33,608 nt of DNA. Origin: Paludibacteraceae bacterium (GTDB lineage: Bacteria > Bacteroidota > Bacteroidia > Bacteroidales > Paludibacteraceae). Shown here piece after piece: positions 1 through 33,608 of this stretch. The stretch is from positions 1 to 33,608 of the forward strand of contig JAKSNW010000019.1 of assembly GCA_024405895.1 (NCBI GenBank), given 5' to 3'. The translations under genes and the position numbers were made by a program. The notes beneath the pieces were generated by a model that saw only the letters and a list, made by a program, of their open reading frames with translations, made no database searches and was not told the DNA's origin. The stretch's first letter is position 1, and each line of letters opens with the position of its first letter.

Positions 1-11
1 AGGCTTGGAAC

Positions 12-92
12 TGTTGGGCCTTCAGCCCGTCAACAACTCAAACCTTGCACTATCACTGCACCCTGGGCTTAGGACTTCTGCCCTTTCAGGGC
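12..92. repeat. REP-like palindromic cluster
   Basis: Two short hairpins lie close together. The first is TGTTGGGC (12-19) against GCCC (25-28) plus CAACA (31-35). The second is GCCCT (80-84) against AGGGC (88-92) with a three-base loop. An open frame crosses 5-310, but it reads through both palindromes and other non-coding signals and resembles no protein I know, so I treat the stretch as non-coding repeat. The element may continue to the left of the window. Confidence 0.5.
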
Positions 93-126
93 GTTCTCCT
101 GACGTTATACTCTCCGTATTGGCATA

Positions 127-162
127 TAAAAAACAACGCCATAAGACAAAATCCTATGGCGT
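127..162 (-). terminator. Intrinsic terminator, leftward
   Basis: Read on the minus strand, ACGCCATA (162-155) pairs perfectly with TATGGCGT (143-136) across an 11-base loop. It is followed by TGTTTTTTAT (135-126). On the plus strand the hairpin has no T tract, so it acts leftward. No minus-strand gene is visible between here and 498, so it ends either a short RNA or a leader. Confidence 0.6.
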
Positions 163-209
163 AGAAGAACCACAAGTATACTATGTGGTGGTAGCAATTT
201 CTGGCGATG

Positions 210-217
210 CAAAAGTA
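210..217 (-). promoter_or_regulatory. Candidate leftward -7 element
   Basis: On the minus strand TACTTTTG fits the Bacteroidetes -7 consensus TAnnTTTG and is followed by C. No TTTG -33 element stands at the usual distance, so support is partial. Initiation would be near 203 and the transcript would reach the terminator at 162-127 after roughly 75 bases. A second hairpin, ACCACA (169-174) against TGTGGT (184-189), would lie inside that RNA. Confidence 0.35.
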
Positions 218-277
218 CAGCTTATTTTTGATATGTTGTATCTTCGTTCGCTGAAAAAGTTGTACTTCTGCTTACGC

Positions 278-423
278 AAGATAGGCGGCACCTCAACAAT
301 ACTCAAATAAATTTGGTATTGTCTTCGGTTTGCGCTATCTTTTGAGAAGATAGGCTGCGGTTCGGCAAAACCCTTAAATAAGCAAGCTTATTTCTTGGTT
401 TTTCGCTCACCTTGCACTATCTT
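278..423 (+). repeat. Two tandem promoter-like modules
   Basis: Module A (278-341) and module B (347-423) each open with AAGATAGGC and close with CTATCTT, and share an internal AAATAA, a GGTT stretch and a GC-CTATCTT end. The CTATCTT end of A and the AAGATAG start of B also form a hairpin (335-341 with 347-353). Module B's end supplies the -7 element of the prfC promoter. Module A carries TATCTTTT instead of TATCTTTG, so it is a poorer promoter. Confidence 0.5.
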
Positions 424-425
424 TG
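395..425 (+). promoter_or_regulatory. Promoter of prfC
   Basis: TTGG (395-398) as -33 element, a 19-base spacer, then TATCTTTG (418-425) as -7 element followed by C. Start of transcription would be near 432, giving a leader of about 65 bases before the prfC ATG at 499. Confidence 0.65.
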
Positions 426-498
426 CACTCTCTTTCCCGAACAAGGAGAGAACAACATAACAGACAAGGTTTCAGCATAATAGATATTCAATAGACTC

Positions 499-2076
499 AT
501 GACTTTCAAAGAAGAAATTGCACGCAGACGCACGTTTGCTATCATCTCTCACCCTGACGCAGGTAAGACCACCCTCACAGAGAAACTTCTTCTCTTTGGT
601 GGCGCTATCCATGTGGCTGGTGCCGTGAAGAGCAATAAGATCAAGAAGACTGCCACTTCCGACTGGATGGAGATTGAACGACAACGTGGTATCTCAGTGG
701 CTACGTCTGTCATGGGCTTTGAATACAACAACTACAAAATCAATATCCTTGATACCCCAGGTCACCAGGACTTTGCCGAAGACACTTTCCGCACACTCAC
801 TGCCGTCGACTCCGTAATCATCGTGATTGACGGCGCTAAAGGCGTCGAGGCTCAGACTCGCAAGCTGATGCAGGTGTGTACGATGCGTAAGACTCCGGTG
901 ATGATCTTCATCAATAAGATGGACCGCGACTGCCAAGACCCTTTTGACCTGTTGGATGAGTTGGAACAGGAACTCGGCATCGGCGTTCGCCCACTCAGTT
1001 GGCCTATCAATATGGGTCAACGATTCAAGGGCGTATACAATATCTATGAGCAGAAACTCAACCTCTTCACCCCAGACAAACAACGCATCACCGAGACAGT
1101 GGAGATTGACGACGTGAACGACCCTGAACTGGAGAAGCATGTGGGCGAGGAGGATGCCATGAAGCTGCGTGAGGACCTTGAGATGATCAACGGCGTCTAC
1201 AACGAGTTCGACCGTGAGAGTTATCTGGCTGCCAAGGTGGCACCGGTGTTCTTCGGTAGTGCACTGAACAATTTCGGTGTCCAGGAGTTGCTCAACTGCT
1301 TCGTGGAGATTGCCCCATCGCCTTTGCCTGTGGAGACTGAGGAGCGTAAGGTGGACCCAACGGAAGAGCCTTTTACTGGCTTCGTGTTCAAGATTCACGC
1401 CAACATGGACCCTAACCACCGCAGCTGTATCGCCTTCGTGAAGATCTGCTCCGGACGTTTCGAACGCAACAAGAACTACCGCCATATCCGCCTCGGCAAA
1501 GACCTCCGATTCAGCAGTCCTACTGCCTTCATGGCACAGAAGAAAGAGACTGTGGACGAAGCATTTGCCGGTGATATCGTAGGCTTGCCAGATACAGGCA
1601 ACTTCAAAATCGGCGACACACTGACCGAAGGCGAACTGCTCCACTTCAAGGGCTTGCCAAGCTTCTCCCCTGAGATGTTCAAATATATCGAGAATGCCGA
1701 CCCTATGAAAGCCAAACAACTGCAGAAAGGTGTGGACCAACTGATGGGCGAAGGTGTGGCTCAGCTCTTTATCCACCAGAACAACGGCCGCAAGATTATC
1801 GGTACGGTAGGTCAACTGCAGTTTGAGGTTATCGAATACCGTCTGCTGCATGAGTACGGTGCCCAATGCCGCTGGGAGCCTATTCCACTGTTCAAGGCCT
1901 GCTGGATTGAGAGCGACGACGAGAAGGAATTGGAGAACTTCAAGAAACGCAAGTTCCAGTACTTGGCTAAGGATAAGGACGGTCGCGATGTCTTCCTTGC
2001 CGAATCGGGCTATGTGCTGCAGATGGCTCAGCAGGATTTTGAGCATATCCGATTCCACTTCACCAGCGAATTTTAA
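499..2076 (+). CDS. prfC: Peptide chain release factor 3 (RF3)
   Basis: RF3 is a translational GTPase that recycles RF1 and RF2 from the ribosome after termination. The 525-residue product has the family's usual length. The G1 loop HPDAGKTT is at residues 18-25, the switch I region with [10 protein letters not shown] at 61-70, the G3 motif DTPGH at 85-89 and the G4 motif NKMD at 139-142. The HPDAGKTT form of G1 and the RQRGISV segment are typical of RF3 rather than EF-G. EF-G-like domain II and the RF3 C-terminal domain follow. The ATG at 499 is the first in frame and stands about 65 bases after the predicted transcription start. The gene is alone, with its own promoter and a terminator at 2103-2142. 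Identification is near certain from the motifs and length. Confidence 0.96.
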
Positions 2077-2080
2077 GAAC

Positions 2081-2098
2081 CTATATAATATTATATAG
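2081..2098. repeat. Perfect 18-base AT palindrome
   Basis: CTATATAAT followed by its exact reverse complement ATTATATAG, four bases after the prfC stop codon. It may be part of transcript end processing or a protein site; it is directly ahead of the terminator hairpin. Confidence 0.5.
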
Positions 2099-2102
2099 TG
2101 TG

Positions 2103-2142
2103 GGGCTTGCATCAGATTCTGAAGCAGGCCCTATTTGTTTTT
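2103..2142 (+). terminator. Intrinsic terminator of prfC
   Basis: GGGCTTGC (2103-2110) pairs with GCAGGCCC (2124-2131), with one G-T pair and a 13-base loop, and is followed by TATTTGTTTTTC. It sits between prfC and the amidase promoter. Confidence 0.65.
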
Positions 2143-2152
2143 CGCAAAAGAG

Positions 2153-2184
2153 TTGCATTTTACAAAGAAATAATCGTATCTTTG
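2153..2184 (+). promoter_or_regulatory. Promoter of the amidase-mlaD pair
   Basis: TTGC (2153-2156), a 20-base spacer and TATCTTTG (2177-2184) followed by CG. The layout matches the Bacteroidetes housekeeping promoter. Predicted start near 2191, about 36 bases before the ATG at 2227. Confidence 0.7.
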
Positions 2185-2226
2185 CGAGTTGAAATTACAA
2201 TATCAATCCACTAAAAACACGCATAT

Positions 2227-3420
2227 ATGAGACGCATCGCCTTAGTCTGTCTGGCTTTGTTGTACACGATACTTATCAGTGCCAAAAACTTCGTTGTTGT
2301 GCTTGACCCAGGTCATGGCGGCAAGGACCCTGGAGCCGTTGGCTTTGGTGGTCAGGAAAAGGACATCAACCTGAAAGTGGCCAAGAAACTGGGTGCCTTG
2401 ATAACGGAGAAATACAAGGATGTGACGGTTATCTATACCCGCACTACCGATAAGTATGTCACACTGAAAGAGCGTCCGGAGATGGCGAATAAGGCCAACG
2501 CAGACCTCTTTATCTCCATTCACACCAATGCAGCCGAGAGTTCGTCGGCCTACGGATGTGAGTGTTGGGTGCGTGGTGTGGACAAGGCTACAGCCAATCT
2601 CGCCGTGGTACAACGTGAGAACTCCGTAATCCTCATGGAGGATAACTATAAGGAGAAATATCAGGGCTTCGACCCGAAATCGATAGACTCACAGATTATG
2701 TTTGAGATGATGCAGGACATCTACAGCCGCAACAACCTGAAGGTGGCTCAGAGTCTGCATAAGGAACTGCTTAATCTCAACCGTCACGACCGTGGTGTTC
2801 GTCAGGCAGGTTTCTGGGTTTTACACCAGACCAAGATGCCAAGCGTGCTTGTGGAGTTAGGTTTCATTACCAATGCCAACGAGGCAAGATATATGCTTTC
2901 CGAGGCTGGTCAGAATGCTTTGGCGGGTGCTCTGTTCAAAGGATTTGCCGAATACAAGAAGTTCTACGACAACACCTCAACCAACGCCAAGAATGACCAG
3001 AAGCAAGCCAAAGACGAAGCCAAGGTGGAGAAAACTCCCGAAAAACCTCAGACACCTATTGAGGAAGAGAAGGTGAAACAGACACCGGCAAAAGCCAACA
3101 ATCAGACCAAGACAGAGACCACTAAGGAAACACCAAAGGAGGCAGCAAAAGCAACCACGGGTGATGTGGTATTCAAGGTACAGATTATGGCAAGCACCAA
3201 GACCATCAAGGACGGTGACTCACAGTTCAAGGGTCTGAAGGGCTGCGAATATTATCAGGAAGGTAAGCTATACAAATACACTTACGGCAATACCTCCTCA
3301 TACAAAGAGATTACTCAAATAAGAAAAGACATACTGAGCAAGTTCCCTGAGGCTTTCATCATCGCTTTCTATAAAGGCAAGAAAGTGAGCGTTCAAGAGG
3401 CTCGTGCACTTGTGGAATAA
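2227..3420 (+). CDS. N-acetylmuramoyl-L-alanine amidase with SPOR-like C-terminus
   Basis: A periplasmic zinc amidase of the Amidase_3 family, which cuts the bond between N-acetylmuramic acid and the stem peptide and helps daughter cells separate. A signal peptide covers about residues 1-19. The catalytic domain begins with VVLDPGHGGKDPG. The expected zinc ligands are H30, E44 and H99 (in SIHTNA), and the catalytic glutamate is E210 in VELGF. A lysine-, glutamate-, threonine- and proline-rich linker covers about 249-313. The last 80 residues, from VVFKVQIMAS, look like a SPOR domain, which in the family binds denuded glycan at the septum. The mlaD gene follows after 21 bases and is probably cotranscribed. 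The family call is firm; the SPOR assignment is from pattern only. Confidence 0.92.
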   Translation: MRRIALVCLALLYTILISAKNFVVVLDPGHGGKDPGAVGFGGQEKDINLKVAKKLGALITEKYKDVTVIYTRTTDKYVTLKERPEMANKANADLFISIHTNAAESSSAYGCECWVRGVDKATANLAVVQRENSVILMEDNYKEKYQGFDPKSIDSQIMFEMMQDIYSRNNLKVAQSLHKELLNLNRHDRGVRQAGFWVLHQTKMPSVLVELGFITNANEARYMLSEAGQNALAGALFKGFAEYKKFYDNTSTNAKNDQKQAKDEAKVEKTPEKPQTPIEEEKVKQTPAKANNQTKTETTKETPKEAAKATTGDVVFKVQIMASTKTIKDGDSQFKGLKGCEYYQEGKLYKYTYGNTSSYKEITQIRKDILSKFPEAFIIAFYKGKKVSVQEARALVE

Positions 3421-3441
3421 ATCAAGAAAAAACAGAAGACA

Positions 3442-4359
3442 ATGAAAATAAATCAAGAGTTCAAAATCGGCATCGCTTTTATTGCCGCTTTAGTTATCCT
3501 TATCATCGGCGTTAACTTCCTCAAAGGTGTGAATCTGTTCACCCCTGCCAACCATTTCTATACCACCTATGAGAAGGTGGATGGTCTGGTGGTCTCCAAT
3601 GCCGTCTATGTGAAAGGTTTCAAGGTAGGACAGGTGAAGAACATCAAATACGACTTCTCCAAAGAGGTGCCTTTCACCGTGGAGATCTCTATCAACAAGG
3701 ATGTGAAACTGCCAGAAGGTACCAAGATGCTGATGCGCGACGACGGTTTGCTGGGCGGTAAGGTCATCGACCTCGTGATGCCTGAGAATGGTTCAAACTA
3801 TCTTGCCAACGGAGCCTCTCTGGAAAGCGAGATAGCCACCGGACTGATGGATGCCCTCGGAGGCATGGTGCCTCAGTTGGAGAGCACTTTGGCTAAACTG
3901 GACTCAACCATGGGCGCTATCAACGAACTCGTTCACAGCGACCGTATCGATAATATGCTGGCTTCATTGGATACCACTACCAGCAACCTGAAGCAGTCGT
4001 CTGTGAAGCTGAAATCAATCATGAACAATGATGTGCCTCATCTCCTGACCAATGTCAACGGCATTGCTTCCGATGTGAAGGTTGTAACCACCAATTTGAA
4101 AGATGCCGACTTTGCTGCCATCATCGCCAAGGCCGACTCTACCATCACCAGCGTGGACAAATTCGTAGAACAACTCAACAATTCTGATGGCACATTAGGT
4201 GCGCTGCTGAATGACCGCACTCTTTACAATAAAGTAAACAATACGGTTCAAAGCGCAGACAATTTGCTCATCGATCTCAAGGCAAATCCAAAACGCTACG
4301 TGCATTTCTCAGTGTTCGGAGGCAAGGATAAAAAAGAGAAGAAAGCCGACAACAAATAG
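3442..4359 (+). CDS. MlaD-family (MCE domain) lipid transport protein
   Basis: A 305-residue inner-membrane-anchored protein of the MCE/MlaD family, which acts in the periplasm as the substrate-binding part of phospholipid or lipid transport between membranes, usually with an MlaE permease and MlaF ATPase. One membrane segment lies at about residues 8-28 (FIAALVILIIGVNFL). The MCE domain follows, with VDGLVVSNAVYVKGFKVGQV as its typical start. The C-terminal half is rich in serine, threonine, leucine and asparagine and is probably helical. It starts 21 bases after the amidase and shares that promoter. No permease or ATPase partner is in the window; in Bacteroidales these are usually elsewhere. 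No terminator hairpin is clear after it. Confidence 0.9.
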   Translation: MKINQEFKIGIAFIAALVILIIGVNFLKGVNLFTPANHFYTTYEKVDGLVVSNAVYVKGFKVGQVKNIKYDFSKEVPFTVEISINKDVKLPEGTKMLMRDDGLLGGKVIDLVMPENGSNYLANGASLESEIATGLMDALGGMVPQLESTLAKLDSTMGAINELVHSDRIDNMLASLDTTTSNLKQSSVKLKSIMNNDVPHLLTNVNGIASDVKVVTTNLKDADFAAIIAKADSTITSVDKFVEQLNNSDGTLGALLNDRTLYNKVNNTVQSADNLLIDLKANPKRYVHFSVFGGKDKKEKKADNK

Positions 4360-4505
4360 GGTCTCGGGAAGTGTTTCGAAAAGGGCATTTATTTTTACAG
4401 AATATAAATTTCAAAAAAAATTCAATTTGTCATACTTCCGAAACATCGATTGGCTAAAATACGGAAAATAAACGGCTTTTCAAAATATTAAAATTCTAAA
4501 CGCAA

Positions 4506-4582
4506 GAAAACCAAATATTTCAACCTAAAACACTGTATCAGAAAAAGATACATTTGTTAAAATGAAATATTTTTTGGTTTTC
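4506..4582. repeat. Large nested inverted repeat upstream of dnaA
   Basis: The left arm GAAAACCAAATATTTCA (4506-4522) and right arm TGAAATATTTTTTGGTTTTC (4563-4582) are complementary in two blocks of 10 and 7 bases, separated by a small run of extra T on the right. Inside lies a second hairpin, TGTATC (4534-4539) against GATACA (4547-4552). TACATTTG (4549-4556) inside it also fits a -7 element, though without a -33 element. Confidence 0.55.
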
Positions 4583-4648
4583 AAGCACTTACGCAACGAA
4601 CTAAAAAACAACGATATAGAAACGGCAAAAAGTCGGAAAAAAATCGGG

Positions 4649-4682
4649 GACTTTTAAAAGTCAAAAATCTTTGCGACCTTTG
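4649..4682 (+). promoter_or_regulatory. Candidate dnaA promoter with 14-base palindrome
   Basis: GACTTTTAAAAGTC (4649-4662) is a perfect palindrome. Just after it come AATCTTTG (4666-4673) and GACCTTTG (4675-4682), both close to TAnnTTTG but lacking its TA. If either is the -7 element, the palindrome lies in the spacer, where a repressor site would block initiation. No clear -33 element was found. Confidence 0.35.
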
Positions 4683-4791
4683 CAACATCGAAAAAGCAAG
4701 ACTTAGCAACCCCTCTTCGCTCCCTACAGAAAATCCGTTTCAGAGCAAGGAAAGACACGCTAATCAAACCTTATAAAGTAAAGTATCATCA

Positions 4792-6180
4792 ATGGGAAAT
4801 AGCAACAATGTTCAGACGATTTGGCAAGACTGCCTTGCCATAATCAAAGACAATATTGTGCCGGACCAGTTCGAGACCTGGTTCAAACCCATTGTGCCCG
4901 TTTCATTCGATGGCGAATCCATCTACCTGAAACTGCCAAGCATGTACTTCAAAGAATTTATAGAGGAGCGTTTCGCAAACTTGCTTTCTTATACATTGGA
5001 ACGTGTCACACAAGCCAAGGTGAAGATTTACTACCGCGTGCTTGTAGACAAAATCCACGAAAAAACGGCAGATCTGGAATCGGAAACAAAACCGATGCAG
5101 CCTACTACCGTTCAAGGTGCCGGCACACCATTCAACTATGTGCTGCCACAGAACTTCGACTCACAACTCAATCCTAAATACAATTTTCACACCTTTATCG
5201 AGGGCTCTACCAACCGTCTCGCCCGTCAGGTAGGTATCACAATCTCTACCTCCGAAAAAGCGCAGACGTTCAACCCTATGTTCATTTTCGGTAGCCCTAC
5301 GGTAGGTAAGACACACGTGGCTCAGGCTATTGGCGTGGCAACTAAGCAGAACTTCCCTAATCAGCGCGTTCTCTATCTCTCTGCCAACCAGTTCAAGACA
5401 CAGTTCATGTCTGCAAGTGCGGAAAATCGTATTGCCGATTTCATCAATTTCTACCAAAGCCTGGATATGCTCATCATCGACGATATCCAGACCATCAAAC
5501 ACAACGAGAAAACACAGCTGGCTTTCTTCAATATCTTCGACCACCTGATCAAGATGAACAAGAAACTGATTGTGACTTGTGATAGCGCCCCAGACAAACT
5601 GGACGGCATGGACGAACGTCTGCTTACCCGTTTCCAATGGGGTCTCCGTGCTGAGATTGAAAAACCGGATGCCGAACTCAGAAAAGCAATCCTGATGCAC
5701 CATATCCATACCGATGGTCTGAAGGTAGATGAGGAAGTGGTGGATTACATAGCTGAGAATATCCAAGATAATGTTCGTAACCTCCTCGGTTCGTTCATTT
5801 CTATCTATACCCGCTCAACAATTTTCAACGAGCCACTCACCATCGAACTGGTGCAGAATTTCATAGGTCAGCCTGTTGTCAAGCCAACCAAGTGCATCAC
5901 TATCGATTATATCAAGGATGTGGTTTGCAAATACTATGCGGTAACTAAAGAGCAAGTGGTTTCAGGCTTGAGAAACAGAGAGGTGGCACAAGCTCGTCAA
6001 ATTGCAATGTATCTGTCAAGACAGCATACAAAATCATCGCTCAACACCATCGGCCGCTCATTCGGCAACAGAGATCATGCCACGGTAAAATACTCTTGCA
6101 GACAAGTGGAAAATATGATGAGCACAGACCGTACTATTAAAAACGACGTTGAGATTCTTTCCGGACAAATTACGGAATAA
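4792..6180 (+). CDS. dnaA: Chromosomal replication initiator DnaA
   Basis: DnaA binds origin DNA as an ATP-driven oligomer and melts it. The 462-residue product has the usual length. The N-terminal interaction domain covers about residues 1-85, a short linker follows, and the AAA+ core starts near LNPKYNFHTFIEGSTNRLA. The Walker A motif is GSPTVGKT (167-174), where many DnaA proteins have a further glycine; the essential GKT is kept. Walker B is LIIDDIQ (227-233). DERLLTRFQWGL carries the usual arginines. The C-terminal DNA-binding helix-turn-helix has IGRSFGNRDHATV, the DnaA signature. The gene is alone, preceded by a long AT-rich gap and closed by a strong terminator. Whether the origin is nearby cannot be told from this sequence. 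Confidence 0.96.
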   Translation: MGNSNNVQTIWQDCLAIIKDNIVPDQFETWFKPIVPVSFDGESIYLKLPSMYFKEFIEERFANLLSYTLERVTQAKVKIYYRVLVDKIHEKTADLESETKPMQPTTVQGAGTPFNYVLPQNFDSQLNPKYNFHTFIEGSTNRLARQVGITISTSEKAQTFNPMFIFGSPTVGKTHVAQAIGVATKQNFPNQRVLYLSANQFKTQFMSASAENRIADFINFYQSLDMLIIDDIQTIKHNEKTQLAFFNIFDHLIKMNKKLIVTCDSAPDKLDGMDERLLTRFQWGLRAEIEKPDAELRKAILMHHIHTDGLKVDEEVVDYIAENIQDNVRNLLGSFISIYTRSTIFNEPLTIELVQNFIGQPVVKPTKCITIDYIKDVVCKYYAVTKEQVVSGLRNREVAQARQIAMYLSRQHTKSSLNTIGRSFGNRDHATVKYSCRQVENMMSTDRTIKNDVEILSGQITE

Positions 6181-6210
6181 TTTTTTCCATACAAACAATA
6201 TTACTCATGA

Positions 6211-6250
6211 GAAGTCTAAGTTTTCTTCGGATACTTAGGCTTCTTTTTTT
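6211..6250 (+). terminator. Intrinsic terminator of dnaA
   Basis: GAAGTCTAAGT (6211-6221) pairs with ACTTAGGCTTC (6233-6243) over 11 bases with one T-G pair, followed by seven T (6244-6250). It stands between convergent dnaA and lpxK, and may also slow transcription arriving from lpxK. Confidence 0.8.
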
Positions 6251-6256
6251 GTCTGT

Positions 6257-7291
6257 TTATCGAAGAAGTTGAGAGAGAATCATCTCGTCGAAGCCTTCGG
6301 AGAGGCTAACACGGATGGGAAGGAAGTAAGTACGGCTCAAGAGTTCCGGAGAGATAGATGTTTTCAGGCGAACATAGTCTTTCTCCGTTGTGAGAAGAAT
6401 GGCTTCGTTACCACAAGCCTGTTCGATAGCCTTGATGTCTTCTGGAGTGAAATTATGATGGTCGGCATAAGCGAGATGAGTCGCCTCTACTCTATTCTCC
6501 GATAGATAATCGCATAGAGGTTTAGGATTGGCAATACCTGTCACGAGCACAAACTTACGACACTCTGCTTTAAGTTGTTCGATTGTTTTCTCCTCATGCA
6601 AACCTTGGAGATTGTCGTACGAAACAACGGAGGAGAAGATTCTTTGATTGGGTTTCAGATGGAGTTTCTGGTGCCAAGTCTCCAACTGCTCTGTTGTCAG
6701 GTGTTTAGGACACTTGGTAACAACGACAGCATCAGCTCGGTTCAAACCCGACAACGGCTCTCTCAACCGACCCATTGGCAAAAGGGAATCGGCATAAGGG
6801 GGACGATTGTAATCGCATAAAACCACGGAGAACTGGGGTTTGACATAACGATGCTGGAAAGCATCATCCAAAAGGATGACCTGAGGCGGAAGAGTCTGTT
6901 CCAATAAATGGTTGATGCCATCTACCCTATCCTCATCCACAGCCACAAGGACATCTTGAGTCTTTGAGAATATCTGATAAGGTTCATCACCAATCTCTTT
7001 GGCTGTGACATTCGGCAACTCATTGGCCAAGAGATAGCCTTTGGTCTGTCGCCTATAACCACGACTGAGAACAGCCACCTTGTATTTATCCTCCAAGAGT
7101 CGGATAAGATATTCTACATGAGGTGTTTTACCTGTTCCACCAACGGTGATATTGCCGACGGAGAGGACAAAAGCAGAATAAAAAGAGGTGGATTTGATAA
7201 GGTTATTATCAAACAAACGGTTTCGCATCCAGACCACCGACTGGTAGAGTTTGGATGGCAACCAAAGGGATATTTTTTGAATCAGACTCAT
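6257..7291 (-). CDS. lpxK: Tetraacyldisaccharide 4'-kinase
   Basis: LpxK phosphorylates the 4' position of the lipid A disaccharide precursor at the inner membrane, the sixth step of lipid A synthesis. The Walker A motif GGTGKTP is at residues 51-57, preceded by SVGNITV, and DDAFQHR is the family's signature further on. I chose the ATG at 7291 (344 residues), which overlaps the stop of the upstream HD gene as ATGA and implies translational coupling. A GTG at 7309 would add six residues (MAETLR) and is less likely. The N-terminal hydrophobic part (ISLWLPSKLYQSVVW) fits membrane association. It is the last gene of the run that starts with pyrC or with the secreted nuclease. The call is firm. 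Confidence 0.94.
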   Translation of the reverse strand: MSLIQKISLWLPSKLYQSVVWMRNRLFDNNLIKSTSFYSAFVLSVGNITVGGTGKTPHVEYLIRLLEDKYKVAVLSRGYRRQTKGYLLANELPNVTAKEIGDEPYQIFSKTQDVLVAVDEDRVDGINHLLEQTLPPQVILLDDAFQHRYVKPQFSVVLCDYNRPPYADSLLPMGRLREPLSGLNRADAVVVTKCPKHLTTEQLETWHQKLHLKPNQRIFSSVVSYDNLQGLHEEKTIEQLKAECRKFVLVTGIANPKPLCDYLSENRVEATHLAYADHHNFTPEDIKAIEQACGNEAILLTTEKDYVRLKTSISPELLSRTYFLPIRVSLSEGFDEMILSQLLR

Positions 7292-7821
7292 CCGAAGAGT
7301 TTCAGCCACTCATCAAATTTCTCTACTGATCCGCCATGACGAACGAGTTTGGCACGAACGGTCTCCACACTGTCTTCATCTTGCAGTCGGGCCTTTGAGT
7401 AGAACTTATCGGCAAAGCAGATAATCTGTTCCTCAAGGCTGACAGGTTGGAAGTCCTGATGAGGAATCGGGAGGTCACGTTTGAGGATATCCTCCAGGGT
7501 CAAACCCGTGCCAGTATGTCTTTCACAAACAAGGGCATGACGAGGAAGACCTTCCTTGCGCAACAATTCAGCACCCAAGATACCATGTTGAATATAAGGG
7601 TGAGTGCCTTCGCAGAAGATGCCAGGAGCATGGCAAAAGATGACACCGATATCGTGCAACATGGCAGCCTCGGAGATAAACTCCAAATCAAGATTCAACT
7701 CAGGATGTTTCTTGGCATGCAGCAAAGCACGGTCTCTGACACAGGTGCTATGATGCACAAGGGTCTTATAGAGTTGTGTACCTGGAGTGTAGTATTTATC
7801 AATGATATCTATTGGATCCAT
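7288..7821 (-). CDS. HD-domain hydrolase of unknown substrate
   Basis: A 177-residue HD-superfamily metal-dependent phosphohydrolase. The predicted metal ligands are the histidine near position 24 (in HHST), the HDIG motif at 56-59, and an aspartate in CFADKFYSK near the C-terminus. Further histidines in CHAPGIFC and HPYIQHG fit the fold. Such small stand-alone HD proteins act on nucleotides or other phosphate esters, but the substrate is not evident here. It starts 11 bases after the nuclease gene and overlaps lpxK by four bases, so all three are probably translated from one transcript. No link to lipid A synthesis is known to me. Confidence 0.85.
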   Translation of the reverse strand: MDPIDIIDKYYTPGTQLYKTLVHHSTCVRDRALLHAKKHPELNLDLEFISEAAMLHDIGVIFCHAPGIFCEGTHPYIQHGILGAELLRKEGLPRHALVCERHTGTGLTLEDILKRDLPIPHQDFQPVSLEEQIICFADKFYSKARLQDEDSVETVRAKLVRHGGSVEKFDEWLKLFG

Positions 7822-7832
7822 ATCCGATATTT

Positions 7833-9722
7833 TTAATGCAAGATAAGCTTGCGAATGATAGCGTTTTGATTGTTGGTAAGTCTGATGATGATGGTTGACG
7901 GTCTTGTCAAGTAGTCCGGCAAAGCAACGAGTTCTTCTTCCGATGAGATAGACTGCGAAAGGAGCATCTGACCTTGAACGGAATACATCTCAAGTTGATA
8001 GCCCATAGCACCGCCTACAAGGAGCATATTCTCTTTCTGATATAGCAAGATATCAGGCTCAAGAGTTGTTTCCAGACCTGTAGGAGGCAAGAGATTCAAA
8101 GCCACGACAACAGGATCGTGGTCGGAACAGCGATACATGTCGTCAACGAAGGTTGTTGAATTCTGATACTCAAACATTGATGGTTCGTCGGCATTGATAT
8201 GGAACGGCTTGACATCCACCACTTGCGACAATAATGAGCTATTGCCGATGGCATGATCCAACAAACCGAACGAAGAATGATAGGAGTAGGAATAGGCGGT
8301 GTCGGCATTGAAGTATTGTACCAAATTGGTATAGCCAGCATTGGTGAAGGCACGAATCGGATCTTCCTGACTATAGGAATTCAAATCGCCCATGATAAGC
8401 ACGTCGTTGTCGCCATAATAGGTCTGATAGGCAGGGATATTGCTCAAAACAGAGTTGGACTCTTGAACACGGGTTCCGTTGTAACTGCCTTGACCATCAC
8501 CTTGGTCAGAATCGCTACCAGAGCCGTTTCCGCTCTTGGACTTGAAGTGATTCAAACAGAAGATGAAGGCAGCATTATTTTCCAACAAACGGAAGCCTTG
8601 AGCTTTCTTTCGGTTCTTGACTGCGGTATCGTTATAGCGCAAATTATTGATAGGAGCCACTTTATCTACGCGATAAATATAGCCGGCTTTGGTGTAGGAG
8701 CCGTTGGTGGAAGTGCCATCGTTGATGAAGGCATATTTCGCGTATCCGGCATGGGCATTCAGGGAATCGGTCAGTCGGCGAAGTGCATTCTGTCCTGTCT
8801 GAATCTCCACCAATCCAAAGATATCGGCATCGATGGCTTCAAGGGCATGCATGATTTTCTTGTGCTGACGCAAAGACTCGGTGGCATTGGCCGGTCCATA
8901 ACCTGTGCCAAAGTTGTCGGCAAGATAGTACTCCAAGTTGAAAGAGACAATCTTCAAGTTGTAGTTGCCTTGAAGATTGACAGCAACAGGACGTTCATTG
9001 CCGTAAAAGACTGGCGTTGAGGACGGATAGACAACATAGCCATGACTGGTATAGGTCAAAACGCCAGTCAGGTTATCCACTCGCGAACCAGTTCTTCGGG
9101 TTCCGTTGGCATCGGCAAAAGGAATCGGCGAAGGGTAAGTGGCTGTCGTTCCGTCCAAGACAATCTGGTCGGCATTGTTTTGAGCCACAAGGTTTTGATA
9201 GGCAACAGAACCCGGGATAGCCCCTTCCGTAGGCGCTTTCAGCATGTGGGAAGCCAAAGTGACTTCGCCATATCTCTGCCAACTGTAGTTGGAGACCACA
9301 TAAAGTGTCTGATTGAAACAGAGGGTCATTCCTTCGTAATCATCCCATGAGGAGAAATCGTCCGGAAATCTTACGTTGGTGGGCATTATCGACTTGTTGG
9401 AGTCTATAAGTTCAAGACTGTCAGCCGCCAAGACTACACGACGGTCTTCATTGACGACTTTGCCGAAGAGCCTAAACTCATCGCCTACATGAACGGATTC
9501 GGTTGATTTTGTTTTGACAAAGATTGCCGTGGAATGGTTTGTAGAATTCGGGTCAGAGAAATCCTGAACGAAGAATCCCTCCGGCAAGATGAGTGTGACG
9601 ACACCTTGTGTGGAAACGGTTTCGGTATTTGCGTTTCTGATTTGAGAGATGCGAAACTGCTGGGCAGAGAGAGCACTCCAAACTACAGAAAATAGGATGA
9701 CTGCCAGGATTCTATTTTTCAT
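7833..9722 (-). CDS. Secreted endonuclease/exonuclease/phosphatase-family protein with type IX sorting domain
   Basis: A 629-residue extracellular nuclease-like protein. The signal peptide MKNRILAVILFSVVWSALSAQ decides the start at the ATG 9722; a GTG at 9761 lies inside the terminator hairpin and is rejected. An N-terminal OB-fold-like region (about 25-200) resembles that of NucH/ExeM-type extracellular nucleases. The catalytic domain shows LVEIQ with E306, NHFKSKSG, MGDLNS with D446 and N448, LLDHAIGN, and SDHDPVVV with D534-H535-D536, the hallmarks of the DNase I-like fold. The last 80 residues (ending IIRKLILH) look like a type IX secretion C-terminal domain, with the VQGQ turn. DNA is the likely substrate, perhaps for nutrient nucleotides; the neighbouring pyrimidine genes fit but prove nothing. 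A terminator lies just upstream. Confidence 0.87.
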   Translation of the reverse strand: MKNRILAVILFSVVWSALSAQQFRISQIRNANTETVSTQGVVTLILPEGFFVQDFSDPNSTNHSTAIFVKTKSTESVHVGDEFRLFGKVVNEDRRVVLAADSLELIDSNKSIMPTNVRFPDDFSSWDDYEGMTLCFNQTLYVVSNYSWQRYGEVTLASHMLKAPTEGAIPGSVAYQNLVAQNNADQIVLDGTTATYPSPIPFADANGTRRTGSRVDNLTGVLTYTSHGYVVYPSSTPVFYGNERPVAVNLQGNYNLKIVSFNLEYYLADNFGTGYGPANATESLRQHKKIMHALEAIDADIFGLVEIQTGQNALRRLTDSLNAHAGYAKYAFINDGTSTNGSYTKAGYIYRVDKVAPINNLRYNDTAVKNRKKAQGFRLLENNAAFIFCLNHFKSKSGNGSGSDSDQGDGQGSYNGTRVQESNSVLSNIPAYQTYYGDNDVLIMGDLNSYSQEDPIRAFTNAGYTNLVQYFNADTAYSYSYHSSFGLLDHAIGNSSLLSQVVDVKPFHINADEPSMFEYQNSTTFVDDMYRCSDHDPVVVALNLLPPTGLETTLEPDILLYQKENMLLVGGAMGYQLEMYSVQGQMLLSQSISSEEELVALPDYLTRPSTIIIRLTNNQNAIIRKLILH

Positions 9723-9731
9723 TCTACTATC

Positions 9732-9776
9732 AAATAAAAAGGGAGAGACGCAGTTTTTCACATTGCGCCTCTACCC
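9732..9776 (-). terminator. Intrinsic terminator after carB
   Basis: On the minus strand GGGTAGAGGCGCA (9776-9764) pairs with TGCGTCTCTCCC (9752-9741), with one bulged T and one G-T pair and an 11-base loop, followed by TTTTTATTT. It ends only 10 bases before the nuclease start codon. No promoter is evident between hairpin and gene, so the nuclease, HD and lpxK genes may depend on read-through. Confidence 0.75.
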
Positions 9777-9809
9777 TATTTAGTATTTAGTTGTTTTCAA
9801 CTGATTGCA

Positions 9810-12800
9810 TTAGCGAACCTTATCTTGTTCTGAGTCAATGGTTGAAACACCGAGTGTGATTTCTTCCAAAACGTCGAGGAGCACTCTTACGGTCTCCAAT
9901 GAGGTGAACATTGAGACATTGTTCTCTACAGCACAACGACGGATTTCGAAACCGTCCTTGGTGGTATCGCTTTGGTTGATATCAATGGTGTTGATGACGT
10001 AGTTAACGTGACCCTGACGCAAAGAGGTGAAGATTTCGTTGCTGCCCTCGCTGAGTTTCTTTCTTGTACGAGTGCGGATGCCGTTGGCACGGAGGAAATC
10101 GGCAGTACCTTTAGTAGCCTCAACATTGAAACCGATATCGTAGAAACGACGGATAAGAGGCAAGGCTTTCTGTTTGTCGCAGTCGGCAATGGTTACAAGG
10201 ATAGTACCATAGTTTGCCAATGACATGCCAGAAGAACGGAGTGCCTTATAGAGTGCACGGGTCAGTTTGTCATCGTAACCGATAGCCTCACCGGTAGATT
10301 TCATCTCTGGTGAGAGATAAGCATCCATGCCTCTCAGTTTTGAGAATGAGAATGCAGGAGCCTTGACATACCAGCGTTTACGCTCTGGGTGATAGAGAGA
10401 AGTGTAGCCTTGCTCTTTCAAAGAGTGACCGAGGATGACTTGAGTTGCAATGTCAGCCAATGGAACACCGGTTGATTTGCTCAAGAATGGAACGGTACGG
10501 CTTGAACGTGGGTTAACCTCAATGACATAGACATCGTTCTTGGCATCGGCAATGAATTGGATATTGTAGAGGCCTACGATACCGATTGCCAAACCGAGAC
10601 GTTCGGTATAGTCGAGGATTTTGTCTTTAACTTCTTGTGGAACACTGAAGGTTGGATAGACACTGATAGAGTCGCCAGAGTGGATACCTGTACGTTCTAC
10701 GTGCTCCATGATGCCAGGAACGAATACTGATTCGCCATCACATACGGCATCTACCTCCAACTCCTTACCCATGATATATTTATCTACCAAAACAGGTTGG
10801 TCAACATTGACGGCAACGGCGGTTTGGAGATAGTGTTTCAAAGATTCGGTGTTGTTTACAATCTGCATGGCACGACCACCCAATACGTAACTTGGACGAA
10901 CCAAGACAGGATAGCCGATTCGCTCTGCTACTTTGATGCCGTCTGGGATATTGGTAACGGCCTCACCGGTTGGCTGAGGAATACCGAGTTTTGTCATGAT
11001 CTTCTCGAAGCTATCGCGGTTCTCTGCGTTCTCAATAGCCTGAACGTCAGTGCCGATAATCTTCACTCCAAGACGATGGAGAGGTTCTGCGAGGTTGATG
11101 GCAGTCTGACCACCGAGTGAAACAACGATACCTTCCGGCTGCTCGAGATGGAGGATATTCATCACGTCCTCAACGGTAAGAGGCTCAAAATAGAGTTTAT
11201 CGCTGGTGGTATAGTCGGTAGATACGGTCTCTGGGTTGTTGTTGATGATGATAGCTTCATAGCCGGCAGCTCGAATGCTCCAGATGGCATGAACAGTGGA
11301 ATAGTCGAACTCTACGCCCTGACCGATACGGATTGGTCCGGAACCGAGAACTACAATCTTTTTCTTATCGCTAACAACGGACTCATTCTCTCTTTCGTAG
11401 GATGAGTAGAAGTAAGGAACGTATGAGCTGAACTCGCTGGCGCAAGTGTCAATCATCTTGTAGACTGGGAAGATATTGTTCTTCTCTCTCAAACGGAAGA
11501 TTTCATGTTCGTTGGTTCCCCAAACTTGAGCGATGTATTTATCGCCAAAGCCCATCTTCTTCACTTCGCGAAGCACCTCTACATCAAAAGGTTTTTCCTT
11601 CAAAACTTTCTCTTCCTCAACGATGTTCTTGAATTTCTCAAGGAAGAAGAGGTCAATCTTGGTATTGTTGTAGATCATGCCCAAGTCCACATTCAAACGA
11701 ATGAGTTGAGCTATAGCGTAGAGACGGTCGTCGGTTGGAGTCTTGATATATTGCAAGAGGTCGTCAACGGTCCAATCGTCAAATTTCTTCAAATAGATGT
11801 GGCAAACGCCGGTCTCTAGTGAGCGAACAGCCTTCAAGAGGCTCTCTTCGATGGTGCGGCCGATAGCCATTACCTCGCCGGTAGCCTTCATCTGGGTGCC
11901 GAGGCTGTTGTTGGCATCCACGAATTTGTCGAATGGGAAGCGGGCAATCTTTGTTACCACATAGTCGAGTGCAGGTTCAAAGCTTGCAGGAGTGTTGGCG
12001 ATAGCGATTTCATCCAAAGTCATGCCGACTGCAATCTTGGCACTGACGCGAGCGATTGGGTAACCACTGGCTTTAGATGCCAAAGCAGAAGAACGGGACA
12101 CACGAGGATTGACCTCGATGAGGTAGTATTTGAATGAGAGAGGGTCGAGGGCGAACTGTACGTTACAGCCGCCTTCAATCTTCAACTCACGGATAATACG
12201 CAAGGCACTGTCACGAAGGAGTTGATACTCTTTGTTGGTCAATGTCTGAGAAGGACAAACTACGATACTGTCGCCGGTGTGAACACCAACTGGGTCGATG
12301 TTCTCCATGTTACAGATGGTGATAGCAGTATCGTTTTTATCACGCATTACCTCATACTCAATCTCCTTGAAGCCTTTGATGCTCTTCTCAACCAAGACCT
12401 GGTGAACAGGAGAGAGCGACAAGGCATTGCGCATGATTTCGCGGAATTCCTCTTCGTTGTCAGCAAAGCCACCACCAGTACCGCCGAGGGTAAAGGCTGG
12501 ACGGAGGACTACAGGATAGCCGATGTGTTCGGCAGCAGCCAGACCTTCTTCCATGTTGTTGGCAATCTCAGAAGGGAGGACAGGCTCGCCAAGACCCTGA
12601 CACAACTCTTTGAATTTCTCACGGTCTTCAGCGCGTTCGATACTTTCAAAAGAGGTACCAAGAATCTCTACATCACACTCTTTCAAAACGCCTTTCTTGG
12701 CCAACTGAACAGCAAGGTTCAAGCCGGTCTGACCGCCAAGGCTTGGGAGGATGGCATCAGGACGTTCGTAGCGGATGATTTTTGCCACATACTCCAAAGT

Positions 12801-13007
12801 AAGTGGCTCCATATACACTTTATCTGCAATATTGGTGTCAGTCATGATGGTTGCAGGGTTGGAGTTAACCAACAAAACCTTGTAACCTTCTTCACGAAGA
12901 GCCAAACAAGCCTGTGTGCCAGCATAGTCGAACTCGGCAGCCTGACCAATCACGATTGGGCCAGAGCCAATCACCATTACAGTTTTTATATCTTGTCTTT
13001 TAGGCAT
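9810..13007 (-). CDS. carB: Carbamoyl-phosphate synthase, large subunit
   Basis: CarB makes carbamoyl phosphate from ammonia supplied by CarA, bicarbonate and two ATP, feeding pyrimidine and arginine synthesis. The 1065 residues match the usual length of about 1070. The protein has two homologous ATP-grasp halves, starting with [21 protein letters not shown] and [19 protein letters not shown], each carrying the NPRxSRS/NPRSSRT substrate segments, and a C-terminal MGS-like domain where allosteric ligands bind in E. coli (from about [15 protein letters not shown]). It follows carA after 27 bases. It ends at a strong terminator. Control of the operon is probably exerted at the attenuator upstream of pyrC. 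Confidence 0.97.
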
Positions 13008-13034
13008 AATGCTAAATATGATTTCAAAGGTGGA

Positions 13035-14126
13035 TTAACTAAAACGATTCTGACGCATCAAACTGATGAAAGTGTCGAAGAGGTAACTGCTGTCTTGTGG
13101 ACCAGGAGCACTCTCTGGGTGATATTGTACACTGAATACCATATCTTTCATGCAACGCATTCCCTCAACGGTATTGTCAAGGATATTGATGTGGGTCACT
13201 TCCAAATCGGTGTTTTTCAAAGAATCGGCATCAACAGCGAAACTGTGGTTCTGGCTGGTGATCTCCACTTTGCCAGTGAGGAGGTTCTTCACTGGGTGGT
13301 TACCGCCACGGTGACCGAATTTCAGTTTGTAGGTCTGAGCGCCATAAGCCAAGGAAATCATCTGATGACCAAGGCAGATACCGAAGATAGGAATACGGCC
13401 TCTCAGGGTTCTAACCAATTCAGCAACACAAGGAACATCTTCAGGGTTGCCCGGACCATTGGAGAGGAATAGACCGTCTGGATGGAAAGACATCACTTCT
13501 TCTGCAGTGGTGTTGTAAGGAACGACAGTCACGTTGCATCCTTTCTTGTTCAAGCTTCTGATGATGTTGTACTTGATACCGCAGTCGATAGCTACCACGT
13601 GGAAGATGTGGTTAGGAGTACGGCTGTACCAACGTTTCTTGCAGCTTACGCGACTTACCTGGTCGTGAGGCCAATCGGCTTTGCGAAGACGGGCCAAGGC
13701 TTCTTCTTTCGGAGTATCGGCATTGGTAAGCATCACGAGTTGACTGCCTTCATTGCGAATGATGCGGGTCAACATACGGGTGTCAATGCCTTCGATGCCA
13801 GGGATGTTATATTCTTCAAGCACTTCGGCCAAGGTTTTGGTGTAACGGAAGTTACTTGGAGTATCATTATACTCGCGTACAATTAATCCGCCCAGGGTTG
13901 GATACTTTGTTTCGTAGTCTTCGTCGGTAATGCCATAGTTACCAATCAACGGATAAGTCATCACAACCATCTGATCGGTGTAACTCGGATCAGACATGAT
14001 TTCCTGATAACCGACCATAGAGGTATTGAACACTACTTCGTTGATGGCTTCGCGGTCTGCACCGAATCCGTAGCCATAAAACTCAGTACCATTCTCAAGT
14101 ACGATTTTCTTTGTGTAGGGTTTCAT
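13035..14126 (-). CDS. carA: Carbamoyl-phosphate synthase, small (glutaminase) subunit
   Basis: CarA releases ammonia from glutamine for CarB. The 363 residues include the CPSase small-chain N-terminal domain (LVLENGTEFYG-like start, then FNTSMVGYQEIMSDPSY) and a class I glutamine amidotransferase domain. The nucleophile is C251 in GICLGHQ, and H336 and E338 in YHPESAPGPQ complete the triad. It lies 25 bases after pyrC and 27 bases before carB, so the three genes form one operon. The order pyrC-carA-carB puts the first three functions of pyrimidine synthesis except aspartate carbamoyltransferase together; pyrB is not in the window. Confidence 0.97.
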   Translation of the reverse strand: MKPYTKKIVLENGTEFYGYGFGADREAINEVVFNTSMVGYQEIMSDPSYTDQMVVMTYPLIGNYGITDEDYETKYPTLGGLIVREYNDTPSNFRYTKTLAEVLEEYNIPGIEGIDTRMLTRIIRNEGSQLVMLTNADTPKEEALARLRKADWPHDQVSRVSCKKRWYSRTPNHIFHVVAIDCGIKYNIIRSLNKKGCNVTVVPYNTTAEEVMSFHPDGLFLSNGPGNPEDVPCVAELVRTLRGRIPIFGICLGHQMISLAYGAQTYKLKFGHRGGNHPVKNLLTGKVEITSQNHSFAVDADSLKNTDLEVTHINILDNTVEGMRCMKDMVFSVQYHPESAPGPQDSSYLFDTFISLMRQNRFS

Positions 14127-14151
14127 ATATCGTGTATTTTTTTCTCAATAA

Positions 14152-15414
14152 TTAGTCTGCCGAATAAACAATCTTACCGTCAACCATTGTCATACAACAA
14201 CGGGCATGTACTTCTACGCCAATAAAAGGTGTTGCCTTACCTTTTGAGAGGAAGTTGTCGGGATTGATTTTATAGCAGGTATTCAAATCCATGAAAGCAA
14301 AATCTGCTTTGCTGCCAACGGCGATGTCCACTTTCTCGCCCAAAGCGAAGAGACGTCGTGGGTTGTGGCTCATCACTTCGACAAGTTTCTCCAGTGTCAT
14401 CTTGCCATTTTCCACAAAATAGGTGTACATCAGCGGGAAGGCTGTCTCCAAGCCAACGATGCCGAAAGCACTCTTCTCCAATCCTCTGCTCTTCTCTTCG
14501 GCAGAATGAGGAGCATGGTCGGTAGCAATGACCTCGATGGTGCCGTCCATTACGCCTTCTATCAATGCAGACTTGTCGTCGTTGGAACGAACAGGCGGAT
14601 TCATCTTGAAGCGTCCTTCTTCCTGAAGGTCGGCGTCTGTCAGGAGAAGGTAGTGAGGAGCTGTTTCACAAGACACTGGCAATCCAAGTTTCTTGGCGTT
14701 GCGGATGATTTCGACGCTCTCTTTGGTGGAGATATGGCAGACATGATATTGGCAGCCAGTCTCCTTGACCAAATCTACATCACGAGCAATCTGCTCCCAT
14801 TCGCTTTGACTGCAGATTCCACGGTGACCATGTTGGGCAGCATAATCACCCAGATGGATATAGCCGTTATGCAACAAAGAGTTGACTTCGCAATGGGCTG
14901 CGATACGACTGCCAAGTGCCTTTACTTTCAGCATGGCATCGTGCATCATATTGTCTTTCTGAACGCCATGTCCGTCATCGCTGAAAGCGCAGACATAAGG
15001 ATTCATATCCTCGATGTCGGCCATCTCGGCACCCAACTGTCCTTTGGTGATACAGCCGTAAGGGAAGACTTTGATTTGGGCATCTCTTTCGATGATGTCA
15101 CGTTGAATTTTCAAGGTCTCCAAGGAATCAGGTGTTGGCTTGAGGTTAGGCATCGTGCAAACGGCAGTATATCCGGCAGAGGCTGCAGCCTTGGTTCCGG
15201 TGGCGATGGTTTCTTTGTATTCAAAGCCTGGTTCACGGAAATGAACATGCACATCTACCAAGCCAGGGACAACGGTCCTGCCTTTGGCATCTACGACTTC
15301 AGCCGCGGAATCTTCCAATGTAGGAGACACGGCTTTGACCACCCCATCTTCAACGAGAATTCGGGTAGTTTCGGTAGCGTTGTAAGGAACTGCGTTTATA
15401 ATAAGTTGCTTCAT
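14152..15414 (-). CDS. pyrC: Dihydroorotase
   Basis: Dihydroorotase closes carbamoyl aspartate to dihydroorotate, the third step of pyrimidine synthesis. The 420 residues show the amidohydrolase metal site: DVHVHFREPG with H56 and H58, and ATDHAPHS with D299. The length and the DVHVHFREPG-EYKETIATGT run place it in the type I (Bacillus-like) class rather than the shorter E. coli PyrC type. No second, inactive copy is seen, and the metal residues are intact, so it should be active. It is the first gene of the pyrC-carA-carB operon. A terminator hairpin 15 bases ahead of its ATG, preceded by a leader peptide, indicates control by attenuation. Confidence 0.95.
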   Translation of the reverse strand: MKQLIINAVPYNATETTRILVEDGVVKAVSPTLEDSAAEVVDAKGRTVVPGLVDVHVHFREPGFEYKETIATGTKAAASAGYTAVCTMPNLKPTPDSLETLKIQRDIIERDAQIKVFPYGCITKGQLGAEMADIEDMNPYVCAFSDDGHGVQKDNMMHDAMLKVKALGSRIAAHCEVNSLLHNGYIHLGDYAAQHGHRGICSQSEWEQIARDVDLVKETGCQYHVCHISTKESVEIIRNAKKLGLPVSCETAPHYLLLTDADLQEEGRFKMNPPVRSNDDKSALIEGVMDGTIEVIATDHAPHSAEEKSRGLEKSAFGIVGLETAFPLMYTYFVENGKMTLEKLVEVMSHNPRRLFALGEKVDIAVGSKADFAFMDLNTCYKINPDNFLSKGKATPFIGVEVHARCCMTMVDGKIVYSAD

Positions 15415-15428
15415 AGTATTGTCAAACC

Positions 15429-15462
15429 AAAAAAAAGAGCAACCGAATAAAGACGGTTACTC
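15429..15462 (-). terminator. Leader attenuator of pyrC-carA-carB
   Basis: On the minus strand GAGTAACCG (15462-15454) pairs with CGGTTGCTC (15445-15437) over nine bases with one G-T type pair and an eight-base loop, followed by eight T (15436-15429). It lies after the pyrC promoter and ends 15 bases before the pyrC start codon, so it can only act as an attenuator. The stop codon of the leader peptide is eight bases ahead of the hairpin. Confidence 0.8.
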
Positions 15463-15470
15463 TTAATATT

Positions 15471-15566
15471 TCAGAAATGGGAAAAGAAAGGAGAACTACT
15501 GGAAGACTGGTCCCAGCCGTGAAGTTGATTTTGTCTAACAACCTGTTTTCGATTTCTTTTCAACAT
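15471..15566 (-). CDS. Putative 31-residue leader peptide of the pyrC operon
   Basis: An ATG at 15566 opens 31 codons ending in TGA at 15473-15471. The peptide begins MLKRNRKQVVRQ and ends SSSSSPFFSHF. The last codons, TCT CCT TTC TTT TCC CAT TTC, are a pyrimidine-rich run on the RNA, as in the pyrBI leader of E. coli, where slow transcription through U-rich RNA at low UTP lets the following ribosome catch up and block the terminator. The ATG stands about 20 bases after the predicted transcription start and the stop eight bases before the attenuator hairpin. No family is recognised, and the basis is position and composition only. Confidence 0.55.
   Translation of the reverse strand: MLKRNRKQVVRQNQLHGWDQSSSSSPFFSHF
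15499..15516 (-). promoter_or_regulatory. Candidate RNA polymerase pause hairpin
   Basis: On the minus strand CTGGGA (15516-15511) pairs with TTCCAG (15504-15499), six bases with one G-T pair and a six-base loop. It lies inside the leader peptide, directly before the pyrimidine-rich tract, the position of the pause hairpin in pyrBI-type leaders. A weaker alternative pairing is possible between GGTTGTTA (15543-15536) and the 5' arm of the attenuator. Confidence 0.4.
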
Positions 15567-15591
15567 TGTGTCTGTGCTTGTATTAACATTG

Positions 15592-15599
15592 CAAAGATA
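15592..15599 (-). promoter_or_regulatory. -7 element of the pyrC operon promoter
   Basis: TATCTTTG on the minus strand (15599-15592), followed by C, is a perfect TAnnTTTG. The bases 19-20 further upstream do not give TTTG. The predicted start near 15585 gives a leader of about 170 bases that holds the leader peptide and attenuator. It lies between the queA stop and the leader. Confidence 0.65.
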
Positions 15600-15663
15600 C
15601 TACTTTTATCTTATATGTTGACCATATTTCGGCAAAAAAGTTCTCCACAATGTAGAATAAATT

Positions 15664-16725
15664 TTAGTCGTTCAAGATAAGCATTGCGTCGCCGTATGCA
15701 CCAAAGCGATAGCCCTCTTTTACAGCCATATTGTAAATCTCCATCACCTTTTCGTAGCCGCCAAATGAAGCCACAATCATCAGCATGGTGGATTGTGAGA
15801 GGTGGAAGTTTGTCAACAGGCAGTTGGCAGTTGAGAACTGATAAGGTGGGAAGATGAATTTATAAGTCCAGCCGTCGTAAGGGCGGATGATGCCATCGGC
15901 AGTTGAAGCTGTCTCGAGGGCACGCAAAGTAGATGTACCAACAGCACAGATCTTGCGACCTTCCGCATAGCGTTCGTTGAACAAGTTAGCAGTTGACTCT
16001 GGCACTTCCATTTGTTCGGAATCCATCTTGTATTTTGTCAGGTCTTCTACATCCACATCCTTAAACATGGTCAAACTGCAATAAAGAGTCAAAGCTGCAA
16101 CATCAATGCCTTTGATCTCCATCAGTTTCAGCAACTCGCGGCTAAAGTGCAATCCGGCAGCAGGAGCAACCACAGCACCTTCCTTTTGGGCATAGATTGT
16201 CTGATAACGTTCTGTATCATCAGCATCTGAGCCATTTTCACGATAGATATAATAAGGAAGTGGAGTATGTCCCAGTTTCATCAGTTCGTCCTTAAACTCA
16301 TCGTGTTCTCCGTCATAAAGGAAACGGATGGTACGACCGCGAGAGGTTGTATTGTCGATAACCTCAGCAACCATTGAGTTGTCGTCGCCGAAATACAATT
16401 TGTTGCCTACGCGAATTTTTCTTGCAGGTTCCACCAAGACATCCCACAAGCGTTGTTGCTGGGTCAATTCTCTCAACAAGGTCACTTCGATCTTAGCATT
16501 TGTTTTCTCCTTGTTGCCATAAAGCATGGCTGGGAATACCTTGGCATCGTTTGTTACGAGAAGGTCTTTCTCATCAAAATACTCCAAAATATTCAAGAAT
16601 GTGCGATGCTCTACTTGGCCGCTTTTCTTATGGAAAACCAGCAAACGACTTTCATCACGATTTTCTACAGGGCGCTGAGCTATTTGCGCCTCTGGCAGTT
16701 TAAACTTAAACTGTGATAACTTCAT
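15664..16725 (-). CDS. queA: S-adenosylmethionine:tRNA ribosyltransferase-isomerase
   Basis: QueA moves the ribosyl part of S-adenosylmethionine onto preQ1 in the wobble position of GUN-anticodon tRNAs, making epoxyqueuosine. The 353 residues show MKLSQFKFKLPEAQIAQRP at the start, LGHTPLPYYIYR, APAAGLHFS, VGTSTLRALE and LLTNFHLSQSTMLMIVASF, all hallmarks of the family. The start ATG at 16725 begins with the family's typical N-terminus, so it is secure. It is the last gene of the ftsX-DUF3098-uppP-truB-queA run and follows truB by 21 bases. No clear terminator follows; the pyrC promoter lies about 65 bases on. Confidence 0.96.
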   Translation of the reverse strand: MKLSQFKFKLPEAQIAQRPVENRDESRLLVFHKKSGQVEHRTFLNILEYFDEKDLLVTNDAKVFPAMLYGNKEKTNAKIEVTLLRELTQQQRLWDVLVEPARKIRVGNKLYFGDDNSMVAEVIDNTTSRGRTIRFLYDGEHDEFKDELMKLGHTPLPYYIYRENGSDADDTERYQTIYAQKEGAVVAPAAGLHFSRELLKLMEIKGIDVAALTLYCSLTMFKDVDVEDLTKYKMDSEQMEVPESTANLFNERYAEGRKICAVGTSTLRALETASTADGIIRPYDGWTYKFIFPPYQFSTANCLLTNFHLSQSTMLMIVASFGGYEKVMEIYNMAVKEGYRFGAYGDAMLILND

Positions 16726-16746
16726 TGTATGTATTCTGTTCTATTA

Positions 16747-17463
16747 TTATTCTTTTGGTAGGTAAGGTGTAAGCAAGGCATTTAGTTCCGAGCATTGTTC
16801 CAAGCGAACGTCACCAACTCTTGTTCTCTGCAAGGCTGTCAGATAAGCACCGCTATTCAAAGCTGCGCCAATGTCGCGGGCAAGTGCACGGATATATGTT
16901 CCCTTACTACAAACGATTCTTAACTGGAGTCTTGGCAACTCAAAATCGAGAATCTCTATTTCTTTGATAAGAAGTGGCTTTGCTTTGATTTCCACTTCTC
17001 GTCCCTTGCGGGCATAATCGTAGGCACGTTTGCCATCGATTTTTACGGCCGAATAAGCAGGAGGCACTTGAAGAATCTCACCAGTAAAACGAGTAAGTAC
17101 TTCTTCCACCATCGGAAGTGTAATATGTTCAAAAGGATATCGTTGGTCGATAGGATGTTCCATATCGAAAGATGGTGTCGTAGCACCTAATTCCAACGTA
17201 GCAATATACTCTTTTTCTCCTGCTTGAAGTTGGTCGATCTGTTTGGTACACTTACCCGTACAGACCACAATAACGCCCGTAGCCAAGGGATCAAGCGTTC
17301 CGGCATGCCCAACTTTCAGTTTCTTTTCCTTGAAATATTTGCACCAAGCCGAACGTAGACGATTCACCACATCAAAAGAGGTCCACTCCAAAGGTTTGTC
17401 AACATAAAAGATGCGACCCTCCTTCAGTTGCTCCAAAGAATATGGAAACTGCTCTACACTCAT
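16747..17463 (-). CDS. truB: tRNA pseudouridine-55 synthase
   Basis: TruB makes pseudouridine 55 in the T-loop of tRNA. The chosen ATG at 17463 (238 residues) overlaps the uppP stop as ATGA; a TTG at 17505 would add 14 residues of unlikely sequence. The catalytic aspartate is D58 in [11 protein letters not shown], preceded by the [12 protein letters not shown] run typical of Tru[20 protein letters not shown] is the second family motif, and [15 protein letters not shown] the third. The protein is on the short side but ends without a PUA domain, as in many Bacteroidetes. The four-base overlap with uppP implies translational coupling. Confidence 0.95.
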
Positions 17464-18257
17464 ACAAATGATGCAACTAATGTGATAGCGCCAACAATTG
17501 CGCAATAGATAGCAAAGTAAATCAGCTTGCCACGTTTTACCAAGTCAATCATAAACTTGCAGGCAAACAAGCCAGAAACAAAAGCAGCAAGGAATCCGAC
17601 AACCAACGGAAGCACTCCGATTGTAAGCGAGCCTTCTGAGCCTTTCAACAATGAGAGGAATGCTTCGCCAAGCACCGGAATCAACACAATGAGGAAAGAG
17701 AACTCTGCCACTTTTTCTTTCTTATCGCCAAGCAGCAAGCCCGTTGCGATGGTTGAACCAGAACGGGAAAGACCTGGCAGAACAGCCACAGCCTGAGCTA
17801 TGCCGATGACAAAAGCATCGAAGAACGAGATATTCTCTTTCTGCCTTGGCTTAGCATAGTAAGAAAATGTCAGCAACAAGGCTGTAATGAGAAGGCAAAC
17901 GCCAACAACCATCAAGCCACTGCCGAACAAGGCCTCAATTTTATCCTTGAAGAACATGCCGACTACAAAGACCGGAATGATGGCAACAAGAATCTTTGCC
18001 ACATAGTCTTTTTCATCGTTCCATTTGGCAGTAGAGAAAGTGCCGACAAGCAGTTTCCAAATCTCACGACCAAGGATGACCAGTGTGCTCAATACTGTGG
18101 CAGCATGCACCACAACATCAAACGCCAGATTCTCTGTGGCAGAAGTATCAAGATGAAGTAATTGCTGGGCAATGGTCAAGTGACCACTACTGCTGACAGG
18201 AAGAAATTCGGTAAGTCCCTGCAACAAACCAAGCAAGAGCGCCTCAATCCAACTCAT
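17460..18257 (-). CDS. uppP: Undecaprenyl-diphosphatase (UppP/BacA type)
   Basis: An inner-membrane enzyme that dephosphorylates undecaprenyl diphosphate, recycling the lipid carrier of peptidoglycan and polysaccharide synthesis, and giving bacitracin tolerance. The 265 residues contain [17 protein letters not shown] near the N-terminus and [18 protein letters not shown], the two active-site motifs of the family, in several membrane segments. It starts 11 bases after the DUF3098 gene and overlaps truB by four bases. The cluster ftsX-DUF3098-uppP-truB-queA is a familiar Bacteroidetes gene order. Confidence 0.96.
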
Positions 18258-18268
18258 ACTGTCAATGC

Positions 18269-18493
18269 TTATTCTTTAGTAACGGAGGTATCTTTTGATT
18301 TTGGGTGAATCATGATACCGAAAATCATGCCAACAAAGCCCAACATGCAAATGATAGGAGCTGTGGTGATTCGACGTGGAGCCATCACTTCTGGATTGTA
18401 CTCCACCACTGTTTTACCGCCTGACATCAAGCAAAAGCCGATGATAATAAGTGCTACGGAAACAGCAATGATGATATAGTTTATTTTCTTCAT
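18269..18493 (-). CDS. DUF3098 small membrane protein
   Basis: A 74-residue protein with two membrane segments, at about residues 5-25 ([20 protein letters not shown]) and 46-63 ([17 protein letters not shown]), joined by a short charged loop. The arrangement and the sequence [17 protein letters not shown] match DUF3098, a small family found beside ftsX in Bacteroidetes. Function is unknown. It lies 15 bases after ftsX and 11 before uppP, so it may assist envelope work or simply be carried in the operon. Confidence 0.85.
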
Positions 18494-18508
18494 AAGAAAA
18501 GTATTGTT

Positions 18509-19387
18509 TTAGATGTAATACAAGTCGTCTGTTTTCATTCTCAAGTATTTATTCACACCGAACAAAGATGCGAAGAAGGTTATCAGCAAGGCAAGAGCCA
18601 CGGTGACCACAGCAACAGGAACAATAAGTTCCATTTGGAAGAGATTGATGCTCTCGTTCAATTCGCCTTGGAGATAGTAGAGAATGCCTGCCAAAAATGC
18701 CAGTGCCAAAATGGCGGCGAGCAATCCGTTCAGCAAATAACGTCGAACGAAAGGTCCGCGAATAAACCATGACTTGGCACCAACCAATTTCATTGTGTTT
18801 ATGATAAATCGCTTGGAATAAACTGAGATGCGGATTGTATTGTTGATAAGTACAATGGAAATTATCAGCAACACAATGGAAACAACCATTAGCAGGAGAG
18901 AAAGACGTCGGAGATTTTGGGTGACGCTTTGCAACATTTCCTGTTCGAAAACGACATCTGACACGCCCTCGAAATCCATGATTTTTGCAGCAATCCATTT
19001 GACGCTGTCGGGGCTAATGTAGTCGCCATGGAGATAAATCTCATAAGATGCCTGTATAGGATTGTAGAGCAAGAGTTCGGTAGGATCATCGCCAAGTGCA
19101 GCTACATGCTCAGCCAAAGCTTGTTCCTTTGAGACATACAACGCTTGTTTGATGAATGGAGCATCGTTAAGATATTTCTCCAATCGCTGTTGTTTAACCT
19201 CTGGAATACTGTCTTTTAAGACAACGGAAACAGCAAGACTTTCACGGGTATCTTCCGTTACCTTATGAGTCAATAGCAACAAGTAAACTGTAAAGCTCAT
19301 GGCAAGCAATGCCAGGGCTATGCTAATCGTTGTTGTAAAATATAAGTTGGAAAAGGAGTCTTTTCTTTGCTTGTTTTTATGTGCCAT
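18509..19387 (-). CDS. ftsX: Cell division permease-like protein FtsX
   Basis: FtsX is the membrane partner of the FtsE ATPase, driving peptidoglycan hydrolases at the septum. It has one N-terminal membrane segment (ISIALALLAMSFTVYLLLLT), a periplasmic loop of about 130 residues beginning with VTEDTRESLAVSVVL, and three C-terminal segments with the conserved TMKLVGA run before the second. The ATG at 19387 (292 residues) is preferred; in-frame ATG at 19402 and TTG at 19447 are also possible, but Bacteroidetes FtsX proteins begin with short charged stretches such as MAHKNKQRKDS. No ftsE is in the window, a common separation in this phylum. First gene of the five-gene operon. Confidence 0.92.
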   Translation of the reverse strand: MAHKNKQRKDSFSNLYFTTTISIALALLAMSFTVYLLLLTHKVTEDTRESLAVSVVLKDSIPEVKQQRLEKYLNDAPFIKQALYVSKEQALAEHVAALGDDPTELLLYNPIQASYEIYLHGDYISPDSVKWIAAKIMDFEGVSDVVFEQEMLQSVTQNLRRLSLLLMVVSIVLLIISIVLINNTIRISVYSKRFIINTMKLVGAKSWFIRGPFVRRYLLNGLLAAILALAFLAGILYYLQGELNESINLFQMELIVPVAVVTVALALLITFFASLFGVNKYLRMKTDDLYYI

Positions 19388-19495
19388 AATGTCAAACGCC
19401 ATTTTACACACAAAGTCACACGCAGATAACCATCTGTTTTTCAACAAGACAGAATCTACACGTGCATAGTGAGTGCAGTTTCACAAAAAAGTATG

Positions 19496-19527
19496 CAAAT
19501 ATACACCCGATTCGCCCGAAATCCAAA
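19496..19527 (-). promoter_or_regulatory. Promoter of the ftsX operon
   Basis: On the minus strand TTTG (19527-19524), a 20-base spacer and TATATTTG (19503-19496) followed by C. Both elements fit the Bacteroidetes consensus, giving a leader of about 100 bases. The -33 element lies in the loop of the hairpin at 19514-19537. Confidence 0.75.
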
Positions 19528-19537
19528 TTTTTCGGGC
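19514..19537 (-). terminator. Hairpin after the nuclease gene
   Basis: GCCCGAAA (19514-19521) pairs with TTTCGGGC (19530-19537), eight bases, starting 14 bases after the stop of the nuclease read leftward. There is no T tract on the minus strand after it, so termination may be weak. Confidence 0.4.
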
Positions 19538-19551
19538 ATTTTCTTTACCCC

Positions 19552-20556
19552 TTAGCCTTTTCTTAGCCAAATAAGGCTTGGGAAGTGGTCGCTGTAGCCG
19601 TTGGTCCAGACGCCAGAGGTGTGAGTGCGCAAAGGATAGCCCTTATATTGACCGTTCTGGGCTTGAAGGAAATCACGATTGAAGATTTTCGAAGTGTAGT
19701 AAGTCAATCCGTCATACACATTCTTTTCCTTTGGCAAGAGATTGTAGTTGACGAGAATCTGGTCGAAGAGATTCCATTGGTCATTATATCCAAGTGATCC
19801 TATGCCTTTCTTATAGAGGCCGTAGCAAGGATTGAACATCTCACCAGGACGCGTTTTTTCCATTGTTGATTTGGCACCGATTACCTTAGTCAGTGACTCA
19901 TCAATTGGGTCATCGTTGAGGTCACCCATGACAATGACTTTGGCGTATGGATTGGCGCGATGGAGCGAGTCGATGATGCCACGGGTGGTCTGGGCAGCAT
20001 CCAGGCGGGCAGTATTCTTGCCGCCACGACGTGATGGCCAGTGAACGACCACGATGCTGATTTCCTCATCAGCCATCATACCGGTGACTACCAATTGGTC
20101 ACGAGTGTAGAAATCGGGAATCTCTGTCTTGATGCGATGAACCTCGCTGCGTAATGGGGTGAAAAGGGCTTCATTGTAGAAGAGTCCCACGTCGACACCG
20201 CGACGGTCAGGACTGTCGAAGTGAATAACCTTGAGGTTGCGTGACTCAAGGCAAGGCTGTTTGGCAACATCCTCCATGACAGCCTTATTTTCCACCTCAG
20301 CTACACCAAGGACGGCAAGTTCCTGAGGCATTTGACTGATGGCATAAGCCATATTTCCCACTTTGGCATTGTAGCGCATGGTGTTCCATTGCAGTTTGCC
20401 GTCAGGGAGATATTCTTCGTCGATAGTCAAAGGGTTGTCGATGGTGTCAAAGAGGTTTTCAAGGTTGTAGAAACCGACAACATATTTCTGCGCCGACAAC
20501 TGAAGGCACCACATTGTGAAAATGGCTATTACGGCCAGGAAGATATTCTTTTTCAT
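19552..20556 (-). CDS. Secreted endonuclease/exonuclease/phosphatase-family protein
   Basis: A 334-residue exported protein of the DNase I-like fold. The signal peptide MKKNIFLAVIAIFTMWCLQLSAQ sets the start at the ATG 20556; a TTG at 20589 is rejected. The catalytic motifs come in order: FYNLENLFDT, LGVAEVENK, VVVHWPSRRGG, VMGDLNDDP and YSDHFPSLI. WPSRRGGKNTARLDAAQ is typical of the Bacteroidetes branch. It lacks the OB-fold region and the C-terminal sorting domain of the larger nuclease at 7833-9722, so it is probably periplasmic or secreted by another route. The substrate may be nucleic acid or a phosphate ester. It has a divergent promoter shared with dpp III. Confidence 0.88.
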   Translation of the reverse strand: MKKNIFLAVIAIFTMWCLQLSAQKYVVGFYNLENLFDTIDNPLTIDEEYLPDGKLQWNTMRYNAKVGNMAYAISQMPQELAVLGVAEVENKAVMEDVAKQPCLESRNLKVIHFDSPDRRGVDVGLFYNEALFTPLRSEVHRIKTEIPDFYTRDQLVVTGMMADEEISIVVVHWPSRRGGKNTARLDAAQTTRGIIDSLHRANPYAKVIVMGDLNDDPIDESLTKVIGAKSTMEKTRPGEMFNPCYGLYKKGIGSLGYNDQWNLFDQILVNYNLLPKEKNVYDGLTYYTSKIFNRDFLQAQNGQYKGYPLRTHTSGVWTNGYSDHFPSLIWLRKG

Positions 20557-20586
20557 TGCGTCAAAACAGTGATTGTATTCAGGGTG

Positions 20587-20618
20587 CAAATTTCACAAAA
20601 AAATCTTTATCTGCCAAA
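20587..20618 (-). promoter_or_regulatory. Promoter of the secreted nuclease at 19552
   Basis: On the minus strand TTTG (20618-20615), a 20-base spacer and GAAATTTG (20594-20587) followed by C. The -7 element differs from TAnnTTTG in its first base. It gives a leader of about 25 bases. Confidence 0.5.
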
Positions 20619-20666
20619 CCTTAGACAGACTCTTTTCATTTTGTTTTTCTATCCGTCGAAACAGTA

Positions 20667-20697
20667 TTGCTGCATTCACAAAAAAATCGTACTTTTG
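20667..20697 (+). promoter_or_regulatory. Promoter of dipeptidyl peptidase III gene
   Basis: TTGC (20667-20670), a 19-base spacer and TACTTTTG (20690-20697) followed by C fit the Bacteroidetes promoter. The predicted start near 20704 gives a leader of about 68 bases to the ATG at 20772. Confidence 0.7.
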
Positions 20698-20771
20698 CAA
20701 CCTATATTATATAAATGTATAGAAGTGCTCAGCACGAATAATTACTAACCCCTAAATAACGAATTTTTCAA

Positions 20772-22838
20772 ATGAAAAAGTTCTTACTTGCAAGTATGAC
20801 TGCATTAACTCTTGCGGCATGCGGCAACAAAGAGAAGCCTGCTGAGGCTCCAGTTAGCGAGTTGCAGACTCCTTCTATCGAGGAGTTTGACTATCTCGTT
20901 GACCGTTTTGCCGACCTTCAGATTCTCCGTTACCGTGTTCCAGACATCGATCAACTGAGTCTCCAACAACAGGAATTGCTCTACTACCTCTCTGAGGCTT
21001 CCCTCGTAGGTCGCGACATTCTCTACGATCAGAATGGCCGCCACAATTTGACCATCCGTCAAGTTCTCGAGGCTATCTACACCACCACAGCCGACAAGGA
21101 GAGCGATGATTTCAAAGCTATGGAAGTTTATTTGAAACGCGTGTGGGTTTCTAACGGCATCCACCACCACTATTCAGGCGACAAGTTCATGCCTGAGTTC
21201 AACCAGGAGTGGTTCGTTGCCCAAGTCAACGCCCTCAATGCCGACCTCCTTCCTAACGGCCGCACAGCCGAGGACGTATTGGCAGAGATTGTTCCTGTTA
21301 TCTTCGACCCAACAGTTGACGCAAAACACATGAACCAGACCGCCGGTCAGGACCTCGTGCTCACCTCTGCCAGCAACTACTACGGCGAAGGCGTGACCCA
21401 AGACGAGGCTGAGGCTTACTACAACGGTCTCAAAGATCTCTCCGACCCAGAACCAATCTCTTACGGCTTGAACGCTAAGCTCGTCAAGGGCGAAGACGGC
21501 GTTTTGAAAGAGGAAGTCTACAAAGTAGGCGGTCTCTACTCTGCCGCTTTGGAGAAGGTGGTTTATTGGTTGGAGAAAGCTGCCAAGGTAGCAGAAAACG
21601 ACCAACAACGCGCCGTCATCAACAAACTCATCGACTTCAACAAGACTGGTATCCTCAAGACTTTCGATGAATATGCCATCCTTTGGGTAAGCGACACCGC
21701 TTCACACATCGACTTCGTCAACGGTTTCACCGAGACCTATGGCGACCCACTCGGCATGACCGCAAGCTGGGAATCCATGGTCAACTTCAAGAACGTTGAG
21801 GCAACAAAACGCACCAAGATCATCAGCGACAACGCTCAATACTTCGAGAACGCATCTCCAACCGACGACCGCTTCAAGAAGGACAAGGTGAAAGGTGTTA
21901 CTGCCAAGGTTATCACCGCAGCCATCATCGGCGGCGACTGCTACCCTACCACCCCTATCGGAATCAACTTGCCTAACAGCAACTGGATCCGCGCTGCCCA
22001 CGGTTCAAAATCTGTCACCATCGAGAACTTCACCGAGGCTTACGACCGCGCTCAACAAGGCAACGGCTTCTCAGAAGAGTTCGTCTGGAGCGACACAGAG
22101 CGCGAACTCATGGCCAAATACGGCTTCATGACCGACAACCTCCACACAGACCTCCACGAGTGCCTCGGCCACGGCAGCGGCAAACTCCTCCCAGGCGTTG
22201 ACCCAGACGCTATGCGCAGCTACAGCAGCGTTATCGAGGAGACTCGTGCCGACCTCTTCGGCCTCTACCACATGGGCGACCCTAAGATGGTGGAACTCGG
22301 TCTGCTCCCAAGCGCCGACGCCTACAAAGCACAATACTACAGCTATTTCATGAACGGTTTGATGACTCAGCTCAAACGCATCACCCTCGGCAACACCGTT
22401 GAAGAGGCTCACATGCGTAACCGCCAACTCATCGCCCGTTGGGTGCTTGAGGCTTCAAAGACCGACAAAGCCGTAGAACTCAAGAAACGCGACGGCAAGA
22501 CCTTCGTTGTCATCAACGACTACGAACTCGTCCGCAAGCACCTCGGCGAACTCCTCGCTGAAATCCAACGCATCAAATCAACCGGCGACTACGAAGCAGG
22601 CAAAGCCATCGTTGAGAACTACGCTGTGAAAGTTGACCGCAAGCTCCACCAGGAGGTTCTCGAGCGCTTCGGCAAACTCAACATCGCCCCATACTTCGGT
22701 TTCGTCAACCCAGTCTACACTCCTCTCTACGACGAGAAAGGCAGCTTCATTGGCCTCACAATCGACTACACCGAGGGCTATGCAGAGCAACACCTCCGCT
22801 ACAGCCGCGACTACTCATTGTTGACCAACAAGAAATAG
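20772..22838 (+). CDS. Dipeptidyl peptidase III (M49 family), lipoprotein
   Basis: A zinc metallopeptidase that removes dipeptides from the N-terminus of oligopeptides. The 688 residues carry the M49 motif HECLGH at 462-467, the bacterial form of HEXXGH, and EETRAD at 489-494, which supplies the third zinc ligand. The N-terminus is a lipoprotein signal with LAAC and modified C17, so the protein is anchored in a membrane, probably facing the periplasm. The gene is followed after nine bases by riboflavin synthase, an odd pairing that is probably operon convenience. From about 130 bases into the gene the coding strand becomes strongly C-rich, with CTC as the main leucine codon, as in the genes that follow. 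Confidence 0.95.
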   Translation: MKKFLLASMTALTLAACGNKEKPAEAPVSELQTPSIEEFDYLVDRFADLQILRYRVPDIDQLSLQQQELLYYLSEASLVGRDILYDQNGRHNLTIRQVLEAIYTTTADKESDDFKAMEVYLKRVWVSNGIHHHYSGDKFMPEFNQEWFVAQVNALNADLLPNGRTAEDVLAEIVPVIFDPTVDAKHMNQTAGQDLVLTSASNYYGEGVTQDEAEAYYNGLKDLSDPEPISYGLNAKLVKGEDGVLKEEVYKVGGLYSAALEKVVYWLEKAAKVAENDQQRAVINKLIDFNKTGILKTFDEYAILWVSDTASHIDFVNGFTETYGDPLGMTASWESMVNFKNVEATKRTKIISDNAQYFENASPTDDRFKKDKVKGVTAKVITAAIIGGDCYPTTPIGINLPNSNWIRAAHGSKSVTIENFTEAYDRAQQGNGFSEEFVWSDTERELMAKYGFMTDNLHTDLHECLGHGSGKLLPGVDPDAMRSYSSVIEETRADLFGLYHMGDPKMVELGLLPSADAYKAQYYSYFMNGLMTQLKRITLGNTVEEAHMRNRQLIARWVLEASKTDKAVELKKRDGKTFVVINDYELVRKHLGELLAEIQRIKSTGDYEAGKAIVENYAVKVDRKLHQEVLERFGKLNIAPYFGFVNPVYTPLYDEKGSFIGLTIDYTEGYAEQHLRYSRDYSLLTNKK

Positions 22839-22847
22839 TTCACCGCC

Positions 22848-23453
22848 ATGTTCTCCGGAATCATTGAAGAAACAGCTGTCGTAACCGCTCTCCGCACCGA
22901 AGGCGACAACCTCCACCTCACACTCCTTTGCCCATTCACCAGCGAGCTGAAGATTGACCAGAGCGTGGCCCACAACGGTGTCTGCCTTACCGTAGTCGAC
23001 ATCAAGGGCGACGAGTACACCGTCACCGCCATCCGCGAGACCCTCGACCGCAGCAACCTCGGCGTGCTTAAGGTTGGCGACCTCGTCAACGTAGAGCGCA
23101 GCATGATGATGAACGGTCGTCTGGACGGACACATCGTTCAAGGCCACGTCGATCAAACCGCCATCTGCACCGAAGTGCGCCCAGCCGACGGCAGCCACTA
23201 CTTCCACTTCGAATACGAAACCTCCGACGAGATGCGCCGCCGCGGCTACTTCACCGTAGACAAAGGCAGCGTAACGGTCAACGGCGTCAGCCTCACCGTC
23301 TGCAACCCGACCACCAACAGTTTCGAAGTGGCCATCATCCCCTACACTCTCGAGCACACCAACTTCTGCCGCATTCAGAAAGGCAGCAAAGTCAACCTCG
23401 AATTCGACATCATCGGCAAATACATCGCACGCTTTGCCGAAGTGCTGAAATAA
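22848..23453 (+). CDS. ribE: Riboflavin synthase, alpha subunit
   Basis: The enzyme joins two molecules of 6,7-dimethyl-8-ribityllumazine to riboflavin. The 201 residues hold two lumazine-binding repeats of about 95 residues each. The first starts MFSGIIEETAVV, near the family's MFTGIIEE, and the second starts near GHIVQGHVDQTA. TVNGVSLTVC is the conserved second motif and is a repeat of NGVCLTVVD in the first half. The gene starts nine bases after dipeptidyl peptidase III and is probably translated from the same message. A strong hairpin begins 10 bases after its stop. The other riboflavin genes are not in the window. Confidence 0.95.
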   Translation: MFSGIIEETAVVTALRTEGDNLHLTLLCPFTSELKIDQSVAHNGVCLTVVDIKGDEYTVTAIRETLDRSNLGVLKVGDLVNVERSMMMNGRLDGHIVQGHVDQTAICTEVRPADGSHYFHFEYETSDEMRRRGYFTVDKGSVTVNGVSLTVCNPTTNSFEVAIIPYTLEHTNFCRIQKGSKVNLEFDIIGKYIARFAEVLK

Positions 23454-23462
23454 CCCCAAACC

Positions 23463-23500
23463 AACTCAGTCCCCGTCCATCTCGGGCGGGGACCTGAGTT
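23463..23500 (+). terminator. Strong hairpin after ribE
   Basis: AACTCAG, a one-base gap and CCCCGTCC (23463-23478) pair with GGGCGGGG, AC and CTGAGTT (23484-23500), with loop ATCTC. It is followed by only a short AT stretch, so it may be a terminator or one member of the hairpin family that follows. Confidence 0.55.
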
Positions 23501-23504
23501 ATAT

Positions 23505-23644
23505 CCTCGAGCGTCAGTTCAAGGGAATAAAGAAAGCCCCCGTTCCTCGAGCGTCAGCTCAGGAGAACAAAGAAAGCCCCCGTTCCTTGAGCGTCAGCTC
23601 AAGGAAATAAAGAAAGCCCCCGTTCCCAGCGCATCTCCGCTGGG
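23505..23644 (+). repeat. Tandem 40-base hairpin repeats before the wzi-like gene
   Basis: Three units of exactly 40 bases start at 23505, 23545 and 23585; a fourth, diverged one starts at 23625 and runs into the start of the next gene. Each unit is a short hairpin, an A-rich stretch and CCCCCGTT. Unit 3 has CCTTGAGC-GTCA-GCTCAAGG. Units 1 and 2 share the loop but have imperfect stems. The last hairpin is CCCAGCG (23625-23631) against CGCTGGG (23638-23644), with the ATCTC-containing loop also seen at 23463-23500. The next ATG is 17 bases on. Confidence 0.85.
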
Positions 23645-23660
23645 CAAAGACAAAAAAACA

Positions 23661-25442
23661 ATGAAGAAAAAACTCGCAGCCCTCATCATCGCCCTCACAG
23701 CCCTACTGCCTCTCAAAGCGCAAAACATACCGCAGCAGCTCGGCTACACCCAAATCTACGACTACCTCCAAGAGTTGGCAGCCGACCGCACCGTATCGCT
23801 CACCACCGTCTGCCTTCCCCTCGGCCGCGACCTCATAGCCAACACCCTCCTCGAAGCACAGCAAAACAGCGACAAACTCACACGCCGCCAACAGAAAGAC
23901 CTCGCCTTCTATCTCAACGACCTCTCACTGCAACAGAACACCGTGCCGCAGAAATTCGCCAAGAACGATGCCGGCAAAATCAACATACTCAACTGGACCG
24001 ACGGCCAACGCTTCTCGCTCCAACTCCTCCAACCCTCTTTCCAATACAACAGCCCCAACTTCAAGCTCCGCCTCCAGCCTATCCTCGGCATGGACATCAT
24101 CGCCGGCAGCCACGGCTCCATCATCAACCGCACCTGGGGCGCTAACCTCGAAATCGACATCGCCAACCACCTCAGCATCTGGGGCAGCATGCGCGACCAC
24201 TCATACAACGGCAACCACCTCCACGACCCACTCCGCCCTGCCGACGCACGCATCCAGGCACCCTCGATGCTCAACACCCTCCCAGGCGCACAATACAAAG
24301 AAGCAGCCTACGGCGGCGACTACTCCGACTCACGCTACGGCATCCGCGCCTACACCAGCTGGGGACACATCGGCATCGAAAAAGAAGCCATCCAATGGGG
24401 CGACGCCCGCCACGGCAGCCTCATCCTCAGCGGACGCGCACCATCCTTCCCGATGATCACCATGCACGCCAAACCATGCAAATGGTTCCAGTTTGACTAC
24501 TTCCACGCATGGCTCATCAGCAACGTCATCGACTCCACCGACTACTTCGTCGAAGAATACTATACCGACTCCACCTCAAAGCGCCACTACCGTCCTCGCT
24601 CCAAATTCATGGCTGCCACCATGCTCACCTTTACACCAGTCCGCGGCTTAGACCTCAGTGTAGGTAACTCCATCATCTATGCCGAGCGCACCATGAACCT
24701 CGCCTACCTCACACCGTTCGCGTTCTACAAAAGCATCGACCACGCATTCACCAAAGGCATCAACATAGAAAACCAAAACTCACAGATGTTCGTCAACATC
24801 TCATCGCGCAACATACCTCACCTCCATCTCTACGGTTCCATCTACATCGACGAAATCAACACCGCACGTTGGAAGAAATCAAATCCGCAACACAACCTCT
24901 TCGGCTACAAAGTCGGCATGGAGTTGACCAACTGGCCACTCAAGAACGTCAGCCTTGAAGCCGAATTCTCACGCGTCAACATCGCCTGCTACACCCACTC
25001 CATCAAAGCCCTCACCTACACCTCCAACAGTTACAACCTCGGCTCCTACCTCGGCGACAACAGCCAGGACATCTACGTCGCACTCAACGTTCGTCCAGCC
25101 CGCAGCCTCTACATCACTGCCTCATGGACCCACGCCACAAAATACAACACCTACAGTTACGTTCGCCGCTCCATCGGTGAAATCATCTCGCAGAAACCCT
25201 TCGACGAGAAAGCGTGGCGCAACCAAATCGTAGAACTCAAAGCCACCTACGAACCCATCAACAATATCTACCTCCGCGCCCAGCTCCAATGGAACAACGC
25301 TCAAGGCTACGACCTCACCGACAAGGCACCATTCTCTGGCGAGACCCGCCTCGATGCAGAAGGCAACCTCAAACGCTTCACCCCTGCCATCTACCGCGGA
25401 CAAAACATCACCGCCATCCTCTCGCTTACATTCAACATGTAG
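23661..25442 (+). CDS. Wzi/RemB-like outer-membrane barrel protein
   Basis: A 593-residue protein with a signal peptide (MKKKLAALIIALTALLPLKAQ) and repeated aromatic, amphipathic beta-strands, ending in TAILSLTFNM as outer-membrane barrels do. The segment HGSLILSGRAPSFP at 251-264, preceded by QWGDAR, is typical of the capsule assembly Wzi family, called RemB in gliding Flavobacteria. By family, it would help hold or place capsular polysaccharide at the surface. No polysaccharide genes are close by, so the role is inferred from the protein only. The start codon stands 17 bases after the fourth hairpin of the tandem repeat, and no other ribosome site is clear. Confidence 0.8.
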   Translation: MKKKLAALIIALTALLPLKAQNIPQQLGYTQIYDYLQELAADRTVSLTTVCLPLGRDLIANTLLEAQQNSDKLTRRQQKDLAFYLNDLSLQQNTVPQKFAKNDAGKINILNWTDGQRFSLQLLQPSFQYNSPNFKLRLQPILGMDIIAGSHGSIINRTWGANLEIDIANHLSIWGSMRDHSYNGNHLHDPLRPADARIQAPSMLNTLPGAQYKEAAYGGDYSDSRYGIRAYTSWGHIGIEKEAIQWGDARHGSLILSGRAPSFPMITMHAKPCKWFQFDYFHAWLISNVIDSTDYFVEEYYTDSTSKRHYRPRSKFMAATMLTFTPVRGLDLSVGNSIIYAERTMNLAYLTPFAFYKSIDHAFTKGINIENQNSQMFVNISSRNIPHLHLYGSIYIDEINTARWKKSNPQHNLFGYKVGMELTNWPLKNVSLEAEFSRVNIACYTHSIKALTYTSNSYNLGSYLGDNSQDIYVALNVRPARSLYITASWTHATKYNTYSYVRRSIGEIISQKPFDEKAWRNQIVELKATYEPINNIYLRAQLQWNNAQGYDLTDKAPFSGETRLDAEGNLKRFTPAIYRGQNITAILSLTFNM

Positions 25443-25486
25443 CAAACCATACAATATATATTATATAACAAACAAAACAAACAGCA

Positions 25487-26194
25487 ATGAACAAGTTCAA
25501 CATCCCTGCACTCATCATCGCCCTCGGCATCGCCGTGCTCGGCCTGTGCATCTATTCTTCAACCCGCGCTTACATCAACGCCAACCACCACGTCACCGTC
25601 CGCGGACTCAGTCAGCGCACCGTCAAGAGCGACGACGCCTACTACACCATCCACTGCGGCTTCGACGGCGACAATGCCCAAGTGCTTTACCAACAACTCA
25701 CCGCTGAGAACCAGGTCGTCGTTGCGTACCTCCGCGAGAAAGGTTTCAAGGAAGAGGACATCACCATCACCTCACCAAGCACCAACGACAACACCGGCAA
25801 CTATAACTACAAACCAGGCGTAACCAAACACTACACCGTCTCCAACAGCGTCGTACTCCACACCTCCGACGTCGATGCCGTAGAGCAACTCACCCACTCT
25901 GAAGGCGAACTCATCGAACGCGGCCTTTACGTCACCACCGACGCCGCTTTCTTCTTCAACGGACTCAACGACATCAAACCAGAGATGATTGAGGAAGCCA
26001 CCAAGAACGCCCGCGTCACAGCCGAGAAATTCGCTCAGGACAGCGGCTCCAAGATCGGCAAGATCCAATCAGCCACCCAAGGCCAGTTCGCCATCTTCAC
26101 CAACAGTCAGGAATCCGACTACAGTTTCGACGACGCCAGATACAAGATGAAAAACGTCCGCGTAGTCACCACCGTCGTTTACGAACTTAGATAA
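25487..26194 (+). CDS. SIMPL-domain (DUF541) protein
   Basis: A 235-residue protein with one N-terminal membrane segment (about 5-25, IPALIIALGIAVLGLCIYSS) and a SIMPL (DUF541) domain. The typical opening VTVRGLSQRTVKSDDAYYTIHCGF and the end VRVVTTVVYEL are present. Relatives are periplasmic or outer-membrane proteins, some with ties to stress or signalling, without a settled reaction. It lies 44 bases after the wzi-like gene; the gap has ATATATATTATAT-like sequence but no clear promoter. Then comes a hairpin before rarA. Confidence 0.85.
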   Translation: MNKFNIPALIIALGIAVLGLCIYSSTRAYINANHHVTVRGLSQRTVKSDDAYYTIHCGFDGDNAQVLYQQLTAENQVVVAYLREKGFKEEDITITSPSTNDNTGNYNYKPGVTKHYTVSNSVVLHTSDVDAVEQLTHSEGELIERGLYVTTDAAFFFNGLNDIKPEMIEEATKNARVTAEKFAQDSGSKIGKIQSATQGQFAIFTNSQESDYSFDDARYKMKNVRVVTTVVYELR

Positions 26195-26197
26195 CCC

Positions 26198-26224
26198 CCC
26201 CGTTCCTTGAGCGTCAGCTCAAGG
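26198..26224 (+). repeat. Dispersed hairpin before rarA
   Basis: CCCGTT followed by CCTTGAGC-GTCA-GCTCAAGG (26205-26224), identical to unit 3 of the tandem repeat at 23585-23604. An A-rich stretch of 16 bases leads to the rarA start at 26241. Confidence 0.8.
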
Positions 26225-26240
26225 CCAAAGAATAAAAAAC

Positions 26241-27512
26241 ATGCAGCCCCTCGCCGAACGTATGAGGCCTCGCCGCCTCGAAGACTACTGTGGACAACAG
26301 CACCTCGTGGCTCCTGGTGCCGTACTCCAGAGAATGATAGAGAGCAAACGACTCACCAGCTTCATTCTTTGGGGCCCTCCTGGCGTGGGCAAAACCACCC
26401 TTGCACGCATCATAGCCAACACGCTTGAAGTACCATTCTTCACGTTGAGTGCCGTCACCTCGGGCGTCAAAGATGTGCGCGAAGTTATCGATAGGGCTCG
26501 ACAATCCACGTTCTTCAATACCGCCAGACCGATCCTGTTCATCGACGAGATACACCGATTCTCCAAGTCGCAACAGGACTCCCTTCTCGGCGCTGTAGAA
26601 GAGGGTGTTGTCACCCTCATCGGAGCCACCACAGAGAACCCCTCTTTCGAGGTCATCACCCCGCTGCTCTCACGCATGCAGGTCTACACCCTCAAGCCGT
26701 TGACCAACGACGACCTCCTCGCCCTTGCCCACCGAGCCATTGAGAAAGACAGCGAACTGAAGCAGGCTACATGGCACTTTGAGCAGACCACCGCCCTCCT
26801 CCATTATGCCGGTGGCGATGCCCGTAAGATGCTCAACATCCTCGAGCTTCTCTACGCTTCTGCTGATGCCGACGGCATCATCACCGTCAACGACAAGACC
26901 GTCACCGAACGACTCCAGCAGAACCCCGTACAATACGACAAAGACGGCGAGATGCACTACGACATCATCTCAGCTTTCATCAAATCCATCCGCGGCTCCG
27001 ACCCCGACGCCGCCCTCTACTGGCTCGCACGCATGATAGCCGGTGGCGAAGACCCCAAATTCATCGCCCGCCGACTCGTCATCTCAGCCTCCGAAGACAT
27101 CGGCCTCGCCAACCCCAATGCCCTCCTCCTCGCCAACGCCTGCTTCGACACACTGCAGAAAATCGGATGGCCCGAGGGACGCATCCCCTTGGCTGAGGCC
27201 ACCGTCTACCTCGCCACCTCACCGAAGAGCAACTCGGCATACCTTGCTATCGACGAGGCCCTTGCCTACGTTCAGCAGACAGGCAACCTGCCCATTCCGC
27301 TCCACCTCCGCAACTCGCCGACCAAGCTTATGAAGCAGTTGGGTTATGGCGTGGAATACAAATATGCCCACGACTACCCCAACCACTATGTCGAACAGCA
27401 ATATCTTCCCGACGCAGCCGTAGGCACCCATTTCTGGCATCCGCAGCCCAACCCTATGGAATACAACCAGACCGATCGCTGGCGCACCTTCCGAGGCGAG
27501 AAAAAGCAATAA
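26241..27512 (+). CDS. rarA: Replication-associated recombination protein A (MgsA/RarA)
   Basis: An AAA+ ATPase of the clamp-loader class that acts at stalled replication forks. The 423 residues start MQPLAERMRPRRLEDYCGQ, the usual RarA opening. Walker A is GPPGVGKTT at 45-53, Walker B is LFIDEIHRF, and sensor 1 is GATTENPSF. Then follow the RarA tetramerisation region with DPDAALYWLARMI and YLATSPKSNSAYLAI. The gene starts right after a dispersed hairpin and ends 24 bases before dipeptidyl peptidase IV. Confidence 0.95.
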   Translation: MQPLAERMRPRRLEDYCGQQHLVAPGAVLQRMIESKRLTSFILWGPPGVGKTTLARIIANTLEVPFFTLSAVTSGVKDVREVIDRARQSTFFNTARPILFIDEIHRFSKSQQDSLLGAVEEGVVTLIGATTENPSFEVITPLLSRMQVYTLKPLTNDDLLALAHRAIEKDSELKQATWHFEQTTALLHYAGGDARKMLNILELLYASADADGIITVNDKTVTERLQQNPVQYDKDGEMHYDIISAFIKSIRGSDPDAALYWLARMIAGGEDPKFIARRLVISASEDIGLANPNALLLANACFDTLQKIGWPEGRIPLAEATVYLATSPKSNSAYLAIDEALAYVQQTGNLPIPLHLRNSPTKLMKQLGYGVEYKYAHDYPNHYVEQQYLPDAAVGTHFWHPQPNPMEYNQTDRWRTFRGEKKQ

Positions 27513-27536
27513 GAAAAAAAATAAAAAACAAACAAT

Positions 27537-29693
27537 ATGAAGAAAACAACCCTCCTCCTTGTCGTGCTTGCGCTCCTCACGCTGACAGCCAACGCACAGA
27601 CATCAGCCGACTACCTCAAAGGCTTTACCTCAGGCGCCTACCGAGCCAAGACACCGGCTGCCGTAAAACCGATGAACGATGGCGAGCGATACTCGATGAT
27701 CTCACCCGACCATCGCAGCATCATTGCCTACGAATACGCAACTGGCAAACAGAGCGCAGTGCTCTTCACCCTCGACGGCAAGAACACCCCTCTTAAAGCC
27801 ATTGAAGGCTACGAACTCTCTGCCAACGAGCGCACTATGCTCGTTCACGGCGAAGTGGAATATATCTATCGTCGCAGTTTCACCACAACTTATTATGTGG
27901 TCGACGTGGAACGTGGCAAGATAGAACCACTCAGCGACAAAGGCGGCGAGATGATGGCATCCCTCTCCCCTAACGGCCGCATGGTTGCCTTTGCCAAAGA
28001 CAACAACCTCTTCATCAAGAAACTCGACTACGGCACCGAGATTCAGATCACCAAAGACGGTGAGAAGAACCACATCATCAACGGCACTGCCGACTGGGTA
28101 TACGAAGAAGAGTTTTCCACCACCCGCTATTTCGAATGGAGCACCGATGGTCAACTCCTCGCCTACCTCAAATTCGACGAGAGTGCCATTGAGGAATATA
28201 GTTTCGACGTCTTCCAATCTCCATATACACAACACTATACCTATAAGTATCCGAAAGCAGGCACGACCAACTCCACCGTCCGTCTCTTCGTTTACGACGT
28301 TGCCAACCGCACCACCAAGAAGATTGAGACCGGCGAGGGCGACTACTACCTCCCACACCTCCAGTGGACACAAAACAAAGACCTCGTGGCTGTAGCCAAA
28401 CTCAACCGCAACCAGAACGAACTCATCCTCTATAGCGTCAACGCCCGCAGCGGCATCGCCTCACCAATCTTCACCGAGAAAGGTGACAACCGCTGGGCAG
28501 ACTACGAAGTGCTCGACGCTCTCCATTTCAACAGCGACAACAGCTTCGTCTGCATGAGCGAACGCGATGGCTTCCGTCATCTCTACCTCTTCCGTCCTAA
28601 CGGTCAGCTCTCACGCCAAATCACCAAAGGCGAATGGGACGTCATCGATTGCTATGGCTACGACGAAGCCACCGGCAACACCTATTTCCTTGCTGCCAAA
28701 GAGCGTCCTTACGAACGTCATATCTACAAAGCCAACGCCAAAGGCAACATCACCAACCTCGACCCACGCGAAGGCATGCATAGCGCCAACTGGTCAGCCA
28801 ACTTCAAATACGCTATCAGCCAGTTCAACAACGCCACCACCCCTAACATCTACACCATCATCAACAACAACGGCAAGGAACTCCGCGTTATTGAGAACAA
28901 CAACGACCTCGCCAACAAGATGCGTGCCATGAACCTCCCTAAGAAGGAGTTCTTCAGTTTCACTACCGAAGACGGCATTCAACTCTACGCATGGATGGTG
29001 AAACCAAACGACTTCGACAGCCGCAAGCAATATCCTCTCGTGATGGTACAATACAGCGGTCCTAACTCACAGGAAGTGCTCAACCGTTGGAAACCCGACT
29101 GGGAGTACTACCTCGCACAGGAAGGCTATATCGTAGCCTGCGTCGACGGTCGTGGCACCGGTGCTCGTGGCACTAAATTCCGCACCGCCACCTACAAGAA
29201 ACTCGGTCAGATTGAGACCCACGACCAGATTGCCTCAGCCCACTACTTCGGCAAACTCAACTACATCGATGCCGACCGTATGGCCATCTGGGGTTGGAGT
29301 TACGGTGGTTTCATGGCACTCAACTGCCTCATCAACGGCAACGGCACCTTCAAAGCAGGCATCGCCATCGCCCCTGTCACCGACTGGCGTCTCTACAACA
29401 CAGCTTACACCGAGCGCTTCATGACCCGTCCACAGGAGAACGGTCGTGGCTACGAGATCTCCAACCTCATCAACCAAGCCTCAAAACTCAAAGGCAACCT
29501 CTACATCGTTCACGGCACTGCCGACGACAACGTACACATCCAGAACACCTTCCTCTTCACCGAAAAACTCATGGAGGCAGGCATTCCATTCCAGCAGAAA
29601 GTCTACACCAACAAGAACCACAGCATCCTTGGTGCCAAGACCCGTCTGCATCTCTACAGCAGTTTCAACGACTTCCTCAAAGCAAACCTCTAA
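27537..29693 (+). CDS. Dipeptidyl peptidase IV (S9B)
   Basis: A serine peptidase that removes X-Pro or X-Ala dipeptides. The 718 residues start with a signal peptide (MKKTTLLLVVLALLTLTANAQ). A beta-propeller domain covers about 50-480, with the substrate-binding glutamate pair in DWVYEEEF. The alpha/beta hydrolase part shows GWSYGG with S588, the HGTADDNV motif with D663 as the catalytic acid, and H695 in KNHS. The triad is complete. The protein should be exported to the periplasm or surface. It is followed after 12 bases by a sugar permease, so peptide use and sugar uptake share a message. A long open frame on the other strand is a by-product of its C-rich codons. Confidence 0.96.
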   Translation: MKKTTLLLVVLALLTLTANAQTSADYLKGFTSGAYRAKTPAAVKPMNDGERYSMISPDHRSIIAYEYATGKQSAVLFTLDGKNTPLKAIEGYELSANERTMLVHGEVEYIYRRSFTTTYYVVDVERGKIEPLSDKGGEMMASLSPNGRMVAFAKDNNLFIKKLDYGTEIQITKDGEKNHIINGTADWVYEEEFSTTRYFEWSTDGQLLAYLKFDESAIEEYSFDVFQSPYTQHYTYKYPKAGTTNSTVRLFVYDVANRTTKKIETGEGDYYLPHLQWTQNKDLVAVAKLNRNQNELILYSVNARSGIASPIFTEKGDNRWADYEVLDALHFNSDNSFVCMSERDGFRHLYLFRPNGQLSRQITKGEWDVIDCYGYDEATGNTYFLAAKERPYERHIYKANAKGNITNLDPREGMHSANWSANFKYAISQFNNATTPNIYTIINNNGKELRVIENNNDLANKMRAMNLPKKEFFSFTTEDGIQLYAWMVKPNDFDSRKQYPLVMVQYSGPNSQEVLNRWKPDWEYYLAQEGYIVACVDGRGTGARGTKFRTATYKKLGQIETHDQIASAHYFGKLNYIDADRMAIWGWSYGGFMALNCLINGNGTFKAGIAIAPVTDWRLYNTAYTERFMTRPQENGRGYEISNLINQASKLKGNLYIVHGTADDNVHIQNTFLFTEKLMEAGIPFQQKVYTNKNHSILGAKTRLHLYSSFNDFLKANL

Positions 29694-29705
29694 ACCTTTC
29701 CGAAT

Positions 29706-30977
29706 ATGGAAAACACCAAACAGCGATACAGCGCCTTGCCTATCATCATGATGTTCGCCCTCTACTTCATGGTCTCGTTCGTCACGGGACTTCAGAACCC
29801 TATGGGCGTCATTGTCAAGAGCCAATTCTCCGTCACCAACTTCCTTGCCACCCTTGGCAACTTCATGGTGTTCATTGCCTACGCCCTCATGGGTATGCCA
29901 GCGGGCAACATGCTCCAACGCATCGGCTACCGTAAGACAGCTTTGGTTGCCGACGTGGTCGGACTCCTTGGCGTGGTCATCATCTTTCTCAGCGGACGCA
30001 TTGGCGGCTTCCCACTCTATCTCTTTGGTGCTTTCGTCAGCGGCATCGCCATCTGCATGCTCAATACGGTAGTCAACCCTCTGACTAACGCATTGGGCGG
30101 CGGCGGTCGCCGTGGCAACCAACTCATTCAGTTCGGCGGCACATTCAACTCCCTCGGTGCCACCATCGTTCCTATCTTCGTAGGAGCCCTGGTAGGCAAT
30201 GCTGCCCAAGCCTCCATCAGCGACGCAACACCGGCATTGGTGCTCGCCATGGCCATCTTCGTGCTCGCCTTCGTAGTCTTTGCCTTGGTGAAGATTCCAG
30301 AGCCATTCCAGACTGCAGCCGCACAGAACGTCACCTACGAGCGCACTCCATGGGCATTCCGCCACTTCCTCCTCGGCTGCATCGCCATCTTCTTCTATGT
30401 AGGCGTGGAGGTAGGCATCCCTAACATCGCCAACCTCTACATGACCAGCGACAACGGTCTCGGCATGGACACCGCCGTGGCTGGAACCGTCTGCGGCACC
30501 TATTGGTTCCTCATGCTCATCGGCCGTCTCATCGGCGGTTTCCTCGGCATGAAGGTAGGCAGTCGTCCGATGCTCACCTTCGTCACCACCCTGGCACTTG
30601 CCTTTGTCCTCTTGGCTATGTTCCTCCCGGAGAGCACCGTCACCATGCCGGTGTTCAACTCCAACCTCAGTTTCTCCCTTGAGGCTGTTCGCATCAACCT
30701 CGTCATGCTCGTCCTCTGCGGACTCTGCACCTCCGTCATGTGGGGCTGCATCTTCAACCTCGCCGTCGAGGGTCTTGGCAAATACACTGCCAAAGCCTCT
30801 GGCCTCTTCATGATGATGGTATGCGGTGGCGGCATCCTCCCACTGATTCAGGGCTACGTGGCCGACCACATCGGCTACCTCACCAGTTACTGGGTCATCG
30901 CCCTCGGCATTGCCTTCATGCTCTGGTATGCCCTCATCGGCTCCAAGAACGTCAACAAGGACATCGTAACAGAATAG
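29706..30977 (+). CDS. MFS sugar permease, FucP/glucose-galactose type
   Basis: A 423-residue permease with about 12 membrane segments. The segments GNFMVFIAYALMGMPAGNMLQRIGYRK and NTVVNPLTNALGGGGRRGNQLIQFGGTFNSLG fit the FucP-type glucose/galactose:proton symporters of the major facilitator superfamily. It lies 12 bases after dipeptidyl peptidase IV and three bases before a ROK kinase, so uptake is coupled to phosphorylation. The sugar cannot be read from the sequence; glucose or galactose is favoured. Confidence 0.9.
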   Translation: MENTKQRYSALPIIMMFALYFMVSFVTGLQNPMGVIVKSQFSVTNFLATLGNFMVFIAYALMGMPAGNMLQRIGYRKTALVADVVGLLGVVIIFLSGRIGGFPLYLFGAFVSGIAICMLNTVVNPLTNALGGGGRRGNQLIQFGGTFNSLGATIVPIFVGALVGNAAQASISDATPALVLAMAIFVLAFVVFALVKIPEPFQTAAAQNVTYERTPWAFRHFLLGCIAIFFYVGVEVGIPNIANLYMTSDNGLGMDTAVAGTVCGTYWFLMLIGRLIGGFLGMKVGSRPMLTFVTTLALAFVLLAMFLPESTVTMPVFNSNLSFSLEAVRINLVMLVLCGLCTSVMWGCIFNLAVEGLGKYTAKASGLFMMMVCGGGILPLIQGYVADHIGYLTSYWVIALGIAFMLWYALIGSKNVNKDIVTE

Positions 30978-30980
30978 ACT

Positions 30981-31949
30981 ATGACTTCCGACAACACCCC
31001 TAAGAAATACACCATCGGTGTCGACCTCGGCGCACAGACCGCCAAGATAGGCATCGTTGACCGCTACGGACAAATCATTGCCCAGACAGTCATTCCGTCG
31101 AACCAGACCACCTCGCCACATATCTTCATCGGCGAGCTGGCACAAGCTATCCAGACGCTGGTAGAGAGTCATATCTCCAAAGAAGAGGTGGTTGGCATTG
31201 GCGTAGGCGCTCCGGCTTGCAACTACTTCACGGGCGAAATCATCAACGCAGTCAACATCACTTGGAGCAGCAAGAAAGCCATTCCCTTTGCCACCTGGCT
31301 CAGCGAGGCCACAGGCATGCCCGTACACGCCACCAACGATGCCAACGCTGCCGCTATGGGCGAGATGGCTTACGGTGTGGCTAAGGGTATGAAAGACTTC
31401 ATCATGATTACTCTCGGCACAGGAGTAGGCAGCGGCATCGTTGCCAACGGACAGGTTATCTATGGTCACGACGGCTTTGCTGGTGAGTTGGGTCATGTCA
31501 TTACGGAGCGCAACGGACGTCCTTGCACCTGCGGTCGTCAAGGTTGTCTGCAGACCTACTGCTCTGCCATGGGCGTGAAGACCACTGCCCTCGAGATGCT
31601 CAAAGAAAGCAATGCTCCAAGTCTGCTCCGCGAGGTCAACCCCGAGACACTCTCCTCCAAGGATGTCTTCGAGGCTGCCGAGCAAGGCGACGAGATAGCC
31701 CTTGAGGTGTTCCGCTATACGGGTCAGAAACTCGGTGAGGCATTTGCCGACTTCGTGGCCTTCTCTGCTCCCGAAGCCATCGTACTCTTCGGCGGACTCA
31801 CCAAAGCACGCGACTTCATCTATCCTGCCATCATCGAACACATGGAGAAGAACCTCCTCTCCTTCTGGCAAGGCAAGGTCAAGGTGCTCTTCTCTGCCAT
31901 CAGCGAGAGCGACGCTGCCATCCTCGGCGCCAGCGCACTGGCTTGGTAA
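30981..31949 (+). CDS. ROK-family sugar kinase, probable glucokinase
   Basis: A cytoplasmic kinase that phosphorylates a hexose with ATP. The 322 residues show the phosphate-binding DLGAQTAKIGI at the N-terminus, TNDANAAA with the catalytic D120, LGTGVGSGIV, GFAGELGH and the zinc-binding CTCGRQGC. The last residue of the usual CXCGXXGCXE is glutamine (LQ) here instead of glutamate. It stands three bases after the permease stop, so the pair is cotranscribed. Glucokinase is the best guess, with other hexoses possible. Confidence 0.9.
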   Translation: MTSDNTPKKYTIGVDLGAQTAKIGIVDRYGQIIAQTVIPSNQTTSPHIFIGELAQAIQTLVESHISKEEVVGIGVGAPACNYFTGEIINAVNITWSSKKAIPFATWLSEATGMPVHATNDANAAAMGEMAYGVAKGMKDFIMITLGTGVGSGIVANGQVIYGHDGFAGELGHVITERNGRPCTCGRQGCLQTYCSAMGVKTTALEMLKESNAPSLLREVNPETLSSKDVFEAAEQGDEIALEVFRYTGQKLGEAFADFVAFSAPEAIVLFGGLTKARDFIYPAIIEHMEKNLLSFWQGKVKVLFSAISESDAAILGASALAW

Positions 31950-31980
31950 ACGAAAACAATGAACGATAACGATAACACCG

Positions 31981-32004
31981 TTCCCAACGGTTTTCCGTTG
32001 GGAA
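31981..32004 (+). repeat. Hairpin before the DUF695 gene
   Basis: TTCCCAACGG (31981-31990), loop TTTT, CCGTTGGGAA (31995-32004): a perfect ten-base stem, preceded by ACCG. It resembles the GTTCC-type hairpins at 23585 and 26205 in position, but has another stem and loop. It is 18 bases before the DUF695 start. A small frame starting at 31959 reads through it and is not supported. Confidence 0.7.
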
Positions 32005-32022
32005 TTCAAGACAACACCCCTT

Positions 32023-32460
32023 ATGAAATTCAGTGATAACTGGTTCTCCACGACTGCTGAGGCCGACAACGGCAACCTCATCTTCGTCACTGGTCGCGAC
32101 GACCTCAACGAGACACGTCTCTCTGGCAAATACAACGAGCGCGTGGAGATCTATTGGCATTATACTGCTGCCGACAACGGCATGCCCATCGACCAAGAAG
32201 GAGAACTCCTTGAGACGGTTCTTGACACCCTCCGTCAGCGCATGGAGCCTAAAGACCACCTCGCCGTGCTCACCGGCATCTACACCGGCAACGGCGAACG
32301 CACCCTCGTGTTCTACACCCGCAGCGCACGTGCTTTCGGAGAACGTCTCAACGAGGCCCTTGCTGAGTTCCCTACGCTCCCCATCGAACTCTATGTGGAG
32401 AAAGATGCTGAGTGGAACGAATATCTCGAGATGTACGAAATCAAAGACTTTGCCGACTAA
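32023..32460 (+). CDS. DUF695-domain protein
   Basis: A 145-residue acidic cytoplasmic protein without membrane segment or signal. NWFSTTAEADNGNLIFVTGRDD, then ERVEIYWHY and the end EKDAEWNEYLEMYEI, fit the DUF695 family, whose role is unknown. It lies 73 bases after the kinase, behind a perfect hairpin, and is followed after three bases by the GSCFA gene. An earlier ATG at 31959 opens a short frame that ends at 32036 and is probably not translated. Confidence 0.85.
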   Translation: MKFSDNWFSTTAEADNGNLIFVTGRDDLNETRLSGKYNERVEIYWHYTAADNGMPIDQEGELLETVLDTLRQRMEPKDHLAVLTGIYTGNGERTLVFYTRSARAFGERLNEALAEFPTLPIELYVEKDAEWNEYLEMYEIKDFAD

Positions 32461-32463
32461 CCC

Positions 32464-33399
32464 ATGCTGCTGAGCACACCCATAGACATCACGCCCCACC
32501 GTCTCATTGACTACAGCCGCCCCTTCCTGCTCCTCGGCTCCTGCTTCAGCGAGCATATCGGCAGCCGTCTGCTTGAGAGTCGATTCCCAGGCTGCGTCAA
32601 CCCCTTTGGTGTGCTCTACAACCCACGGTCTATCCTCCAGGCGCTACAACGTCTGTGGGACAACAAACCCTTCACTGCCGACGAACTCGTACATGCTGGC
32701 GGACTGTGGCATAGTTTCATGCACCACGGCCGTTTTTCCTCATCAGATGCCAACACCACCCTTCAGGCAATCAACGACGAATACCACAGCGCAACCTCGC
32801 GAATAGCCAACGTCAAGACCTACCTCATCACCTTCGGCAGTTCGTGGGTCTATGAACGCAATGGCGAGGTGGTTGCCAACTGCCACAAGATGCCGCAGAA
32901 AGCGTTCGTGCAACGCCGTCTCACCGTCGACGAAATCGTCCTTCCTTGGAAGCAGATGATAGCGCAGATTCAACAGCAGGTGCCCGATGCAGAGTTCCTC
33001 TTCACCGTCAGTCCGATGCGTTACCGCGAGCATGGTCCGCTCGCTGCCGGCACCAACAAAGCCGTACTGCTCTTGGCTGTAGAGCAACTCACGCAACAGC
33101 CCGGTGTCCACTACTTCCCAAGTTACGAAATCATGATGGACGAACTGCGCGACTACCGTTTCTATGCTGCCGACATGATTCATCCGTCCGACGTAGCAGT
33201 CGGCTATATCTGGGAGCGTTTCCGCGACACCCAACTCACCCGTGAGGCACAGACTCTCCTACCCCGTATTGAGCACCTCACCAAACAACTTGCCCACCGT
33301 CCGCTCCACCCCGACAGCGACGAGAGTCGCCGTTTCCAACAGAAACTGCAAGAGGAAATCGCGCTATTGAAGCAGCAATATCCCCATCTCGACCTCTAA
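32464..33399 (+). CDS. GSCFA-family protein
   Basis: A 311-residue protein of the GSCFA family, named for a motif seen here as GSCFSE at residues 25-30. TFGSSWVYE at 123-131 is the second typical segment. DMIHPSDVAVGYIW and MQ-rich helical ends follow. The family resembles SGNH-type hydrolases, with a serine near the N-terminus and aspartate and histidine near the C-terminus (DMIHPSD here), but its substrate is unknown. It starts three bases after the DUF695 stop, with which it is likely cotranslated, and ends before a strong terminator. Confidence 0.88.
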   Translation: MLLSTPIDITPHRLIDYSRPFLLLGSCFSEHIGSRLLESRFPGCVNPFGVLYNPRSILQALQRLWDNKPFTADELVHAGGLWHSFMHHGRFSSSDANTTLQAINDEYHSATSRIANVKTYLITFGSSWVYERNGEVVANCHKMPQKAFVQRRLTVDEIVLPWKQMIAQIQQQVPDAEFLFTVSPMRYREHGPLAAGTNKAVLLLAVEQLTQQPGVHYFPSYEIMMDELRDYRFYAADMIHPSDVAVGYIWERFRDTQLTREAQTLLPRIEHLTKQLAHRPLHPDSDESRRFQQKLQEEIALLKQQYPHLDL

Positions 33400-33416
33400 A
33401 AAAACAGCTCTACAAA

Positions 33417-33456
33417 GCGCAAAAAGCATGGTTCAAGCCATGCTTTTTGTGCTTTT
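33417..33456 (+). terminator. Intrinsic terminator of the right-hand operon
   Basis: GCGCAAAAAGCATGG (33417-33431) pairs with CCATGCTTTTTGTGC (33438-33452) over 15 bases with one G-T pair and a six-base loop, followed by TTTT. It stands 18 bases after the GSCFA stop and closes the run of plus-strand genes. Its symmetry would allow it to work in both directions. Confidence 0.85.
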
Positions 33457-33543
33457 CCACCTACTTCTTTCTACCCCATCTTAGCACAACACAAAAACAA
33501 AAAATCACCCTTTTCTGCTAAGTGTACGCAAACCAAAAACTGA

Positions 33544-33608
33544 CGTGCACGAAGTTTGTGCGAGGTAGCACAAACCCATGTAAGTCGTGCACGAACTTTG
33601 TGCGAGGT
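33544..33608. repeat. Direct repeats at the window's right edge
   Basis: A 23-base sequence starting CGTGCACGAAGTTTGTGC (33544-33566) returns with one change (33586-33608), 42 bases on. Between them GTTTGTGC (33554-33561) and GCACAAAC (33568-33575) form a hairpin. The element is cut by the window end, so copy number and nature cannot be told. Confidence 0.5.

Follow-up and report, generated by a model that had tools for sequence, protein, structure and literature searches.

In Escherichia coli, attenuation at the pyrBI operon does not need an antiterminator, and at pyrE U-rich RNA and a trailing ribosome together prevent the terminator from forming, the translated frame there being the upstream gene rph. 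In Firmicutes, attenuation by PyrR is common, with a terminator placed ahead of the pyr genes. How near a ribosome has to be to a terminator has been described for E. coli, where placing a terminator within a few bp downstream of a stop codon abolishes almost all of its activity, which is regained at a distance of about 30 bp (PMC4824070), and for the E. coli pyrL leader tight coupling is said to be necessary to prevent termination (PMC5021804).

For Bacteroidota, we found no report of a pyrimidine attenuator in the openly licensed full-text literature, in agreement with the first-pass annotation of the DNA studied here, which knew of no attenuator of this kind in Bacteroidales. A transcriptome study of Bacteroides thetaiotaomicron describes leader-like small open reading frames in 5' untranslated regions, the words "pyrB" and "pyrimidine" being absent from its main text (PMC7366714). 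Here, we describe a leader ahead of pyrC in the window, which is the whole stretch of 33,608 nucleotides from a Paludibacteraceae bacterium that was analysed. The leader is likely to be a translation-coupled transcription attenuator, most likely one that senses UTP and works as the E. coli pyrBI leader does.

The leader in the window

The leader is situated between queA (15664 to 16725) and pyrC on the minus strand, and its parts are listed in Table 1. The peptide encoded by the leader frame ends in ...SSSSSPFFSHF*, and its TGA lies 8 nt upstream of the 9-bp core of the hairpin, a distance seen in the window's genus. The -7 element, the 31-codon frame, the pyrimidine-rich run, the stop eight bases before a nine-base hairpin, and the eight T had all been pointed out in the first-pass annotation and are confirmed here. 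The arrangement of the eight T followed by the pyrC ATG stands as well, the distance between them being 14 nt and not the 15 nt given there. Further on, 25 nt separate pyrC from carA, and 27 nt separate carA from carB.

Table 1. Predicted parts of the leader and the genes downstream of it, in positions of the window
Feature	Positions	Strand	Basis or remark
-7 promoter element TATCTTTG	15592..15599	minus	Bacteroidota TAnnTTTG pattern
Leader reading frame, 31 codons + TGA, peptide MLKRNRKQVVRQNQLHGWDQSSSSSPFFSHF	15471..15566	minus	ATG start
Uridine-rich tract, TCT CCT TTC TTT TCC CAT TTC	15474..15494	minus	final seven leader codons
Terminator hairpin, 11-bp stem	15435..15464	minus	folding, covariation, covariance-model match
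9-bp core of the hairpin, GAGTAACCG/CGGTTGCTC	15462-15454 / 15445-15437	minus	
Eight-T run, presumed termination site	15429..15436	minus	directly 3' of 9-bp core
pyrC, dihydroorotase, 420 aa	14152..15414	minus	TIGR00857, E 5e-120
carA, carbamoyl-phosphate synthase small subunit	13035..14126	minus	TIGR01368, E 6e-145
carB, carbamoyl-phosphate synthase large subunit	9810..13007	minus	NF003671, 1522 bits

The stem is the longest (11 pairs) among the seven terminator-like sites between positions 9700 and 17600, a region for which shuffling predicts 7.0 +/- 2.6 sites of this kind, whatever their quality, and the count of sites alone is therefore uninformative. It is the conservation in relatives, described below, that places the window leader above chance. 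The RNA from 15590 to 15429 folds with a z-score of -3.5. The window has no match to an Rfam family at the gathering threshold, no tRNA genes were found in it, and the plasmid search gave no match.

Two neighbouring features are recorded for completeness. Antisense to pyrC, an open frame of 361 aa extends into the terminator (14365 to 15450, plus strand), an overlap that is probably mechanical, and a gene for an extracellular nuclease of the ExeM/NucH family lies 3' of carB on the same strand (7833 to 9761), a possible nucleotide-scavenging neighbour.

Distribution among Bacteroidales

Altogether 92 genomes from two Bacteroidales families, 14 from the window's family (f1) and 78 from family f113, have a leader of the same build ahead of pyrC or, in a single case, ahead of carA. 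The statistics given below use 91 of these leaders, leaving aside that of genome G749, which was added afterwards by the covariance model.

On the DNA level the leader is recognisable in a sister species (G001; 74% over positions 56 to 237), and its hairpin region in two further genomes (G017 and G085). A DNA search of 300 genomes of the family with the leader matched 50 of them somewhere, mostly in the promoter part. A PyrC match of some kind is found in 194 of these 300 genomes, among them 20 genomes from six genera (g1, g12, g15, g17, g20, and g25) with the close PyrC type and a further 36 of genus g21. Fourteen of the 20 carry a leader, counted as a frame with a T-rich end and a terminator, 13 of them at pyrC and one (G085) at carA. 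The other six comprise five genomes without a leader at the places examined (G015, G107, G048, G068, and G099) and one whose pyrC is truncated by the contig end (G096). For genus g21, 14 of the 36 genomes were scanned over the 500 nt upstream of the PyrC match, not of the start codon; 13 are without a terminator there, and one has an unrelated terminator.

In the order as a whole, PyrC at E <= 1e-80 is found in four of 393 genomes, the window's own and three in family f113. Among 150 f113 genomes searched, 80 have this PyrC, all of them within two of the 22 genera, and 77 of the 80 have a terminator of the same build ahead of pyrC (70 in a stricter first pass; G830 was dropped from the count as a weak chance hairpin). 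The leader of G749, found through the covariance model and then read, brings the total for this family to 78 of 80. We take one of the f113 genera, g255, for Alistipes, its leader being identical to that of an Alistipes sp. CHKCI003 contig.

In G085, the attenuator stands at carA (locus L123, 1128 to 1027, minus strand) with none at its pyrC, a reshuffling of control element and operon.

A leader frame that ends at the terminator

An ATG frame ending between 14 nt before the stem and the end of the hairpin is present in 86 of the 91 leaders, with a length of 26 to 49 codons (median, 35), and the remaining five have no frame inside these limits. Removing 15 redundant leaders leaves 76, which were used for the frame shuffle as well as for the folding, antiterminator, and 40-nt-window tests; 71 of these have such a frame, against 12.7 +/- 3.1 expected when the sequence from the box to the hairpin is shuffled. 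In all 86 framed leaders a TAnnTTTG box begins 15 to 56 nt upstream of the leader ATG, a count on which it bears that the script favoured ATGs having such a box.

In 48 of the 86 framed leaders the stop codon begins at the stem start or further in, in 14 it begins 1 to 2 nt short of it, and in the remaining 24 it does so 4 to 10 nt short of it, the distances to the stem start ranging from -10 to +19. Typical endings are ..KE* in GGAGTAAC for genus g15 and ..LLG* in TAGGGTAAC for Alistipes. The order of parts, which the first-pass annotation had likened to the pyrBI leader, holds in its sequence predictions for the 76 leaders or the subsets tested, with a different position of the stop codon, which overlaps the stem or lies within the hairpin in 62 of the 86. 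Judged by sequence, 86 of the 91 leaders have a frame whose stop would be within a ribosome's reach of the terminator, as a translated leader should.

The leader peptides show no conservation between genera. Changes in 13 independent pairs of related leaders fall on the three codon positions 49, 52, and 69 times (p 0.13), 34 of the 123 changed codons are synonymous against an expected fraction of 0.216, and length differences are divisible by 3 in 12 of 44 cases inside the frame and in three of 35 outside it, in alignments too noisy for these last counts to be used. Since the codon-position signal is weak, we limit the claim of coding to the openness of the frame, and this is also how far the coding signal suggested as a check in the first-pass annotation goes. 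A frame of suitable length is thus kept open while the peptide drifts.

A frame that terminates at a hairpin would also be expected of a nascent-peptide arrest leader of the tnaC or erm kind, in which the peptide itself senses a metabolite. Three near-identical leaders of genus g15 differ mostly synonymously by eye (four of six changed codons in the counted pair), as such a leader might; a common peptide motif between genera is not seen, and we regard peptide arrest as very improbable.

The U-rich tract

Towards the hairpin, the T fraction of the 76 leaders rises from 0.22 at -100 to -80 to 0.57 at -15 to -8, and the C fraction drops to 0.10 at -15 to -8 and then to 0.06, the composition of the base adjoining the stem being biased by how the stems were drawn. 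The last 15 nt before the hairpin contain T at 0.56 in the 91 leaders and at 0.27 in 37 other terminators of these loci that served as controls (p 1.8e-14). The script that picked the controls was stricter than the one used for the leaders, and the set includes at least four terminators of other-type pyrB leaders. From -15 to 0, these controls are A-rich (0.42 to 0.45) with T at 0.25 to 0.28. The U tract directly abuts the hairpin, and it is weak in some members (G749, G781, and G790). In leaders of both families, G is enriched (0.33) at -45 to -35 before the hairpin, which may contribute to a pause signal for the polymerase.

The enrichment extends to synonymous choices. In the 29 of 38 leaders for which the script located the pyrC frame (nine were lost), the tract codons contain 365 T, where the synonymous choices made in pyrC of the respective genome would predict 269.7 (z 14.4). 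A smaller synonymous excess of T in the earlier leader codons (z 5.0) means that it is not restricted to the tract. The Phe codons TTT and TTC occur in a ratio of 33:10 in the tract, 14:22 in the earlier codons, and 201:220 in pyrC. No amino acid is common to the last 12 codons of all 86 leaders, the commonest being Ser (0.84), Phe (0.81), Val (0.73), and Leu (0.62). Because the excess of T is synonymous and no amino acid is universal, these sequences indicate that what is selected is the U content of the RNA rather than any residue, and that the U-rich tract between leader start and terminator is selected as RNA.

The same data bear on classical amino-acid attenuation, where a ribosome stalling at scarce codons would set an antiterminator/terminator switch. 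A leader frame and a terminator ahead of a biosynthetic operon fit this scheme, as does the frequency of Phe and Ser at the leader end, and leader-peptide attenuation has been proposed for amino-acid operons of Flavobacterium (PMC9723704). The last 12 codons of the 86 leaders share no universal residue, however, the excess lies at synonymous sites, an antiterminator signal is absent (see below), and pyrC has no amino-acid product, so that amino-acid control seems extremely improbable.

The terminator and other RNA structure

The hairpins have a mean predicted energy of -15.1 kcal/mol, and the 91 leaders have 75 different pairs of arms. In an alignment of 29 of the 91 leaders, selected for one hairpin type, G(A/G)GTA(A/G)C, 98.4% of the cells pair, and both partners have changed in five of the 11 pairs. 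The covariation score of 0.381 for these 29 leaders compares with 0.235 +/- 0.018 for shuffled alignments, none of 500 reaching it, and with at most 0.137 when the alignment is slid. The pairing of the predicted intrinsic terminator before the first structural gene is conserved. The comparison of leaders that the first-pass annotation proposed for Prevotella and Bacteroides has, in the genomes used here, borne out the frame, the enriched T tract, and, in the 29 leaders aligned, hairpin arms that covary. The covariance model matches the window leader at 15491 to 15429 with an E value of 2.5e-6, which is not independent, the window leader being among the 29 used to build it.

Pairing of the terminator's 5' arm with upstream RNA, as expected for a competing antiterminator, is not above shuffled sequence (mean z -0.58, one of 76 leaders above z 2), as would suit a switch that needs none; the alternative RNA pairing that the first-pass annotation had named as a possible governor of the hairpin finds no support in these 76 leaders. 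Taken whole, the leader frames have slightly more stable folds than their dinucleotide-shuffled versions (mean z -0.58, eight of 76 below -2), and in eight 40-nt windows along the 76 leaders the mean fold z lies between -0.26 and 0.31, without a conserved pause hairpin. The possible pause hairpin that had been noticed inside the frame of the window does exist (15517 to 15498), but it has no counterpart in the other leaders, and we rejected it as a conserved part.

The hairpin might instead be controlled by PyrR or another RNA-binding protein, a reading that the first-pass annotation had also allowed for and to which the resemblance of this PyrC type to that of Firmicutes lends some weight. PyrR (NF003549) is above its curated cut-off in none of 32 genomes, the window's assembly being 78% complete, and in six of 14 controls. 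The lack of an Rfam match in the window and the highly variable hairpin sequence also speak against a protein-binding element, leaving this reading improbable.

The covariance model, R1, found 29 places in 27 of 54 genomes, 26 of them being the pyrC leader (carA in G085). The remaining three (G085:C221, G044:C44, and G131:C49) are weak, with E values of 0.003 to 0.007, and were treated as chance. R1 recognises one hairpin type only and missed known leaders of other types as well as that of G044, and further attenuators of different sequence may lie beyond its reach.

These results can be set against a more general attenuator of translation status, in which readthrough would track the distance between ribosome and polymerase as it varies with growth rate, amino acids, or initiation, and the U tract would be unstructured RNA or a pause unspecific for UTP. 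That the frame and the stop position are the strongest constraints, that the peptides are not conserved, and that the tract is without structure would all suit such a device. Yet it is T, not C or A, that is selected synonymously, and a plain lack of structure would not need T; moreover, the matches of R1, within the one hairpin type that it sees, are the leader of pyrC or carA in 26 of the 54 genomes, with only the three weak places elsewhere. We consider a general sensor of translation status unlikely.

Proposed mechanism

We conclude that the mechanism is likely of the pyrBI kind because the leader has a reading frame, U-rich RNA, a terminator within ribosome reach, and no antiterminator signal. 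Sequence-level support covers the frame, the tract, the terminator, the spacing, the conservation, the selection on U, and the absence of an antiterminator. RNA polymerase would initiate shortly upstream of the leader frame of 26 to 49 codons, and a ribosome would begin to translate it. With UTP scarce, the polymerase would be slowed in the U-rich tract before the terminator, and the ribosome would catch up and come to its stop codon, which lies at the 5' arm of the terminator or within it. Covered by the ribosome, this arm could not form the hairpin, and pyrC, with carA and carB, would be transcribed. With ample UTP, the polymerase would clear the tract ahead of the ribosome, the hairpin would form, and transcription would terminate. 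The direction of the response is thus most likely that the operon is switched on at low UTP.

A pyrBI-like switch requires the first ribosome to be close behind the polymerase, and the attenuator would therefore offer a small, naturally occurring test of how transcription and translation are coupled in one of the dominant phyla of the gut. In Bacillus subtilis, the polymerase outruns the ribosome, according to a study in whose main text the string "Bacteroid" is absent (PMC13323073).

Operon context and origin

The same head leads operons of different content. In G012, it precedes pyrC-carB-pyrK-pyrD-pyrF-(pyrE, by eye)-pyrB, which is nearly the whole UMP pathway, in G591 pyrF and pyrB lie downstream of pyrC, and the cluster in the window holds only pyrC, carA, and carB together. 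The window's assembly, which is 78% complete, yielded no pyrB. Most other genera of family f1 have a PyrC that is merely about 30% identical, and the closest PyrC proteins outside the family, among the matches listed, are from Firmicutes mixed with Bacteroidales metagenome-assembled genomes. The pyr operon with this PyrC type has probably spread horizontally, and the attenuator would mark an operon that was probably acquired in this way and had its control rebuilt.

Upstream of pyrB, 23 of 25 stretches of 300 nt from genomes with the close PyrC are without a terminator. The terminator match in G012 falls within the preceding frame, and in G017 (L208) a short terminator-like hairpin AAGTAGAC/GTCTACTT with a T run stands 77 nt before pyrB, after a pyrE-like frame. 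Genera with a Bacteroides-type pyrB have a different leader, with a frame after a -7 box and terminator arms such as AAACCAATATAA/ATATTGGTTT, the stop codon being inside the 5' arm of the hairpin in some. The script found a terminator at nine of 18 such loci, and seven of the nine have this arm build (L177, L179, L181, L183, L184, L187, and L189, being the pyrB loci of G003, G031, G018, G002, G023, G004, and G027), L180 having been assigned by eye. T is not raised before the hairpin of these leaders (mean 0.28 over nine). A second, sequence-unrelated leader at the Bacteroides-type pyrB would mean that pyrimidine control by a leader frame evolved more than once in the order.

Comparison with known systems

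The leaders described here resemble the E. coli pyrBI leader of Turnbough and colleagues in preceding a pyrimidine operon, in a U-rich stretch before the terminator, in the overlap of ribosome and terminator that they would allow, in frame length (44 aa in pyrL, a median of 35 codons here), and in having no need of an antiterminator. They differ in that the pyrBI frame runs through and beyond the terminator, whereas here the stop codon overlaps or lies within the hairpin in 62 of the 86 leaders and 4 to 10 nt before it in 24, in that the U tract immediately adjoins the hairpin, and in that the first gene is pyrC (carA once), in another phylum. The E. coli pyrE attenuator shares the proposed principle, its translated frame being an upstream gene and not, as here, a dedicated leader. 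The PyrR attenuators of Firmicutes share the terminator ahead of pyr genes, unlike the present leaders, for which no PyrR is above the cut-off in 32 genomes and no antiterminator signal is seen.

New here would be a pyrBI-like working in another phylum, the stop-at-stem geometry, and the different first gene. More tentatively, and with somewhat more doubt than confidence, we suggest that Bacteroidota evolved UTP sensing by a trailing ribosome independently, fitting it to a Firmicutes-like pyr operon without PyrR and keeping it in two families, including Alistipes, with the peptide drifting and the frame, the U content, and the stop-at-hairpin geometry being held. If this is true, it requires the ribosomes of Bacteroidota to stay close behind RNA polymerase.
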